From: Trichocoleus sp. FACHB-46
GTDB taxonomy: Bacteria > Cyanobacteriota > Cyanobacteriia > FACHB-46
Length of the DNA: 64,000 bases
Direction: 5' to 3'
Assembly: GCF_014695385.1 (NCBI RefSeq)
Contig: NZ_JACJOD010000006.1
Coordinates: 496,001-560,000 of the forward strand
Below the pieces are notes generated by a model. The model was not told the origin of the DNA, did no database searches, and worked only from the letters and a program-made list of their open reading frames with translations. Positions within the stretch are counted from its first letter, which is position 1. The number at the start of each line of letters is the position of its first letter. Made by a program: the position numbers and the translations under genes. Positions 1 through 64,000 of this stretch are shown here, piece after piece.

Positions 1-162
1 CGCCGAGCTCTAGGTTATCTCTATGACAAGCAGTTGGTTCATGCCCTGTTTGAGCAAGCGAGTACTCGGTATGGCAATCGCCAGGGTGGCTATACCCGGA
101 TTTTGCGTACCGTTTCGCGCCGAGGAGATAATGCTGATATGGCGATTATCGAGCTGACTTGA
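1..162 (+). CDS. rplQ: 50S ribosomal protein L17, C-terminal part
   Basis: Open frame from the window edge to a TGA, 53 residues. The readable text ([20 protein letters not shown], ending MAIIEL) matches the C-terminal half of bacterial L17, a large-subunit protein near the peptide exit tunnel. The N-terminal half lies outside the window. It is followed 20 bp later by truA, the usual order at the end of the cyanobacterial ribosomal protein supercluster, so co-transcription is likely. Confidence 0.9.
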
Positions 163-182
163 TCAAGCCACTTTGAGATCTC

Positions 183-1079
183 ATGTCCTCTGCACTGCCT
201 CTGTCACCCGATACTTTGGATTCGGTCGCTGGGCTAAAGCCAAAAACATTCCAGCGAGTTGCCTTGGTAATTCAATACCTGGGCACTCATTTTCATGGTT
301 GGCAGCGTCAAGCTCGACATCGGACAGTGCAAGAAGAGATTGAAAAGGCTCTGGAGTCGGTGCTAGAGCGTCCAGTTGCCCTCTTTGGAGCAGGTAGGAC
401 TGATTCTGGAGTTCATGCTGCTGCTCAAGTGGCTCATTTCGATGTCCATGATTCAGCGATCCCAGCCTGCCGTTGGGCTTCTATTCTCAACTCGCGTCTG
501 CCAAAAGACATCTTGATTCGGGCCTCGGTGGCAGTGGATGCAGACTGGCACGCTCGATTTTCAGCTTCCTGGCGACGCTATCGTTACACCCTGTATACCG
601 ATTCGGTGCCTAACCTGTTTGTGCAGTCATTTGCCTGGCATTATTACTATGCGCCCCTGGATGACTTGCTGATGCAGGAAGCCCTCAATCCTCTGCTAGG
701 CCGACATCACTTAGCTGCTTTTCACCGCGCTGGATCTAAGCGGGCTCACTCTTGGGTTGAAGTTCAAGATGTGACTTGTCAGCGCCAAGGACCGATGGTT
801 CATATGGAGATTCAAGCAAGTGGTTTCTTATATGGCATGGTGCGTTTACTGATGGGCTTATTGGTAGAAGTTGGTAGGGGAACGCGATCGCCAGAGGAAT
901 TTACAGAGCTTTGGCAGGCTGAGCGTCGAGACCAGGTCAAGTATGCTGCACCTCCTCAAGGGCTTTGCCTCCTGAGAGTGGGATATCCTCAATCTCCTTT
1001 TTCACCCGATATTTGGTTTGATACTCAACCAAAATTGGTTTTGCCAACAACGGCTGTTTCAAAACACTGCTTAATTTGA
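183..1079 (+). CDS. truA: tRNA pseudouridine synthase A
   Basis: Cytosolic enzyme that isomerises uridines 38-40 in the anticodon arm of many tRNAs to pseudouridine. The catalytic motif GRTDSGVHA lies at about residues 71-79, with Asp74 as the predicted nucleophile; a second conserved stretch is GFLYGMVR. At 298 residues it carries about 25 extra N-terminal residues before the core begins (VALVIQYLGT). The ATG is 20 bp after the rplQ stop, and rplM follows after 56 bp, so the gene sits inside the ribosomal protein transcription unit, as in other cyanobacteria. The exact start is less certain than the identity. Confidence 0.93.
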   Translation: MSSALPLSPDTLDSVAGLKPKTFQRVALVIQYLGTHFHGWQRQARHRTVQEEIEKALESVLERPVALFGAGRTDSGVHAAAQVAHFDVHDSAIPACRWASILNSRLPKDILIRASVAVDADWHARFSASWRRYRYTLYTDSVPNLFVQSFAWHYYYAPLDDLLMQEALNPLLGRHHLAAFHRAGSKRAHSWVEVQDVTCQRQGPMVHMEIQASGFLYGMVRLLMGLLVEVGRGTRSPEEFTELWQAERRDQVKYAAPPQGLCLLRVGYPQSPFSPDIWFDTQPKLVLPTTAVSKHCLI

Positions 1080-1135
1080 GCGCCGCTGAAGGCTTTCTGT
1101 AGACTCATCCCTTTGTCAAGGATACAAAGACCTCT

Positions 1136-1591
1136 ATGAACAAAACCTATCTTCCTCCTCAGGATACTTTAGACCGCAAATGGTACGTTGTAGATGCTGC
1201 TGATAAGCGTCTAGGCCGCCTTGCTAGCGAAATTGCGATGGTGTTACGGGGTAAGAACAAACCAACCTACACCCCATCCATGGACACAGGCGACTTTGTG
1301 ATTGTGGTGAATGCAGACAAAGTTGCTGTGACTGGTAAAAAGCGGAGCCAGAAGCTATATCGCCGCCATTCTGGCCGTCCGGGGGGCATGAAGACCGAAA
1401 CTTTTGCTAAGTTGCAAGCTCGCGTACCAGAGAGAATTGTTGAGCAGGCTGTGCGGGGCATGTTGCCAAAGAATACTTTGGGTCGTCAGCTATTTACAAA
1501 GCTCAAAGTCTATGCAGGACCGGAGCACCCCCATGCGGCTCAGCAGCCTGAAGTATTAAATATTCAAACCATTCCTGGAGGAGAGAAGTAA
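1136..1591 (+). CDS. rplM: 50S ribosomal protein L13
   Basis: Full-length L13 (151 residues), an early-assembling large-subunit protein. Recognised from [18 protein letters not shown] near the N-terminus and [11 protein letters not shown] near residue 110. Its TAA shares one base with the ATG of rpsI (TAATG), which implies translational coupling. The pair rplM-rpsI is one of the most conserved two-gene operons in bacteria, which supports both calls. Confidence 0.97.
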
Positions 1592-2004
1592 TGCAAGCAA
1601 TTGAACAGAGCGATCGCGTTGTTTACTGGGGCACAGGCCGTCGTAAATCTGCTGTGGCGCGAGTCCGTTTGGTTCCAGGTAATGGCCAGCTAGTGATTAA
1701 TGGTAAGCCTGGAGACTTGTACCTGCAATTCAATCCAGCCTACTTGTCTGTTGCCAAGGCTCCCTTGGAGACATTGGGTTTGGAAAATGAATATGACATT
1801 CTTGTCAACGCTGAAGGTGGTGGTTTGACAGGTCAAGCCGACTCTATTCGCTTAGGCGTAGCGCGTGCTTTGTGCCAGCTCGATCCAGAGAATCGGAAGC
1901 CTCTGAAGATTGAAGGGTATCTCACCCGTGATCCCCGGGCTAAAGAGCGGAAGAAATACGGTCTGCGCAAAGCTCGGAAAGCACCTCAGTTCTCCAAGCG
2001 TTAA
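1591..2004 (+). CDS. rpsI: 30S ribosomal protein S9
   Basis: Small-subunit protein of 137 residues whose C-terminal tail reaches the P-site tRNA. Diagnostic text: [16 protein letters not shown] near residue 12, [20 protein letters not shown] near residue 110, and the invariant C-terminal SKR. It overlaps the rplM stop by one base. A short GC-rich hairpin followed by five T residues begins 12 bp after the stop and probably ends or attenuates the unit. Confidence 0.97.
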
Positions 2005-2016
2005 CCATTTTCTCAG

Positions 2017-2040
2017 CATTCCTGGTCCGGGAATGTTTTT
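2017..2040 (+). terminator. Putative intrinsic terminator after rpsI
   Basis: CATTCC (2017-2022) pairs with GGAATG (2030-2035), followed directly by TTTTT. The stem is short, so termination before rpmE may be partial. Confidence 0.6.
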
Positions 2041-2122
2041 CATCCCTAGCTTCAGCCTCTACCAGCGAGAAGCTAGAAGCTAAAATTTGTATAGAGCATA
2101 GCCAAGTTAGAGAGAAAGAGTC

Positions 2123-2371
2123 ATGCCTAAGTCAGAGATTCATCCTGAGTGGTACCCAGAGGCTAAAGTGTACTGCAATGGGGAAGTAGTAATGACCGTG
2201 GGATCTACTAAGCCAGAGTTGCATGTTGATGTTTGGTCTGGTAACCACCCGTTCTACACCGGTACCCAAAAGATTATTGATACTGAGGGTCGGGTAGAGC
2301 GCTTCCTGCGTAAGTACGGCATGATGGATGGCCAAGCAGACCAAGACACAGCTCAAACGAAGAAGAAATAG
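2123..2371 (+). CDS. rpmE: 50S ribosomal protein L31
   Basis: Small large-subunit protein of 82 residues. The text KVYCNGEVVMTVGSTKPELH followed by WSGNHPFYTG is characteristic of L31. Only one cysteine (Cys18) is present, so the four-cysteine zinc site of the zinc-binding L31 type is absent; this is the zinc-independent form. The C-terminal tail is Lys-rich. It lies between rpsI and prfA with its own flanking hairpins, so it may be transcribed separately from the rplM-rpsI unit. Confidence 0.95.
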   Translation: MPKSEIHPEWYPEAKVYCNGEVVMTVGSTKPELHVDVWSGNHPFYTGTQKIIDTEGRVERFLRKYGMMDGQADQDTAQTKKK

Positions 2372-2390
2372 ATAGGTGCTTAGTTGGTAT

Positions 2391-2426
2391 CGCCCTGGAT
2401 GAGCTGCTAGGGCGTTTAACTTTTTT
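2391..2426 (+). terminator. Intrinsic terminator after rpmE
   Basis: CGCCCT (2391-2396) pairs with AGGGCG (2409-2414); a run of six T residues follows at 2421-2426. Confidence 0.65.
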
Positions 2427-2449
2427 CTAAACACCTCTCTTTTGTGTGA

Positions 2450-3568
<1,119 letters not shown>

Positions 3569-3605
3569 GTTGGTTAGAGTTGAGAAAAGCACGAGTGGCT
3601 CAGTC

Positions 3606-3651
3606 ACGCCTGTACTGTTAGTAATGAAACGGTACAGGCGTTTAGCTTTTT
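3606..3651 (+). terminator. Intrinsic terminator after prfA
   Basis: ACGCCTGTAC (3606-3615) is a perfect complement of GTACAGGCGT (3632-3641); a T-rich tract TTTAGCTTTTT follows. It closes the ribosomal protein cluster. Confidence 0.8.
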
Positions 3652-3854
3652 CGGTTGTTAGAGAAATTGAATAGAGCGTGACTGTTAAATTCTGATGATT
3701 TAGTTTTATGGGGATCGAACTTACGGATGTAAAGGATCGTTGACCGCCAACTATAATTAAATTTTGTTGCAGATTTTGCCTGAGCGATCGCTGGGAAAAC
3801 TGCACTCCTGCCTCATACCCAATCTTCCCACCCTACCTGCCTTGGAGGCTCTGA

Positions 3855-5573
3855 ATGCTACGGTTAGAGCGTATTAGCAAAATTTACCCCACTGGCGAAG
3901 TTCTAAAGGATGTTAGCTGGGAGGTCAAACCGGGCGATCGCATTGGTTTAGTTGGGGTAAACGGGGCAGGAAAATCGACCCAGTTAAAGATTATTGCAGG
4001 GGAGATGGAGCCGACAACGGGTGAGATTATCCGACCTTCTAGCTTGCGGATTGCTCATCTCACCCAAGAGTTTGATGTGAATCCATCTCGGACTGTCCGA
4101 GAAGAGATGTGGCAAGCTTTTGAAGAGGCGAACCAAGCTCATACGGCATTGTCAGAAATCCATCGGCAAATGGAAACTGCCACTCCAGAAGAACTAGATG
4201 TACTGATCCGCAAGATGGATCGGTTCCAACGGCAGTTTGAAGCCCTGGATGGCTACGGTTTAGAAGCGCAAATCGAGAAAATTTTACCAGAGATCGGTTT
4301 TGAACCCGAAGATGGCGATCGCTTAGTCAGCGCCTTTAGCGGGGGTTGGCAGATGCGGATGAGTTTGGGCAAAATCTTGCTCCAGTCGCCTGATCTCTTG
4401 CTACTAGACGAGCCGACGAACCACCTAGATCTAGAAACGATTGAGTGGTTGGAAACTTACCTTAAAGGGCTGACCACGCCGCTGGTGATTGTTTCGCATG
4501 ACCGAGAGTTTTTAGATCGCCTCTGCACTCAGATTGTAGAAACGGAGCGCGGAGTTTCTACCACCTACTTGGGAAACTACTCCGCTTATTTACAGCAGAA
4601 ATCTGAGCTGCGCGATGCTCAACTCAGTGCCTACGAGCGTCAGCAAAAAGAGCTTGATAAGCAGCAAACTTTTGTGGATCGTTTCCGTGCTAGTGCAACT
4701 CGTAGCACTCAGGCTAAGAGCCGTGAAAAGCAATTAGAAAAAATAGAGCGGATCGAAGCTCCCACTGGGGATGTGCGAACCCTCCATTTCCGGTTCCCCC
4801 CTGCTCCCCGCAGTGGTCGAGAAGTAGTGATGATTGAAGATTTAGTCCATACCTATGACGAGAAGATCCTCTTTCTAGGGGCAGAACTGCTGATCGAACG
4901 GGGCGATCGCGTAGCTTTCCTGGGGCCAAATGGAGCTGGCAAATCGACAGTTCTCCGCATCATTATGGGCATGGAGCAGGCGACTGAGGGTAGCGTTAAG
5001 TTAGGGGATCATAACGTTATTCCCAGCTACTTTGAGCAAAATCAAGCTGAAGCACTAGACCTTAATAAGACTGTCATGGAAACCATTCATGACGAGGTTC
5101 CTGACTGGAAAAATGAGGAAGTTCGGACATTATTAGGGCGATTTCTATTTAGTGGAGACACCGTTTATAAGCGAGTAGAAGCATTGAGCGGAGGCGAGAA
5201 AGCCCGTCTAGCTCTGGCTAAGATGCTTTTGCGTCCTGCTAATCTGCTGATTTTAGATGAGCCTACCAATCACCTCGATATTCCAGCTAAAGAAATGCTA
5301 GAAGAGGCGCTGCAAAACTATGATGGGACGGCAATTATTGTCTCGCACGATCGCTATTTCATCTCCCAAGTCGCCAACAAAATTGTGGAAATTCGAGACG
5401 GAGAATTTCGAGTTTATTTAGGAGATTATCACTACTATTTAGATAAGGTTGCTGAAGAAAAAGAAAAGGATCAGCTCGCTGCCATTGAAGCTGAAAAAGC
5501 GGCCAAAGTAGCAGCAAAACGGGAAAAGCAAAAAGAGAAAGAGAAGGCTAAAAAAACGCAGGCTCAAGCTTAA
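3855..5573 (+). CDS. ABC-F family ATP-binding protein (Uup/EttA-like)
   Basis: Soluble protein of 572 residues with two tandem ABC ATPase domains and no membrane segments, the ABC-F layout. Domain 1 has Walker A GVNGAGKS (about residues 34-41), signature FSGGWQMR and Walker B LLLLDEPTNHLD. Domain 2 has GPNGAGKS (about 356-363), LSGGEKAR and LLILDEPTNHLD. A charged linker separates them, and the C-terminus (after about residue 535) is a Lys/Glu-rich coiled-coil-like tail, as in Uup-type members. Family members act on the ribosome E site or in replication-linked processes; the specific role here is not resolved. It is a single gene between prfA and gpmI. Confidence 0.88.
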   Translation: MLRLERISKIYPTGEVLKDVSWEVKPGDRIGLVGVNGAGKSTQLKIIAGEMEPTTGEIIRPSSLRIAHLTQEFDVNPSRTVREEMWQAFEEANQAHTALSEIHRQMETATPEELDVLIRKMDRFQRQFEALDGYGLEAQIEKILPEIGFEPEDGDRLVSAFSGGWQMRMSLGKILLQSPDLLLLDEPTNHLDLETIEWLETYLKGLTTPLVIVSHDREFLDRLCTQIVETERGVSTTYLGNYSAYLQQKSELRDAQLSAYERQQKELDKQQTFVDRFRASATRSTQAKSREKQLEKIERIEAPTGDVRTLHFRFPPAPRSGREVVMIEDLVHTYDEKILFLGAELLIERGDRVAFLGPNGAGKSTVLRIIMGMEQATEGSVKLGDHNVIPSYFEQNQAEALDLNKTVMETIHDEVPDWKNEEVRTLLGRFLFSGDTVYKRVEALSGGEKARLALAKMLLRPANLLILDEPTNHLDIPAKEMLEEALQNYDGTAIIVSHDRYFISQVANKIVEIRDGEFRVYLGDYHYYLDKVAEEKEKDQLAAIEAEKAAKVAAKREKQKEKEKAKKTQAQA

Positions 5574-5671
5574 TCCAGAACTACATCAGATTCTTGTGGC
5601 ATCAGCAATTTTAGATTCAAAACTCGATGGTATGATTGCGGAGAAATCACTGAATGAAAGGGCAACTTAGT

Positions 5672-7270
5672 ATGGCGCAAGCACCTGTTTCTCCGGTGGT
5701 GCTAGTCATCTTAGACGGTTGGGGATACCGGGAAGAAACTGATGGCAATGCCATTGCCGCTGCCAAAACACCCGTGATGAACAGCTTGTGGGCTGCTTAC
5801 CCCAGAACTTTGATTCGTACGTCTGGGAAAGATGTCGGCCTGCCGGAAGGCCAAATGGGCAACTCCGAGGTTGGTCATCTCAATATTGGTGCGGGTCGCA
5901 TTGTCCCTCAGGAGTTGGTGCGGATCTCAGATGCGGTTGAAGATGGCACTCTACTCAGCAACCCAGCTTTATTGAAGGCTTGTCAAGCGGTGAAGCAAGG
6001 GGGCAGCAAGCTGCATTTGGTAGGGCTGTGCTCCGAAGGGGGAGTGCACTCTCATCTCAACCATCTGTTTGGCTTGTTAGACCTAGCCAAGGAGCAAGGC
6101 ATCGCTGATGTCTGTATCCATGCTATTACTGACGGTCGCGATACACAGCCGATGGATGGGAAAGGGGCAATCCAAAGTCTCCAAGCCTACATCCAGCGTA
6201 CGGGTACGGGTCGCATTGTTACGATTAGCGGTCGCTACTACAGCATGGATCGCGATCATCGTTGGGATCGAGTCCAGCGCGTTTATGACGTGATGACGAA
6301 TGATGGTCCTGGAGACGGGCGTTCGGCACTAGAAGTGCTACTAGCTGCTTACGCAGAAGGCACAACGGACGAGTTTTTATTACCCACTCGGATTGCGCCA
6401 GGAGCGATCGCGCCGGGAGATGGAGTTATCTTCTTCAACTTCCGTCCCGATCGGGCACGTCAACTCACTCAAGCCTTTGTTGATCCCAACTTCAAAGGAT
6501 TCGAGCGGGAGCAGATTCAACCGCTCACCTTTGCGACCTTTACTCAATACGACTCAAGTCTGCAAGTGCTCGTAGCGTTTGAGCCGCAGAACCTTAGCAA
6601 TATCTTGGGCGAAGTGATTGCCAGTCACGGCTTGCATCAGTTCCGCACTGCTGAAACTGAAAAGTATGCTCACGTCACCTACTTCTTCAATGGGGGCATT
6701 GAGGAGCCATTTGCTGGCGAAGACCGAGAATTGGTGCCCAGCCCAATGGTGCCAACTTATGATCGCGCCCCCGCCATGTCTGCTGAAGAAGTCACTAATG
6801 TAGCGATCGCCGCGATTGAAAAGCGGATTTATTCGTTAGTAGTGATCAATTATGCTAACCCTGACATGGTCGGTCATACAGGCCAGATTGAAGCGACAGT
6901 CCAAGCGTTGCAAACAGTGGACCGATGTTTGGGCCGTTTGCTAGAGAGTATCGGCCAAGCGGGAGGCACCGCGCTGATTACGGCTGACCACGGCAACGCT
7001 GAGTATATGCGAGATGAGCAGGGCAGCGCTTGGACCGCTCACACAACAAATCCAGTTCCCTTTATTGTGGTAGAAGGGGAGGGACTAAAAATTCCAGGTC
7101 ATGGGACAGAAGTTTCCCTGCGATCAGATGGTCGCTTAGCGGACATTGCCCCAACCATTTTGGATATTTTGAAGCTGCCACAGCCACCCGAAATGACAGG
7201 TCGTTCGATGATTCAGCCAGCCACGATTGATGTGCGAGCGAACCGAACTCCTGTGCGAGTGTCTTTATAG
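5672..7270 (+). CDS. gpmI: 2,3-bisphosphoglycerate-independent phosphoglycerate mutase
   Basis: Interconverts 3- and 2-phosphoglycerate in glycolysis and in carbon export from the Calvin cycle. It is an alkaline-phosphatase-fold enzyme with two Mn ions. Evidence: N-terminal VLVILDGWGYRE (metal Asp), phosphoserine loop GNSEVGHLNIG with Ser62, and C-terminal metal motifs ITADHGNAE and AHTTNPVP. The length of 532 residues is normal. The ATG at 5672 is preferred over an in-frame ATG 18 bp upstream because family proteins begin close to the VLVILDGWG strand, but both are possible. secG follows after 42 bp. Confidence 0.95.
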   Translation: MAQAPVSPVVLVILDGWGYREETDGNAIAAAKTPVMNSLWAAYPRTLIRTSGKDVGLPEGQMGNSEVGHLNIGAGRIVPQELVRISDAVEDGTLLSNPALLKACQAVKQGGSKLHLVGLCSEGGVHSHLNHLFGLLDLAKEQGIADVCIHAITDGRDTQPMDGKGAIQSLQAYIQRTGTGRIVTISGRYYSMDRDHRWDRVQRVYDVMTNDGPGDGRSALEVLLAAYAEGTTDEFLLPTRIAPGAIAPGDGVIFFNFRPDRARQLTQAFVDPNFKGFEREQIQPLTFATFTQYDSSLQVLVAFEPQNLSNILGEVIASHGLHQFRTAETEKYAHVTYFFNGGIEEPFAGEDRELVPSPMVPTYDRAPAMSAEEVTNVAIAAIEKRIYSLVVINYANPDMVGHTGQIEATVQALQTVDRCLGRLLESIGQAGGTALITADHGNAEYMRDEQGSAWTAHTTNPVPFIVVEGEGLKIPGHGTEVSLRSDGRLADIAPTILDILKLPQPPEMTGRSMIQPATIDVRANRTPVRVSL

Positions 7271-7312
7271 AATTTCTGTTTCGTTAAACTTATTGCAATT
7301 GAGCTGGCTGCG

Positions 7313-7546
7313 ATGACACTAACTTACATCATTCAGGCAATCTGGGCCTTGTCGGCGCTCGGCCTCATTATTTTGGTTCTCCTCCACAGTCCCAAAGGCG
7401 ATGGGTTGGGAGGAATTGGTGGACAAGCTCAACTCTTTACCAGTACTAAAAGTGCTGAAACTACCTTAAACCGGGTTACCTGGACCTTAGTCGTGGTCTT
7501 TATGGCCTTAACAGTGGGTCTGAGTGCGGGATGGTTTAATCGGTAG
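7313..7546 (+). CDS. secG: Preprotein translocase subunit SecG
   Basis: Small inner-membrane subunit (77 residues) of the SecYEG channel. It shows the family pattern: a first helix (about residues 3-25), a cytosolic loop with the diagnostic GDGLGGIGGQAQLFTS, and a second helix (about 52-74). It lies directly downstream of gpmI, a gene pair seen in other cyanobacteria. A strong intrinsic terminator starts 44 bp after its stop. Confidence 0.93.
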   Translation: MTLTYIIQAIWALSALGLIILVLLHSPKGDGLGGIGGQAQLFTSTKSAETTLNRVTWTLVVVFMALTVGLSAGWFNR

Positions 7547-7589
7547 CATCATTTGAGAGCACATTGAGCGTTATGTATGGGTTACAAAG

Positions 7590-7631
7590 GCGATTGGTTC
7601 TACTGTTACGTAGAGGCCAATCGCTTTTTTT
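7590..7631 (+). terminator. Strong intrinsic terminator of gpmI-secG
   Basis: Outer stem GCGATTGG (7590-7597) / CCAATCGC (7617-7624), inner stem TCTAC (7599-7603) / GTAGA (7610-7614), then seven T residues (7625-7631). It lies inside the longest open frame of the next gene and so argues for a later start of that gene. Confidence 0.85.
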
Positions 7632-7644
7632 GCAGAGGGGTTCC

Positions 7645-8514
7645 GTGCATTCGGGCGATCGCCAACTCAAGCAATTTAGCCAAGGCGTCTGGCTGGGCTT
7701 AGGAACCATTGTGCTTATCGTACTCAGTACCTCCTGGCTTGGTCCCATTGCCGCCCTTGAGTCAGCCCAGCCGCCTCTAGTGCAGATAATTCCATCTGGG
7801 CATCTACTAGCTCAGCCAACAACTCCGTCTCCGCCCCTGCCGCCCCTACAAGTGCATTCCTTGCCAAGCACATTGGCGAGTTGGCGCGATCGCTCCAACC
7901 AGGGTGACTATTTTGACCAAATTCAGCCGTTACCCATCGGCGCTTTAATTTGGTCTCAGTTTCCGATCAAGGTTTACGTTGAGTCGCCAGTAACTACCAT
8001 ATCAACTGGGGCAACCGCAAAACCAGAATCTCCAGCTCAAGTCTGGACGCGGGTAGTGACCCAAGCAGTCACGGAATGGCAAGCTTATCTACCGTTGCAG
8101 CTAATCGATCGCCCAGAGCAAGCTGATATTACTATTTGGCGATCGCCGCCTCCTTTAACCAAAGGGGGGCCGAAACCGAGCGATCGCAATTACCGAGTCC
8201 GCTCCGCCGAAACCCGCTACGAACTTTATGCCCAGCAAACTGGTAACACCTCACCTGTGCTGTCTCATCGTTGCAAGATTTGGTTGCGTCCGAGCCAAAC
8301 AGCTCAATACATCCAAGCAGCAGCCCGTCACGAACTAGGCCATGCTTTGGGGCTGTGGGGACATAGCCCGTTGCAAACCGATGCCCTTTATTTTTCGCAG
8401 GTGCGTCAGCCAGCAGCTATTTCTCCTAGAGATATCAGCACCTTGAAGCGAGTTTACCAGCAGCCCACCCGGCTAGGTTGGCGTCTACCTGCTGCCGCAG
8501 CACCCCTTAGCTGA
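7645..8514 (+). CDS. Secreted matrixin-like zinc metalloprotease
   Basis: Predicted exported protease. The zinc motif HELGHALGLWGH fits HExxHxxGxxH of the metzincin/matrixin group, at about residues 229-240. The GTG at 7645 is chosen because it has a good ribosome site (AGAGGGG, 4 bp away), lies just after the secG terminator, and puts a hydrophobic signal-like segment (GLGTIVLIVLSTSW) near the N-terminus. The longer frame from 7564 would run through the terminator. A Pro-rich linker follows the signal. Similar proteins are common but uncharacterised in cyanobacteria; the substrate is unknown. Confidence 0.75.
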   Translation: MHSGDRQLKQFSQGVWLGLGTIVLIVLSTSWLGPIAALESAQPPLVQIIPSGHLLAQPTTPSPPLPPLQVHSLPSTLASWRDRSNQGDYFDQIQPLPIGALIWSQFPIKVYVESPVTTISTGATAKPESPAQVWTRVVTQAVTEWQAYLPLQLIDRPEQADITIWRSPPPLTKGGPKPSDRNYRVRSAETRYELYAQQTGNTSPVLSHRCKIWLRPSQTAQYIQAAARHELGHALGLWGHSPLQTDALYFSQVRQPAAISPRDISTLKRVYQQPTRLGWRLPAAAAPLS

Positions 8515-8541
8515 GCGCCAACTCCTCAGTACGCTGGCTGG

Positions 8542-9702
8542 CTAAACTCGGCTACCAACTTGGACCCGCCCTCGCTGTAATACCTGGGCGTAAAGCTCTT
8601 CTATTTGCGTGATATTGCCATTGAGGGTGTAGCGTTCTAGCACGCGTTGGCGAGCTTTTTGGCCTAGCAAAGCCGCCAGTTCCGGTAAGTTACGGAACAT
8701 GGGCAAAATGTGGCGTAATTGTCCATGCACGCCTTGAGGCTTCAAAATGACACCCGCATCCCCACTCACTCCATTTCCCGCTAAAACTTCCCCGTCTGCC
8801 CCAGCATCCGTAGCGATACAAGCAACGCCACAGGCCATTGCCTCTAGCAGGGACAGCGACAACCCTTCTACAAAAGAAGGCAGAATAAATACATCTGAAC
8901 CGCGCAAAATCTCGATGCGACGTTGCTCATCGGCTTCAAACCCCAACCATATGATGCCTGCATCTGGACCGTAGAATGGTTCTAGTGACGGTCTTAGGGG
9001 TCCGTCTCCCACAATGACTAGCTTGCACTCAGGCCCCATATTCGCCTGTTTCCAGCCGCGCAATAAAGACTCGACGTTCTTCTCTAGAGCAATGCGGCCT
9101 TGATAAACGTAAATTTGCTGGGCCTTTAGCTCTGCTTTCAGACGGGAAGGACCGGGGGAGTATTTTTGAACGTCAACTCCATTCGGAATCACTGCCACTC
9201 TGTCGGGAGAAACGCCCAAGCGCACCAACAAATCTCGTTGAATATCAGAGAAGACAATGACGCTATCGTAGTTAGCTAGGAAAGGCGCGTAGAGCTGGTA
9301 GGTCAAGTGCTGAGTACTGGAAGTTAGTCTACGCCTGCGATCGAAAGCGGGATGAAAAGTAGCCACCAACGGCAAATCTAGCTCAGCACAAATCTCTGGC
9401 AGTAAAAAATCGAGAGGCGATAGCGTTAAGGAAGCATGGACTAGGTCAGGCTTGAGTTCCCGGAGCGCCTGCGCCAGAACTTTGCTGGATTTGAGGGTGG
9501 GAATGGTGTAAACCTGAGACTTATAAAGAAAGGGAATAGAGACTTCCTGATAGTCTGACCAGGCTGCTGGAGTGTCTTCTTCCTGTGCAAAGTGCAGAAA
9601 GCTGACCTGGTATCCCCGATCTAGCAGATTATTGGTAACTTCCCGACTATAAGTAACGTTGCCGCAGAAGGGCGATTTTTTTCCAAGCCAAGCAATGTGC
9701 AT
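8542..9702 (-). CDS. Family 4 glycosyltransferase
   Basis: GT-B fold transferase of 386 residues. N-terminal acceptor domain: a Gly-rich start (GKKSPFCGNVTYSREV) and HASLTLSPLDFLLP. C-terminal nucleotide-sugar domain: NGVDVQKYSPG, YQGRIALEKNVESLL and the E-x7-E pattern in FVEGLSLSLLEAMACG. This matches the GT4 group that includes glycolipid and exopolysaccharide mannosyl/glucosyltransferases. The substrate cannot be read from sequence. An MFS transporter gene ends 16 bp upstream on the same strand, so the two may be co-transcribed. Confidence 0.85.
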   Translation of the reverse strand: MHIAWLGKKSPFCGNVTYSREVTNNLLDRGYQVSFLHFAQEEDTPAAWSDYQEVSIPFLYKSQVYTIPTLKSSKVLAQALRELKPDLVHASLTLSPLDFLLPEICAELDLPLVATFHPAFDRRRRLTSSTQHLTYQLYAPFLANYDSVIVFSDIQRDLLVRLGVSPDRVAVIPNGVDVQKYSPGPSRLKAELKAQQIYVYQGRIALEKNVESLLRGWKQANMGPECKLVIVGDGPLRPSLEPFYGPDAGIIWLGFEADEQRRIEILRGSDVFILPSFVEGLSLSLLEAMACGVACIATDAGADGEVLAGNGVSGDAGVILKPQGVHGQLRHILPMFRNLPELAALLGQKARQRVLERYTLNGNITQIEELYAQVLQRGRVQVGSRV

Positions 9703-9718
9703 TCAGATGAGTGTCAAC

Positions 9719-11434
9719 CTATGATTTGTCAGTGTTGGCTAACGGATTTGATCCTGTACGGGAAATATACCAGGTCAGGAGCCCTCCTGCGATCGCCAAC
9801 AGTGCCAAGCTGACAAATACAGCCCGCAGACCCAAAAATGTCTCCGCCACCCCAGCTAAGGCAAGCGGTAAAGTCAAGGCAATATTAATTGCATTATTTT
9901 GCAAGCCAAAAATCTTGCCACGCATTTCTTCAGGCGTTTCTTCTTGAATCGTGGTTTGCATCGGCACCCCTACAATGGCAGCAAAACCACCCAGTGAGGT
10001 AAGTAGTACCAAGACTGGCCAAAGCTGATGGGTAAATAGAGCTAAGCCGAGCAGGGAAGCTGCCATGCCAATCGAACCAATCAAACTCAACTGATTGTGA
10101 GAGAAGCGTTGCCCAAACTGCCCTAAAATTGTGGCTCCACCTGCCATGCCGACACCGCCAGCAGCGAGTAGGAAACCAAACTGGGAAGATTTAATCCCTG
10201 GAATCACTTCTGCTAAACGGACTGCCAACACGGCTAGAGCCGCAAAAATTGAGAATAGAATGACTAGTTGAATGAGAGCGCTGCGGACACGGGTTTGCTG
10301 CCTTAAGTAATCTAGTCCCTCACGCACGTCTTGCCAAATGTGGGGAGATGCTTGCTCGGGAACAGTAATTTTTTCACCTGTTCGCAGCATCAGCAAAATG
10401 ATCCCGGCGATCGCATAGCCGCCACCGACGACAAGTTCTTTGCCAATATTTAGGCCCCCGCTAATTTGAGCCGTAAGATGATCCGCGATCGCCAACAGCG
10501 GCTCTCCCACAGCAAAGCCAATAATCACAGAGGCCATCATGGTGGTGGTATAGAGGGAATTGGCGGATAACAAATGTCGCCGCTCCACCATCAAGGGAAT
10601 CACTGACTGCTCAGCCGGAGCAAAAAACTGGGTCAAGGTGGAAACGAGAAAGGTGACCCCTAATAAAATGCCAAAACCGATAGGAAAGCCTCCAAGGGGT
10701 GCCCAACCTTGAGAAATCCATAGGAGCGGGGGCAACGTTAAGACCAATCCTCCCCGAAGCAAATTGGTGATTACCAGCACAGGCTTCTTAGGCCAGCGAT
10801 CGACTAAGGCTCCGGCGACAGACCCAAACAAGACGGCTGGGATGGTAAAGGCAATCATAATCGAAGACACCCAACCACTGATGGTTTGATCTTCAGCTTG
10901 AAAGCGGCTAGCAATCAACGCAATCATCAGCACTAGGTAAACTTTGTCGGCCAATTGCGAAAAAACTTGGCCGCTCCACAACGCTAGAAAATTACGATTT
11001 TTGAGCACTGGTAAAAATCCCTGCTCAAAATCCTCTGATAGCTCGGTAGAAGATTCAGGGTTGGGAGAAGTGCCATTGCTAGTTGAGCCATTACTAGTGG
11101 GCAAGGAGCTGACCCCTGGAAGAGGCGCTAATCCTGCGAGCGTATTAGGCCCCTCAAGACCGCCAGCAGATGTGTTTGGTTCAACGCCTTGGTCAAGTTC
11201 AACATCTTTGCACTGCTCTGTCTTGGTGATTTCTGCCAGCTCCTCTTGAGAGAGGCGATTGTGAGCTGAATGGTATTTCGCGGGACCCATTTCCGGATCG
11301 GCATCGCGATCGCCATTTTGCTGAGAATGATAGCGGTTACTAGCTTCCATTTCAGAATGGGCCATCCCAGAATTGGCATGGTTGAGGGATGGCAAAGCCA
11401 GCAGTTGCAAATCAGAATCCGACAATCGCATCAT
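9719..11434 (-). CDS. MFS transporter with long N-terminal extension
   Basis: Inner-membrane major facilitator protein. The membrane core begins near residue 148 (FLPVLKNRNFLALWSGQVFSQ) and contains ten to twelve hydrophobic segments, with the MFS loop VDRWPKKPVL after helix 2. The core resembles the MFS_3/enterobactin-exporter-like group. About 145 N-terminal residues are hydrophilic, rich in Ser, Asn, Glu and Gly, and look disordered; this is unusual, and the native start may be further in, though no later start is clearly better. Transported compound unknown. It lies between recO (upstream, 11 bp) and a glycosyltransferase. Confidence 0.8.
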   Translation of the reverse strand: MMRLSDSDLQLLALPSLNHANSGMAHSEMEASNRYHSQQNGDRDADPEMGPAKYHSAHNRLSQEELAEITKTEQCKDVELDQGVEPNTSAGGLEGPNTLAGLAPLPGVSSLPTSNGSTSNGTSPNPESSTELSEDFEQGFLPVLKNRNFLALWSGQVFSQLADKVYLVLMIALIASRFQAEDQTISGWVSSIMIAFTIPAVLFGSVAGALVDRWPKKPVLVITNLLRGGLVLTLPPLLWISQGWAPLGGFPIGFGILLGVTFLVSTLTQFFAPAEQSVIPLMVERRHLLSANSLYTTTMMASVIIGFAVGEPLLAIADHLTAQISGGLNIGKELVVGGGYAIAGIILLMLRTGEKITVPEQASPHIWQDVREGLDYLRQQTRVRSALIQLVILFSIFAALAVLAVRLAEVIPGIKSSQFGFLLAAGGVGMAGGATILGQFGQRFSHNQLSLIGSIGMAASLLGLALFTHQLWPVLVLLTSLGGFAAIVGVPMQTTIQEETPEEMRGKIFGLQNNAINIALTLPLALAGVAETFLGLRAVFVSLALLAIAGGLLTWYISRTGSNPLANTDKS

Positions 11435-11445
11435 AATTGAGGCAG

Positions 11446-12495
11446 TTAGGGAGCAGTTGGCACAGACAGGAAACAGGTATCAATCAAGGCGGCGGAGCGA
11501 ATCGGGCGATCGAAATGATACTGAGCGCACTGGCGTAAAATCCGCTCAACTTTCAGCCAGGCAGCTTGATAAGCCGAGGTGTTAAAGGCATTTTGCTCTA
11601 ACTCTAGAGAGAATGCATCTAACTGAAGGAGTTCAGGTTGAGCCAGGTGTTGCAGGAGAGATAGTTCGACTGCGTTGAGCTGGAGACTGGGAACGGAAGA
11701 TTTTTGCTGATGATTGACAACGTGGTAGTTGGCAGCGGCAGGAGCGATCGCCTGACCTGTAGATGGAGCCATCGCAGTTACAGTAGACGTGTGGCGATCG
11801 CGCAGGATTGGTTTTGAGGTGTTGCCCTGAGTGCCTTTAGCAGTCTGAAATCCAGCGTTTTTAGTGCGAGACGGTACTCTAGCACCTTCGCCTAAATGCT
11901 CTAGTTCTGCCAAATCAATTGCGCCACCCGCAGCCATGTTGAAGCCAATCCGCCAGTTATCGTCGTTTAGGTCTGGAGTGAGAGGACGTTGAGTCACGCA
12001 GCAGGTTTGTACCTGGGGTGCGACCCCTGCCAAAGCGAGTAAATGAAAGACCGCTTGAGCTAGGTGGGCCAACACACCAAACGATGCTAAACCGTTGCCT
12101 GCACTGCTACTGGATAAACTTTCTAAGCGACAAAGGTGTTCGTTGAATAGGCAAAATAACTCTTCTTGAGGTTGATCGCTCAAGGCCTGACAGAGAACCA
12201 GCTCTGCTAAGTACTGACTGGCAGTTAACTTAGCTAGGTCTTGGCTTAAACCTGGATAGGATTCCAAGGTTTCTGCTTGTGTAATTTTATCGAGCGATCG
12301 CCCCTTTGAAATCAGTAATTCGTTCACGACAAACAAGCCGCTGCGCCCCCCCAGTTTGGAGTGGTGCTTGCGTGCCCCTGGTGCCACAACCCGAATCAAC
12401 CCATGTTCCCGTGTCAAGACAGTGAGCAAGCGATCGGACTCGCCGAGAGGAGCACCCTTGAGATTAATTCCAATGGCTTTATAAGTTCGACTCAT
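11446..12495 (-). CDS. recO: DNA repair protein RecO
   Basis: Recombination mediator that helps RecF/RecR load RecA on SSB-coated DNA. N-terminal OB-fold text: [20 protein letters not shown] and [12 protein letters not shown], then a helical domain. At 349 residues it is longer than the usual 240-280 residues because of a low-complexity insert at about residues 205-270 (rich in Thr, Ala, Ser), located after the position where the zinc-finger part of other RecO proteins lies. Start at ATG 12495. deoC lies 56 bp upstream on the same strand, a neighbour pair recurring in cyanobacteria. Confidence 0.87.
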
Positions 12496-12551
12496 ACAGA
12501 AGTCAAGGCAAGGGTTACAAGCAAGAGAGCGGCAACAAAAAGCCAGGGTCG

Positions 12552-13256
12552 CTAACCGTCAGCTTCCTGCCCCTTACCTCTTACTCCCTCTAGGGTATCG
12601 CGCTGACGCAGGAGATCGATGCTGCGAGACGTACCTAAGCGAGTTGCCCCTGCCACAATTAAATCCAAAGCTTGCTGGGCGGTGCGGATGCCACCCGATG
12701 CCTTAATTCCCACTCGGTCGCGGGTCATTTCCTTTAATTGGCGGACATCCTCAACAGTTGCCCCCCCATGCCATCCCGTACTGGTCTTGAGAAAGGCTAC
12801 TCCAGCATCCATACAAATCTCGGTTGCCGTCTGCTTTTCGGGAGGAGTGAGGAGGGTGGTTTCTAGGATGGCTTTAATTGTTTGGTCGGTCGCTTCACGG
12901 ATAGCGGCAATTTCTTGAAACAATTCGTTGGTTTTGCCAGTTTTGAGCCAGCCTAAATTCAGCACCACATCTAATTCAGTGGCTCCGTTGTCTACAGCCT
13001 CTTGAGCTTCGTAAAGCTTGACAGCAGAGGTGGTAGCACCTGTAGGAAAACCAATCACTGTACAAACTTTTGGCCGCTTGTTGTGCAGGAGATGGGTAGC
13101 TTGGCGCACAAAGATGGGGTAAACGCAAACTGCTGCAAAATTAAAGCGTATTGCCTCATCACACCACTGCTCGACCTGTTCTGGTGTAGCGATTGGACTG
13201 AGCAGGGTATGGTCAATAAACGGCGCAAGGTCAATATCTATCTCAGATGCAGCCAT
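12552..13256 (-). CDS. deoC: Deoxyribose-phosphate aldolase
   Basis: Class I aldolase (234 residues) that cleaves 2-deoxyribose 5-phosphate to glyceraldehyde 3-phosphate and acetaldehyde in deoxynucleoside catabolism. Evidence: [15 protein letters not shown] near the N-terminus, [23 protein letters not shown], and the Schiff-base motif FLKTSTGW with the catalytic Lys, followed by [10 protein letters not shown]. Length is standard. It is the first gene of a probable minus-strand unit deoC-recO-MFS-glycosyltransferase. Confidence 0.94.
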
Positions 13257-13432
13257 TACTGGTTCTTCACTAGAAGCTTATCTTCCACTTGTATCAGAAA
13301 GTTAAGACATTCGCTCAGGTTTAACGCCTAATCGTAAAAAGTTTGGCGATCGCCCATAGAGATAACTACGATCGGTTGCTGATCCATATTGAGGCAAAGC
13401 TAGCAAAGTAAGAGATCTCAGGTTAATTGCCG

Positions 13433-14473
13433 TTACTTTTGCGAGGCACTTGGAGGGGTGCGTTGCGGTTGAAAGGGGGTGACCTTGCCACCTAACGCTT
13501 CAACAATAGTCTGAGTATTGACCACCATCATTTTGATGTAGGAGTCGCCATCACTCTCCGCAGCACCAATAGAATCTGAGTAAAGCGATCGCGGGGCGAG
13601 TTGTACGCCTGCCTCTTGAGCTACGGTTTTGATCAAAGCTGGATTAATCGTGGTTTCGGCAAAGATGGCTGGTACTTGAGCCGACTTCACTGATTCAACT
13701 AGGCGTTGCACAGTTTGGGCGCTAGGTTGTTCTTCGGTGCTAATGCCAATTAGGGTGCCAATAATGTCGAGATTGTAGGCGCGAGCATAATACTGAAAGG
13801 CATCATGAGTGGTGACTAAGCGCCGTTTTTCTGGAGGAATGGTTTGGATTTGTTGAGTAATCCATTGGTCCAACTCTTCTAGCTGCGCAGTGAGCTGAGC
13901 GGCATTCTGGGTAAAGCGATCGCGATCGTCGGGTGAAAGCTCAATTAAGGCATCGCGAATGGCCGTGACCATCTGCATGACATTTTTGACATTGCCCCAA
14001 ACGTGGGGATCGGGGACAGTTTCTCTCTGGCCTTTCTGAAGCTGCAACGGTGGCACAACTTCGCCCACGGCAACTTTTTGGGCCCGCCCCCCAGCGGCAT
14101 TCATCAGCTTAATTAGACCTGGCTCCAGGTTGTAGCCGTTGTAAAAAATTAAATCTGCTTTTTCTAAGTCTCGGCTGTCTGCTGGCACTGGTTCATAAAC
14201 GTGTGGATCGGTTCCAGGTTCGAGGATGCCGATTAGTTGCACTTCATCTGCGGCAATCTGAGCGGTTAAGTCGGCCAGGATAGTGCTGGTAGAAACTACG
14301 CTGGGCTTAGCCGCTCCGTTGGCAGCAGATTGGTTAGGGGCAGGCTGAGAACCGATATTGCAGCCACTTAACCAGACACTGAGCAAGAGGCCCGCGATCG
14401 CCTGTCCGTAACTATGAATCTTATAGCCGCTTTGGGGGTAACCGCTTTGGGGGCGATGTGGAGCAGTAATCAT
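13433..14473 (-). CDS. mntC: Manganese ABC transporter, substrate-binding lipoprotein
   Basis: Cluster A-I metal-binding protein. The lipobox LLLSVWLSGC gives a lipid-anchored Cys near residue 38. Predicted metal ligands: His in DPHVYEP, His in DPHVWG, Glu in IFAETTINP and Asp in LYSDSIG. Glu as third ligand and the absence of a His-rich loop favour manganese (MntC/PsaA type) over zinc (ZnuA type). The ATG at 14473 is chosen over an upstream in-frame TTG at 14485. Near the N-terminus the peptide PQSGY is tandemly repeated. It is divergent from mntAB, with direct repeats in the shared promoter. Zinc import cannot be excluded. Confidence 0.85.
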   Translation of the reverse strand: MITAPHRPQSGYPQSGYKIHSYGQAIAGLLLSVWLSGCNIGSQPAPNQSAANGAAKPSVVSTSTILADLTAQIAADEVQLIGILEPGTDPHVYEPVPADSRDLEKADLIFYNGYNLEPGLIKLMNAAGGRAQKVAVGEVVPPLQLQKGQRETVPDPHVWGNVKNVMQMVTAIRDALIELSPDDRDRFTQNAAQLTAQLEELDQWITQQIQTIPPEKRRLVTTHDAFQYYARAYNLDIIGTLIGISTEEQPSAQTVQRLVESVKSAQVPAIFAETTINPALIKTVAQEAGVQLAPRSLYSDSIGAAESDGDSYIKMMVVNTQTIVEALGGKVTPFQPQRTPPSASQK

Positions 14474-14489
14474 ATGAGAAGTCAATATT

Positions 14490-14548
14490 TATTTTCATAT
14501 TCCTTTCATTTTTTAAGTTACCCTATTTTCATATTCCTTTCATTTTTT
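14490..14548. promoter_or_regulatory. Paired 25-bp direct repeats in the mntC/mntAB divergent promoter
   Basis: Two identical 25-bp units (14490-14514 and 14524-14548) lie in the same orientation, 34 bp apart start to start. Each contains two TTTCAT hexamers 11 bp apart, giving hexamers at 14493, 14504, 14527 and 14538. The spacing (11, 23, 11) places all four on about the same helix face. This pattern suits tandem binding of an OmpR-family response regulator; ManR, which represses mntCAB in Synechocystis, belongs to that family. Binding by ManR here is inference. Confidence 0.7.
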
Positions 14549-14573
14549 GCTTAGGCTGAGTGGAGACGCTGCC

Positions 14574-15383
14574 ATGAAGACTCAACCCCCGCCTTTTGAT
14601 ACAGGTTCAACCCAGTGTCCAGATGCACAAATAGTCTATATGAATGGCAGTCATAAGATTTCGGTGCGCCAGTTGGCGGTGCAGTACCGAGCGGTACAGG
14701 CTCTCAGAGATATTAATTTCGTAATTCACCCTGGGCGGGTAGTTGGGATTATTGGCCCCAATGGCGCGGGTAAAAGCACTCTGCTACAAGCCATGCTGGG
14801 ATTGGTACCAGCCAATCATGGTACGGTTTTACTCGGTGATCAACCTCTAGCCGATCAACTAGCGCGAGTAGCTTATGTGCCGCAGCGATCGCAGATTGAC
14901 TGGACTTACCCTGCCACCGTTTGGGATGTAGTGATGCTAGGGCGGGTGCGTAAGACAGGGTGGTTCCGTCGCTTTTCTACCACCAGTCGGCATTTAGCCG
15001 CAGCCGCTTTGGATCGCGTAGGCATGAGTGCTTATCGGCATCGTCCCATTGGGCAACTTTCTGGAGGGCAGCAGCAGCGAGTGTTTTTGGCGCGATCGCT
15101 CGCCCAAGAAGCCGATATTTATTGCTTCGATGAACCCTTCGTCGGCATTGACCAAAAAACCCAGGATGTGATTTTTCAGATTTTTCATGAGCTGGCCGCC
15201 GCAGGCAAAGTGGTGGTGGTGATTAATCACGACCTGGGCGAGTCAATCACCCACTTTGACGACTTGATTTTGCTCAACACAGAATTGATTGCGAGTGGTC
15301 CACGTGAACAGGTGCTCAGCACTGAAAACCTCTATCGTGCCTATGGCGGCAAAGTGGTATTTCATGCGGGAGAAGCAGCCTGA
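14574..15383 (+). CDS. mntA: Manganese ABC transporter, ATP-binding protein
   Basis: ATPase of the metal importer. Walker A GPNGAGKST, Q-loop region VPQRSQIDW, signature LSGGQQQR, Walker B IYCFDEPFVGID and the H-loop VINHDL are all present. The text QIDWTYPATVWDVV is typical of the Mn/Zn ABC ATPase family. The ATG at 14574 has a GGAG 8 bp upstream; an in-frame ATG at 14640 would give a length closer to many homologues, and a TTG at 14547 overlaps the operator repeats and is unlikely. The stop overlaps the mntB start (TGATG), so translation is coupled. Confidence 0.87.
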   Translation: MKTQPPPFDTGSTQCPDAQIVYMNGSHKISVRQLAVQYRAVQALRDINFVIHPGRVVGIIGPNGAGKSTLLQAMLGLVPANHGTVLLGDQPLADQLARVAYVPQRSQIDWTYPATVWDVVMLGRVRKTGWFRRFSTTSRHLAAAALDRVGMSAYRHRPIGQLSGGQQQRVFLARSLAQEADIYCFDEPFVGIDQKTQDVIFQIFHELAAAGKVVVVINHDLGESITHFDDLILLNTELIASGPREQVLSTENLYRAYGGKVVFHAGEAA

Positions 15384-16279
15384 TGTTGCAGGCACTGCTA
15401 GAGCCGTTGCAGTACGAATTTATGCAGCGATCGCTGGTGATTGCGGTCTTGGTGGGGCTGATTTGTGCGGTTGTGGGCAGTTACTTGATGGTGCAGCGCT
15501 TAGCTTTATTAGGAGACGCGATTAGCCATTCGGTTCTGCCCGGTTTAGCGATCGCGTTTATGGTAGGAGCCAATATTTTTGTCGGGGCATTCATTGCGGG
15601 TGTGCTCAGCACAATGGCGATTGCCTGGATTCGGGCGCGATCGCCCATTAAAGAAGATGCTGCGATGGGGATTGTGTTCTCGGCCTTTTTTGCCCTTGGC
15701 GTAACGCTGATTACGCTGATTCAAAAGGACAACAAGATTGACCTAAATCACTTTCTGTTTGGCAATATTTTGGGTGTGACGCAGCAGGAAGTCTTAGATA
15801 CAGCCTTGATCTCGGCCTTTGTCTTGCTGGTAGTTGTCCTGCTTTATAAAGAATTGCTCTTCTACACGTTCGACCCCTTGGGAGCCCAAGCCGCAGGCTT
15901 ACCCGTGAACCTGTTGAACTTCGGTTTGATGGTGCTGATTGCCCTGACGATCGTAGCCAGCATGAAAACCGTAGGCGTAATTTTAGTGCTGGCGCTCTTA
16001 ATTACCCCAGGCGCTACAGCTTATTTGCTGGTGCAGCGGCTACACAACGTCATGTGGTTAGGAGCAGGCATTGGGATTGTGGCAAGTGTCAGCGGCATGT
16101 ATCTCAGTTATTTCTACAACGTGCCTTCTGGCCCTGCCATTGTTTTGGTGGTGTCGGGGCTATTTTTGTTAGCGCTTTTGTTTAGCCCGACGCAAGGAGT
16201 TTTTACATATCCCGCAGCTCAACGAGGCGAACCCTTGTTATGGCGGGAGTTGAAGGGGCTATTGCGCGGCTCGGGTTAG
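15383..16279 (+). CDS. mntB: Manganese ABC transporter, permease
   Basis: Integral membrane protein of 298 residues with about eight to nine hydrophobic segments, ABC-3 family. Characteristic text: GLICAVVGSYLMVQRLALLGDAISHSVLPG (residues 20-49, first half conserved in all members) and AASMKTVGVILVLALLITPG-like helix near residue 195. It pairs with mntA by overlapping codons and with the divergent mntC to form a complete importer. Manganese supply is central for photosystem II, which fits a cyanobacterial context. Confidence 0.87.
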   Translation: MLQALLEPLQYEFMQRSLVIAVLVGLICAVVGSYLMVQRLALLGDAISHSVLPGLAIAFMVGANIFVGAFIAGVLSTMAIAWIRARSPIKEDAAMGIVFSAFFALGVTLITLIQKDNKIDLNHFLFGNILGVTQQEVLDTALISAFVLLVVVLLYKELLFYTFDPLGAQAAGLPVNLLNFGLMVLIALTIVASMKTVGVILVLALLITPGATAYLLVQRLHNVMWLGAGIGIVASVSGMYLSYFYNVPSGPAIVLVVSGLFLLALLFSPTQGVFTYPAAQRGEPLLWRELKGLLRGSG

Positions 16280-16414
16280 CTATCTGTGACTAAGTCGCGA
16301 TCGCCTAACAAAATGTTTTATAAATTGTTAAGTTACATTGCCGAAGTGATCGCGATCGCCTCTTGTGCGTCTTGGCTCCAATCAGCGGCAACCCAAAAAG
16401 TATAAAAACGAGAA

Positions 16415-16447
16415 AGGAGGAAAGATGGTAGTTTCATCCTTCCTCCT
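16415..16447 (-). terminator. Hairpin between convergent mntB and hpf
   Basis: AGGAGGAAAGATG (16415-16427) pairs with CATCCTTCCTCCT (16435-16447) with one mismatch. Read on the minus strand it is followed by a T-rich stretch, so it probably terminates hpf. Its sequence resembles the GGATGAA-type heptad repeats seen elsewhere in this window. Confidence 0.6.
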
Positions 16448-16482
16448 AGGTTCTGGTATGGAACTGGTTGGCTAAAAGCTGG

Positions 16483-17142
16483 TTATAGCTTCGCAGAATC
16501 GAGTTTTTCCGTCACAGCCTGATCACTATGGGCGGTTTTGCCATTTTTGCCATTCGTGGAGATCTGGCCGTTCGTATTGCGAGGCTGAAGCACACCGTAG
16601 CCCCCGTGATTCCGTTCGTAAACTACGTTGATTTCACCCGTTTCAGCATTTCGGAACATATAGAAGTCGTGATCGACTAGCTCTAGCTGCTCCAAAGCTT
16701 CATGGATGGTCATCGGCGGCATGGCGAAATACTTGGTCCGAACTACGTCTTCCGGTAGTTCTGGGGTGCGATCGCCAATCAAAGTTTCCACTGGCAGTTG
16801 ATCGACCACTACACCTGTACGAATTTGCGTGTGGTTTTTGTCTTGCCGCTTCTCTTTGAACTTGCGAAGTTGGCGAGCAATTTTGTCGGCAACTAAGTCA
16901 ATGCTTGCATAGAGGTTCTCACTGCTCTCTTCGGCGCGGATGACTGTACCGTTGGCGTAAATCGTAACTTCTGCGGTTTGCTTAGTGGGGTTTATCCGGG
17001 GGTTGCGGGCCACAGACAGATGCACGTCAACTTCGGTCATTAGATTCTGAAAGTGGTTAACCGCCTTTTCAATCTTCTGATGCACATACTCATGAATCGC
17101 ATCGGTGATTTCGATATTTTTGCCCTGGATAACAAGCTTCAT
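16483..17142 (-). CDS. hpf: Long-form ribosome hibernation promoting factor (LrtA type)
   Basis: Ribosome-binding protein of 219 residues. The N-terminal domain (about residues 1-105) has the HPF/YfiA fold signature ([20 protein letters not shown], then VDVHLSV and [15 protein letters not shown]). The C-terminal domain (about 140-190; [31 protein letters not shown] in part) drives 100S ribosome dimerisation in long-form members. Cyanobacterial homologues are known as LrtA, light-repressed and induced in the dark with a long mRNA leader. The upstream 147-bp gap could hold such a leader. Monocistronic, convergent with mntB. Confidence 0.93.
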
Positions 17143-17301
17143 AGAGCTTCCTCCCCTTGGAATTTGGGTGTTAGTCTCACCCTAGCACTTTGTATTCTGG
17201 AGAACAGGGGCCTTTAAAATCTTTTGCATCTGTTGATAATTCTTGATTTCGCCGCTTTACACAAACTCTAAAATTGCGTTAAATTTCGCTTGCTTTTGCT
17301 A

Positions 17302-18042
17302 ATGGAATTAAGTACATCCCCATCCAGCGTCTCCGTACCAAGCTTGCCTTACCAAGATTGCTGGCTTTACACACCCGGTTTGGTGCCCTATGAGATGGCT
17401 TGGGCTTGGCAGCGATCCCTAGTGGCCCAACGGCGCGAAGATCCAGAACTCAGCGATGTGTTGCTCCTGTTACAACATCCCCCCGTTTATACCCTTGGCC
17501 AAGGTGCCAGCTTGGATTTTCTTAAGTTCGATCCCACTCAAACTGACTTGCAGTTGTGCCGAGTGGAGCGCGGAGGAGAGGTCACTTATCACTGTCCAGG
17601 CCAAATGGTGGGTTATCCCATTTTGAACCTGAATCGCTATCGCAAAGACCTGCATTGGTATTTACGACAGCTAGAAGAAGTATTGATTCAAGTGTTGGCA
17701 GCGTATGGATTGCAGGGAGAGCGCTACGCAGGTTTGACAGGAGTTTGGGTAGAAGGACGCAAGGTAGCGGCGATCGGGATTAAAGTCAGCCGTTGGATTA
17801 CGATGCATGGCTTTGCGCTCAACGTTTGCCCAGATCTAACAGGGTTTCAAAATATCGTGCCTTGCGGCATTACTGATAAGCCTGTGGGCAGCTTGGCTGA
17901 GTTTGTACCTGACGTAAATCTGGCGCAAGTGCAACAACAAGTGGCGATCGCCTTTGCTCAGGTGTTTGGGGTCAAGCTAGTGCAATCTGTGACCCATGAC
18001 CTCACCCCTTGGGATTTGGCAACAGGTGAAGCTCTAGACTAG
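17302..18042 (+). CDS. lipB: Octanoyltransferase LipB
   Basis: Transfers octanoyl from acyl carrier protein to lipoyl domains, the first step of lipoate assembly. Motifs: [18 protein letters not shown] (His/Gly substrate pocket), [17 protein letters not shown] (catalytic Lys) and NIVPCGITD (catalytic Cys). The length of 246 residues from ATG 17302 is normal; an in-frame TTG 12 bp upstream is less likely. It is followed 42 bp later by an acyltransferase gene on the same strand. Confidence 0.94.
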
Positions 18043-18084
18043 GCTAAAGAACGCAATTTGATTGAATAAAGCAGTTAGAAGCCA

Positions 18085-18990
18085 TTGTTTCCCGATCTAA
18101 ACCCCTTTCTTTACCGTTCCGCTAGCGATCGCCCTGATGCTACTCATCGCTTTGATGGTTGGTCCTTAGAAGACCGCGATCCTCAAGCCATTCAAGCCTG
18201 GATGCCAATTTGGGGTTGGCTGTATCACCATTATTTTCGAGTGCGGACAGATGGTTGGCACCACCTGCCTCAGCAAGGCCCAATGCTGATTGTCGGCTCC
18301 CACAATGGCGGGTTGGCTGCTCCTGACATGTTTATGTTTTTGTATGACTGGGTGCAGCGCTTTGGCCCAGAGCGCTTAGCTTATGGCTTGATGCATCCGA
18401 GTGTTTGGCGGGCACCTGTTCCTTTAATCGCGCCCGCTGCGGCTCAGATTGGGGCCGTGATCGCCCATCCACAAATGGCGATCGCTGCCTTCCGGCGCAA
18501 CGCAGCAGTATTGGTTTATCCGGGAGGTCCAGAAGATGTGTTTCGGCCTCACAATCAGCGGCACAAAATAGAATTTGCAGGACGACGAGGCTTTATCAAA
18601 TTAGCGTTGCGCGAAGGTGTACCGATTGTCCCCGTGATCTCCGAGGGAGCACACGACACCTTTTTCGTCCTAGGAGATTTTTATGAGCAAGCTCGGCAAT
18701 TACACGAGTGGGGCATGCCTTGGTTACTAGGGATCGACCCAGTAGTGTTTCCTCTGTACTTAGGATTGCCTTGGGGACTCGGCATTGGGCCTTTACCAAA
18801 TATTCCGCTCCCTGTACAAATTCATACTCGCGTCTGTACCCCGATTGTTTTTGAGCGCTCTGGTCGAGCGGCTGCTAGCGATCGCGCTTACGTAGAGGTC
18901 TGCTATCAGCAAGTCTGCGCTCAAATGCAGGCTGATCTAGACCGATTGGTGGCAGAAGTCGCAGCAGCTAAGCGATCGCCCCAGCGGTAG
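18085..18990 (+). CDS. Lysophospholipid/glycerol acyltransferase-like protein
   Basis: Protein of 301 residues of the PlsC/DAGAT-like acyltransferase superfamily. Supporting text: IVGSHNGGLAAPDMFMFLYDW (shortened core HNGGLAAPD, the His/Asp block), AVLVYPGGPEDVFRPH (counterpart of the FPEG block) and GVPIVPVISEGAHDTFF. The His-to-Asp spacing is longer than the HX4D of classical PlsC. Probable role: acylation of a glycerolipid at the membrane; the acceptor is unknown. The only upstream start in frame near the core is TTG at 18085. Possibly co-transcribed with lipB. Confidence 0.72.
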   Translation: MFPDLNPFLYRSASDRPDATHRFDGWSLEDRDPQAIQAWMPIWGWLYHHYFRVRTDGWHHLPQQGPMLIVGSHNGGLAAPDMFMFLYDWVQRFGPERLAYGLMHPSVWRAPVPLIAPAAAQIGAVIAHPQMAIAAFRRNAAVLVYPGGPEDVFRPHNQRHKIEFAGRRGFIKLALREGVPIVPVISEGAHDTFFVLGDFYEQARQLHEWGMPWLLGIDPVVFPLYLGLPWGLGIGPLPNIPLPVQIHTRVCTPIVFERSGRAAASDRAYVEVCYQQVCAQMQADLDRLVAEVAAAKRSPQR

Positions 18991-19433
18991 CTCTACCTTA
19001 GACAGAGTTCGCAGCCCTCGGTTCTCTATTAAGCTTTAGTCTTGATGCTTTTGCCGTAGCCTCAGCAAATTCATCCAGTAGGATTACTACATGTTTAGTA
19101 ACAATATGAGCAATGAGAATACGTGAAAAAACGTAACTTTTGGTTGCTCATTCCCTGGTGGGGGGATGTAAGGTTGAGGACAGGGAAAGTACAAAATCAA
19201 TCAGGTCATCACAGCGCTAAACCTGTATAACTGCTTGAACTGCTTGAGCAAATTTTGGGTGTGAGATTCATCAAGCCGCTGTAAGAGCTAATCAGGCTTT
19301 GCATCTACTGAAAAAACGCAACATGGCTGCACCTACTTCTAAGTCTGGTGCCTCGACCTTGTAAGCCATGCTTCAGTGAATTTTCCTCCGCTCGACTGCG
19401 TGACTGCATTGAGGCGGTTATTTGGTGCACTCC
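18991..19433. other. Intergenic region, no supported feature
   Basis: About 440 bp between two plus-strand genes. I see no tRNA, no convincing hairpin with a T-run, and only very short open frames (for example a 13-codon frame from ATG 19323). It probably holds the promoter of the next gene. Confidence 0.5.
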
Positions 19434-19871
19434 ATGTTTAATCCTTCACCCACGGACGATGCCACCTCGTTTCCGGCAGAGTTGAATCTCTTACGCACTC
19501 AAGCGGCCCGTTCTACCCCCGCTCGACGGCTAAACGCAGTTAAATCGAGATACGGAGCCAACCCGTCAGTTCCATCCTCGACCCCAGAGCGAATAGGGCC
19601 GCTAGGAATTGTCCCTACTCAAACCTCTGACGCAGGGAGTTGGCGATCGCCTCAGCCTGAAGCAGAATACGAGGGGTTTTCTAGCCTGCTCGATAGCTAC
19701 GCGGCTCCTCTAGCCCCCATGCGAGAACGGGATTTAACGGCTCTGGGTGGTCTATTTGAGCGAGAAGATATTCACGATGTTGAGACAGATATCATCCGCA
19801 ATCTGCTCACCCGTTGGCCAGAACCCTGCTGGGATGATGATCCGTTTGAGTTTCTGCAAGACTTTCTTTGA
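19434..19871 (+). CDS. Hypothetical protein
   Basis: Unrecognised protein of 145 residues from ATG 19434 (in-frame TTG 19422 and GTG 19425 also exist). The first 80 residues are Ser/Pro/Thr/Arg-rich and look disordered. The C-terminal 55 residues are acidic and more ordered (RDLTALGGLFEREDIHDVET, then LLTRWPEPCWDDDPFEFLQ), suggesting a short conserved domain with Trp residues. No signal peptide or membrane segment. It stands alone, convergent with ssb. No function assigned. Confidence 0.6.
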   Translation: MFNPSPTDDATSFPAELNLLRTQAARSTPARRLNAVKSRYGANPSVPSSTPERIGPLGIVPTQTSDAGSWRSPQPEAEYEGFSSLLDSYAAPLAPMRERDLTALGGLFEREDIHDVETDIIRNLLTRWPEPCWDDDPFEFLQDFL

Positions 19872-19949
19872 GCAAACAAAGCAAAATAAGCACCAGAAGT
19901 ACAACTGATGCTCTGACAGAGATGCCCTAGATGGTGCTAGCGCTTGGAG

Positions 19950-20459
19950 CTAGAAGGGGATGTCGTCGTAGTCTGGTTCCGCAACCGGAGGAGCTGGAGG
20001 CTTAGATTTTGTGGCCGCTCTAGGGGCAGCGTCAGGAGTACTCACGGCGGGCGCAGCTCGGTTAGCCGTAGTGGCAGCGGGTGTGCGAGCAGCGGCGGGT
20101 GCAGGTGCGACTCTAGCGGTTGTGGTTGCGGCAGGAACAGCAGCACTACTAGAACTACCATCTAAGCTGTGGATGCGCTGCACCGTTAACTCAGCACGTT
20201 TTTCCTTGAAGCCTTCGGGCCGCTCGATTGTATTCATGTTCAACCGACCCTCAATCACCACGCGATCGCCTTGGTGATAACGCTCTTGAATTTCCTGAGC
20301 CAGGTTGCCCCATCCCACGACTTTAAGCGTGGCTGGGGGGTCATCTGCCCGCAACCCGGAAAACTGCACTATCATTTCCGTGATCGGAGTTTGAGTATCA
20401 GATGTGTAGCGCAGCTGCGGGTCTTGGATAATCTCTGCCATCAAGATACAGCTATTCAT
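19950..20459 (-). CDS. ssb: Single-stranded DNA-binding protein
   Basis: OB-fold protein of 169 residues. N-terminal domain to about residue 105: MAEIIQDPQLRYT, VGWGNLAQEIQERYHQGDRVVIEGRL. A Pro/Ala-rich linker follows and the acidic tip DYDDIPF closes the protein, matching the SSB interaction tail. The ATG at 20459 has a clear AGGAGA site. A LexA-type palindrome lies about 174 bp upstream. Replication, repair and recombination partners include RecO, also encoded in this window. Confidence 0.93.
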   Translation of the reverse strand: MNSCILMAEIIQDPQLRYTSDTQTPITEMIVQFSGLRADDPPATLKVVGWGNLAQEIQERYHQGDRVVIEGRLNMNTIERPEGFKEKRAELTVQRIHSLDGSSSSAAVPAATTTARVAPAPAAARTPAATTANRAAPAVSTPDAAPRAATKSKPPAPPVAEPDYDDIPF

Positions 20460-20779
20460 AGATCAAAATTCTCCTAATCCCAGGGAGTTCAGTTTAGGGC
20501 GACAGGAACTGTTATATCAATCGTGACTCATGCTTTACCCTAATAGATCACATCCTAAGAGTTAAGTGATTTTTTGGGGCTTGAAAACAGCTTTTCCTCA
20601 ATCTCAGCTACCAGTTCTCTAATCTTGATTTTAGTACATTCGTACTTAGATTGGAGGTTGAATTAGGAAATTGCAGTACTCATTAGGACAGCGATCGCAG
20701 GTCTTGAGATAAGTTAGCGTCTCAACAGGCAGCAAACTCAGGCTAGACAAAGCTTTTGCCATCTGATAACCTCCACCTG
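20460..20779. other. ssb upstream region
   Basis: Intergenic DNA of 320 bp between two minus-strand genes. It holds the LexA-like palindrome at 20633-20646 and a larger inverted repeat around it (20617-20625 with 20648-20656). The rest is probably the ssb leader (about 160 nt) and the 3' region of the upstream gene. Confidence 0.6.
20633..20646 (-). promoter_or_regulatory. LexA-type box upstream of ssb
   Basis: On the minus strand the site reads AGTACGAATGTACT, a full match to the cyanobacterial LexA consensus RGTACNNNDGTWCB. A TAAAAT hexamer overlaps its downstream edge and could be the -10 element of the ssb promoter, so LexA binding would block the promoter. The box is also the core of a longer inverted repeat. 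Confidence 0.65.
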
Positions 20780-23332
20780 CTACATCTGCAAAAGGCTGTA
20801 AGATTCAGTTTTGGAATCTTCCCTCCCTTCCTCGCGATCGACAAAGTCTTGGACTCGTCCACGATATTCGCGCAGAATTTCGTCTACCCAACCACGGTCA
20901 TCGCTGTTGGCAAAAATATGGACTAACGGTTCTCCTGCATCCGGTAAAATCAGAACCCAGCTTTCGTGCTGATTGTTGAAAATTTTCACGCCGTCGACCA
21001 GCTCTAAGTTCTCCGCTGAATGGATTTCTACCAAGTGCCGCATCAAAGCTCCCTTCGCCGTCCAAGGGCAACGAACGGTATAAGTGCGATGGCAAACCCG
21101 TGGTAAGTCGGCCCGAATTTGACTAATGGAGCGCTCCTGTAAGGTTAGCAGCTCAATCATCTTGGCAATGCAGAACATGGCGTCAAAACCAGGATGCAGT
21201 TGCGGGAAGATAAAGCCCATTTCGCCACTGCCACCCAGGATGACATGAGAGTTGGTATGGCAGGCTTCCATGAGAGCGGTCGGGTTAGCCTTGGTGCGAA
21301 TGACTTTGCCATCATGACGACGCGCAATTTGCTCAACAGCGCTAGAGGCATGGACTGGCACTACCACGGTGCTGCGTGGATGGCTGGTCAGCATCATGTC
21401 TACCATCAAGGCAGTCAACATTTCTCCGCGAATCGGAATGCCTGCTTCATCCACCAAAATCATCTGCTCGCCATTGGCAGAAACTTGGACGCCAAAGGTG
21501 GCCCGTAACGCTTCCACTACGTGCCCTAACTGGTTTAACAAGCCCTCGCGATCGGCTGTGGTGGGAGAATTCTGGCTGAGGCTGGCGTTCAAAACCACCG
21601 CGTCGCAACCAAACTTGCCCAACAACTGTGGTAGGACTGCGCCAGAAACCGCGTATACGTAATCGATCACAACTTTGGAGCTGCTGTGCCGCACGGCCTC
21701 AATGTTAATGTGCTTCTCAAAGGCAGTGCTGTAAATGTCAATAATTTGGCTGGGGTAGACGACATTGCCAATTTCGTGAATTAAGGCACGCCGAAAATCT
21801 TCTTTAAAATAAGCCCCTTCAATTTTCTTCTCCTGCGCCTTAGAAATGTTGATGCCTTTTTGATCAAAGAACTCAATCAAAATGTGGTCGGCTCGCTCTG
21901 GATGCACTCGCACGTGAATGCCGCCCCGCACCGATAACGTGGGTACTGCCGTCCGAGCCACGGGAATCGCCGTTGCTTCTAAGTTTTGGACATTCACGCC
22001 GACCGACATCAAGCCAGCAATCAGCGATCGCGACACCATCCGAGAAATGCTGCGCTGATCGCGAGAAACCGTAACTTGTGCGCCTGGTTTCAAGGTAGAA
22101 CCATAAGCTGCACCCAGCTTCACTGCAAACTCTGGCGTAATATCGACGTTGGCTAATCCAGAGACACCCCGCTGCCCAAACAAATTGCGTTGAGCGGCAT
22201 GGCCCCAAATCAAGTTGATGTTGAGCGTCGCTCCGGACTCAACTTTCTTGCTGGGCCAGATGCGGACGTTGGGGCTAACTTGAGCTTCTTCCCCAATGAT
22301 GGAGAGTGAACCAATCACGGCGCCTTCCAGCACATGGGCGCGACGATCTACTCTGGTGCCACGGCCAATGCAGCAAGCCCGTAGATGAGCTTCTTCTCCA
22401 ACGATCGCCCCGTTCCAAATAATGGGCCGCTTCAAGTCAGCGTCGGCCCCTACCGTGACATTGTCGCCAATGACGGAGCCAGCACTGATCTGGACTCTCG
22501 ACCCAATTCGGCAGTTATGCCCAATTAGCACTGGCGCTTCAATTTTGGCAGTGGAGTCGATGTGGGTATTTTGACCAATCCAGATACCGGGCGATCGCTC
22601 TTCATAGGCGTAATCCAGCTTGACCCGTTGTTGCAACCCATCGTATTGAGCGTCTCGATAAGCTTCCAAATGGCCAACATCGCACCAATATCCCTCAGCG
22701 ATATAGCCATACATTGGCTCGTCTTTTTCGAGGAGTAAAGGAAAGAGATCTTTAGAGAAGTCAGACTCCTGATTGTTGGGTAGGTAGCCTAAAACTTCTG
22801 GCTCCAAAATGTAGATGCCAGTATTAACAGTGTCTGAGAAAATTTCGCTAGTTGAAGGTTTTTCTAAAAAGCGTCGAATACGATCTTTTTCATCAGTAAT
22901 GACAACTCCAAACTCAATTGGGTTGGGCACACGGGTCAATACTAAAGTTGCTTTTGATCGCTTTTGTTTATGAAATTCAATGGCGGCAGTTAAATCAAAG
23001 TCGGTGATACTATCACCACTAATTACTAAAAATGTTTGATCAAGTAATTCAGAAATATTTTTAACGCAACCTGCCGTTCCTAAAGGCTGGTCTTCCTCTA
23101 CGGCATAAGTCATTTGTACGCCAAAATCACTGCCGTCTTGGAAGTAATCTCGCATTACATCAGGTAAATAATGCAGTGTCGCAATAATCTCAATAATACG
23201 ATGCCGCTTTAATAAATTAACAATGTGCTCGGCGATCGGTCGATTTAGAATCGGGACCATGGGTTTAGGAAGATCACAGGTTAGCGGTCTGAGCCGCGTC
23301 CCTGAGCCTCCGGCCATCAGCACTGCTCGCAT
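20780..23332 (-). CDS. Nucleotidyltransferase fused to a degenerate phosphomannomutase-like domain
   Basis: Large cytosolic protein of 850 residues. Domain 1 (about residues 1-230) is a sugar-phosphate nucleotidyltransferase with intact MAGGSGTRLRPLT and LPKPMVPI, mannose-1-phosphate guanylyltransferase-like. Domain 2 (about 250-380) is a left-handed beta-helix of hexapeptide repeats. Domain 3 (about 385-840) is phosphohexomutase-like, but the catalytic serine motif (TASHNP in active enzymes) is replaced near residue 467 by VRVHPER and the metal loop (DGDxDR) near residue 619 by SANGEQ. Thus GDP-mannose or related nucleotide-sugar synthesis is likely, and mutase activity is doubtful. Cyanobacteria commonly encode this fusion. 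Monocistronic. Confidence 0.85.
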   Translation of the reverse strand: MRAVLMAGGSGTRLRPLTCDLPKPMVPILNRPIAEHIVNLLKRHRIIEIIATLHYLPDVMRDYFQDGSDFGVQMTYAVEEDQPLGTAGCVKNISELLDQTFLVISGDSITDFDLTAAIEFHKQKRSKATLVLTRVPNPIEFGVVITDEKDRIRRFLEKPSTSEIFSDTVNTGIYILEPEVLGYLPNNQESDFSKDLFPLLLEKDEPMYGYIAEGYWCDVGHLEAYRDAQYDGLQQRVKLDYAYEERSPGIWIGQNTHIDSTAKIEAPVLIGHNCRIGSRVQISAGSVIGDNVTVGADADLKRPIIWNGAIVGEEAHLRACCIGRGTRVDRRAHVLEGAVIGSLSIIGEEAQVSPNVRIWPSKKVESGATLNINLIWGHAAQRNLFGQRGVSGLANVDITPEFAVKLGAAYGSTLKPGAQVTVSRDQRSISRMVSRSLIAGLMSVGVNVQNLEATAIPVARTAVPTLSVRGGIHVRVHPERADHILIEFFDQKGINISKAQEKKIEGAYFKEDFRRALIHEIGNVVYPSQIIDIYSTAFEKHINIEAVRHSSSKVVIDYVYAVSGAVLPQLLGKFGCDAVVLNASLSQNSPTTADREGLLNQLGHVVEALRATFGVQVSANGEQMILVDEAGIPIRGEMLTALMVDMMLTSHPRSTVVVPVHASSAVEQIARRHDGKVIRTKANPTALMEACHTNSHVILGGSGEMGFIFPQLHPGFDAMFCIAKMIELLTLQERSISQIRADLPRVCHRTYTVRCPWTAKGALMRHLVEIHSAENLELVDGVKIFNNQHESWVLILPDAGEPLVHIFANSDDRGWVDEILREYRGRVQDFVDREEGREDSKTESYSLLQM

Positions 23333-23807
23333 AAATCCTCCTTCCTAGTTTTTATTTGCGTGCTGTACTCAGTCGTCAAATGACTCGTGTTCTCTAGTCT
23401 CCTATGGCAGTAAGACTGTGGGTATCCTCCAGAAGGTAAGCTTCATGGGGATTAGCGCCATCTTCCTTGACAAAGCAAACCAACCGGATCGCGGAGTCAC
23501 TCCCTCTGGTCAACCATCTTGTAGATTGCAATGGTTGACTATCTCAAGCGCTAGAAACTAACGAATAGCAGAGAAAAAAGTAATCTAGGTTCTGCTTACG
23601 ATTGAAGTGAAATTTTTAGACCGTATCCATGCTCTTACAGAATACTGAAATCTCCGATTTGCTGCATAAAGTTCTTAATTCATTAAGTTTTCTGGCGATC
23701 GCCAAGTCAGGTCAAGACCAAACATACGTTTCCAGCAAATCGAAGCTACATTGAGTGTAGAGTAGGCGCTCAGCTAAAGTTGATGTGTGAATGGGAGAGA
23801 GAGATAC
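23333..23807. other. Divergent promoter region
   Basis: About 475 bp between the minus-strand nucleotidyltransferase gene and a plus-strand small membrane protein gene. It must hold both promoters. I see no structured RNA or tRNA. Confidence 0.5.
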
Positions 23808-23987
23808 ATGACTACACTGCTTAGCCTGTTGTTACTAGGTGCTTATGCAGGTGGAGCCTGGAAGTTCTGGAGCGGTTTTCGGCGGACAAACTTTAGCCAA
23901 GGACGAATCTACTTAGGGCTGCTTTGGCCAGTGCTGATCGTGAATAAGTCCTATCGCCAAAACTTTACCAAAGCACTGAAGGGTTAA
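23808..23987 (+). CDS. Small membrane protein, hypothetical
   Basis: A 59-residue protein with one N-terminal hydrophobic helix (TTLLSLLLLGAYAGGAWKFW) followed by a basic, aromatic segment (FRRTNFSQGR) and a second short hydrophobic stretch (LGLLWPVLIV). The ATG at 23808 is preferred to an in-frame GTG at 23787 because a GAGAGAGAG purine run precedes it at good distance. The composition is like small thylakoid or plasma membrane proteins of cyanobacteria, but I do not recognise the family. A methyltransferase gene follows after 51 bp. Confidence 0.6.
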   Translation: MTTLLSLLLLGAYAGGAWKFWSGFRRTNFSQGRIYLGLLWPVLIVNKSYRQNFTKALKG

Positions 23988-24038
23988 AAACAAGCGTAGT
24001 GTTTTACAGAAATTTAGCTTCGTTAGAGGAATTAGGCG

Positions 24039-24788
24039 ATGTCTGAGAAACGTAGTAGCCGTTCCTCGAAAGCGTTTTCATCAGGCGACCTGCTCTCTAA
24101 TGTGTTAAGTCCCTCTAGCGGCAACTGGCAAGCTCAGATTGCTGGGGTTGCCCAGCGCTTCGATCGCGAATATCGCCGAGAAGCCTTTGAGCTGCCAGAA
24201 GCTGTAGAAGCGATGCCTATTTTTCAAGAATGGACCGCAGGAACCCTGCAAACGAAAACTGCCTCTCCGTTTTGGAAGATGGCTCAACCCCAAAAAAATC
24301 AGCGCTGCTTAGATTTGGGCTGTGGTGTGAGCTTTTTGATTTATCCCTGGCGCGACTGGGGCGCTTTATTTTATGGGCAAGAGATGAGCACCTTTGCCCG
24401 TGATACGCTCATTGCTCGTGGCCCCCAACTCAACTCCAAGCTATTCAAAGGGGTAGAACTGGCTCCCGCTCATCAACTCAAATACGAGCCTGCTTTCTTT
24501 GACCTGGCGATCGCGACTGGCTTTAGTTGCTACTACCCATTGGAGTACTGGCAAGCCGTCATGACCGCAGTCAAGCGAGTCCTGAAGCCAGGAGCATCCT
24601 TTGTCTTTGACGTATTGAATCCAGACACACCTCTAGCAGAAAACTGGGCCATTCTAGAAACTTACTTAGGTGCAGAAGTATTCTTAGAATCGTTAGAGGA
24701 TTGGAAAAAAACAATTCAAGCGGCAGGTGGAAAAATTGTCAAAACCCAAGCTGGCGAGTTATTTCAACTCTATAAAGTGCAGTTTTGA
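24039..24788 (+). CDS. SAM-dependent methyltransferase, class I
   Basis: Protein of 249 residues with a Rossmann-type methyltransferase core. Motif I is CLDLGCGVSF near residue 89; motif IV-like FFDLAIATGFSCYYP and the following VKRVLKPGASFVFDVLNP (the post-motif segment) complete the fold. The N-terminal 80 residues are helical with a Ser-rich start. Substrate unknown. It lies 49 bp before cobK on the same strand, but nothing in the sequence ties it to corrinoid methylation. Confidence 0.75.
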   Translation: MSEKRSSRSSKAFSSGDLLSNVLSPSSGNWQAQIAGVAQRFDREYRREAFELPEAVEAMPIFQEWTAGTLQTKTASPFWKMAQPQKNQRCLDLGCGVSFLIYPWRDWGALFYGQEMSTFARDTLIARGPQLNSKLFKGVELAPAHQLKYEPAFFDLAIATGFSCYYPLEYWQAVMTAVKRVLKPGASFVFDVLNPDTPLAENWAILETYLGAEVFLESLEDWKKTIQAAGGKIVKTQAGELFQLYKVQF

Positions 24789-24837
24789 ACGTGCGGTTTT
24801 GAACCCTCAATCCAATTGCAAAAGATAAGCAAGTTGA

Positions 24838-25686
24838 GTGAAAACAAAAGGACGCATTTGGTTAATTGGCGGCACACAAGAAAGTGCTCAATTAGCCGCT
24901 GCGATCGCTGAAGCTCAACTTGCTTGTACCGTCTCAGTCACCACAGAAATCGCCAAACAGCTCTATGTCTCCTCTATTGAGAGGGCAGAGAACTATGCAC
25001 CCTTGCGAGTTTGGGTCGGACGATTAACCTCAGAGACAGCCGCATTCTTCCTACAACAGCAAGAAATTGTGGCAGTGTTGGATGCCTCCCATCCCTATGC
25101 GGTAGAGATTTCACAACTTGCGATCGCCATCACCACCCAGTTAGGCATTCCCTATCTTCGGTTTGAGCGGCCAGATTGGAAGGATGAAGGAGGAGGAATG
25201 AAGGATGAAAGGGAAAAGGGACAGAAGAAGGGATTAGTTTTTCAGAGTTTTGCTGAACTTGTGGCGACGGATATTCTTCAGGGGCAGCGGGTGTTGTTGA
25301 TTGTGGGGTATCGACCTCTGGCCCTCTTTCAGCCTTGGCAAGATCGTGCCACCTTATTTGCTCGGCTCTTACCCTCCGTTACCGCCATTGAAGCCGCGAT
25401 CGCCGCAGGCTTTACTCCCGACCGCCTGTTCGCTATGCGTCCTCCCATCTCCCCCGACCTAGAGAAAGCGTTGTGGCAACATTGGCAAATCTCTGTAGTC
25501 GTGACCAAATCCTCTGGCATTGCTGGTGGAGAAGACGTAAAGCGACAAGTCGCTGCTGAATTAGGGATACCCTTAGTCGCGATTGCCCGTCCCCCAATCA
25601 CCTACCCACAACAAACCAGCAACCTGACCACAGCCCTAGCATTCTGCCAAGAGCACCTAAGCCCAGCAAATAAACCAAAAACTTAA
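24838..25686 (+). CDS. cobK: Cobalt-precorrin-6A reductase, carrying a repeat-derived insert
   Basis: Reduces (cobalt-)precorrin-6A with NADPH in cobalamin ring synthesis. Start GTG 24838. Family marks: N-terminal RIWLIGGTQESAQLA, DASHPYAVEIS (about residue 86), YLRFERP, VLLIVGYRPLA, TKSSGIAGGEDVKRQ and the C-terminal ARPPITYPQQTSN. Between LRFERPDW and the next conserved segment there is an 18-20 residue hydrophilic insert (from about residue 114; Lys/Glu/Gly-rich), encoded by GGATGAA-type heptad repeats. The frame stays open, so the enzyme may still work. No other cobalamin gene is adjacent. Confidence 0.85.
   Translation: MKTKGRIWLIGGTQESAQLAAAIAEAQLACTVSVTTEIAKQLYVSSIERAENYAPLRVWVGRLTSETAAFFLQQQEIVAVLDASHPYAVEISQLAIAITTQLGIPYLRFERPDWKDEGGGMKDEREKGQKKGLVFQSFAELVATDILQGQRVLLIVGYRPLALFQPWQDRATLFARLLPSVTAIEAAIAAGFTPDRLFAMRPPISPDLEKALWQHWQISVVVTKSSGIAGGEDVKRQVAAELGIPLVAIARPPITYPQQTSNLTTALAFCQEHLSPANKPKT
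25178..25233 (+). repeat. GGATGAA-type heptad repeat tract inside cobK
   Basis: Purine-only tract with two exact GGATGAA units (25182-25188 and 25203-25209) and degenerate units between and after them. It matches the short tandem repeats otherwise found between genes in this window (rbcL-rbcX spacer, downstream of the SDR gene). Confidence 0.6.
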
Positions 25687-25704
25687 TTTTAGACCCCAGC
25701 GCCC

Positions 25705-25778
25705 TTTGGAGGAGGCTTGGAGGACGGTTGCGTCCTCCAACAAGGGGGTTTGGGGGATATCCCCCAAGGTTCGGATTT
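25705..25778 (+). repeat. Dispersed double-hairpin repeat, copy 1
   Basis: Starts TTTGGAGGAGG and ends TCGGATTT. Hairpin 1 is a perfect 10-bp stem with loop GTTG (25717-25740). Hairpin 2 is the palindrome TTGGGGGATATCCCCCAA (25750-25767). A second copy at 50745-50819 keeps both hairpins with different bases in the stems. Confidence 0.7.
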
Positions 25779-25838
25779 CAAGAGAAACACTATGACCAGC
25801 GATTCAAGACCAGCGATCCAAACAGTTAGCGCTAAACC

Positions 25839-26108
25839 TTAAACCGCCTGAATCCACTCATAGACGTTGTATTCCGTCCAGATCCCATTTTGCCAATAAG
25901 GATCAGCCTCAACCAACTGCCGAACCGTCTGCTCATCTTCCGCCTCATAAATGCCGAAGCACTGAGCCAAATCCTTCGTGGGGCCAATCGTAACCAAAGT
26001 CCCAGCCGCCTTTTGAGCCGCAAGACCATCTAAGTGAGCTTGGCGAAAAGGAGCGCGTTTCTCTAAGACATTCTCACAGTAACGTCCCTGCATCACATAT
26101 TTAGGCAT
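25839..26108 (-). CDS. YciI family protein
   Basis: Small protein of 89 residues with a ferredoxin-like YCII fold. Typical text: RAPFRQAHLDGLAAQKAAG (His/Asp of the putative active site), GPTKDL and the C-terminal ADPYWQNGIWTEYNVYEW. Some relatives are dehydrochlorinases or small-molecule binding proteins; function here is unknown. It begins 6 bp after the pheT stop, so it is almost surely translated from the pheT mRNA. Confidence 0.85.
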   Translation of the reverse strand: MPKYVMQGRYCENVLEKRAPFRQAHLDGLAAQKAAGTLVTIGPTKDLAQCFGIYEAEDEQTVRQLVEADPYWQNGIWTEYNVYEWIQAV

Positions 26109-26114
26109 AAACGA

Positions 26115-28547
26115 TTAACTTCTCAGCTCAACACGGAACTTTTCTACTAAAGCCTCGCGCACCTTCTGGTGTACAGGCTCAATATCTGCGTCCGTCAAAG
26201 TGCGATCGCTAGCTCGATACACCAAACGGAAAGCCAAGCTGCGTTGCCCAGTCGGTACAGTCTCACCCCGGTACTCATCGAATAACTCAACCCGATCCAG
26301 GAGATCTCCCGCCGCCTTAATAATCGTGCGTTGCAATTCAGCTACAGAGACTTGTACGGAGGCAAAGAAAGCAATATCGCGATCAGACGGTGGATAAGTT
26401 GAGAAAGGACGGAAAGCAGGGGTAATATTTTCGTCTTGGTCTAACTCATTTAAGAGTACATCTAGCACCAACTCAAACACATACACAGACTCAGGTAAGC
26501 CTCGTTCTTGCCGCAGTTGCGGATGCAGTTGACCAAATGTTCCTAAACGGTTGCCCTTGATCCATAGAGAAGCAGTACGGCCAGGATGGAGACGAGAGTC
26601 CCGACGATCTGGCTGATATTCCACCGCAATATCTAGGCGCTGAAAAACGCTGTCCAGAATTCCTTTGGCTTCAAACCAGGACAGTGGTACATCCCGACCA
26701 CTTTGGAGCCACTTGCCTTCTTTAGGGTCGCCGCCAAGAATACCGCCCAGCGCATCGGCCTCCGCTAATCCATCCTCCTCTTTCCAGAAGATGCGGCCAA
26801 TTTCAAAACCATTCAGGGGACCGTTGCCTTGCTCCAAATTGTACTGGAACGCATCAATCAAACCAGCGATCAGATCGGTGCGGAGAGCTGAATACTCCAC
26901 AAACAAAGGGTTGGCGATCGCAACCTGCCGATCCTCACCGGGCTTCACCAGAGAATATTGAATGAGTTCAGTTAAACCAGCAGCCCGTAAGCATTCGCGG
27001 ATTCTGCGAGTCAAAACTTGGTCAACGGAGAGATATCCAGGTTCCGTTTTGTTGGGTAGCGTATCGCAGAACTTGTTGTAGCCGTAGAGCCGCGCAATTT
27101 CTTCAATCAGGTCAATTTCTCGCTCTAAGTCGCGGTAGCGATAGGGTGGCACCGTAACCGTCCAAACCCCTGGCTGAGAAGTGGGGGCCAAGCTACATCC
27201 CAAGCTCGTTAAAGTCCGCTCTACCTCAGCAGCAGGCAAGTCACCCACATCATCCCCGACCTCAATCGGACCTAGGATTTGGTTGACGCGATCCAAACGC
27301 AGCTCAATCGAACGGGTCCAAGATTGATCTGCGCGGGTTTCTGTCTCTTGAGCAACGACTGTACCTTGGGCTAACTCTGTGAGTAATTGCAAGGCGCGAC
27401 GGCAAGCAACCGTTAGCTCGGCTTGGTTGACTCCTCGCTCATAACGAGCCGAAGCTTCGGTACGTAAACCCTGGCTTCGAGCCGATCGCCGGATAGCTCC
27501 TGGATCAAATAGCGCTGCTTCTAGCACTAAGTTTTGGGTGCCTTCATGGACTTCAGTTTCTTCTCCGCCCATTACCCCTGCTAAAGCAACGGGGCGATCG
27601 TTGGCTGTAATTAACAGTGTTTGTTCTTGGAGCGTGCGGGACTGACCATCTAGGGTCTTAAGCGATTCTCCTGTTTGCGCGAATCGCACCCCAAGGGTGA
27701 GGTTAGAACCTCCAGCTACAGCTTGTAGGCGATCGCGATCGAAGGCATGCAGAGGCTGACCCCACTCCAACAAGACGTAGTTAGTGATATCGACCACGTT
27801 GTTAATCGGTCGCACACCAGACGATTGGAGTCGCTGCTGCAACCAAGCTGGAGATGGAGCAATCTTGACCTGCTCAATCACCGTACCAATGTAGGTCGGA
27901 CAAGCTTGTGGTTCAGAGATTTTTAAGGTCAAGCTAGCAGAACTCGTCTGAACTGCAACATCGGCAGGCTCAGGTAAGCGCAGTGTGGCTCCCGTAAAGG
28001 CGGCAACTTCCCGCGCAATCCCAACCAGGCTGAGGGCATCGGCTCGATTGGCCGTCGAAGTGACATCCAAAATCACATCTTCTAAACCTAGGAGGGGCCG
28101 CACATCACTACCAGGCTTTAAGTCTGCTTGGGTAAAGATGTGAATGCCTTCTGATTCTTTGGCTAAACCTAATTCCGTCAGCGAACAAATCATCCCTGCT
28201 GAGGGCACGCCTCGCAATTTGGCTGGACGAATTTTTAGGTCAATGTTTGGTAGATAGGTGCCTAAGGTTGCTACGGGTACATAAGCGTCGGCTCGGACAT
28301 TCGCCGCCCCGCAGACAATATTGGCAGGTTCATCTGCACCAATATCGACTTGGCAAACCCGCAACTTGTCAGCGTTGGGGTGAGGTTGGCACTCTAAAAC
28401 TTTTCCGACCACCACCCCATTCGCCCAAGTCCGGCGGTCTTCAATATCTTCAACCTCAAACCCAGCCATCGTCAGGGCTTCAGCCAGTTCCTCTGGGGTC
28501 ATTGTAATGTCCACCAGTTCCCGCAGCCAGTTCAGAGAAATACGCAT
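26115..28547 (-). CDS. pheT: Phenylalanine--tRNA ligase beta subunit
   Basis: Beta subunit (810 residues) of the alpha2beta2 synthetase that charges tRNA-Phe and edits Tyr-tRNA-Phe. Domain order: N-terminal [20 protein letters not shown] tRNA-binding region ([21 protein letters not shown] near residue 46), B3/B4 editing domain ([22 protein letters not shown] near 250), B5, catalytic-like core, and the C-terminal anticodon-binding FDX domain ([14 protein letters not shown] near 715). Length is standard. pheS is not adjacent, as is usual in cyanobacteria. The YciI-like gene follows directly. Confidence 0.96.
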
Positions 28548-29050
28548 TGCCCTGCTTAAATACTTATGTCAACCGATGTCAGCCAAATTATTGTAGCGCT
28601 CAAGGATCCCAATGCCTGGAGTTGCGATTGTCAGTTTAGAAGAAATCGTGACAAAATCTGTTAGAACTGACTCAAGCCTGAAGAGTTCGGTCAAAATTAA
28701 GTTATTCATTGGCTGATACGGCTAGAAGCGATCGCACTTTCTAGGCAGGGCTGCGCCAGATAGCTAACACCAAAAGGTTAAACCACTGCAAAATCAACTA
28801 ATTACGTGAGTTATTAGTGGTTTGCAGACAAATTCAGGGCATTCTTTCTACAGAATGTATGGTTGAAGTAACGACGATGACCGTAGATACTTGGGGATTT
28901 ACAGATGCTTTAAGGAATCTCCACGTAACTTTAGCAAGTCTTCAAGGGTTTTCCCGCATGACCTACACTACGCTTCGTCGTTTCTAGCCAGATAATTAAG
29001 GTGGAATAGGAATATTCCCAAGTGAGCGAAGTTGTAGTGGGTGATGCTGA
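28548..29050. other. Divergent region between pheT and the kinase gene
   Basis: About 500 bp containing both promoters. One small open frame (28859-28987, plus, 42 codons) is present without a clear ribosome site. No tRNA or terminator seen. Confidence 0.5.
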
Positions 29051-30658
29051 ATGAGCTACTGCATAAATCCAGCCTGTCCTAATCCTGAGAACATAACCCA
29101 CACTGAATTATGTCAGGCCTGTGGCTCTAAGCTATTGCTTCGCGATCGCTATCGAATTAGCCAAGCGCTAGGACAAGGTGGATTTGGAGCCACCTTTCTG
29201 GCAATTGATGAATCGTTGCCAGGAGAACCCAACTGTGTCCTCAAGCAGTTGCGGCCTACCTCAACCGCGCCCCACGTCCTGCAAATGGCGCGGGATTTGT
29301 TTCGTCGAGAAGCAAAAACTTTGGGCAAAATTGGTAGCCATCCCCAAGTGCCGCGTTTGCTCGATTATTTTGAAGCAAACCAAGAATTCTATCTAGTTCA
29401 GGAATACGTTGGTGGTGCCACTCTACAACAAGAGATCAAGCGAGGTGGCCCCTTAAGCGAAGCAGGAATTAAGCAATTCCTCAGCGAAATTCTGCCTGTT
29501 TTGCAATACGTCCACAGCCAACAAGTCATTCACCGCGACATTAAGCCTGCCAACATTATTCGCCGCACTCAAGATGCCAAGCTGGTACTGATTGACTTCG
29601 GTGCCGTGAAAGATCAGGTCAGCCAAACCTCCATGAGTGTGTCGGAGCAAACGGCATTAACTGCCTACGCGATTGGGACACCTGGCTATGCACCGCCAGA
29701 GCAGATGGCGATGCGTCCTGTATATGCCAGTGACATATATGCCGTCGGCGTGACTTGCATTTATCTCCTAACCGGAAAATCTCCTAAAGATTTAGACTAC
29801 GACCCAGCCACAGGGGAACTCATGTGGGAGAAGCATGTGCATGTTACGGAGCACTTTGCGAGTGTGCTGCGGAAAATGCTAGAAGTTTCGGTACGTCACC
29901 GCTTTCAGTCTGCGGCTGAAATTCTCCGAGCCTTAGATCTAGAGCCTTATCTAGACAGTCTGGCTAAGAGTATGTCAACTCAGAACCAGGGTAATCCTCA
30001 GAACCCGACTCGTCGTCAGTCAGGCGATCGCACAGATGAGACCGGTAGCCCTGTCACCGCTTCTCCCGCCGCACGGGTAGCAATGGCAATTCGAGCTCGA
30101 CAGGCAAAATCAGACTCCACGAGTTTGCAGTCAGGCATGTCTCGTAATCGAGTGTTAGCTGCGAAACCCTCCTCACTGACTGCTCTACGCAGTAAAGGGT
30201 CTACCACTGGGCAGCCAAAAGTACCACCAAAAATTGATGCCCAAGCTTTACAACTGGCTTACTCTAAAGGCCGACGTGATTTTGCAGCCTATGACTTGAG
30301 TCTCTTGAGTCTGCAACGCGCCAGTCTATCCGGAGCAATTTTTCACCAATCCAAACTGAACAACGCCAACCTCCAAGGTGCGAATCTCTTCAATGCTGAT
30401 TTTGGGCGAGCCAGCTTAAACGGCATTAATCTTCGAGATGCCAACTTGTCTAGAGCTTATTTAAGCCATGCGGACTTGGAAGGGGCTGACTTACGCGGCG
30501 CGGATCTGAGCCATGCTTATCTTGCGAATGCCAACTTGCGGGGTGCAAATCTGTGTGGCGCTAATTTGACAGGTGCTAAAGTAACGGACGAACAGTTATC
30601 TGCGGCTCGCACCAACTGGGCAACGGTGCGTCCGGGTGGTAAAAAAGGACTTTGGTAA
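29051..30658 (+). CDS. spkB: SpkB-like serine/threonine kinase with pentapeptide repeats
   Basis: Protein of 535 residues. N-terminal Cys motif (C4, C9, C21, C24 in SYCINPACPNP and LCQACGSK), then a Hanks-type kinase domain (about residues 34-300): Gly loop GQGGFGATF, Lys in VLKQL, catalytic HRDIKPANI, LIDFGAV and APPEQ. A Ser/Thr-rich linker follows, then about 16 pentapeptide repeats of A(N/D)LxG type (about 420-515). This domain order matches Synechocystis SpkB, a kinase linked to oxidative stress whose Cys motif matters for activity. No membrane segment. A GST gene lies 24 bp downstream, consistent with a redox-related unit. Confidence 0.85.
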   Translation: MSYCINPACPNPENITHTELCQACGSKLLLRDRYRISQALGQGGFGATFLAIDESLPGEPNCVLKQLRPTSTAPHVLQMARDLFRREAKTLGKIGSHPQVPRLLDYFEANQEFYLVQEYVGGATLQQEIKRGGPLSEAGIKQFLSEILPVLQYVHSQQVIHRDIKPANIIRRTQDAKLVLIDFGAVKDQVSQTSMSVSEQTALTAYAIGTPGYAPPEQMAMRPVYASDIYAVGVTCIYLLTGKSPKDLDYDPATGELMWEKHVHVTEHFASVLRKMLEVSVRHRFQSAAEILRALDLEPYLDSLAKSMSTQNQGNPQNPTRRQSGDRTDETGSPVTASPAARVAMAIRARQAKSDSTSLQSGMSRNRVLAAKPSSLTALRSKGSTTGQPKVPPKIDAQALQLAYSKGRRDFAAYDLSLLSLQRASLSGAIFHQSKLNNANLQGANLFNADFGRASLNGINLRDANLSRAYLSHADLEGADLRGADLSHAYLANANLRGANLCGANLTGAKVTDEQLSAARTNWATVRPGGKKGLW

Positions 30659-30682
30659 GTTATTTAGCCGAGGAGTCCATTC

Positions 30683-31243
30683 ATGCTCAAGCTCTATGGT
30701 GGAGCCCGTAGTCGAGCATCTATTGTGCAGTGGTATCTGGAAGAAATTGGCCTTCCCTACGAGTTTGTCTTGCTAGATATGCAGGCGGGGGCGCACTTAC
30801 AGCCTGAGTTTCTGGCGATCAACCCAATGGGGAAAGTGCCTGCGATCGCGGATGGAAACTATCACCTTTGGGAATCAGGCGCGATCTTGCTGTACTTGGC
30901 TGAGAAATATGGCCAGACCTCTACTTCATCTGAGCAGCGAGGTGAGATTGCTCAGTGGGTTTTGTTTGCTAATGCGACGCTGGGGCCAGGAATTTTTGTT
31001 GAGGCGAGTCGAGAACGGGAATCCGCCCGCCTATTTCCTGCGCTGAACCAAATTTTTGAGCAACAACCTTATTTGCTTGGCCCTGAATTTAGTGTCGCAG
31101 ATGTGGCAGTGGGGTCAATGCTAGCCTATATGCCCTTGATGCTGAAATTAGATTTCAGTGCTTATCCTGGCCTCCTAGCTTACTTAAAGCAAGTTACAGA
31201 ACGGCCAGCCTATCAAAAGGTAATGTCTGCACGTGCGACCTAA
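30683..31243 (+). CDS. Glutathione S-transferase family protein
   Basis: Protein of 186 residues with a thioredoxin-like N-terminal domain (MLKLYGGARSRASIVQWYLEE; GSH-site text NPMGKVPAI and ESGAILLYLAEKYG) and a short helical C-terminal domain (FSVADVAVGSML). The N-terminal catalytic position carries Ser (SRAS), as in beta/theta-like bacterial classes. It is shorter than the usual 200-220 residues, mainly in the C-terminal domain. It starts 24 bp after the SpkB-like kinase gene and is probably co-transcribed. Substrate unknown. Confidence 0.87.
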   Translation: MLKLYGGARSRASIVQWYLEEIGLPYEFVLLDMQAGAHLQPEFLAINPMGKVPAIADGNYHLWESGAILLYLAEKYGQTSTSSEQRGEIAQWVLFANATLGPGIFVEASRERESARLFPALNQIFEQQPYLLGPEFSVADVAVGSMLAYMPLMLKLDFSAYPGLLAYLKQVTERPAYQKVMSARAT

Positions 31244-31300
31244 TCTCTGCTGAGACTACTTGCGACCCAGGCTGTTCTCATTAAGAGCCAAAAAAAAACT

Positions 31301-31343
31301 AAAAAAGGATGGCTACTCATAAACAGAATAGCCATCCTTTTTT
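31301..31343. terminator. Bidirectional terminator between GST and psbK
   Basis: AAAAAAGGATGGCTA (31301-31315) is a perfect inverted copy of TAGCCATCCTTTTTT (31329-31343), with a 13-nt loop. It gives a T-run on both strands and serves the convergent GST (plus) and tgt-psbK (minus) units. Confidence 0.88.
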
Positions 31344-31383
31344 AATCAGGTATCTTATCGGTGATTTAGACAGGTTTATCAGC

Positions 31384-31521
31384 TTATCTAAAACCCACAG
31401 CAGCTTGCCAAACAAAGGCGAGCAGCAAGAAAAAGACTGGAATGATGGGTAAAACGTCCACTAGGGGATCGAAGATTGCGTAAGCTTCAGGCAGTTTTGC
31501 CAACAGCAGTGCTGCTTCCAT
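31384..31521 (-). CDS. psbK: Photosystem II reaction centre protein K
   Basis: A 45-residue gene. The protein begins [20 protein letters not shown] and continues with the single membrane helix ([20 protein letters not shown]) ending GFR. The [20 protein letters not shown] region after a cleaved leader is diagnostic for PsbK, a low-mass core subunit of photosystem II near CP43. It lies 100 bp downstream of tgt on the same strand, a gene order conserved in cyanobacteria, and ends at the strong bidirectional terminator. Confidence 0.95.
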
Positions 31522-31620
31522 GAATGACTCTACCTCTCCAACACAGATTTCAGAATTGGTACGTATCTTAACACGCTTTGCTGGGCGGCGCTGAGGTTAC
31601 AACGATTTTGACTGGCGCTT

Positions 31621-32763
<1,143 letters not shown>

Positions 32764-32997
32764 CTAGAAAGTGAACAACTGCTCTCTGGCAAGCAAGGTA
32801 GAGGCTAATAACAGACAAAGGCGAGAAACTTTACAGCATAGACGATGAATTACACTGGAAGGGCTACAGATGCCAATCTCCCTCATAAATCAGCTATCTT
32901 TATCTCGGCTGACTTTTGCTTCAGGGTGTTGCCATGATTGGGGTGAGATGGTCTAAGCTAACTGAAAACTCGTGTTCTTTATCTTTAGGACTGTACT

Positions 32998-33879
32998 GTG
33001 CCTAACCGCTCTCCTCTGCTTCCTCTCCTAATCGCCCTCGGTTTGTGGAGTGTGGCTCAACCCGCCTCGGCGCAAGCAATGATTCCCCACACGCTGCAAT
33101 TGAACTCGAATCAATTAGAGCAGCAGGGCCTCAGTTTAGCACAGGAAGCAGCTCAGCTGGCTCAGTTCCAGCAGTACGAATTAGCACTGTCCAGAGCGCA
33201 ATTAGCGTCTCAGTTGGCTCCTAATAATTCCCAAGTTTGGTCATTGCTTGGCAGCTTATATTTGCAAGAGACTGAGCTAGATAAGGGCATTAGGGCTTTG
33301 GAGCGGGCGCGATCGCTAGACTCCAAAAATACTGCCATTCTGTTTGCCCTGGGTTCAGCACATTTTCAAAAAGCCCAGTACGCCAAAGCGGCTGATTATC
33401 TGCAAGCAGGCTTGAAGCTAAAGCCAGATACAGCTGGAGCTTTATTTGATCTAGGCAATGCCTACTACATGCTGGAGCGCTATCAAGAAGCGATCGCTCA
33501 GTACGAAACTGCAGTAAAACAAGACCCCAAGTTTTGGCCTGCGGTCAACAACATTGGCTTGATTCGATATGAGCAAGGCTCGGTAGATGCAGCGATTAAG
33601 CAATGGCGGACTGCGGTCTCAATGGATGCCAAAGCGGCTGAGCCTCAATTAGCGCTGGCGGTGGCACTTTATAACAAAGGCGATCGCAACCAAGGATTAG
33701 TTTTGGGCGAAAAAGCGGTTGAGTTAGATAGTCGATATGGTGATTTGAAGTTCCTCAAGGAGAATCTCTGGGGCGATCGCTTACTCACAGATGCCAAGAA
33801 GCTGCTAAATACACCGAGAATCCAAGCGACCCTAGCTCGGAGCCAGCCGCAACCAACCCCTCAGCAACCTCCCCAGTAG
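32998..33879 (+). CDS. Exported tetratricopeptide repeat protein
   Basis: Protein of 293 residues from GTG 32998. Signal peptide: hydrophobic LLPLLIALGLWSVAQPASA with probable cleavage after ASAQA. Five to six TPR units follow between about residues 45 and 255 (for example FALGSAHFQKAQYAKAADYL and DLGNAYYMLERYQEAIAQYE), predicting a helical protein-binding scaffold in the periplasm or thylakoid lumen. The C-terminus is Pro/Gln-rich. No catalytic motif. It stands alone, divergent from tgt. Partner unknown; cyanobacterial TPR proteins of this type often assist photosystem assembly, but this is not shown here. Confidence 0.8.
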   Translation: MPNRSPLLPLLIALGLWSVAQPASAQAMIPHTLQLNSNQLEQQGLSLAQEAAQLAQFQQYELALSRAQLASQLAPNNSQVWSLLGSLYLQETELDKGIRALERARSLDSKNTAILFALGSAHFQKAQYAKAADYLQAGLKLKPDTAGALFDLGNAYYMLERYQEAIAQYETAVKQDPKFWPAVNNIGLIRYEQGSVDAAIKQWRTAVSMDAKAAEPQLALAVALYNKGDRNQGLVLGEKAVELDSRYGDLKFLKENLWGDRLLTDAKKLLNTPRIQATLARSQPQPTPQQPPQ

Positions 33880-34178
33880 CTACAAGCAGGAGCAAAGCCT
33901 AGGGTGCCGCTATCAATAGGAGCTAGGAGAACTCAGCTTCAGATAGCTCCTTGGTCTCATTCGTTGCTTACCTAAGTTAGGCTTACCTTGCTATAAACAT
34001 ATAAATCAGGAATCGATCAGCCAAGTAGAGACTCCTAGACAGCCTAAAACTATTGTCAGTAAGACTTGCTACAATTTCTCTAGTAGTACATTTGTATAAG
34101 ACTAGAAAAACCTGCTGTATGGTCCAAGCTAAACAGCTTCCATCAATTCAGAAATCTGGAAGGATATTTGAATTGGAT
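33880..34178. other. Convergent intergenic region
   Basis: About 300 bp between the TPR gene and the receiver gene. An 8-bp hairpin (AGGAGCTA 33918-33925 / TAGCTCCT 33944-33951) may be a weak terminator for the TPR gene, but no T-run follows. Nothing else seen. Confidence 0.4.
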
Positions 34179-34577
34179 CTAGTCTTGAGGCAATAGAGCG
34201 GTAATTTGATCGACAAACTGCTGATGATCAACGACAGGCTTGGAAATATAGCCGTCAGCTCCGCTCTGCTTCAGAAAAGTCTCGCGATCGCCCTGCATGG
34301 CATGGGCTGTAACTAGGATGATGGGAAGTTGAGCTGTCTGCGGATCTGCTTTCAGCATTTGCGTAATTTTGATGCCATCAACCGACTTGCCTTGATAAAC
34401 ACTTCGAGCCAAAGAAACATCCATCAGAATAATATCGGCTTCACCAGAGCGAGCAATCTGTATCACCTCTTCGACATTTTCTGTGTGCTTCACGGCTAAA
34501 CCCCCACGTTTTGTCAGAATTTTGCCAAAAACGCGAGCGTTTACCAAATCATCCTCCACAATTAAAACGGTTTTCAT
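34179..34577 (-). CDS. Single-domain response regulator (DivK/CheY-like)
   Basis: Stand-alone receiver domain of 132 residues with no output domain. Conserved positions: acidic pair in VLIVEDDLVN, phosphoacceptor Asp in IILMDVSLA, Thr in ILVTAHAM, Lys in YISKPV. The loop after the phospho-Asp is a few residues longer than in CheY (SLARSVYQGKSVDG), as in DivK-like proteins. The ATG at 34577 is chosen over an ATG 18 bp upstream because AAGGA sits 7 bp before it. Cognate kinase unknown; no kinase gene is adjacent. Confidence 0.88.
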   Translation of the reverse strand: MKTVLIVEDDLVNARVFGKILTKRGGLAVKHTENVEEVIQIARSGEADIILMDVSLARSVYQGKSVDGIKITQMLKADPQTAQLPIILVTAHAMQGDRETFLKQSGADGYISKPVVDHQQFVDQITALLPQD

Positions 34578-34763
34578 CTTGATTTCCTTACTCATGGCCC
34601 CACAATGCAGTAGTTTACCCTTCGGTATGCCTATGCCACATCCCTCCCGTTTGATCCTACTGTGAGGAATGCTGTAAACAGGGTCATTTGAGGTATGCTG
34701 TGCCTCACTGTTGGCAAGTTATCAAAAGATTGGTTTGAAGTCAGGAATTAAGGAATAAAGCTC

Positions 34764-37286
34764 ATGGCGAAACAGTTGAACCTGATCCAAAACGGACAGG
34801 TCATCCCCACTGCCCTGCACACAGAGATGCAACAGTCCTACCTGGAATACGCCATGAGTGTGATTGTGGGGCGGGCGTTGCCAGATGTCCGGGATGGCCT
34901 CAAGCCAGTGCATCGGCGCATTGTGTATGCCATGCATGAACTTGGCCTCACTCCCGATCGTCCCTATCGCAAATGTGCCCGTGTGGTGGGAGATGTATTG
35001 GGGAAATATCACCCCCACGGCGACCAAGCGGTTTACGACGCTTTAGTCAGGCTGGTGCAAGACTTTTCCAGTCGCTATCCGCTCTTGGCAGGGCATGGCA
35101 ACTTTGGCTCGGTGGATGATGACCCTCCCGCCGCCATGCGTTATACCGAAACTCGGCTAGCGCAGATTGGCAATGAAGGCTTGCTGAGCGAGATTGGCGA
35201 AGCCACAGTTAATTTTATTGGTAACTTTGACAACTCCCAGCAAGAACCTACCGTTCTACCTGCTCAATTGCCATTCTTGATCCTCAACGGCAGTTCTGGC
35301 ATTGCTGTGGGAATGGCGACTAATATACCTCCACACAATTTAGGCGAAGTCGTCGATGGCTTGATCGCTTTAATCGATCGCCCGCAGCTATCCGATGAGC
35401 AACTGCTAGAAATTATTCCTGGCCCCGATTTCCCGACCGGAGGAGAGATCGTGGGCAAAGAGGGAATTCGGGATGCCTACACCACAGGGCGAGGCAGCAT
35501 TCCCATGCGGGGGATTGCTCAAGTAGAAGAAGTGCCTGTGGGCAAAGGACGACAGCGCCGTACGGCAATTGTGATTACGGAGTTGCCCTATCAAGTCAAT
35601 AAAGCGGGCTTGATTGAGAAGATGGCTGACCTGGTCAACCAAGGCCGCATTGAAGGGATTGCCGACATCCGCGATGAAAGCGATCGCGATGGCATGCGGA
35701 TCGTGATTGAACTGAAACGAGATGTAAATCCGCAACTGGTGCTGCACCATCTCTACAAGCAAACCCCACTGCAGACCAACTTTGGAGCCATTCTACTGGC
35801 CTTAGTGGATGGTCAACCTCGCCAGCTAACCCTCAAGCAACTGCTACAACATTTTCTCGACTTCCGCGAAGTCACCTTGACCCGGCAATATATCAATGAG
35901 CTGAGTCAAGCCCAGAGTCGCGCCCACTTGGTAGAAGGGCTGTTAACGGCTTTATCTCACCTAGACCCTGTAATCGAGATTTTGCGTCACGCCCCAGATG
36001 GCACTACTGCCAAAATCAGCTTACAAAACGAGTTGAACCTGAGCGATCGCCAAGCCGATGCTATTTTGTCCATGCCGATGCGGCGTTTAACGGGGCTAGA
36101 GCGACAAAACTTGCAGACAGAATATGACGAACTAACCAGCCGGATGCAAAACCTGCAACGGTTGTTGGGCGATCGCCATGAACTCCTAAAAGCTTTGAAA
36201 AAAGATTTCCGGGCTTTGAAGAAAAAGCATGGAGATGTTCGCCGGACCCGCATTGCTGGCAGTAGCTCAGTGACAACCACCCCGGAAGAAGAACTGCTAG
36301 CTGAGACACCCAGCACCGAAGAGGAAACAGTCCTAGAGCTGACGCAACGCGGTTATGTCCGGCGATTATCAGTGAAAGCCTTTCAGCGGCAGAATCGCGG
36401 CAAACCTGATTCATCGGTATCTACGAAACCGGAGGAAAGCAGCGATGCCGTTAACCAGACCCTCTGGACTAACACTGCCCAAGAACTGCTGGTTGTTACC
36501 CGGAGCGGCAAAGCGTACACGATTAAGGTCGGAGATATTCCGGTTAGTGCAGGGCGCAATGCCAAGGGAACTCCTCTCGTCACGCTATTGCCCAACGCGG
36601 CTCAAGGTGATCCGGAAACGATTAGTGCCCAACTTTTAATTCCAGAACATGTTGAAGAGTTGAGTTTGGTCATGCTGACCCAACAAGGCCGAGCCAAGCG
36701 CGTACCACTCTCAGAATTTACCAACCTCACGAGTCGCGGGTTGACCGCTTTAAAGCTGAAAGATGATGATGAACTAGTGTACGCTTGTCCAGCTTTTATT
36801 GGTCAGCAAATTGTTCTAGCAACTTCTGGCGGGCGATTGCTACGCTTTGAGGTAGACGAAGACCAACTCCCGTTGATGGGACGCGCTGCCCAAGGCAACC
36901 AAGCTTTACGTCTCCGCAGGCAAGAAAGACTGGTGGGTTGTGCCGTCTTGGAAGCAGACAACCATCTACTGCTGGTATCAGAACGAGGCTATGCGAAACG
37001 GATGCCTGTCACAGCTTTGCGGCTGACTAACCGGGGTGAAATTGGTATCCAAGCGATTCAATTTACTGCCAAAACTGATAACTTGGCAGCTATGAGCGCC
37101 GCTCTGCCTAAGACTGAAGTGCTGTTGTGGACCAATCAAAACCGTTTAGCTCGCTTGACAGTCGAGACAGTGGCGATTCGGGGTAAAGATAGTCCAGGCG
37201 ATCGCCTCTTCCCGCTCAATTCTGGGGAGAAAATTGCCACGATTACAGTGCTAGAAACTTCAACTAGTTCCTTAGAGACGGATTGA
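34764..37286 (+). CDS. GyrA/ParC-family DNA topoisomerase subunit A
   Basis: Type IIA topoisomerase A subunit, 840 residues. N-terminal breakage-reunion domain: [36 protein letters not shown] and catalytic Tyr at about residue 127 in AAMRYTE. The C-terminal half (about 520-830) forms a beta-pinwheel with GxxKR-like blades. The GyrA box, canonical QRRGGKG, is degenerate (QRQNRGK near residue 545), which suggests relaxing/decatenating rather than negative supercoiling activity. The position equal to E. coli GyrA Ser83 is Gln (HGDQAVYD). Cyanobacteria often carry two A subunits; this may be the ParC-like one. gyrB/parE is not adjacent. Confidence 0.88.
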
Positions 37287-37390
37287 CAACAGATTAGCGA
37301 CAGATTCATCCAGCTACGAGGGCTAGCGACAGTGCAATCTGGCGATAAAGTCCAGTAAGCTAAATTTCAACGCTTTGGATCGCAACTATC

Positions 37391-38746
37391 GTGGCGCAGG
37401 TTGTTCTAGAAAATATCTATAAAAGCTTTGCCAGTCGGCGAGGGGAAGGGACGAGTGTTCCTGCTCCAGCGGAGCCTTTACTCGCCAACGGTATTGCGCC
37501 TGTGAGTGAGGTAGAAGCTACACCAGCCGAGCCTACAACATCGCCAACGCCTAATGTGAGCGTGTTGCGGCGCATCAACCTGACCGTGAATGACGGCGAG
37601 TTTATGGTACTGGTGGGGCCATCGGGTTGCGGAAAAAGCACCTTACTTCGGTTGATTGCTGGGCTAGAGGAGTTAACTGGAGGCAATATTTGGGTGGGCG
37701 ATCGCTTAGTCAACGAGTTACCTCCCAAAGCGCGAGATATCGCGATGGTGTTTCAGAGCTATGCGCTCTACCCGCACATGAGCGTCTACGATAATCTTGC
37801 CTTTGGCCTCAGGCGCACTAAACTAGGCAACCCAGAATTAGGCAATCCAGAATCAACCAGAACCCGGAGAAATAGCAGACAGCAAAGATTACCCGTTTGG
37901 GCTGAGAATTTGTTGGTTAGTTCTACGCGATCGCTACCTAAAGGGCTGCGTTACTGGTCGGAGCGAGAACGCGCTGTAGATGAACGAGTGCGAACCGTGG
38001 CCCAGATGCTCCAGATTGAGCCACTCTTGCACCGCTTACCCAAACAACTGTCCGGTGGACAGAAGCAGCGAGTCGCTTTGGGACGGGCGATGGCTCGCAA
38101 TCCTCAGGTTTTCTTGATGGATGAGCCCTTGTCCAACCTGGATGCCAAGCTCCGCACTGAAACTCGTGCCCAAATTGTGAAACTACAACGACAACTGGGC
38201 ACCACCACCATTTACGTTACCCACGACCAAGTGGAAGCGATGACGATGGGCGATCGCATTGCCGTGATGAATGCGGGCCAGATTCAACAGATCGCCTCAC
38301 CGCTAGAGCTGTATAACCGACCTGTAAACCGCTTTGTGGCAGAGTTCATCGGCTCCCCTACCATGAACTTCCTGTCAGTTCAGGTCAAAGCTCCCCTACT
38401 AATTACCCATCCCCAATTTCGCCTCACCTTACCCGAAGTCTGGGCTGCAACCTTGCAAAAATATGATGGGCGATCGCTCCTGCTTGGAATTCGACCAGAA
38501 CATGTAAGCGTCAGTGTACCAGCACCCAAGAATTTACCCGTCCGGGTAGAGCGAGTCGAAGCACTGGGCAATGAAACCCAAGTGCTCGTGCGTCTAGTAG
38601 GCGCTGAGACCTCAGAATCAACCTTACAAGCCCGGATTAGCCCTGACCAAGCGGTGCAGTTGGGTGAGGAGATGTGGCTTGCGATCGCCACTGACAAAAT
38701 TCACCTGTTTGAACCTGAAACAGGTCATGCTGTTTTTTCTAGGTAG
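37391..38746 (+). CDS. Sugar-type ABC transporter ATPase (MalK/UgpC-like) with insertions
   Basis: ATPase of 451 residues from GTG 37391. Core: Walker A GPSGCGKST, Q-loop MVFQSYALYPHMSV, signature LSGGQKQR, Walker B VFLMDEPLSNLDA, H-loop VTHDQ, and a C-terminal TOBE/regulatory domain (LLGIRPEHV). Two additions are unusual: about 40 Pro/Ala-rich residues after the first strand, and about 60 residues after FGLRR before the signature helix (about residues 145-205). The second insert contains a 15-bp tandem repeat. The permease genes are not adjacent, fitting a shared ATPase serving several importers. Confidence 0.85.
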   Translation: MAQVVLENIYKSFASRRGEGTSVPAPAEPLLANGIAPVSEVEATPAEPTTSPTPNVSVLRRINLTVNDGEFMVLVGPSGCGKSTLLRLIAGLEELTGGNIWVGDRLVNELPPKARDIAMVFQSYALYPHMSVYDNLAFGLRRTKLGNPELGNPESTRTRRNSRQQRLPVWAENLLVSSTRSLPKGLRYWSERERAVDERVRTVAQMLQIEPLLHRLPKQLSGGQKQRVALGRAMARNPQVFLMDEPLSNLDAKLRTETRAQIVKLQRQLGTTTIYVTHDQVEAMTMGDRIAVMNAGQIQQIASPLELYNRPVNRFVAEFIGSPTMNFLSVQVKAPLLITHPQFRLTLPEVWAATLQKYDGRSLLLGIRPEHVSVSVPAPKNLPVRVERVEALGNETQVLVRLVGAETSESTLQARISPDQAVQLGEEMWLAIATDKIHLFEPETGHAVFSR

Positions 38747-38862
38747 AGATGTATACAGAGTGAGTTGGAGCTAAGGTCCAGAAGCTAGGGGAGATATAGT
38801 TTCTGACTTTTGTGAAACTAATATCTCATCCTTATGAGAGAGGCGCTCTAATCTCAGTTAAA

Positions 38863-38880
38863 TTTACATTTATTTGCAAA
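38863..38880 (+). promoter_or_regulatory. HLR1-like (RpaB) site before the first hli gene
   Basis: Reads TTTACATTTATTTGCAAA. It fits the HLR1 consensus of two KTTACAWW octamers separated by 2 bp, with one mismatch (G for A in the second octamer). It lies 47 bp before the ATG of the first HLIP. Confidence 0.55.
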
Positions 38881-38927
38881 GCTTAACAGGCTACCTAAAA
38901 AACCAACGACCCCAGGAAGAGAAACTG

Positions 38928-39107
38928 ATGCAAAACTCTACGAAAGTAACTCCTCCCACAATGGATGATCGCAATGCTTGGCGGGTCGGTTTTACGCCTC
39001 AAGCTGAGATTTGGAATGGTCGTCTTGCCATGTTGGGATTTGTGGCAGCCGCTTTAATTGAATTGGCTTCGGGGCAAGGATTTCTACATTTCTGGGGCTT
39101 GATGTAG
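38928..39107 (+). CDS. hli: High-light-inducible (HLIP/SCP) chlorophyll a/b-binding-like protein
   Basis: Single-helix thylakoid protein of 59 residues that binds chlorophyll and carotenoid and protects photosystem assembly intermediates under high light. The CAB motif is ExWNGRLAMLGF (in AEIWNGRLAMLGFVAAALIE), one membrane helix, ending FLHFWGL. The ATG at 38928 is used, with GAAGAGAAA upstream; a frame extended to TTG 38874 would overlap the HLR1-like promoter site. It is a close paralogue of the gene 190 bp downstream. Confidence 0.93.
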   Translation: MQNSTKVTPPTMDDRNAWRVGFTPQAEIWNGRLAMLGFVAAALIELASGQGFLHFWGLM

Positions 39108-39188
39108 CCTGAACGAGGCTATCCTAAATTTCCCTGACGATAGATGGAGCGATCGCGAAAATTCACATTGCATGTAGCAAGATTATTG

Positions 39189-39216
39189 GTTACATTAGTT
39201 CACATAAGTTTATAAA
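39189..39216 (+). promoter_or_regulatory. HLR1 site and -10 element before the second hli gene
   Basis: GTTACATTAGTTCACATA (39189-39206) matches HLR1 with one mismatch (C for T). A TATAAA hexamer at 39211-39216 follows at once, so the RpaB site covers the -35 zone. The rest, 39217-39299, is the leader of the second HLIP. Confidence 0.65.
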
Positions 39217-39299
39217 AACTTCGTACCAACTTTCTTGCTTAGCCAAACCTAAGTTGTTCGCTGAGTGATCTCTATTTATCTCACACCTTTGGAGAGAAA

Positions 39300-39482
39300 A
39301 TGATGCAAGACATCAACAAGACCAACACTCCTGTCATGGACGATCGCAACGCTTGGCGTTTTGGTTTTACTCCCCAAGCCGAAATCTGGAATGGTCGCCT
39401 CGCAATGCTAGGCTTCCTAGCCGCTACTTTAATTGAGCTGTTTTCCAATGAAGGGTTTTTGCACTTTTGGGGCTTAGTGTAA
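39300..39482 (+). CDS. hli: High-light-inducible (HLIP/SCP) protein, second copy
   Basis: A 60-residue single-helix chlorophyll-binding protein. Its core (DDRNAW, FGFTPQAEIWNGRLAMLGF, then helix LAATLIELF and C-terminal FLHFWGL) is nearly identical to the preceding gene, so the two arose by tandem duplication. GGAGAGAAA precedes two consecutive ATG codons; either can start. It has its own HLR1 promoter and a strong terminator, so it is regulated as a separate unit. Confidence 0.93.
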   Translation: MMQDINKTNTPVMDDRNAWRFGFTPQAEIWNGRLAMLGFLAATLIELFSNEGFLHFWGLV

Positions 39483-39525
39483 TCGTTCTAGTTCAAACGT
39501 CTTGTCAACCTCAAATTACTAGGAC

Positions 39526-39558
39526 ACTGGAAGTTTCATAATAAGCTTCCAGTTTTTT
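39526..39558 (+). terminator. Intrinsic terminator of the second hli gene
   Basis: ACTGGAAG (39526-39533) pairs with CTTCCAGT (39546-39553), followed by a T-run to 39558. Confidence 0.8.
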
Positions 39559-39581
39559 CATTTCTGCTTTCTAAACAATAA

Positions 39582-39617
39582 AGAAGGCTCAATAGCAGTA
39601 TGCTACGAGCCTCTTCT
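39582..39617 (-). terminator. Terminator of rpoD
   Basis: AGAAGGCTC (39582-39590) pairs with GAGCC-CTTCT (39607-39617, one bulged T). On the minus strand the stem is followed by TTATTGTTT. It lies 27 bp after the rpoD stop. Confidence 0.65.
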
Positions 39618-39643
39618 GAAAACTGTACTAAATCAAAAATCGC

Positions 39644-40786
39644 TTAGCGAATATACTCTTTGAGTACGCTGTTGCGGTTGGGGTGACGCAGTTTACGCAA
39701 CGCTTTCGCTTCAATCTGACGAATCCGTTCGCGGGTGACGTTGAAGATTTGGCCAATTTCTTCCAGAGTCTTCATCCGTCCATCGTCTAGGCCGTAGCGC
39801 AACCGGAGAACATCGCGCTCACGAGGGCTGAGGGTACCCAAAACACTTTCCAAATCTTCCCGCAGCAAGTTCTTGGAGACTTGATCTTCAGGTGTTTCGC
39901 CATCGGATTCAATAAAGTCGCCCAAGCGAGAGTCTTCTTCTTTACCAATGGGAGTTTCCAGAGAAATTGGTAATTGAGCAGACTTGGCAATAAACCGCAG
40001 CTTCTCGATGGTCATTTCCATGCGAGTCGCAATCTCTTCTTCTGTGGGTTTGCGGCCCATTTCTTGAGAAAGCAGCTTTGTGGTTTTCTTGATCCGAGAA
40101 ATAGTTTCGTACAGGTGAACTGGTAGACGAATTGTCCGAGATTGATCTGCGATCGCCCGCGTAATTGCCTGACGAATCCACCAAGTTGCGTAGGTAGAGA
40201 ACTTGTAACCCTTTTCGTGGTCAAACTTTTCAGCAGCCCGAATCAAACCAAGGCTACCTTCCTGAATCAAGTCTTGGAACGATAGACCCCGATTCATGTA
40301 CTTCTTGGCGATGGAGACAACTAGACGCAGGTTAGACTGCACCATTTTCTCTTTAGCCCGCCGACCGAGGTGGAGGCGAGAGCGGAAAGCTTGCAGCCCC
40401 ATATTGACTTCGCTTGCCCACTCGCCATCATGGGGTTCACGCTCTAGTTTATCGGAGAGCCTTTCGCGAATACGTTCTAGTTCTAATAAGTCAGCGATCT
40501 TCCGTGCTAGTTCAATTTCTTCATCAGCGCGAAGGAGTCGAATTCGACCAATTTCTTGAAGATAAAGCCGAATTGAGTCTTCGGTGTAATGCTTCTTTTT
40601 AGCTTGAGCCCGTCGTCGGGTAGTGCGACCCTTGCCAGGCTTACCATCTTCTTCATCCGGCTGCACATCTAGAGAGTCATCATCTTCTTCTTCAACTAAG
40701 AAGTCATCCAGCTCACCATCCGGCTGTTCGTCAGAAGCGTCGCGAAGCGATTCGATGGTTTCGAGTACGTTATGGGCCTGGGTCAT
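39644..40786 (-). CDS. rpoD: Principal RNA polymerase sigma factor (group 1, SigA)
   Basis: Housekeeping sigma factor of 380 residues. Acidic N-terminal segment ([16 protein letters not shown]), then region 1.2 ([16 protein letters not shown]), region 2 ([57 protein letters not shown] for -10 recognition and melting), region 3, and region 4 with the -35 helix-turn-helix ([20 protein letters not shown]). The complete 2.1-4.2 set and the acidic N-terminus indicate group 1. A 10-bp inverted repeat lies about 70 bp upstream of the ATG. Confidence 0.96.
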
Positions 40787-41763
40787 GCCGCGTTCCTCAT
40801 GCTCCTTATATGTAGAGAGTCAAAAAAGTTAAGACCATTAAAGATCTAGATTGAAAAACTTGTTTGGCGAAATCTCAAACAAGTTGTTTAGGTGATCATG
40901 CCGTCGAGCACGCGACGCTCATCTAGCCTTAGTATCGCTATCCCTACAACAGCATTCACCTCAACAAGCTAACAGAGATTTAAAGATCCCTATCCATCAT
41001 TGGTAGCATGCTTTTTCAGAAGATAACCCCCTGAAGTTAGAGAATTTGGTCATAAACTTTGCGAAATACTCCAACCGCTAATTGTTAGCAACGCAAAAAT
41101 CGACCACATTCCCAAACATACAACGCTTGGTTGAGGCTTTGCCAAGGTATAGGTGAATACTGAAATTTTGAATGTCTCTCCGATTGTAGCTTTTCTCACA
41201 AAAGTTGCATCCTTTTGCCTGCAGTAACTTCCAAAGGAAAGTTGACAGGATATGCACACTCAGCATGATGCAGCCAAGAGGGAGTTTGATTTTCATCAAC
41301 TACACTCGTTAGAAATCCGTGAGCTTCTGATGATAGCGTAAACATCACGAAGAAGTGGAACTCAGGCAAACATTTCATGCAATAACGGGTTGCCAACAAC
41401 CGTAGCAAGCTAAGAATGTGATTTCCAGTCCAGTAAAGCTGTAAAAGTCAGTAATTTTGACAGGTTAATTTAGCTTTCTAAACTAGAACGATGAGGTTTT
41501 CATCAAGGGAAGTCACAAAACTGGGCGATTTTCGGAGAGCCTTAAAGCGTGCGGCTTTAGGACCGCCAACGGCATCATGGAGTTTAGTTGGAAAGGCAAT
41601 CGCCCTTGCCGTAGGTTAGCTCAAAAGTCGCCAGCGGTTGATTCAACTTACCCACCCTAGCTCCGTGAACTTACAGTTAAAGCATGATTATTTTGGAGAA
41701 GAGATTAAGAGATCTAAATTGCTCCACTCGGATAATTAAGTTTTTCCATTAAAGCCTAGGCAG
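40787..41763. other. Long rpoD upstream region
   Basis: About 980 bp, mostly AT-rich. It holds an inverted repeat near rpoD (40857-40885) and a distinct GC-richer island at about 41515-41640 with complementary ends GGGCGATT (41523-41530) and AATCGCCC (41599-41606). A 42-codon open frame (41491-41619, plus) covers the island. No recognised RNA family or tRNA. Confidence 0.5.
40857..40885 (-). promoter_or_regulatory. Inverted repeat in the rpoD leader/promoter
   Basis: AACTTGTTTG (40857-40866) is the perfect inverse of CAAACAAGTT (40876-40885), with a 9-bp loop. It sits 71-99 bp upstream of the rpoD ATG. It could be an operator or an mRNA hairpin; the sequence alone does not decide. Confidence 0.5.
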
Positions 41764-42111
41764 CTAATAGCTGGTTTCTTCAGCTTGAGGTGGGTCAGAA
41801 GCTTCTACTAAGGAGAACGGCGGCACCTTAGGTAAGTCTAAAGTTCCTGAATCTGCCAACATCGTTTTAAGCGCAGGATCGCGCAAGCTAATCCAGAGAC
41901 TGCAAGTGTTGAGGCTGGAACTAATGACGACTGAGGTGCCTTGTTGGGCAAGCTTGCAACCGAAGTGATAGAGCTGAGGACGGTACTGTAGCTCTAAAGT
42001 TTGCAGTCGGCAAAATAATTCTCCTTGATAGGACAAGCCGTCTTGAACGCTATCACCAAACCAAAACTTAAAAATAAGAATTTTTCTCTCATCTACAACA
42101 AAAGGTAACAC
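41764..42111 (-). CDS. Hypothetical protein
   Basis: A 115-residue frame from GTG 42111. It is rich in aromatic and charged residues (KILIFKFWFGDSVQDGLSYQ), has no signal peptide or long hydrophobic helix, and ends with an acidic Pro-rich tail. Upstream of the GTG the frame stays open for ten more codons with protein-like text (LWQVHQ) but no standard start, so the true N-terminus may differ. I do not recognise a family. It stands alone in a gene-poor stretch. Confidence 0.55.
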   Translation of the reverse strand: MLPFVVDERKILIFKFWFGDSVQDGLSYQGELFCRLQTLELQYRPQLYHFGCKLAQQGTSVVISSSLNTCSLWISLRDPALKTMLADSGTLDLPKVPPFSLVEASDPPQAEETSY

Positions 42112-42369
42112 TTGATGTACCTGCCAGAGAGTTGCTTGATTTTAGATTCAGTCGCCTTCCGTTATAAATGAGGGAATTGCTAGGACTGCATAAGAGTCTT
42201 GCTCCCCAGCCTCTCAACGGAGAGGGTGAAAAATCAGTAGATTGTTAAGTTATTTAATTTTGAGCTGAATTGAAATTGTGCAGCTTACTATTGCACCCTA
42301 GAACCTAGCCTAGGAATGAAAATTAAACCCAAAAGGTTTACAACCAGTCAAATCATGCAACCCTGATGA

Positions 42370-43068
42370 TTATTTATTGTAGTGTTGGCTTTGCATCTGC
42401 CAAAGTTGATCGACCGTAACAAAGTGATAACCGAGTTGTAGAAGTAGAGGAATCAGCTCAGCTACTGTGGCTGCCACGTCAACTCCCCCAAAATAGCCAT
42501 CGTGCAGAACAATCAGCGAACCCTGTTGCACTTGTTTAAGTACTCGCTGCGTCACGATGGAAATGCCAGGTCGTTCCCAATCTTCTGGAACTACACTCCA
42601 CATCACAGGGCGATAACCCCAATTTTTTAGCAGGTTTAAGGTTTGAGGGGTAAAAAAGCCATTAGGTGGCCGCACATCGGTCACATGCTGCTGTACATAA
42701 GCTAGATCCAAATGACAAGCTTGGGCGATCGCGTTTTGAGTTTGCTCCAAGCTTTGCTTTAGGGCTGCTGGGGTCAGTTTGGGAAAAGCTCGATGATTGT
42801 AACCGTGTAAGCCAATCCAGTAGCCTTGTTCGTAAACACTTTGAGCCACAGCGGGCGCTTGATCGACACAAGCACCGAGCCAAAAAAAACTCGCTGGAAT
42901 ATTGTAGGTATTGAGGACTTCTAAAAGCTGAGGGGTGTACTCCGGGTGAGGTCCATCATCAAACGTAAGGGCGATCGCGGGTGAGCTACAATGACCACTC
43001 CAGAGACAACCTGGAAAAGCAGGCTTGAGGAGCTGATATAAGACTGGATAGAGAGGAGCAAGCTGCAT
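42370..43068 (-). CDS. Polysaccharide deacetylase family protein
   Basis: NodB-homology (carbohydrate esterase 4) protein of 232 residues. Motif 1 is ALTFDDGPHPEYT (catalytic base and metal Asp), motif 2 IGLHGYNHRAF (metal His pair, H-x3-H), motif 3 VRPPNGFFTP and motif 5-like LIVLHDG. A metal-dependent N-deacetylase acting on peptidoglycan, chitin-like or exopolysaccharide substrate is predicted. The N-terminus (APLYPVLYQLLKPAFPGCLW) is weakly hydrophobic but not a clear signal. It lies 49 bp after a degenerate receiver gene on the same strand. Confidence 0.88.
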   Translation of the reverse strand: MQLAPLYPVLYQLLKPAFPGCLWSGHCSSPAIALTFDDGPHPEYTPQLLEVLNTYNIPASFFWLGACVDQAPAVAQSVYEQGYWIGLHGYNHRAFPKLTPAALKQSLEQTQNAIAQACHLDLAYVQQHVTDVRPPNGFFTPQTLNLLKNWGYRPVMWSVVPEDWERPGISIVTQRVLKQVQQGSLIVLHDGYFGGVDVAATVAELIPLLLQLGYHFVTVDQLWQMQSQHYNK

Positions 43069-43117
43069 GAGTGATGTGGCTTAAGTTAGAAGCAAATTGC
43101 CTCGATCCTAACGAAGT

Positions 43118-43513
43118 TCAACTCTTTACCAAACAACTGCGTCGAACTTTAGCTGATTGCACTAACGAGGAAAGGATATCGCCACTGATCGGTTTGACTA
43201 AAAAGCCATCAAATCCTGGATTTTCTTCCTGTGGTAGCCAGCTAGGAGCATGACAATCGGTAAGGGCCACAATTGTCGTGTTACAAGTCCGAGTCATGCT
43301 GCGCAAATGATGAACCAAGCCTCGTGACCATCGGTGGCGATCGCCTGACAAAATTACTAGATAAGGTGGTTCTCGATTGGCTTGAGCTACGGCCTGTGCT
43401 TCTGAGCTAGCCACACTGACAGCACAACACAGTCGGTCTAGTAGAGACTTTAAGACATCTAAATCATCTGATTGTTGGCTCAGAACCAACACATAACTCG
43501 AAATTGATTGCAT
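43118..43513 (-). CDS. Receiver-like domain protein with degenerate active site
   Basis: A 131-residue protein with the outline of a CheY-like receiver: an initial strand (SYVLVLSQQ), a central strand YLVILSGD, TIVALTD and FLVKPI with the conserved Lys. The N-terminal acidic pair is missing, and the phosphoacceptor position reads LSGD, so Ser stands where Asp is expected. It is therefore probably not phosphorylated in the normal way. It precedes the deacetylase gene and may be co-transcribed. No output domain. Confidence 0.65.
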   Translation of the reverse strand: MQSISSYVLVLSQQSDDLDVLKSLLDRLCCAVSVASSEAQAVAQANREPPYLVILSGDRHRWSRGLVHHLRSMTRTCNTTIVALTDCHAPSWLPQEENPGFDGFLVKPISGDILSSLVQSAKVRRSCLVKS

Positions 43514-44238
43514 AAATAACCCAGCACGCTACAAAACAATATATCTACAAAAAACTGTTCTTTGGATGGTCTTTAAACTGCTGAAATCTCTTGCCTTAAT
43601 TATCTTCTGGTTGTGTAGAAGCTAAATCCAGCTTTTTACTTTCTTTAGCTTTGAGGTGTTAGACAGGAGCTATTTATATTGCCGAAGATTAACGCCTGCT
43701 TAAATAAATATATTTTTTGCAGCATGATCATTGATGAAAATCAGTTTAAGTAAAGAATGTTAAGGTTCATATCGACCTATCTTTTAATATGTCTACTGTG
43801 CCTCCAAGCCTTTTCATACTTGTTTTTATGATCGGTGAAACTCCTTACAGATGGTGCTTCTCAATTAAGGTTCAAGTTGAAGAAAGGACATCTTAAGCGA
43901 AAGCAATAAAGTTGAAGACTTTGGAAGAAGGTGAGAGTTGGTTTAAATAGTTATTGCGCTGAGTCTTAGTTTTTTGATGCCAATGAATCATTAAGAAATA
44001 GTTTTAATGTGGAAAGGTAGATATAGATTTATAAGCTTCTAACTCTGGCGCAAGAAAAATTTTGGCTAAAAAGTAAAGATTTTGTTGAGAAATGCCAATC
44101 TATCTTTGTTACCCTGCTTAAGAGCAAAGCTAAACTAGCGATCGGCTTAAAAATTAATTATTTCTATATTTGTTCTCTAAGAAACTAGCTTTTTGTTAAG
44201 GAATAAACAAAAAATTAGAATTTTGATGGGGAGGGTTT
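43514..44238. other. AT-rich intergenic region
   Basis: About 725 bp between divergent genes, strongly AT-rich. Near the lipoprotein gene TTTTTGTT (44190-44197) and AACAAAAA (44206-44213) form an inverted repeat. The stretch AGTAAAGAATGTTAAGGTT (about 43749-43767) recurs with one extra T upstream of rbcL. No gene, tRNA or known RNA seen. Confidence 0.5.
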
Positions 44239-44763
44239 ATGACTTACAGTGTGGGTGCTTCTGTGAGGCTTTTGAGGCTTTGCATGGGAGCTAGTTTGGC
44301 GATCGCGCTGGCAGGGTGTGAAACTCTAACCACCAGTCAATATGAAGCGACTGCCCGCACCACCTATACCTGGCGGGTAGAATACTCTACCAATCCAGGC
44401 CGTGATCAAGCAACTCGTACCGAAGCCTTCGCGACGACTTCTCTGTTGAATCGCAACGGCAATCGGCCTGAAGGTGCGGTTACAGGACCAGACGATCGGG
44501 GAGTATGGTGGCCTGCTTTACCGCCTCGGCCAACTGTAGATGCAATGGAGCAGCGGCAACGCACCTATGAAAAAATTAGTACTCCCCAGATCCTCAAAAC
44601 TGTGGAGTATGAAATTACTTATCAGAGTGGTGATCGCGCAACCACCGCCTCAACTAACCATGACGTGTACCGAACCGTGGTGAAAGCCCTACCGAACAAC
44701 ACGTCCCTAGAGCTGACCTTGGGAGTAGATGAGCGATCTGTCACCAAAGCAGAACCTCGGTAG
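44239..44763 (+). CDS. Putative lipoprotein, hypothetical
   Basis: Protein of 174 residues. The N-terminal signal ends in the lipobox LAGC (Cys near residue 27), so it is predicted to be lipidated and membrane-anchored. The mature part is rich in Thr, Arg and short beta-prone segments (TYTWRVEYSTN, KTVEYEITYQSGD), suggesting a small beta-sandwich. A GGGAGGG site lies just before the ATG. No family recognised. It is convergent with another exported protein gene and shares a hairpin terminator with it. Confidence 0.65.
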   Translation: MTYSVGASVRLLRLCMGASLAIALAGCETLTTSQYEATARTTYTWRVEYSTNPGRDQATRTEAFATTSLLNRNGNRPEGAVTGPDDRGVWWPALPPRPTVDAMEQRQRTYEKISTPQILKTVEYEITYQSGDRATTASTNHDVYRTVVKALPNNTSLELTLGVDERSVTKAEPR

Positions 44764-44777
44764 ATGCCAATAAAAAA

Positions 44778-44805
44778 GTAGAAAGTTGTGAAGTCAACTC
44801 TCTAC
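44778..44805. terminator. Hairpin between convergent exported-protein genes
   Basis: GTAGAAAGTTG (44778-44788) pairs with CAACTCTCTAC (44795-44805) with one mismatch. AAAAAA before the stem gives a T-run on the minus strand, so it may terminate the minus-strand gene best. Confidence 0.55.
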
Positions 44806-44858
44806 CAAGGTTCCTACTGAGACGCAATTCAGAGGTTAAGTGAGTGATGGTTGTAGGC

Positions 44859-45905
44859 TTACTTGCTGTAGTCTTTTTTCGCCTTTTTGCCTTTTTCTTC
44901 CTTCACCTTTACTTTGGAGCTGGACTTGTATTCGTAGTCGCTGGTGCTGGTAATGCTGCCTTCGCTCACCCCTACCTCTTTGTAGTTGAGGATGAGGTTG
45001 CTGGCTTCGTAAGTTGAGACATTGGTGTCGCTCACATCAATCACTTGTACGACTTGACCAGGGGGCGCAGTGATTGCAGAAGCCAGATTGGAACTGAAGA
45101 CTTGGACTGTGCGGCTAGCAACAGCGAAGCTACCGTTACTAAGTGAGTTAGTGTAAACGCAGTTTTTGGGAGGGGTAGGCAGACCCGCAATTTGAAAACT
45201 GCTGGTGTTAACTGTCTGGGAACTGCTGAGGAAAGTAGCTCGCTGCTCACTATAGCTAGAGCCTGTAACTTGCGTAAAGTAATCGTAGGTGTTGGTTCTG
45301 GTGTCAATCAGCCCATCCTGGTTGGCATCAATGCCATAAACAGTCCGCACCACACCGTACTGGCTAGGTTGATCAGGCAGAATTAAGGTAATGGCAGCAT
45401 TATCAGACAGCAAATCGCACTCGGTGTAACCGATGAGCTGGTTTTGTTGGTTGAACAAGCGGATCACAACGCGATCGCCTTCGTTCAAGCCTCGAATAAA
45501 CTTCGCTTTAGATTTCAGCTTGTACTTGCCGTCTTTTTCTTTAATCTTGCCTTTCAACTTGTAGCGAAAATCTCCGATCAAGCGCTCTGCTAGGTAGCTG
45601 TTAGAACGCTTGGCCTTGAGGGAAACGCGAGCGGTGACGTAGGAAAGTGTGCCTTGAGGTTGAAGAACGGTCAAACCAAAGTGCCCCCGATGAGCATCCA
45701 ACTTTTTGGCAATCTGCACGGTTTGGCTAAGCTGCATGTCAGATGCTATAGCTGTTTCAGCTTCGCTAGTGCTGATTTGGGTAAAGGCGTTCGCCCGCTG
45801 CACATCATAGTTTCCCAAAATCATCGTTGAGGCTACTACTACAACTGAAGCCCGCTGCCAGAGGGGACGGCTCTGCTTAGAAGTACCATGCACAGTATTC
45901 TTCAT
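44859..45905 (-). CDS. Exported hypothetical protein with Lys-rich tail
   Basis: Protein of 348 residues. A signal-like hydrophobic segment (ASVVVVASTMILG) lies at about residues 19-31. The mature part has low-complexity Ser/Thr regions, a Lys-rich patch near residue 110-135 (KLKGKIKEKDGKYKLKSKAK), and a strongly basic C-terminus (KVKVKEEKGKKAKKD). A segment IDANQDGLIDTRTNTYDYF looks like a calcium-type Asp-rich loop. No known domain is evident. It may be cell-surface or periplasmic. Monocistronic. Confidence 0.6.
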   Translation of the reverse strand: MKNTVHGTSKQSRPLWQRASVVVVASTMILGNYDVQRANAFTQISTSEAETAIASDMQLSQTVQIAKKLDAHRGHFGLTVLQPQGTLSYVTARVSLKAKRSNSYLAERLIGDFRYKLKGKIKEKDGKYKLKSKAKFIRGLNEGDRVVIRLFNQQNQLIGYTECDLLSDNAAITLILPDQPSQYGVVRTVYGIDANQDGLIDTRTNTYDYFTQVTGSSYSEQRATFLSSSQTVNTSSFQIAGLPTPPKNCVYTNSLSNGSFAVASRTVQVFSSNLASAITAPPGQVVQVIDVSDTNVSTYEASNLILNYKEVGVSEGSITSTSDYEYKSSSKVKVKEEKGKKAKKDYSK

Positions 45906-46083
45906 AGGTTGGTGGAAGTAAGTGAAAGGGCACAGACTAGTAAACTTTTACGCTCGCCTTTTAAAGAGCGATCGTATTTCCACCCACTTGACTGCTGAGA
46001 AAATTAGGAGGTTCCTCTAGCAGAGAAATATGTTTTAACGGTAAAAAATTCTTTTACCGCTTGACTCTGACACTCATAAAAGG

Positions 46084-46806
46084 CTATGGCGCTAAGCGAG
46101 CTTTCTTTAAACGGTTGGTTTCATACCACTCTGCGATCGCCGGAACCCAAGCCTGGAAGTGAGGCCAAATGAGTTCACAGAGCTTTTGGGCTTCTAGTTG
46201 GGCATCTGCTTTCCAACGGAGGTCGATCAGATGCATCAGCGATCGCACGTTGGCCGACATCACCCAATGTTGCCGCACATCAAAGGGAATTAGGCTGCGG
46301 GCATGTTCCTCAGAGAAACCTTGGTCGATCCGCAGTTTGTAGCGTTCGCAACCTGCAAAGCACCACTCCAAATCTTGCTTTCTCAGTTCTTCTGTGTATT
46401 CGTAGCGCTTGCCTTGGCGATCGGTGTAAAAGCCTAGGGGACGTAGATAGAAAACATCCTCAACATCTCGTTTGCCCTCTACAACATCGATAATTCGCTG
46501 GCCTGTATAACGGAAGGATTGAACATCAAAAGAGACGCCCACGCGATGAGTACGAATTTGCTGCATGGTGGAGTGAGGGAACCAGCCGCAGTTGAGGATA
46601 ATTTGCGGATGCTCTAGGGGGCCGTAGTGACCCCGATTTCCGGCTAGTAAGTTTTTGGTGATTAGCTCGCCACATTTGGCTTCATCAGGCCAGCGATCGC
46701 GCTCTCCGTAGACCCAGGCTTCGCTGTAGTCCTGGTGCATGGCTAAATAAATCGCCTGTTGAGGATTTGAGGTTGCCCTCAGGACTTCAACCTGGAATCT
46801 CTGCAT
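46084..46806 (-). CDS. thyX: Flavin-dependent thymidylate synthase
   Basis: Converts dUMP to dTMP with methylenetetrahydrofolate, FAD and NADPH. Protein of 240 residues. The ThyX signature, usually RHRx7S, appears as THRVGVSFDVQSFRYTGQR: Thr replaces the first Arg and there is one extra residue before the Ser of SFRY. The C-terminal NVRSLMHLIDLRWKADAQLE with the catalytic Arg/Ser region is well conserved. This replaces a ThyA-type enzyme in many cyanobacteria. Confidence 0.9.
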   Translation of the reverse strand: MQRFQVEVLRATSNPQQAIYLAMHQDYSEAWVYGERDRWPDEAKCGELITKNLLAGNRGHYGPLEHPQIILNCGWFPHSTMQQIRTHRVGVSFDVQSFRYTGQRIIDVVEGKRDVEDVFYLRPLGFYTDRQGKRYEYTEELRKQDLEWCFAGCERYKLRIDQGFSEEHARSLIPFDVRQHWVMSANVRSLMHLIDLRWKADAQLEAQKLCELIWPHFQAWVPAIAEWYETNRLKKARLAP

Positions 46807-46983
46807 GTCCGCCCATCTCTAAAAATCACGGGAACTCATCATAACTTCTTTTCTGGCTTCCTTAGCGCTCCTTTATCGCCTTTAGAAATTGGCAAGAATG
46901 CATTATTGCGGTTGAATTCAGAGAAGATGAAATCATTCCTGGCAGACTTGCTGCCGCAACAATTTCTTAAGTCTGGAAGGTCA

Positions 46984-47463
46984 ATGACAATCACAATTTC
47001 GCTCAAGCCTGAACATTTCAATAGCCTAGATGTATCGCCCGTGCAAACTGTGATTGAGAAACTCATTCGAGAGGGGGCGATCGCGACTTCAGAACAGCAG
47101 ATCACCTTTGAAATTGAATATCCACGTGAGCCTGAAGATCCCAGGGAGTTGCCCGAAATTCCTGAAATTCGCCTGTGGTTTGTGCGATTGGATGCGGCTT
47201 ATCCTTGGTTGCCCTTTTTGCTCGACTGGAAGGCGGGAGAACTGGCTCGCTATACCGCCATGCTAGTGCCTCACCAATTTCATCGCGTCGAGGGCATCCA
47301 GTACAACCCAGAGGCTTTGGAGTTGTTTGTGATGAAAAAGGTGTTTACCTTGGCGGATTGGCTGAAGCAGTATGGCATCCCCAGCAAAGCCCGCGTCAAA
47401 TCGATGGCTCAGATGTTTGGTTATGAGCTAGATGACGAATTTTTTAATTTAGTGGCTGTGTAG
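46984..47463 (+). CDS. CRR6-like NDH-1 (NdhI) maturation factor
   Basis: Protein of 159 residues, DUF1817 type. The central block LWFVRLDAAYPWLPFLLDWK, then GELARYTAMLVPHQF and GIQYNPEALELFVM, is what I associate with CRR6 proteins, which help assemble the NdhI subunit of the NDH-1 complex used in cyclic electron flow and respiration. The ATG at 46984 has GGAAGG just upstream; an in-frame start at 46906 is less likely. Its 3' end overlaps the 3' end of the minus-strand phosphatase gene by 20 bp. Confidence 0.7.
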   Translation: MTITISLKPEHFNSLDVSPVQTVIEKLIREGAIATSEQQITFEIEYPREPEDPRELPEIPEIRLWFVRLDAAYPWLPFLLDWKAGELARYTAMLVPHQFHRVEGIQYNPEALELFVMKKVFTLADWLKQYGIPSKARVKSMAQMFGYELDDEFFNLVAV

Positions 47464-48085
47464 CTAGCTGTTTGAGAATCCATTCAGCAGCAGCAGGGAG
47501 ATCGGCGGCAATGTAATCGGGGCGGGTGTGATGTTGGTACTCGCCAACTAAGACGCGATCGCCAAACCCAGTCTGGACGAGAATGCCCGTACAGCCAGCA
47601 TTATGGGCCATATCAATGTCTGTCGCTTTATCTCCGACCATGAAACTACGGCTGATGTCGAGGTTATGCTCCCATGCTGCCGCAATCAGCATGCCTGTAT
47701 TGGGCTTACGCCAGGTGCTCCAGCTCGCTAAATCTGGATTTATCCCACCTTCCGGGAGGCTTAAGGTAGGACAAAAATACAAGGCATCTAAGCGGGCCCC
47801 CGACTCTTGGTGCAAGAGAGTGCAGAGCCGTTGGTGTAAAGCCTCGACATGGCTAATTGGGTAGTAGTTGCGGGCTGGCCCCGATTGATTGGACACCAAG
47901 CAGCAAAATAAGCCTTGGTTATTCAACCGCCGCACTGCTTCGGCCGCACCTGGGACCAGATGCAAATCTTCGACATTGTGAATGTAGCCAGCCTCAACAT
48001 TGAGGACACCATCACGGTCCAAAAAAACCGCAACCCTATCTCCTGCTCCTTCATCCCACCCTACGGGAACGCCAAAGGCGTACAT
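47444..48085 (-). CDS. gmhB: HAD-IIIA phosphatase, D,D-heptose 1,7-bisphosphate phosphatase-like
   Basis: Histidinol-phosphatase-type HAD enzyme of 213 residues. Motif I VAVFLDRDGVLN, CLVSNQSG (motif II, Ser), and MVGDKATDIDMAHNAGC (motifs III/IV) are clear. The text SLPEGGINP between them is where GmhB zinc Cys residues sit; a Cys occurs in YFCPT. It probably dephosphorylates heptose 1,7-bisphosphate for lipopolysaccharide synthesis. The start at 48085 lies 8 bp after the stop of the upstream family 9 glycosyltransferase; a longer frame would run into that gene. The context supports LPS synthesis. Confidence 0.82.
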   Translation of the reverse strand: MYAFGVPVGWDEGAGDRVAVFLDRDGVLNVEAGYIHNVEDLHLVPGAAEAVRRLNNQGLFCCLVSNQSGPARNYYPISHVEALHQRLCTLLHQESGARLDALYFCPTLSLPEGGINPDLASWSTWRKPNTGMLIAAAWEHNLDISRSFMVGDKATDIDMAHNAGCTGILVQTGFGDRVLVGEYQHHTRPDYIAADLPAAAEWILKQLATQPLN

Positions 48086-48092
48086 CCTGCCT

Positions 48093-49067
48093 CTAACTGC
48101 CCCAAACTTTCTTGAGGACCGTTTCTGGTGTGATGTCTGCCATCTTGCCAGTAGGAGATTTGATGCCCACGAAGCGAGTTTCTCCCGAACCGTTGGTTTG
48201 AGGGAGGAGTTTGTCAGGGTTGGTAGGCCCAAACAGCGCTAGCGTGAAGGTTTTGACGGCAACCGCGAGATGCATCGGGGCGCTGTCGGTGCAGAGCATC
48301 AGGTTAGCCGCCGCAATCATGGCTGCCAGTTTGCCAATATCACTCGGTTTGGTCACTTTTACATCTGAGACTGCTGCCTGTAGCTCAGTGACAAACTCCG
48401 CATCATCTGGCCCTTGCACCACCACAATAGGGAGATTGGGTTGCCGTTTTCGGAAATCTTGAATAATCTTTTGCCAGTTTTTCACCGGGTAAATTTTATC
48501 AATACCTTTAGCTTTAGACAGTTTGCTGGATCCACCGTGAATCAGGACATAACCACTTTCCTGAATACCTAAGCGCTTTTGCTCCGCTTCGGCCCACTCA
48601 ATATCTTTTTTAGGAACATTAATGGTGATTTCGGAAGATGCCCCAGAGATGTTAAGACCTTGCAAGAGGTCATGGTACATCTGAGCGGCATACTGCTCTT
48701 GCTTCAGCGACACTGGGTTAGTTAAGAAACGAGCCCCACCCGCTGCGTAACCAACCCGCGTGGGAATGCCAGTAAGCCAAAGCAACAGCCCGATCGCCCA
48801 ACGCTGACCGAGTGACAAGGCAATATCGTACTCGCGATCGCGAATGATACCGAGCAGGTTGCCCCAGTCTGCCAAACTATTGTTTTGTTTGAAGTCGAAA
48901 GGAATGATGTCGTGAACAGACTTACAGACTCTGTAAGCATCTTTGGCGCGGGGTTCCACGACAATATCAATCTGGGCATCGGGGTATGCCCGTTTTAGGT
49001 CATCGAGGGTCGGGAAGAACAGAAGTTGATCGCCGATCCCGCCAGGGACAAGGGCCAGTACTCGCAT
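48093..49067 (-). CDS. Family 9 (heptosyltransferase-like) glycosyltransferase
   Basis: GT9 protein of 324 residues. N-terminal LALVPGGIGDQLLFFPTL, then VRVGYAAGG-type text (RVGYAAGGARFLTN), VLIHGGSSKLSKAK and the nucleotide-sugar domain with LCTDSAPMHLAVAV and ALFGPTNPDKLLPQ, all typical of ADP-heptose transferases. It lies directly upstream of the heptose phosphatase gene on the same strand, so the pair likely builds lipopolysaccharide core heptose. The sugar donor is not proven. Confidence 0.87.
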   Translation of the reverse strand: MRVLALVPGGIGDQLLFFPTLDDLKRAYPDAQIDIVVEPRAKDAYRVCKSVHDIIPFDFKQNNSLADWGNLLGIIRDREYDIALSLGQRWAIGLLLWLTGIPTRVGYAAGGARFLTNPVSLKQEQYAAQMYHDLLQGLNISGASSEITINVPKKDIEWAEAEQKRLGIQESGYVLIHGGSSKLSKAKGIDKIYPVKNWQKIIQDFRKRQPNLPIVVVQGPDDAEFVTELQAAVSDVKVTKPSDIGKLAAMIAAANLMLCTDSAPMHLAVAVKTFTLALFGPTNPDKLLPQTNGSGETRFVGIKSPTGKMADITPETVLKKVWGS

Positions 49068-49153
49068 TATTAGAAGAGTTTAAGTTGACTGACGCTCCCT
49101 ATTTTAGGTGAAGATATACCTAGCAAAACAATCATTCCTAACTAGTCAGTCTT

Positions 49154-49855
49154 GTGTACTTATTAATTCCAGCCGCCGGAATGGGTCGTCGCATGGGTAG
49201 CGATCGCAATAAATTGCTCCTGACCCTCTTAGAAAAACCTTTGCTCGCTTGGACTTTGCTGGCGGCGGAAGCGTCTCGTCACATCCAATGGATCGGCATT
49301 GTCGGCCAGCCAGAAGATTGGCCTGACTTCAAAGAAATTATTGCTAGCGTCTCGCTCACCAAGCCTGTAGAGCTGATTCAAGGCGGATCGACTCGCCAGG
49401 AATCGGTGTACAACGGCCTGCAAGCATTACCCCCAGAAGCCGATCGCGTCTTAATTCATGATGGTGCCCGCTGTTTAGCGACTCCAGAATTGCTCGATCG
49501 CTGTGCTGAAGCATTGTTAGAATGCTCCGGGTTGATTGCTGCCATCCCCGTCAAAGACACAATCAAAGTTGTGGAACCACAAACCCACTGGATCAACAGC
49601 ACCCCCGAGCGCCAATTTTTGTGGGCTGCTCAGACCCCTCAAGGCTTTGATGTCGCTCAACTGAAGCAATGTCACGAAACAGGGCGATCGCAAGGTTGGG
49701 AAGTCACCGATGATGCCGCCTTGTTTGAGAAGTGCAACCTGCCTGTGCGGATTGTGCCCGGAGAAGAAACCAATTTGAAAGTGACTACTCCAGTAGATTT
49801 GGCAATCGCAGAGTTTATTCTGCGCCAACGCTTAAGCTCCTCAATTCCCACTTAA
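49154..49855 (+). CDS. ispD: 2-C-methyl-D-erythritol 4-phosphate cytidylyltransferase
   Basis: Third step of the MEP isoprenoid pathway, feeding chlorophyll, carotenoid and quinone synthesis. Protein of 233 residues from GTG 49154. Motifs: LIPAAGMGRRMGSDRNK (CTP site, Arg/Lys), VLIHDGARCLATPEL, AIPVKDTIK and VTDDAALFEK with VPGEETNLKVTTPVDL. Divergent from the GT9 gene with an 86-bp promoter region. A dehydrogenase gene follows after 73 bp. Confidence 0.95.
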   Translation: MYLLIPAAGMGRRMGSDRNKLLLTLLEKPLLAWTLLAAEASRHIQWIGIVGQPEDWPDFKEIIASVSLTKPVELIQGGSTRQESVYNGLQALPPEADRVLIHDGARCLATPELLDRCAEALLECSGLIAAIPVKDTIKVVEPQTHWINSTPERQFLWAAQTPQGFDVAQLKQCHETGRSQGWEVTDDAALFEKCNLPVRIVPGEETNLKVTTPVDLAIAEFILRQRLSSSIPT

Positions 49856-49928
49856 AATTTATTGCCGCTTTACTTCCAGAAAGCTGAATCCCTAAAATAA
49901 CGCCAGCTTAAGGAATAGGGACGCTGTT

Positions 49929-50675
49929 ATGAGTAAAAGATTGGCAGGTAAAGTGGCTGTGGTGACGGGTGGCTCTAAAGGTTTGGGGCAAGCCTTTGCC
50001 AAGCGACTGGCCGAAGATGGAGCTGATGTCGCGATCGCCGCCACCTCACTCGCCACCGAGACCGAAGAAATAGTTAAAGCAACAGGACAACGGGCGATCG
50101 CGCAAATTTGTGACGTTACTGATCCTGAATCTGTCGCTGAGTTTGCAGCGGTAGTGCAAGCGCAACTGGGAAAATGCGACATTCTGGTCAACAACGCAGG
50201 CATTTATCCCTTTCATGCTTTTGATGAGATGAGCTTTGAAGATTGGCGCAAAGTGCTAGCTGTAAGCTTGGATGGCACATTCCTCATGTGCAAAGCCTTT
50301 ATTCCAGGCATGAAAGAGCGTCAGTTTGGCCGCATTATTAACCTCACTTCCACCGCTAATTGGCTAGTGATTCCCAACCTGGCTCACTACAACGCCGCCA
50401 AAATGGGTGTGATCGGCTTAACCAGAGCCTTAGCCACCGAAATGGGAGAATTTGGCATTACCGTCAACGCAGTTGCTCCAGGCTTAGTCCGCACAGGCAC
50501 CACAGAAGCAGGACCACAACTGCATATGTTTGACCCGATCGCCCAGATGCAAGCAATCAAACGAACTGCTGTCCCCGACGAGATCGTTGGTGCTGTCTCA
50601 TTTCTCGCCTGCCAGGATGCCGCCTTGATCACCGGACAAACCCTAGCGATCGATGGTGGCTTAGTGCGGTTGTGA
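49929..50675 (+). CDS. SDR family oxidoreductase
   Basis: Classical short-chain dehydrogenase of 248 residues. NAD(P) site TGGSKGLG, structural NNAG, active-site Ser in NLTSTANW and the YNAAK dyad are all present, and it ends TLAIDGGLVRL as in FabG-like proteins. The cofactor-specific residues after strand 2 (AATSL) favour NADPH weakly. The substrate cannot be read. It lies between ispD and a membrane protein gene. The downstream gap contains repeats. Confidence 0.88.
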   Translation: MSKRLAGKVAVVTGGSKGLGQAFAKRLAEDGADVAIAATSLATETEEIVKATGQRAIAQICDVTDPESVAEFAAVVQAQLGKCDILVNNAGIYPFHAFDEMSFEDWRKVLAVSLDGTFLMCKAFIPGMKERQFGRIINLTSTANWLVIPNLAHYNAAKMGVIGLTRALATEMGEFGITVNAVAPGLVRTGTTEAGPQLHMFDPIAQMQAIKRTAVPDEIVGAVSFLACQDAALITGQTLAIDGGLVRL

Positions 50676-50681
50676 ATTTAA

Positions 50682-50710
50682 GGATGAAAGGTGAGGAGTG
50701 AGAAGTCAGA
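50682..50710 (+). repeat. Degenerate GGATGAA-type repeat
   Basis: The stretch AAGGATGAAAGGTGAGGAG just after the SDR stop has one exact GGATGAA unit and degenerate neighbours, similar to the tracts in cobK and between rbcL and rbcX. Confidence 0.4.
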
Positions 50711-50744
50711 GAAAAAAGACTCGAAACACTCACCGTCAGCTTCG

Positions 50745-50819
50745 TTTGGAGGGGGTCTGGGGGACGCAACCGTCCCTCAGCGGGAGTTTGAGGGCAGGTG
50801 CCCTCAAGGGATCGGATTT
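50745..50819 (+). repeat. Dispersed double-hairpin repeat, copy 2
   Basis: Starts TTTGGAGGGGG and ends TCGGATTT. Hairpin 1 spans 50757-50780 (stem with GGGACG / CGTCCC, loop CAAC, one G-U pair). Hairpin 2 spans 50788-50807 (TTGAGGGCA / TGCCCTCAA). Compared with copy 1 at 25705-25778 the stems differ but pairing is kept. Confidence 0.7.
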
Positions 50820-50904
50820 ACCAAATTGAGCTTTACTCAAAATCCAAGCGATCGCCAACAGACATGCTAGAACTGACTGGACGACCTAGCTGTGCAATTG
50901 ACTC

Positions 50905-51240
50905 ATGCGCCTCCTGAATAAACTGATTGGTCTGGCTCTAGTTTTAGTTGGAGTCTACTTCCTCGGTCAAAACATCATTTTCACCACCCGGATATCACCT
51001 TACTGGTGGCGAGACATTCCAGCCGCAGGTTCAGTAATTTCCATAGCCAGCGGTATCGGCATATTAGTTTTGGGAAGTCGCAGTATTCGCCAGACAGGAT
51101 GGTTGTTCGTGGGTCTAGGGATTCTTCTAGTATTTATGAGCGGCGGAGTAGTGTTGCGGCCTACCAGCCTGTGGACACTATTTTTATGCTTGCTCTGTTT
51201 AGGTGGGGGTTCTAAATTAATCACCACAGGCCGAATTTAG
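50905..51240 (+). CDS. Small integral membrane protein, hypothetical
   Basis: Protein of 111 residues that is almost entirely hydrophobic with four predicted membrane helices (LIGLALVLVGVYFLGQNIIF, AGSVISIASGIGILVLG, WLFVGLGILLVFMSGGVV, LWTLFLCLLCLGGG). Cytosolic loops are short and basic. No conserved motif recognised. It is convergent with the large hydrolase gene and follows a dispersed repeat. Confidence 0.65.
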   Translation: MRLLNKLIGLALVLVGVYFLGQNIIFTTRISPYWWRDIPAAGSVISIASGIGILVLGSRSIRQTGWLFVGLGILLVFMSGGVVLRPTSLWTLFLCLLCLGGGSKLITTGRI

Positions 51241-51252
51241 CGATCGCCCAAC

Positions 51253-53238
51253 TCAAGTTCCAGTTGCGGTTGAGTCAGCAGTTGACGTTGGCATCACCCA
51301 AGACTCACTCGGCAAAAACTTAATCGGAGTCCCCGCAATCATCGCTTCGATTTCACCCTTAATCACCTCATCCGCCAAAAAGTTGGCCGTGAGTAAGAAC
51401 TTGAGAATTTGAAACGATCGCGTGTTGGTTTGAAAATAACCGCCATGCACATCCAGCTTTTTGATGCTAAACAAAAATAGTGTTGTGTTGATCAGGTCAA
51501 TCAGCAGACCATTAAACCGATTCAGCGAAAAAGCTACCGCATTCACGCCACCCGTTCCTTGGTCACCCCGCATCTCCGAGCAATCTAGATAGTTGAACTT
51601 GCGGAACAGCTCATAAGACGAAGTTGGTTGCACCGCCCGTTCCGAATGCACCATGATGCGAATGTAAGGCCGATACTGGATACTGCCGCTGACCCGAATC
51701 GGCTTCAGGTACAGATTGCCCAACCGCATCCCCGCCATCTGAATACTCGGCTCACTAAACCAGTTGCTCACCGTAGACAGATAGCGCAACACAATATCGC
51801 GATCGCTCGACATCAAATAAATTCGCCGACAGCGCCGCATCGCCGATCGCACATAATTGTTGCGGCCCTCTCGCATAAATTCCAAGGGAATATCTGGTGA
51901 GGCCAAAATCAACGTGTCTAAGCGCAGATGCTCGCCAATGCTGTCGGCTTCCTCACCCACTGGGCTGCTGGGGTCAGGCAGTAAGCTACCTTGGTCATCT
52001 TTGCCAAAGCGATCGGACAAAATTCGCAGCACAGTGACCACCAAAAGCCCACCCATGCTGTGACCGATGAGATTGAGGCTGAGTTGGCGATCGCTTGTGG
52101 TTGGTGCATTTGTCTCTATTGCCTGAGGCGAATTAGATGCGCTCTTGGCGAGGTTGCTTAAGGCTCGGTCCAACCGCCAGAAAAACTCAGCTAAATCTGG
52201 CGCGCCATAGTGAATCGCTCGATAGCGATCGCGCAAGTATACTACAACTCGCAAGAGCAGAAATACAATCGTCCACAACAGAAATATGGTGGGCACAATC
52301 CAGTACCACTGCACCGCCAAATCGACGGTGTCCACAAAATCGGTCCACTCCCATACTTGAGCAACGCCAGGTAGCAACCCCAGCAACTTCAGTACTGGAA
52401 TGCCGAACAGCTTCAAAAAAATGTAGAGCAGCGTGCCAAAAATTCCCGCAATCCCGCTCACCACAAATAAAAACTTGAAAACAATGCCGAGATGGCTGCG
52501 GTAGTCAGCCCACAAACCAGGACTAGTCACAGGCTGTTCGCTCGGCCATTGGTAGCCGATGTAAAAGTGGTCGTCCTGTAGCGTTCGGGCGTGGGTCGCG
52601 GGGTCAGGACGGTTTAGCTCGTCGGCTTCATTGGTAAACGATTCGTAAAAACCTGAAGCAGGGCTGGAATAGCCATGAGTTCTAAGGCTAATCCGCTTAG
52701 CATCACGCTCCTGAACGATCCGAGCGAATTCATCGACGTTGAACAGAGGCCGAAATCGGTGTGAAGGAGGCAGTTGGCGATCGACCTCTAGCGAAACCGG
52801 AGCGGTACTCGTCACCAAAAAAGTATTAGGATGCTCAAGATCGGCGTAAACCTCAAAGTTGCGGCTAATTGCTTGAGAAAACTGGCGCAACTTCCAACAG
52901 TTGAGCGTTTCCGTCACAAACTCAACATTCACTTTGCGATGAAAGTCAGGATACTTCTCTGGGCTGCATAAGCTCTGCAAAACTTCGGCGATCGCTGTTT
53001 CCGAGCCTAACCCCGCATAAGTTGGCAAGTGCTCTGCTGTCGTGGCTGGCGGATGGGGAGGTGTAGGATAAGCCAGCTGAACAATCCGCGCTTTAGTCCA
53101 CCAGTCAGAAAATGGGGCCGCATTGCGCGTAATGGATTCTAGCCAACAACAATCATTCTGAATGGTTTCAGCAGATTTTCCTTCCCACGAGAACGGTAGA
53201 CTGTCGAAAAAGCGCCGAGTAACCATAAGCAATTTCAA
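51253..53238 (-). CDS. Membrane-inserted alpha/beta hydrolase-like protein
   Basis: Protein of 661 residues. An oxyanion-strand-like HGYSSPASGFY occurs near residue 190, and the nucleophile elbow GHSMGG lies at about residues 392-397. Between them is an insert with two or three membrane segments (FLFVVSGIAGIFGTLLYIFL and WYWIVPTIFLLWTIVFLLL, about 243-325). The N-terminal 180 residues and C-terminal part have no known motif. A lipase/esterase-type serine hydrolase tethered in a membrane is a fair inference; the catalytic Asp and His cannot be fixed by eye. It is divergent from nothing close and convergent with the small membrane protein gene. Confidence 0.65.
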   Translation of the reverse strand: MKLLMVTRRFFDSLPFSWEGKSAETIQNDCCWLESITRNAAPFSDWWTKARIVQLAYPTPPHPPATTAEHLPTYAGLGSETAIAEVLQSLCSPEKYPDFHRKVNVEFVTETLNCWKLRQFSQAISRNFEVYADLEHPNTFLVTSTAPVSLEVDRQLPPSHRFRPLFNVDEFARIVQERDAKRISLRTHGYSSPASGFYESFTNEADELNRPDPATHARTLQDDHFYIGYQWPSEQPVTSPGLWADYRSHLGIVFKFLFVVSGIAGIFGTLLYIFLKLFGIPVLKLLGLLPGVAQVWEWTDFVDTVDLAVQWYWIVPTIFLLWTIVFLLLRVVVYLRDRYRAIHYGAPDLAEFFWRLDRALSNLAKSASNSPQAIETNAPTTSDRQLSLNLIGHSMGGLLVVTVLRILSDRFGKDDQGSLLPDPSSPVGEEADSIGEHLRLDTLILASPDIPLEFMREGRNNYVRSAMRRCRRIYLMSSDRDIVLRYLSTVSNWFSEPSIQMAGMRLGNLYLKPIRVSGSIQYRPYIRIMVHSERAVQPTSSYELFRKFNYLDCSEMRGDQGTGGVNAVAFSLNRFNGLLIDLINTTLFLFSIKKLDVHGGYFQTNTRSFQILKFLLTANFLADEVIKGEIEAMIAGTPIKFLPSESWVMPTSTADSTATGT

Positions 53239-53355
53239 ACTGAGGATCAGTAAACAGGTCGAAGGTCAATAAATCCGAGTGAATTGGCAAATTCTAAACT
53301 TCGGACTTGACTTAACGCCTGAAAATAACTAATCCTTCACAGTTCTCAATTCCGG

Positions 53356-54474
53356 TTAGGGCTGTTGAGCTTGATTTTGAGATTCAGCATCTTGACGAGT
53401 AAAAGCTAAGTGCGATTTAGATTCGCCAGTCGTCAAGCTGACCCAGCCCAAGCCTTCACTAGTGCCTACCCACACTTTGTTGCCCGTGTCAGGAGAGAGG
53501 GCCAAAATTTCATCAGAAGGCAAGTTAGGGATTTGACCCGCGATCGCTCCGTTGTAAGGATTGACCCGCACCAAACCCTTAGTGGTGCCAACCCAAAGAC
53601 TCCCCACTTTATCGAACTGTACCGATATGACATTGCGACCCCGTAGCTGAGTCACCGATCGCAGTACTTGGCCAGTCCTAGGGTCAACTTCGAGCAGCGC
53701 ATTAGGAGTGCCAGCCCACAAAGTTCCTCTAGGACCCAGCGTCAAAGCTTGAACTGTGGTTCCGGGCACATCCGGCTGTTGTCTGAGGATAAAGCCATTG
53801 GCAGTATTGATCTGCACCAAACCTTCTAAAGTGCCCACCCACAGTTGCCCTTGCGGGTCGAGGCTTAAAGCATTGGCACTCACCCCTGGCAAATCTTTCA
53901 CGGTGGTCATCAGCAGCCCTTGGTCAGGGCTAATCAGTGCCAAACCGCGATCGGTCCCCACCCACAAATAACCCCGGCGATCGGTTAGCAGCGACAAGAC
54001 CCGGTTAGAAGGTAGGGAGAAATTTTGGGCGGTCGTTTCATTGCTCCGGGGGTCAACGCGCAACAGACCTGTATAAGTTCCTACCCAAATCCGTCCCACT
54101 TTGTCTTGGGCCAAGGCTCCAATGGTGTAGTTTGGCAGTTTAATTCGCGCCAAAATGTTGCCTGTGTTGGGGTTAATCCGGGCTAAACCCTGCCAAGACC
54201 CCACCCACAAACTGCCTGTAGAGCCTGCCTGTAAGGCAGGCACCCGGAAATCTGCTCCCAGGGTTTCAGTTTCTTGTGATTGACGATCGCTAGGTAGCGG
54301 CCTCACGCGGAGGGGTGGCGCTTCTCTGGGGTAAACGGGCGCGCTACCTCCAACTGCTGATTGAGCCAAGGTACGGCTAGCTAGCCCGTTAAATTGACCA
54401 ATTACCCCCGGCAAACCTAGCCATAGCAATGTGGCACCAAAAATCACACCAATATGAGTTCGCAAAGCTGCCAT
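53356..54474 (-). CDS. Exported beta-propeller protein (two-component regulator propeller repeats)
   Basis: Protein of 372 residues. N-terminal signal-like helix (GVIFGATLLWLGLPG). From about residue 85 at least six repeats of the form LWVGTxxGLxxINPxxG occur (for example LWVGTDRGLALISP and LWVGTLEGLVQINT), about 42 residues each, predicting a seven-bladed propeller like the sensor domain of hybrid two-component proteins, but without kinase or DNA-binding domain. Possible role in periplasmic ligand or protein binding. Transcribed away from rbcL. Confidence 0.75.
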   Translation of the reverse strand: MAALRTHIGVIFGATLLWLGLPGVIGQFNGLASRTLAQSAVGGSAPVYPREAPPLRVRPLPSDRQSQETETLGADFRVPALQAGSTGSLWVGSWQGLARINPNTGNILARIKLPNYTIGALAQDKVGRIWVGTYTGLLRVDPRSNETTAQNFSLPSNRVLSLLTDRRGYLWVGTDRGLALISPDQGLLMTTVKDLPGVSANALSLDPQGQLWVGTLEGLVQINTANGFILRQQPDVPGTTVQALTLGPRGTLWAGTPNALLEVDPRTGQVLRSVTQLRGRNVISVQFDKVGSLWVGTTKGLVRVNPYNGAIAGQIPNLPSDEILALSPDTGNKVWVGTSEGLGWVSLTTGESKSHLAFTRQDAESQNQAQQP

Positions 54475-55326
54475 GACAAAGCTCCTACCGTGGGAAGTAA
54501 GCAGTGAAATAATAGACGTTAAATGAGAGGCTCTTAACCCAGTAAGTGTATGAGTTTTAGAGCGCGATCGCGCCTTAATTATCTAGGAATAGAGAATTTC
54601 GACCCACCCTACTATAAGCCTTAGGGACAGCCGAGTTGAGTCCCTAGAACTAGAACAGTTGAGGCTGAATAGCATCTTGTGCATCAGCATACCCCGCTAG
54701 TTCCTGAATCAGTCAGGAATTCGGCAAAAAATGTTCCGAATTTAGAGCGATCGCCAGCTACGAGATGCAAATAAATTCAGAGTTAAAAATTGCTTGGCCG
54801 TGAAAAAAACATAGGCTTGATGAGTAGGCGATCGTAAGTCCCCCTCCTCTGGATACGACTTGATGAATTTATCTAATACTTCCCTGAGATTCTTGATCCC
54901 CAATTTATTTTCAATTGAACTCTACATGCATAAAATGGCAAGTTTTCAAATGAACTTAATTTAAGAAAACGACGAATTTATGCGGTTCTACTCCTGTTTG
55001 AATTGAGATCCATCAAGAAAAATATGTAACTTTTACTTTTAAGATCTTTCTATAAGTAAAAAATATAAGTGAGTAAAGAATGTTTAAGGTTTAGCTTATT
55101 GAATTCCTGATATATTTTGTTTGAGCTTACCGATGGGCACAGAGTGAACCAGGTAAAAGGTGGGGTCGCACCAGCTTAGTGAAGCTTTGGCAATGTCAAG
55201 TTCATAGGCAAAGGTACCTACGCACAGTATTCAGACTTGGTTAGAGAAGTATCTTTATAGTCTCAATTTGGTCTGGATGCACTCAGTTAATCGATGTAAG
55301 TTGAGTGATTCCTAGGAAGGGAAAGT
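54475..55326. other. rbcL upstream regulatory region
   Basis: About 850 bp between the divergent propeller gene and rbcL. It contains inverted repeats GGGAC/GTCCC (54624-54644), TTCCTGA/TCAGGAA (54701-54719) and CTTAATTTAAG (54955-54965), and a stretch AGTAAAGAATGTTTAAGGTT (about 55072-55091) that recurs upstream of the 44.2-kb lipoprotein gene. A strong ribosome site AGGAAGGG (55314-55321) precedes the ATG. A long leader with promoter control is expected for rbcL, but I cannot place the transcription start. Confidence 0.55.
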
Positions 55327-56757
55327 ATGTCATATTCGCAAAGTAAGACTCAGACAAAAACTGGGTATCAGGCTGGTGTTAAAGATTATCGCCTGACCTA
55401 TTACACCCCAGACTACACACCCAAAGATACAGACGTGTTGGCTGCTTTCCGGGTAACTCCTCAGCCTGGCGTTCCTCCCGAAGAAGCTGGCGCGGCTGTA
55501 GCTGCTGAGTCTTCCACAGGTACTTGGACCACTGTATGGACCGACTTGCTGACCGACCTCGATCGCTACAAGGGTCGTTGCTACGATATCGAGCCCGTTC
55601 CTGGTGAAGACAACCAGTACTTCTGCTACGTCGCTTACCCTCTCGACCTGTTCGAAGAAGGTTCTGTGACCAACATGTTGACCTCGATTGTAGGTAACGT
55701 GTTTGGTTTCAAAGCACTCCGGGCTCTGCGTCTTGAAGACATGCGGATTCCTGTTGCTTACTTGAAGACCTTCCAAGGTCCTCCCCACGGGATTCAAGTT
55801 GAGCGCGACAAACTGAACAAGTACGGTCGTCCTCTGTTGGGTTGCACCATCAAGCCTAAGCTTGGTTTGTCTGCTAAGAACTACGGTCGTGCCGTTTACG
55901 AGTGTCTACGTGGTGGTCTCGACTTCACCAAAGACGACGAAAACATCAACTCTCAGCCTTTCATGCGCTGGCGCGATCGCTTCCTGTTCGTTCAAGAAGC
56001 AATTGAAAAAGCTCAAGCTGAAACTGGCGAGATCAAGGGTCACTACCTCAACGTGACTGCTCCTACCTGTGAGCAAATGATGCAGCGGGCTGAATTCGCC
56101 AAAGAAATCGGCACCCCCATCATCATGCATGACTACCTCACTGGTGGTTTCACTGCAAACACCACCCTGGCTCGCTGGTGCCGTGATAATGGAGTTCTGC
56201 TCCATATTCACCGTGCTATGCACGCGGTTATTGACCGTCAGAAGAACCACGGTATTCACTTCCGCGTTTTGGCGAAGTGCTTACGGATGTCCGGTGGTGA
56301 CCACCTGCACTCCGGTACCGTTGTAGGTAAGCTCGAAGGTGAAAAAGCGATCACCATGGGCTTCGTTGACCTGATGCGTGAGAACTACGTGGAGCAAGAC
56401 CGCTCTCGTGGTATTTTCTTCACCCAAGACTGGGCTTCCATGCCTGGTGTAATGCCTGTGGCTTCTGGTGGTATCCATATTTGGCACATGCCAGCGCTGG
56501 TAGAAATCTTTGGTGATGACTCCTGCTTGCAGTTCGGTGGTGGTACCCTCGGTCACCCCTGGGGTAACGCACCTGGTGCAACCGCTAACCGCGTGGCTTT
56601 GGAAGCTTGTATCCAAGCTCGTAACGAAGGTCGCAACTTGATGCGTGAAGGCGGCGACGTCATCCGTGAAGCTTGCAAGTGGAGCCCTGAATTGGCGACC
56701 GCCTGCGAACTCTGGAAAGAAATCAAGTTCGAATTCGAGGCAATGGACACTCTCTAA
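55327..56757 (+). CDS. rbcL: Ribulose-1,5-bisphosphate carboxylase/oxygenase large subunit, form IB
   Basis: Catalytic subunit (476 residues) of RuBisCO. Key segments: [11 protein letters not shown] with the catalytic Lys, [10 protein letters not shown] with the carbamylated Lys and metal Asp/Glu, [11 protein letters not shown] with the active-site His, loop 6 VVGKLEGE with the mobile Lys, and [10 protein letters not shown]. Sequence style is that of form IB (cyanobacterial, plant-like) enzymes in beta-carboxysomes. Codon use is biased to C-ending codons (GAC, TAC, AAC, GGT), typical of highly expressed genes. First gene of rbcL-rbcX-rbcS. Confidence 0.98.
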
Positions 56758-56773
56758 GGCTGAAGGAAATACA

Positions 56774-56816
56774 AAGGATGAAGGCAAACTTCATCCTTCA
56801 TCCCTCATCCTTCATC
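56774..56816 (+). repeat. Hairpin and tandem heptads in the rbcL-rbcX spacer
   Basis: AAGGATGAAG (56774-56783) and CTTCATCCTT (56789-56798) form a perfect 10-bp stem with a 5-nt loop. The descending arm continues into four tandem heptads CTTCATC, CTTCATC, CCTCATC, CTTCATC (56789-56816). It may slow transcription or protect the rbcL mRNA end, lowering rbcX and rbcS output relative to rbcL or setting their ratio. Confidence 0.75.
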
Positions 56817-56841
56817 TGTTTCCATTGGCTGGGGTCGTTGC

Positions 56842-57252
56842 ATGGATATCAAAAGAATTGCCAAAGATACAACGAAGGTGCTAGTTAGCTACCTGACTTA
56901 CCAGGCAATGCGAACAGTCCTAGCTCAATTAAGTGAAACGAATCCGCCATTAGCCCTTTGGTTGCATCGCTTCTCTGGTCAAGGCACCATCCAAGACGGA
57001 GAACTATACCTCAAAGCGCTCCTGAAAGAAAATCAGGAACTGGCATTTCGCATCATGACCGTAAGAGAGCATCTAGCGGAGTCAGTAACCGAATTTCTAC
57101 CCGAAATGGCGCGTGCTGACATTAAGCAGGCCAACGTTGAGCACCGGCGTCAACAGCTGGAGCGAATGAGCCAGCTCACCACGACTGATGCTCCCCCCCA
57201 GCCTGAACCTGTCCAAGATTCTGAATCTAATCTGGATAACCTCCCGGGTTAG
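56842..57252 (+). CDS. rbcX: RuBisCO assembly chaperone RbcX
   Basis: Dimeric helical chaperone of 136 residues that binds the C-terminal peptide of RbcL and assists assembly of the RbcL8 core. Recognised from position between rbcL and rbcS and from MDIKRIAKDTTKVLVSYLTYQ, LSETNPPLALWLHRFS, IQDGELYLKALLKE and LAFRIMTVREHLAE, the conserved helices. The C-terminal 30 residues are disordered and acidic. Start ATG 56842. Confidence 0.95.
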   Translation: MDIKRIAKDTTKVLVSYLTYQAMRTVLAQLSETNPPLALWLHRFSGQGTIQDGELYLKALLKENQELAFRIMTVREHLAESVTEFLPEMARADIKQANVEHRRQQLERMSQLTTTDAPPQPEPVQDSESNLDNLPG

Positions 57253-57298
57253 CAGTGAGATTTAGTCCACGTAAACGTAAGAAATAGCAACAGGACCC

Positions 57299-57634
57299 AT
57301 GAGAACTCTACCCAAAGAGCGTCGTTACGAAACCTTATCCTATCTTCCCCCTCTGTCTGACGCTCAAATCACCAGACAACTCCAGTACATCCTCGACCAA
57401 GGCTACATTCCCGCTGTAGAGTTCAGCGAAGATTCCGATCCTGAGCAGCACTACTGGACTTTGTGGAAGTTGCCTCTGTTTGGTGCATCTAGCACTCAAG
57501 AAGTTCTCAGTGAAGTACGCGCTTGCCGCTCTGAGTACTCTAATTCCTACATCCGTGTTGTGGGTTTCGACAACATCAAGCAGTGCCAAGTGCTAAGCTT
57601 CATCGTTCACAAGCCCAACACCAACCGCTACTAA
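57299..57634 (+). CDS. rbcS: RuBisCO small subunit
   Basis: Small subunit of 111 residues that caps the L8 core to give the L8S8 holoenzyme. Text: [43 protein letters not shown] and [21 protein letters not shown], all standard for form IB. Codon bias is as in rbcL. A strong intrinsic terminator lies 85 bp after the stop and ends the operon. The activase gene downstream therefore has its own promoter or depends on read-through. Confidence 0.97.
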
Positions 57635-57719
57635 GCTTGTATCTACCAAGTAAGCCAGGACGTTTGTTTACCTGTGCTTAATATCAACCTAGTGCAATCA
57701 CTCTCCTAGGTGAAAGTCT

Positions 57720-57754
57720 GGAGGGGTAGAAGACTCTACCTCTCCTTATTTTTT
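57720..57754 (+). terminator. Intrinsic terminator of the rbc operon
   Basis: GGAGGGGTAGA (57720-57730) pairs with TCTACCTCTCC (57735-57745), one G-U pair, followed by TTATTTTTT (57746-57754). Confidence 0.88.
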
Positions 57755-57849
57755 GGATTATTTAAGATTCTTTGCGCCATTTAGCGATCGCGTTTGTCAG
57801 AAAAACTTAACATTAGTTTTAGGCCCAGCAGTTTACCTCCCCCAACGTC

Positions 57850-59175
57850 ATGAGCTACTACATCTCGCCTCGCTTCCTGGATAAGCTAGCTGTTCATATC
57901 ACAAAAAACTTTCTCGATTTACCCAACGTCCGAGTTCCCTTGCTTTTAGGCATCCACGGTCGTAAAGGCGAAGGGAAATCTTTTCAGTGCGAGTTAGTTT
58001 TCGAGCGCCTGGGAGTCGAAGTTGTCCATATGTCGGCGGGCGAGTTAGAGAGTCCAGATGCGGGAGATCCGGCTCGCCTAATCCGCCTGAGATACCGAGA
58101 AGCTGCCGAGTTGGTGCGGACGCGAGGCAAAATGACCGTGCTGATGATCAACGACTTAGACGCTGGAGCTGGGCGACTTGATCAAGGGACGCAGTACACC
58201 GTAAACACCCAGTTGGTGAACGGCACCTTAATGAATATTGCCGACAACCCTACCAACGTCCAACTACCTGGCAGTTACGACTCGACCCCATTGCACCGTG
58301 TGCCGATCATTATCACAGGAAATGACTTGTCAACTTTATACGCCCCCCTGATCCGGGACGGGCGGATGGATAAGTTCTATTGGGAGCCGAATCGAGACGA
58401 CAAAATTGGCATTGTCCGTGGCATTTTTGAAGCAGATGCGATTCAGCAGCAAAACATTGAACAGCTGGTTGATCACTTTATTAATCAATCCGTCGATTTC
58501 TTTGGAGCGCTTCGGTCTCGGCTCTACGATGAACAGGTGTTGAACTTCATTAAAGATGTCGGGTACGATCGCGTCTCCCTCAGGGTGGTTAATAGCGGCG
58601 ATCGCCCCCCCGAATTCCACAGACCTGACTTTAGCTTGCCGCATCTAATTGAAGTCGGTGAATTTATGGTGCAGGAGCAGCAACGGGTGCAGCAAATGCG
58701 CTTGTCAGAAGAATACAATCGCAACTTGCGGCTAGGATTCCATCGGGCCAATGAAGAGGAATCTCGCCCGGCTCCCCAACCTCGCCCTGAACAGCAGAGC
58801 GCTCCTCCTCAGCCTGCCAATGGCAACCGTTCCAAAAGCGTTAACCAGGAATCTAACCAACGTCCACAGCCTATGGCACAGCAAACCCACTCTACGAGCG
58901 CCAAGTTAAATGTTGAGGCGGCAGACCAGGTACAGCAAATTTTGGCTCAAGGCTACCGCTTGGGCATTGAATTTGTGGATGAGCGTCGCTTCCGTACTAA
59001 CTCCTGGCAATCCTACCCTGCGATTCAAGGCCATGAGTCAGAGGCGATCGCAGCGTTAGAAGCCTGTTTAGCAGAGCATAGTAATGACTACGTTCGGGTA
59101 GTTGGCATTGATCCCAAAGCCAAGCGCCGCATGATGGAAACGGTAGTTCAACGCCCAAATGGCAAATCGAGTTAA
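57850..59175 (+). CDS. rca: RuBisCO activase with C-terminal small-subunit-like domain
   Basis: AAA+ protein of 441 residues. The ATPase core (about residues 1-300) has Walker A GIHGRKGEGKS, Walker B VLMINDLDAG, and text RDGRMDKFYWEP with the arginine finger region. A Pro/Gln/Asn-rich linker (about 300-355) joins a C-terminal RbcS-like (SSUL) domain (VQQILAQGYRLGIEFVDER, NDYVRVVGIDPKAKRR). It removes inhibitory sugar phosphates from RuBisCO sites; the SSUL domain binds RuBisCO and recruits the activase into carboxysomes. It lies 215 bp after rbcS beyond the terminator. Confidence 0.95.
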   Translation: MSYYISPRFLDKLAVHITKNFLDLPNVRVPLLLGIHGRKGEGKSFQCELVFERLGVEVVHMSAGELESPDAGDPARLIRLRYREAAELVRTRGKMTVLMINDLDAGAGRLDQGTQYTVNTQLVNGTLMNIADNPTNVQLPGSYDSTPLHRVPIIITGNDLSTLYAPLIRDGRMDKFYWEPNRDDKIGIVRGIFEADAIQQQNIEQLVDHFINQSVDFFGALRSRLYDEQVLNFIKDVGYDRVSLRVVNSGDRPPEFHRPDFSLPHLIEVGEFMVQEQQRVQQMRLSEEYNRNLRLGFHRANEEESRPAPQPRPEQQSAPPQPANGNRSKSVNQESNQRPQPMAQQTHSTSAKLNVEAADQVQQILAQGYRLGIEFVDERRFRTNSWQSYPAIQGHESEAIAALEACLAEHSNDYVRVVGIDPKAKRRMMETVVQRPNGKSS

Positions 59176-59216
59176 TAATTTGAGTTGCTAGATAGAAAAA
59201 TTGACGTAACTCGGGC

Positions 59217-59222
59217 TATAAT
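59217..59222 (+). promoter_or_regulatory. ffs: -10 element of the SRP RNA gene
   Basis: A perfect TATAAT hexamer, 7 bp before the inferred RNA start. A TTGACG lies only 10 bp upstream of it, too close to serve as a standard -35. Confidence 0.6.
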
Positions 59223-59228
59223 GATGAT

Positions 59229-59326
59229 CGACTCGGACCCACGCGGCCATAACGCCCAAATCTTGTCAGGACCGGAAGGTAGCAGCAATACGGGATGCTT
59301 ATAGCAGGCGTGGTCTCCGGGTCTCC
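59229..59326 (+). ncRNA. ffs: Signal recognition particle RNA (4.5S type)
   Basis: About 98 nt. The conserved apical domain GTCAGGACCGGAAGGTAGCA (from 59265), containing the GGAA tetraloop and the Ffh-binding internal loops, is diagnostic. The 5' part (GACTCGGACCCACGC) pairs with the 3' part (GCGTGGTCTCCGGGTC) to close the long hairpin. It partners with Ffh to target membrane proteins co-translationally. The ends are inferred from the outer stem and the -10 element and may be off by a few bases. Confidence 0.93.
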
Positions 59327-59579
59327 TTTGTTTTAAAGGGTACTTACAAACTGCCAGGGGCGATCGCTACATATTACGCTTACCTGAGCTTATAGAGTTT
59401 TTCATTTAACAAGCTAAGCTAGCAAGCCAGGCCGTATAGCTATGGGCAGTGATTTCGATTTCTGCTTATCCTAGAAGCATCTGCTTCCAGAGTCTGGATG
59501 CTAGAAGTGAAATATAGCAAAACTTCTGGCATGGCTCACTACAATTAAACTCTTAAACTGCTAAGGAGCTGTGGTTGAT

Positions 59580-59948
59580 ATGGCTGGATTTGGTGATCTT
59601 GTCCAAAAAGCGTTTTACCTAGGAGTCGGACTGGCCTCCTATGCAGGCGAGAAAGCAGGCGGCAAGCTAGGGGAACTACGGGTACAAGCCCAAAAACTAG
59701 CAGATGAACTCGTGGCTAAGGGCGAGATGAGCACAGAAGAAGCCCGTCGATTTGTTGACGATATGGTGAATCGAGCCCAGCAACCTGGAGCAACTCCCGC
59801 TCCAGAGCCAACAAGCTCGGAACCGCGACGGATCGAAATTCTCTCAGATGATGAAGAGCCAACTAAGGCTGAAACGCAAAATGTAGACAATTTGCGCCAG
59901 CAAGTGATGGATTTGCAAGAGGAACTACGGCGGCTAGAGCGAGAGTAG
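59580..59948 (+). CDS. Phasin-like helical protein
   Basis: Protein of 122 residues from ATG 59580 (an in-frame GTG at 59571 is too close to the AAGGAG site). The N-terminal half (FGDLVQKAFYLGVGLASYAGE, then helix with ELVAKGEMSTEEARRFVDDM) resembles the phasin/poly-granule-associated protein family, which forms amphipathic coiled coils. A Pro/Glu-rich linker is followed by a short coiled coil (LRQQVMDLQEELRRLERE). Function in cyanobacteria is not known; membrane or granule surface binding is possible. Confidence 0.72.
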   Translation: MAGFGDLVQKAFYLGVGLASYAGEKAGGKLGELRVQAQKLADELVAKGEMSTEEARRFVDDMVNRAQQPGATPAPEPTSSEPRRIEILSDDEEPTKAETQNVDNLRQQVMDLQEELRRLERE

Positions 59949-60128
59949 TTGCTGTGTGTAAACAGAATGCTACGGAGTCATCTATCTAAGTTATGATTTT
60001 TGATCAGTCTCCCTCACCAATTGCTAAAGCTGAAGTTGGTAGATGGGGGTTTCATCCAGTATGTTGGCGCTGACTACAGACAAGCTCGGCGCAGTCCCCG
60101 CTCTCGCTTGCAGATAAGCAACAAATTT

Positions 60129-60536
60129 ATGGAAGATTGGTCAAAAGATTTCTTTACTAGCTTCGAATTAGTAGCTGATGAAGTAGAGCTGTTTTTTTTA
60201 GAGGTAAAGCGAGATATTGATGATGCGATTGATATCTTTGCCAAGCTCTCAGAGGAAATCGTAGAACAAGTACAAGGCACGATTTTTAGTGAAGTTGACC
60301 AGCGACTTGATGAGCTGACCAGCTCGTTCCTAGAGCTATATTTTGGGTTGGAGAGTTCCGACATAGAATCGATGGAGCCTTTGTTCTACAACGTAGAGCC
60401 AATTATCACTAAACATCCTGCTTGCATGGGATGTAGCCATTATCATGGACAAATTTATGGCGGTAATCCCCTAGTCTGTGGCATGCATCCATATGGAGTA
60501 GAGACAGAGAAATGCTCTGACTGGGAATCGTTCTAG
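60129..60536 (+). CDS. Conserved cyanobacterial protein with C-terminal Cys motif
   Basis: Protein of 135 residues from ATG 60129; a longer frame begins at TTG 60000, but its first 43 residues are unlike the rest. The N-terminal 95 residues are acidic and helical (coiled-coil-like). The C-terminus has four Cys (in PACMGCSHYHG, VCGMHPYG, EKCSDW) plus His residues, a likely zinc or iron-sulfur site. I associate this C-terminal pattern with an uncharacterised family found across cyanobacteria. No function assigned. Confidence 0.7.
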   Translation: MEDWSKDFFTSFELVADEVELFFLEVKRDIDDAIDIFAKLSEEIVEQVQGTIFSEVDQRLDELTSSFLELYFGLESSDIESMEPLFYNVEPIITKHPACMGCSHYHGQIYGGNPLVCGMHPYGVETEKCSDWESF

Positions 60537-60563
60537 GGGTTCACTATCTCTACAGCTGAAATC

Positions 60564-61382
60564 TCAGCGGGATAATAAAGGGAAAAAGTGCCCTACAGGG
60601 CCTTGCCCTTGCCCAATATTTAGGGAATGAGTCAAGGCTGTAGTGACGTAATCTTTAGCCATCTTGGTAGCAGATAGTAAATCTTTGCCGTCTGCTAGAT
60701 TGGCGGCGATCGCAGCTGAGAGAGTGCAGCCAGTGCCGTGGGTGTTTTTTGTGTCAACACTAGAAGTGGTCAAAGTTTCTAGATGCTGGCCATCAAACCA
60801 GACATCAACCCCTCGCAGTTCGCCAGCCATGCCCCCGCCTTTGACCAATACTGCTTTAGCTCCTAGCTGATAAATCCGTTGAGCCGCTGCTTGCATGTCA
60901 TCGAGTGTGACGATTGTCAGACCGCTTAAAAGTTGAGCCTCGTAGCGATTGGGGGTGACGATCACAGCTTGGGGAATTAAGGCATCTCTTAAGGTGGCGA
61001 TCGCCGAGTCATCGATCAACTGTGCTCCAGTCCGAGACACCATGACTGGATCGACGACCAAATTCTGCAGTCGCAAAAGCTGCACCTGCTGTGCCACCGC
61101 TGCGATAATTTCTTGGTTCAGCAGCATCCCCGTCTTAGTCGCTTGCACCCTGATGTCTTGCACCACCGCTTCTATCTGAGCCACGACAGCCGCAGCAGGC
61201 AACGCATCAACGCGATTGACTCCTAAAGTATTTTGGGCCGTGATACAAGTGAGCGCACTAGTGCCATGCACTTGATGAAAGGCAAAAGTGCGTAAGTCAG
61301 CCTGAATTCCTGCCCCACCACCGCTATCAGAACCCGCGATCGTCAGTGCCACAGGAATCCGTGAATTCCCTGTCAGGGTCAT
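60564..61382 (-). CDS. thiD: Hydroxymethylpyrimidine/phosphomethylpyrimidine kinase
   Basis: Bifunctional kinase of 272 residues in thiamine synthesis, phosphorylating HMP and then HMP-P. Ribokinase-fold motifs: ALTIAGSDSGGGAGIQADL at the N-terminus, VVDPVMVSRTGAQL, VTPNRYEAQLL, AVLVKGGGM and the C-terminal anion-hole NTHGTGCTLSAAIAANL with the catalytic Asp-equivalent region. It starts 69 bp after the ftsZ stop on the same strand and may be read from the ftsZ unit, although the two functions are unrelated. Confidence 0.94.
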   Translation of the reverse strand: MTLTGNSRIPVALTIAGSDSGGGAGIQADLRTFAFHQVHGTSALTCITAQNTLGVNRVDALPAAAVVAQIEAVVQDIRVQATKTGMLLNQEIIAAVAQQVQLLRLQNLVVDPVMVSRTGAQLIDDSAIATLRDALIPQAVIVTPNRYEAQLLSGLTIVTLDDMQAAAQRIYQLGAKAVLVKGGGMAGELRGVDVWFDGQHLETLTTSSVDTKNTHGTGCTLSAAIAANLADGKDLLSATKMAKDYVTTALTHSLNIGQGQGPVGHFFPLLSR

Positions 61383-61450
61383 ATTAAATCAATCCAAAGT
61401 GACGAACTGAAATATCACTGCCTAAGGGCACTCAACTCTTGAGCGAGTCT

Positions 61451-62740
61451 TTAACGAGTTGGGGGTCTCTCTCTTCTTCTTTGAAGAAACTCAGGAATGT
61501 CTGGTTCACCAGGTCTATTTCTCGGTTCGTTGACTGGCGTTTGAGGAGCCTGAGGCGTAATCGGAGGGGTGACACCTCGGCGCAGTGGCGCGACTCTAGC
61601 GGGTTGAGCTGCGGGTTGAGCCTCACCCGTAAAACCTGTGGCAATGACCGTGATCCGAATTTCTCCCTGCATGCGCTCGTCGATGACTGCCCCAAAGATG
61701 ATATTGGCATTGGGATCAACGACTTCATAGATGATTTCGGCAGCAGCATTGACTTCATGGAGCGTTAAGTCAGTGCCGCCCGTGATATTGAAGACTACCC
61801 CTTTAGCTCCATCAATGGAGGATTCCAGAAGGGGTGATGAAATAGCTGCCATCGCGGCTTCTCTCGCCCGTGACTTGCCAGAACCAATGCCGATTCCCAT
61901 CAATGCAGAGCCTGCATCAGCCATCACGGCTCGTACGTCTGCAAAATCCACGTTAACCAAACCAGGGATGGTAATGATGTCCGAAATTCCCTGCACCCCT
62001 TGGCGCAAAATATCATCGGCGACTCGGAATGCCTCTTGAACCGGAGTCTGCTCGGAGATCACTGACAATAATTTGTCGTTGGGAATAACGATCAGGGTGT
62101 CTACTCGGCTTTGTAGGGCTGCGATGCCTTCATCTGCTTGGCTGGTGCGTCGTCGGCCTTCAAAGGTAAACGGACGAGTGACGACTCCTACCGTTAAAGC
62201 GCCAACTTCCTTAGCAATCTCAGCCACAATCGGAGCTGCGCCAGTTCCGGTGCCCCCGCCCATGCCAGCGGTGATGAACACTAAGTCAGAATTTTCTAGG
62301 GCTGCTGCAATTTCATCGCGGGACTCTTCCGCTGCTTTCTGCCCGATCGCTGGATTACCACCTGCACCTAGACCACGAGTCAATTTTTGGCCAACTTGTA
62401 AATGCTTGGGAGCCATTGCCTGAGCTAGAGCTTGAGCATCCGTATTAACGGACCAAAACTCAACTCCTGATACGTCGCTGGCAATCATGCGATTGACTGC
62501 GTTGCCACCCCCTCCACCAACGCCAATTACTTTGATTTTGGCAACACTACTGGGGACAATCCCATCCATCCGAGATTCTTCTAGCACAACTTTTGCGTCG
62601 CGAGATTGATTAAACCGAACTGTAGAGTTGCTAAACGGGTTTTTGGCAGTATCTGCCACTGAGAAAGAGGATTGCTCTTCTGCGTGGGAGCCTTCGGTGA
62701 TAGAGCCCAATTTACTATTAGATGTACTATTAGATGTCAT
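61451..62740 (-). CDS. ftsZ: Cell division protein FtsZ
   Basis: Tubulin-like GTPase of 429 residues that forms the division ring. N-terminal extension of about 65 residues (Ser/Asn-rich, longer than in E. coli but usual for cyanobacteria), then the core [19 protein letters not shown] signature [12 protein letters not shown]7 loop [11 protein letters not shown], and after a Pro-rich linker the C-terminal conserved tip [11 protein letters not shown], binding site for FtsA/SepF-type partners. It is downstream of ftsQ, the standard order. Confidence 0.97.
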
Positions 62741-62935
62741 TGGATCGGGGATGGCTTATAAACAACTTTTTAATTCTGGGCAGCGCTGGGCAACTCTAGT
62801 TAACTATAGGGTAAGTCGATTGAAAAACCAATGATAGCATTAGGCTCCCACCCATCTTTAATCTGATTTGATCTGACTGATCAGCAGCATTCCTAAAGAT
62901 AGTTATCGCTGACTTATTACCTACAGGTGGCAAGC

Positions 62936-63811
62936 TCAATCAGTACTATCCGTATTAGATTTTACCGAGTTATTGGCCTTCTGCATTTGAATTGAGGGAG
63001 CATCTGGATTTTGTAGATCAACATAAGCAACTTGCTTGGGATTCAGCTTGTCTGAGAGTTTTCGTAGCTGATCCATCGCTTGGATTTGCTCAGCAAATCT
63101 AGAACTATAAGAGCCGAAATGAAAGATTCCTAACTCAGTTTTAAGGACTATATTGCTTGGGTCACGCCAGTCAATTTCTGTGACTTTAACAGGGCTTTGG
63201 CTAACTGATTGATACAGCTCAGCCCACTGCGATCGCTTCTGTTCTTGATAGCCAACAATTTTGAGAGTTGGCAACTGGAACGATTGATCAAAGGAAGTAT
63301 AGCTCTCAATGGGAATCCAGACACCATTCGCATCCAGAAATCCCACATTTGAGAGACCTATTGCTGGTTTTGTCTCTTTGTCTTTAACAGCTTCAGCGTT
63401 AGGGAGATCGGAGATCATGGCGACGGGATAGCGTTCTTTGACCTGCACAATCAGTCTGGGGGGGAATAGCTGACGTGCTACAGTGGCGTCCTCGATCGGC
63501 GCTTTTGATTCTAGCTGGGCTGCGATCGCTTGAGGTTCAAGTTGCAGCAACGATTGAGGATAAGCCATTGGCAATAAAGACTGAATGGCTTGAGACGAGA
63601 GAAACCGATTACCTGCGATCGCAACTTGTTCGGGTTGGCGAATCACCCAACCTGGCAAGGTGATCACCCAAGCGAGTCCTCCCGCCAGACCGCTGACTGC
63701 TATAGTGCGCCAACTGGTTTGCAAGGCTTTCAAGCGTCGTTCTTGGCGGAGCTTCTGGCGTCTTTGCGCGAGTTCGTTTTGAGAGACTGCTGAAATACTA
63801 GTCATCGGCAC
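62936..63811 (-). CDS. ftsQ: Cell division protein FtsQ/DivIB
   Basis: Bitopic division protein of 291 residues. A basic cytosolic N-terminus (RRQKLRQERRLKAL) is followed by one membrane helix (TIAVSGLAGGLAWVITLPGW, about residues 37-56), the POTRA domain (EQVAIAGNRFLSSQAIQSLLP, then PPRLIVQVKERYPVAMI) and a beta domain with VAYVDLQNPD near the end. It links the Z-ring to septal peptidoglycan synthesis. The gene lies 195 bp upstream of ftsZ on the same strand. Confidence 0.9.
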   Translation of the reverse strand: MPMTSISAVSQNELAQRRQKLRQERRLKALQTSWRTIAVSGLAGGLAWVITLPGWVIRQPEQVAIAGNRFLSSQAIQSLLPMAYPQSLLQLEPQAIAAQLESKAPIEDATVARQLFPPRLIVQVKERYPVAMISDLPNAEAVKDKETKPAIGLSNVGFLDANGVWIPIESYTSFDQSFQLPTLKIVGYQEQKRSQWAELYQSVSQSPVKVTEIDWRDPSNIVLKTELGIFHFGSYSSRFAEQIQAMDQLRKLSDKLNPKQVAYVDLQNPDAPSIQMQKANNSVKSNTDSTD

Positions 63812-63920
63812 CTCTCAATTCGCAAAATGAAGAGTATGTAGGGACGGGGGAAGATGCATAAGTTTGCGAGTGCAGCGAGGAATGGGCAATTGGGTGAAGA
63901 GCGGACTGGTTACCAAACCA

Positions 63921-64000
63921 TCAACTGAATTGACGAGGAATTGACTGTGATTGCAACCAACCCTGTAGAAGTTTAATCGCTACTGGCTTAATTTGCGATC
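63921..64000 (-). CDS. 3' end of an upstream minus-strand gene (unidentified)
   Basis: An open frame enters from the window edge and ends at TGA (63921-63923), with 25 readable residues (IKPVAIKLLQGWLQSQ in the middle). It could be the C-terminus of a murein or division gene that often precedes ftsQ, but the piece is too short to identify and could be a chance frame. Confidence 0.3.
   Translation of the reverse strand, partial: SQIKPVAIKLLQGWLQSQSIPRQFS

Follow-up and report, generated by a model that had tools for sequence, protein, structure and literature searches.

A direct-repeat box at manganese-uptake genes of Cyanobacteriia, the probable operator of a ManR-type regulator

What is the function of two identical 25-bp sequences set close together between the divergent genes of a manganese transporter? 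In the window (the whole 64-kb stretch of DNA analysed here), mntC encodes a periplasmic metal-binding protein (13433–14473, minus strand; PF01297 (ZnuA), 8.6e-88; start ATG 14473, with TTG 14485 also possible) and diverges from mntA, encoding the ATPase of the Mn ABC transporter (14574–15383, plus strand; PF00005 (ABC_tran), 1.9e-29), and mntB, encoding the permease (15383–16279, plus strand; PF00950 (ABC-3), 3.6e-86). The mntA frame starts at ATG 14574 and is also open from TTG 14547, and a GGAG at 14562–14565 (plus strand) reads as a possible ribosome-binding site for it. Within the 100-bp space between mntC and mntAB, the 25-mer TATTTTCATATTCCTTTCATTTTTT is present as two identical copies on the plus strand, at 14490–14514 and 14524–14548, with TTTCAT hexamers starting at 14493, 14504, 14527 and 14538, exactly as an earlier note on this DNA had described. 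Each copy holds a 17-bp core in which two TTTCAT hexamers flank ATTCC, at 14493–14509 (box 1) and 14527–14543 (box 2), and the two scored 31.0 and 32.1, respectively, with the weight matrix introduced below.

The site thus consists of direct repeats with a period of about 11 bp in a Mn transporter promoter. The 25-mer has only these two copies in the window with up to three mismatches allowed, and none arose by chance in 100 dinucleotide shuffles of the window. The loose form of TTTCAT-N5-TTTCAT, with up to two mismatches, is not rare (8 found against 7.7 expected); the perfect form occurs six times in the whole 6.56 Mb genome, and two of these occurrences are the mnt repeat pair. The earlier note also placed all four hexamers near one helix face, which is only partly right. 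Their offsets are 0/11/34/45, and since 34 bp corresponds to 3.24 turns at 10.5 bp per turn, the two hexamer pairs lie about 86 degrees apart. A single-face array of all four was rejected because the 34-bp offset does not amount to full helical turns.

Conservation and genomic distribution of the box

At the level of the order, the comparison covered two other genomes (G001 and G002), both from the genus of the window's strain. The box, which the earlier note had expected close relatives to retain, is present in both, and each keeps two boxes 34 bp apart. The 17-bp core of copy 2 is unchanged in the two congeners, and copy 1 shows two changed core bases in G001 and one in G002, so that the perfect 25-bp identity is a property of the window's strain. 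In the three-congener alignment hardly any change is seen from box 1 through box 2, a stretch that includes TTACCCTA, while the flank on the mntC side drifts.

Further afield, 32 named mntA loci (L021–L051 and L082, out of 80 kept from a contig scan) divide into 19 with a box and 13 without. MntA identity is 62–77% among the box-bearing loci (53% for L046); the box-less loci are more distant relatives, with identities of at most 57%, and several of these paralogs show Zur-like palindromes by eye. MntA orthologs (E≤1e-90) were found in 28 of 77 Cyanobacteriia genomes, and 27 of the 28 have at least one box upstream of mntA, always in the mntA (plus) direction; G026 is the lone MntA-bearing genome without one. 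These counts and those for hmx below use corrected gene starts for loci at contig ends (e.g. L171, L178, L185 and L203), with G069 (mntA) and G035 (hmx) counted as box-bearing.

A perfect TTTCAT-N5-TTTCAT with nearly the same spacer also lies on contig C30 of the window genome, just upstream of two GDT1/UPF0016 half-genes which, by their sequences, look like Hmx1 and Hmx2, and this box is kept in both congeners. A weight matrix trained on the 19 named mntA sites was therefore scored over 68 regions upstream of hmx1, from 67 genomes. With a score of at least 10 and p≤0.005 against 200 dinucleotide shuffles per region as thresholds, 41 of the 68 had a box, and all 41 are reversed relative to the gene; no region had a forward box (0/68), the best forward score being 9.1. 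The matrix scan gave no box in 27 regions, from G003 (left uncounted, with a score of 10.4 but p=0.16), G006, G007, G016, G018, G024, G027, G030, G031, G036, G041, G043, G044, G047, G049 (two regions), G054, G056, G057, G058, G062, G064, G066, G067, G068, G073 and G074. A gene with a CxxCxxCC motif (putatively Zn/Fe-chelating) adjoins hmx1-hmx2 in many of the box-bearing genomes, for example at L003:1118-1474, as part of a conserved neighbourhood.

Scans that made no assumption about target genes gave a similar distribution. The exact pattern TTTCATATTYYTYTCAT has 25 matches in 18 of the 77 genomes (reversed pattern, 0). Mn-type transporter genes account for 24 of these, namely mntA or mntC, hmx1, an NRAMP gene (L216), a second metal ABC transporter (L220, L228) and mntC-like genes (L223, L225, L226, L230). 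The remaining match (L221) has htpX on one side and an MFS gene on the other. Fixing a further T gives an exact 18-mer, which has 101 matches in 81 of 291 Cyanobacteriia genomes, a set that includes the 77, and the reversed control has one. Neighbouring genes, assigned by tblastn, were mnt for 36 matches, hmx for 53, the second metal ABC transporter for four, htpX for six and a TonB receptor/porin pair for one, with one match unexplained; 93 of the 101 are thus at Mn-type transporter genes. All 53 hmx matches are reversed, and L376 is the sole mntA match with the opposite orientation. The one exact box that has no metal gene nearby is L375:526, in G181, a genome in which the candidate regulator discussed below was not found at E≤1e-70.

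Within the window genome, a pattern that accommodates the two kinds of box matches perfectly only at mnt (twice) and hmx (once), with no control match; three matches have two mismatches, and two of these are cop-type boxes on contig C51. The genome-wide search that the earlier note had called for therefore found no scatter over unrelated sites, and the data support a box almost confined, genome-wide, to Mn-uptake genes.

Promoter architecture and predicted mode of action

Pairs of boxes 33–36 bp apart occur in 15 of 47 mntA regions, and in 14 of these 15 a -10-like TANNNT ends 2–3 nt before box 2, G050 being the exception. The probability of this by chance is about 3e-18, or about 5e-13 for 10 of 11 independent units (grouped by family, plus one named Acaryochloris locus; G050 is the unit lacking TANNNT). 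The candidate mntA -10 element in the window is TACCCT (14519–14524, plus strand), separated from box 1 by 9 nt and from box 2 by 2 nt, which fits the TANNNT pattern seen elsewhere and is invariant across the three congeners. With TANNNT between the boxes, the mntA promoter looks sandwiched, box 1 lying over the -35 region and box 2 over the predicted transcription start, and the 34–35 bp spacing would follow from box 1 replacing the -35 region and box 2 covering the start. TAGGCT (14552–14557) fits the Nostocales spacing when placed after box 2, but was set aside because double-box promoters have the conserved TANNNT between the boxes, which leaves a leader with the GGAG; TACCCT is preferred, and TAGGCT is a possible alternative. 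Other mntA boxes are spaced by 11, 22–23, 30 or 41–58 bp, and at most Nostocales mntA loci there is just one box, followed 8 nt later by TAAGCT.

The earlier note proposed control in both directions at once. On the mntAB side this is supported. For mntC it is likely, since the repeats occupy most of the 100-bp spacer and mntC elsewhere has a box of its own (L223, L230), although an mntC promoter is predicted at most: a consensus scan gave one weak reverse match, with 0.5 expected. A TTTCAT near the mntC start in Nostoc loci was rejected as evidence because it is the reverse of an ATGAAA start codon.

The hmx boxes are placed differently. In 25 of 41 cases the reverse box overlaps a hexamer matching TATAAT at five of six positions, compared to one of 25 mntA boxes read on that strand. 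A -35-like hexamer (at least 4/6) accompanies 12 of the 41, against a shuffle mean of 4.8 and maximum of 11. The whole hexamer was used for this comparison; A at position -3 alone was rejected as proof of an hmx -10, because the same base is conserved in mntA boxes. Overlap of a reversed box with the -10/start region is common to hmx and to the mntC, mntH and second-ABC examples inspected. As read from the promoter sequences, the positions at the mntA pairs and at hmx suit a repressor. Box 1 by itself would also fit a class II activator of the PhoB kind, so we infer the sign of regulation mainly from Synechocystis, where ManR is reported to repress mntCAB (available text of PMC7020235).

We consider it likely that the repeats are the operator of a ManR-type OmpR-family repressor which serves a Mn regulon through the Cyanobacteriia. 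Both repeats would represent the same 17-bp operator, with a run of T after TTTCAT-N5-TTTCAT, and an OmpR-family response regulator, ManR being the most likely, would bind each as a head-to-tail dimer. When Mn is plentiful, the phosphorylated regulator would fill both box 1 (predicted to span -38 to -22) and box 2 (at the putative start site), keeping RNA polymerase off the TACCCT between them. Mn scarcity would leave the boxes empty, allowing transcription of mntAB, probably of mntC, and of hmx1-hmx2 with its single box. Synechocystis sp. PCC 6803 offers the closest parallel: the transporter is the same, the regulator ManR is of the OmpR family, and repression of mntCAB at sufficient Mn fits the box positions in the window. 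A CopR-like direct repeat upstream of Synechocystis mntC (accessible part of PMC4182526) also resembles the window site. Unlike that system, the mnt genes of the window are divergent and two boxes enclose the -10.

The regulator and competing explanations

Assignment of the repeats to ManR or a relative, as in the earlier note, holds to the extent that this is an OmpR-type direct-repeat operator, conserved and nearly confined to Mn genes; ManR is the most plausible protein to occupy it. The window genome encodes 15 OmpR-type regulators, of which 13 were aligned, leaving out a partial frame (L102) and a long fusion (L115). The recognition helix SNVxAAQxRLLRRK is found in three: the CopR/RppA-type regulators L112 and L114, and the candidate L113 (G000:C6:338817-339509). 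Synechocystis pCopR carries SNVVAAQVRLLRRK, the same recognition helix, and TTTCATCCTGATTTCAT is located upstream of the DUF305 gene that precedes the pCopR gene on pSYSX (a site read by eye). L113 is accordingly the best candidate for a second, Mn-directed regulator that uses this half-site. It is a candidate ManR through a process of elimination based on tabulated lengths and cysteine positions (accessible passages of PMC4361706), its Cys being at 63 compared to 64 in ManR. The ManR pattern C64/C154/C230 was seen in none of 10 further orthologs examined, no ManR model was among the listed NCBIfam matches of 10 regulators scanned, and the search for regulator genes adjoining mnt or hmx returned one truncated RpaB-like match only.

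Orthologs of L113 are present in 240 of the 291 genomes (E≤1e-70). Exact boxes occur in 78 of these 240 and in three of the 51 others (G181, G239 and G266), giving p 5e-5; for 31 of the genomes in the regulator-less/box tally, membership came from the difference between two genome lists. Without family f2, whose 35 genomes have neither regulator nor box, the association vanishes (p 0.40), and co-occurrence therefore neither proves nor refutes ManR. Binding by ManR is something we only infer, because the half-site is common to CopR and the co-occurrence is not independent of phylogeny.

Two other classes of operator were compared. The Zur box, which governs the paralogous ABC transporter ZnuABC in cyanobacteria, is a palindrome resembling ATGATAATCATTATCAT; the repeats of the window site are direct and not inverted in this way. 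The Pho box of PhoB has a 7-4-7 layout of 11-bp direct repeats with TGTCA half-sites. Layout, period and the distance from box 1 to the -10 are alike in the window, but its half-sites are TTTCAT rather than TGTCA, the genes concerned are Mn genes, and the start site is occupied by box 2 and by the hmx boxes.

The likeness to PhoB bears on a rather unlikely reading in which the regulator, bound to box 1 in the -35 place, recruits RNA polymerase at low Mn, with box 2 auxiliary or autoregulatory. Activation of this sort would be consistent with box 1 standing 8–10 nt upstream of the -10 in place of a -35 hexamer, with the single box at most Nostocales loci, and with a consensus scan in which no sigma-70-like promoter appeared on the plus strand. 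It is harder to reconcile with box 2, which would cover the mntA start site, with the reverse boxes overlapping -10/start regions at hmx, mntC, mntH and the second ABC transporter, and with the report of repression in Synechocystis genetics cited above. The identity of the two copies invites a quite different account, suggested in part by the earlier note, namely a recent local duplication or a simple-sequence repeat devoid of regulatory role. Perfect identity over 25 bp in the window's strain is what this predicts, yet the boxes are kept 34 bp apart in both congeners and 33–36 bp apart in other families, and over 291 genomes the box is confined to Mn genes with one control match. We therefore rejected recent duplication, and regard an explanation of this kind as extremely improbable.

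It is improbable, to a lesser degree, that the box belongs to CopR or another RppA-type regulator, or is common to CopR and ManR so that copper status also reaches Mn uptake. The CopR box of the CopRS copper system is, like the window site, a TTTCAT direct repeat with an 11-bp period, and the recognition helix of CopR is nearly that of the ManR candidate. The same half-site and spacing are found at cop-type genes of the window genome (TTTCATCTTGATTTCAT at L005 and TTTCATGCTGATTTCAT on C51) and on Synechocystis pSYSX, and Giner-Lamia et al. 2014 found the CopR consensus upstream of mntC (accessible part of PMC4182526). However, the cop-type spacer is NNTGA or similar, compared to ATTYC/AWT in the Mn box, the target genes differ, and cop-type boxes reach matrix scores of 8–15 against 31–32 at mnt. 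Neither this spacer nor a cop-operon gene context is found at the window site, and none of the 101 exact matches was classified to a known copper gene. The same portion of PMC4182526 describes mntC and the nrs genes as without differential expression in any strain, and CopR activates its promoters (excerpt of PMC13421787), unlike the repressor proposed for Mn. The CopR box as printed, TTCATN4-5TTCAT, misses the pSYSX site, since TTTCAT-N5-TTTCAT equals TTCAT-N6-TTCAT. The ManR-type operator remains our preferred reading, and it raises the question of how ManR and CopR stay apart with a common half-site and recognition helix.

The second family of direct-repeat boxes in the window genome, mostly TTTCAT-NNTGA-TTTCAT and with the same half-site as the Mn box, is located at L005:1501, L004:1423 and 1501, and L112:2232 and 2309. 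They accompany a DUF305/CopM-like gene and an operon with a CopR/RppA-type regulator.

A candidate manganese regulon

Elements of this kind, in which direct repeats form the operator of an OmpR-family regulator from a metal two-component system, are already known, and a look-alike of the copper box has been noted in print at mntC. Our literature search, mostly of open papers and without the primary ManR papers, found no consensus Mn/ManR box, class-wide regulon or two-box -10 sandwich. ManSR is the only reliably identified cyanobacterial Mn regulator, with mntCAB its specific target, according to the available text of a review (PMC7020235).

We hold as evenly balanced the proposal that one Mn box defines a class-wide regulon under joint repression. 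Its members would be four kinds of transporter (MntCAB, Hmx/UPF0016, the NRAMP protein MntH and a second ABC transporter), the membrane protease HtpX and, in one genome at least, the TonB receptor/porin pair. Evidence on Hmx points both ways. One UPF0016 gene of Anabaena is under ManSR control according to part of a review (PMC7380456), which ties ManR to the hmx box, whereas the hmx1/2 transcripts of Synechocystis are unresponsive to excess Mn (accessible section of PMC11649195), which counts against our preferred explanation. If the proposal is true, Mn would regulate Hmx in most cyanobacteria other than Synechocystis, for which constitutive expression is described, and the response to Mn starvation would gain a new arm in HtpX. 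The assembly of photosystem II is set by Mn supply. A box that can be searched for in sequence makes further targets of the Mn sensor directly testable, and predicts Hmx and HtpX among them.

Six exact boxes lie upstream of htpX (L221, L325, L352, L353, L358 and L363), in G017, G104, G148, G179, G275 and G281, which represent two families. They are always reversed and overlap a -10-like sequence, and the genes on the opposite side mostly differ. On the strength of this geometry and of the differing neighbours, htpX is predicted to be a new member of the Mn regulon; a link between htpX and a Mn box was not met with in the literature searched, in searches not aimed at htpX.

At L350:1501 (G082), an exact box is flanked by a TonB-dependent receptor gene and, in divergent orientation, a porin-like gene, a pair that possibly provides an outer-membrane route for Mn. 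The second metal ABC transporter, of the MntC/ZnuA kind, has a Mn box at L228:1501 (G001), at L220:1501 and 1547 (G072), at L335 and at L357, and the two boxes in G072 are in opposite orientation.

Follow-up and report, generated by a model that had tools for sequence, protein, structure and literature searches.

Background and comparison with described elements

Potential intrastrand triplexes are numerous in cyanobacteria, and bacterial motifs of this type include G/C-rich versions in Nostoc, Anabaena and Microcystis (Holder et al. 2015, PMC4666352). In these a single strand holds three stems joined by short turns that can form G·G-C and A·A-T triplets; they occur in high copy, have been linked to genome instability, and one E. 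coli motif was shown to form a triplex in vitro. REP/BIME elements, in contrast, are short intergenic palindromes with GTAG or CGTC tags, found in many copies near gene ends and associated with RAYT transposases (PMC3733652). Cyanobacteria further contain MITEs such as Nezha and other small dispersed non-coding repeats (cited in PMC3733652; considered here without a sequence comparison). At the RNA level, H-type pseudoknots with major-groove triplexes, such as that of telomerase RNA, have a loop 1 that crosses the deep groove of stem 2 and forms base triples of the U·A-U type.

We examined a repeat from Trichocoleus sp. FACHB-46 (GCF_014695385.1), first seen in a 64,000-nucleotide stretch of contig NZ_JACJOD010000006.1 (positions 496,001 to 560,000, hereafter the window). 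Its predicted fold resembles the intrastrand triplex motifs in having three strands per unit compatible with G·G-C and A·A-T triplets. Like those motifs, which have been linked to genome instability, it is present in high copy, and its copies also lie at synteny breaks, although the control for this was biased. Holder et al. require three consecutive stems of 6-15 nt, loops of 1-6 nt and at most one mismatch, allowed at 7 nt or more. By reading, copy 1 of the window satisfies this in both units: unit 1 is GGAGGAGG/GGAGGACG/CGTCCTCC, with 8 nt and one mismatch, and unit 2 is AGGGGG/GGGGGA/TCCCCC, although most other copies fall short in unit 2, with only five triplets. It differs in having two triplex units in tandem, in the order purine-purine-pyrimidine (their TM-ECO is pyrimidine first), in a predicted pairing of the 5' lead with a loop that would make a pseudoknot, and in being supported by evolutionary covariation. 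Thus, while the kind of structure is already known, the knotted double triplex with covariation appears new, in that we found neither the tandem arrangement, the lock nor the covariation in the open-licence literature surveyed, nor such a family in the sections of PMC4666352 consulted. It shares with REP elements a short, intergenic, palindromic nature and many copies near gene ends, but is about 65-75 bp long with two different hairpins and third strands, and has no conserved GTAG/CGTC tag and no cognate RAYT that we could find. As for MITEs, no terminal inverted repeats or target-site duplications were seen at the empty sites, and the fold is constrained. It shares with the telomerase RNA pseudoknot the path of loop 1 through the deep groove, but here a purine-motif triplex, most likely in DNA, is predicted.

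Identification and distribution of the repeat

The original prediction described two intergenic elements of 74-75 bp sharing their start, their end and two consecutive hairpins in which pairing is kept although bases differ. This observation holds, and the phenomenon is larger than described. Both copies are present on the forward strand, at 25705-25778 and 50745-50819, and on both strands they fold better than every one of 200 dinucleotide shuffles (z -3.3 to -5.5). Two details need correction. The loop difference between the copies, GTTG against CAAC, is not a pairing change but an inversion of the loop in copy 1, because both congeners have CAAC at the orthologous site. The stem-2 change in copy 2 is real but involves three positions rather than two, with GGGAG TTT GAGGG ... 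CCCTC where the congeners have GGGGG TTT GGGGG ... CCCCC.

A DNA search of the window's own genome (6.56 Mb, 99.98% complete) gave about 30 further places, and a covariance model gave 83 full-length copies, so that the absence of further copies, which had been set beforehand as a ground for rejecting the element, is excluded. The same model matches copy 1 at 25705-25769 (64 bits) and copy 2 at 50745-50809 (90 bits). Two species of the same genus have about 77 and 80 copies. In the class, 74 of 390 sampled genomes and 48 of 160 genera have matches at E <= 0.001. An exact pattern for unit 1, scanned over one genome for each of 84,980 bacterial and archaeal species, hit only cyanobacterial records. 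No plasmid copies were found. No Rfam family matches the element; the only Rfam match in the window is the bacterial small SRP RNA gene at 59230-59326 (RF00169, 61.7 bits).

A third strand and a predicted lock

The original prediction saw two hairpins and missed a third strand. Numbering by model positions 1-65, each hairpin is preceded by a purine tract that is the mirror image of the 5' strand of the stem: GGAGG[G/A]GG TCT GG[G/A]GGACG ... CGTCC[C/T] in unit 1, and GGG[G/A]G TTT G[G/A]GGGC ... GCCC[C/T]C in unit 2. In copy 1, the unit 1 third strand GGAGGAGG (25708-25715), a mirror of the stem GGAGGA, is followed by hairpin 1, TTGGAGGACG-GTTG-CGTCCTCCAA (25717-25740), the unit 2 third strand AGGGGG (25743-25748), a mirror of GGGGGA, and the turn TTT and hairpin 2, TTGGGGGAT/ATCCCCCAA (25749-25767), where the turn and the outermost T-A pairs overlap. 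In copy 2, the 5' lead TTG (50746-50748), which can pair with the loop CAA (50767-50769), is followed by the unit 1 third strand GGAGGGGG (50748-50755), hairpin 1, CTGGGGGACG-CAAC-CGTCCCTCAG (50757-50780), the unit 2 third strand GGGAG (50782-50786), a mirror of GAGGG, and hairpin 2, TTGAGGGC-AGGT-GCCCTCAA (50788-50807). Copy 2 also has a 5' extension at 50715-50744 (GACTCGAAACACTCACC...TTCG), which is shared by roughly 30-40 of the 83 copies.

Mutual information over 73 distinct copies, with no structure assumed, ranks first 2-25, then 10-16 and 9-17, above every Watson-Crick pair, the next being 17-32. The mirror pairs are nearly always G/G or A/A, that is, compatible with G·G-C or A·A-T triplets. 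In the mirror register 33 cells are changed in a coordinated way, against 0-3 in slid registers and a shuffle mean of 6.3 with a maximum of 14. The alternation of G16·T33 and A16-T33 drives much of the 10-16 signal, and the mirror test across families on distinct sequences is weaker, with 363 of 100,000 shuffles as good. Lead plus stems have 96.8% of cells paired, and at most 55% when slid.

Lead positions 2-4 pair with loop positions 23-25. Within the genome the variable pair is T-A or C-G, and across other families the combinations are TTG/CAA, CTG/CAG, TCG/CGA, GCG/CGC, GTG/CAC and CCG/CGG, with 27 of 33 cells paired; shuffling leads against loops reaches this score 31 times in 100,000. One family (represented by genome G019) lacks the lead-loop pairs. 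A clash of these pairs with the stem at position 21 looked like counter-evidence, but in families whose tract starts GCAGG, C5 can pair with G22, adding a fourth pair to the lead-loop helix where the stem loses pair 21-28.

Change at orthologous sites and the folded strand

The congeners are 80-87% identical around the two window copies, both of which occupy the same sites there. Of the 83 sites, 39 are collinear with the 2.18 Mb examined of one congener (G001), at about 85% DNA identity, and 33-34 of these are occupied, indicating mostly vertical inheritance. Among 29 clean orthologous pairs, positions 10 and 16 changed three times each and always together (expected 0.31 joint changes), and positions 2 and 25 likewise changed together three times (expected 0.41). 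At one site (L058) the only two differences are at 10 and 16. Copies within a genome are related and may exchange sequence by gene conversion, so that events are fewer than cells; the triple change in copy 2, for instance, has the same hairpin-2 sequence as about ten sister copies.

Leaving out the constant G16·T33, non-Watson-Crick cells on the GGAGG strand are G·T rather than A·C (49 against 22), pointing to this strand as the likely folded one. Loop inversions at orthologous sites, including that of copy 1, are DNA-level events and show that the hairpins act as hairpins at the level of DNA. In a relative (G035, L094, around 1501-1563), unit 2 reads GGGGG CTTG CCCCC AAA CCCCC: the inner part of the predicted triplex hairpin is inverted relative to its sister copy L075, so that the purine-purine-pyrimidine order now lies on the other strand.

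Genomic context

Copy 1 begins 19 nt after the stop codon of the gene for the precorrin-6x reductase CbiJ/CobK (24838-25686, forward strand), and copy 2 begins 70 nt after that of a short-chain dehydrogenase gene (49929-50675, forward strand). Using simple ORF calls, the gene on the element's 3' side points at the element in 53 of 77 copies, with its stop codon a median of 26 nt away. Twenty-three copies lie between convergent and 7 between divergent genes, against about 10 and 26 expected by intergenic length in a congener. Five of the 83 copies overlap small predicted ORFs. No intrinsic terminator was called at either window copy, and T-tracts follow only 12 and 6 of the 83 copies by strand. 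No replication-strand polarity was visible, strands being mixed along G001, where GC skew is weak.

Element sites coincide with synteny breaks more often than control sites (14 of 52 against 2 of 45; Fisher p = 0.005), but as the controls came mostly from one collinear region, the window, the excess is only suggestive. Two breaks (L063 and L016) have copies in inverted orientation at both partner sites, as recombination between copies would leave. This is not a general explanation: both ends of a roughly 68-kb inversion between genome G000 and the congener G001 (L098:2255-2319 and L110:1550-1615) carry copies in direct orientation in G000, while neither site has a copy in G001.

Interpretation and alternative explanations

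We favor, with moderate confidence, the view that this is an old, dispersed, non-coding DNA repeat whose GGAGG strand, when it becomes single-stranded, folds into two tandem triple-stranded hairpins. In this view, the purine tract of unit 1 at positions 6-11 would fold back into the major groove of the stem (15-20 with 29-34) as an antiparallel R·RY triplex, while the 5' lead (2-4 or 2-5) would pair with the loop (23-25 or 22-25), such that the whole is best read as an H-type pseudoknot whose loop 1 forms the triplex; unit 2 would be the same triplex hairpin without the lead-loop lock. The copy number, both layers of covariation, the coordinated change at orthologous sites, the wobble asymmetry, the loop inversions, the position just behind stop codons and the mostly vertical inheritance are established by the analysis. 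In contrast, triplex formation itself is predicted from covariation alone, and that the folded molecule is DNA is an inference, though a likely one. It is only a tentative inference that the element works in cis behind genes as a folded-DNA barrier that stops or stalls RNA polymerase or shields neighboring, especially convergent, genes from read-through, with no direct evidence for an effect on the polymerase. Cyanobacteria lack Rho, and most of the transcript ends mapped in Synechococcus elongatus are unexplained (PMC13289151), making such a barrier worth considering. The fullest form of this proposal, a naturally selected DNA pseudoknot built around a purine-motif triple helix, kept at fixed gene-end sites across many cyanobacterial families and acting as a roadblock or insulator for the polymerase in a phylum without Rho, remains speculative. 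Triplex DNA is widely proposed to matter in cells but is rarely backed by evolutionary evidence; here mirror positions and a lead-loop helix change together, at orthologous sites and across families, which is the kind of evidence used for structured RNAs. If confirmed, the repeat would be a natural, many-copy system for studying triplex DNA in vivo and a candidate for the unexplained transcript ends of cyanobacteria.

The interpretation in the original prediction, of a MITE-like or REP-like element under selection for structure in RNA or single-stranded DNA and possibly mobilized by a RAYT-type transposase, is partly supported: a dispersed, structure-constrained repeat of broadly MITE/REP-like habit, with single-stranded DNA as the likely folded form, is upheld, but mobilization by a RAYT is not supported. 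The high copy number of short palindromic repeats at gene ends and the presence of RAYTs in congeners are compatible with it. However, a search with NF047646 gave no match in the window's genome, which seems to lack a RAYT despite its 83 copies, and the only Y1 (PF01797) loci there are IS200-like and carry no copy. No copy lies in any of four RAYT loci examined in other genomes, and the one examined in G001 (L303, about 1352-2105, 168-172 aa) is flanked by its own GGTGCGTTGCAACGCACC palindromes, some preceded by GTAG. The possible tag GGAG at positions 4-7 is GCAG in four families and lies several nt from the hairpin foot. Hence, this reading is very unlikely. It remains possible that the repeat is a non-autonomous mobile element whose fold is recognized in single-stranded DNA by an unidentified transposase, with its position at gene ends reflecting target choice or survival and no host function. 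The copies must once have spread by some unidentified copying process to unlinked intergenic sites, at least one clean empty site and one other element-free site occur in G001 (L057, L066), and the strand-specific fold is as in other elements handled as single strands. Nevertheless, the high occupancy of collinear sites suggests little recent movement, neither terminal inverted repeats nor target duplications were seen, IS200-type and RAYT loci carry no copy, and coordinated change continues at fixed sites.

An RNA-level element in the 3' untranslated region, stabilizing mRNA 3' ends or pausing or terminating transcription as REP hairpins do in E. coli, would fit the position behind stop codons, the strong hairpins on both strands as RNA, the lack of Rho in cyanobacteria and their mostly unexplained transcript ends (PMC13289151). 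This is doubtful, as the strand favored by wobble pairs is antisense to the abutting gene in 53 of 77 copies, a long antiparallel purine-motif triplex is a DNA rather than RNA structure, few T-tracts follow, and there is no terminator call at either window copy. It is also very unlikely that there is no selection on structure. Template switching in hairpin DNA explains loop inversions and can make compensatory stem changes without selection (PMC8794818), so that the stem-pairing argument alone is weak and such changes can mislead where hairpin DNA is prone to this process. However, it copies reverse complements and would not be expected to produce mirror-related changes (10-16, 9-17, 41-47) or the 3-nt lead-loop pairs, making these the stronger evidence. 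Finally, the four G-rich tracts on one strand raise the possibility of a G-quadruplex with incidental hairpins, but this too is very unlikely, as the C-rich arms are conserved and covary with the stems, and A replaces G in mirrored pairs within one unit rather than at the same level in all four tracts.

Other repeats in the window

Purine-rich heptamer-like repeats (GATGAAGGAGGAGGAATGAAGGATGAA) occur at 25183-25209 and 56790-56816; the first lies inside the cbiJ reading frame and has dozens of matches, mostly at 80-97% identity, in two congeners. A 146-bp direct repeat at 74% identity, with copies at 38961-39106 and 39336-39481, 375 bp apart, lies in a stretch without long ORFs.
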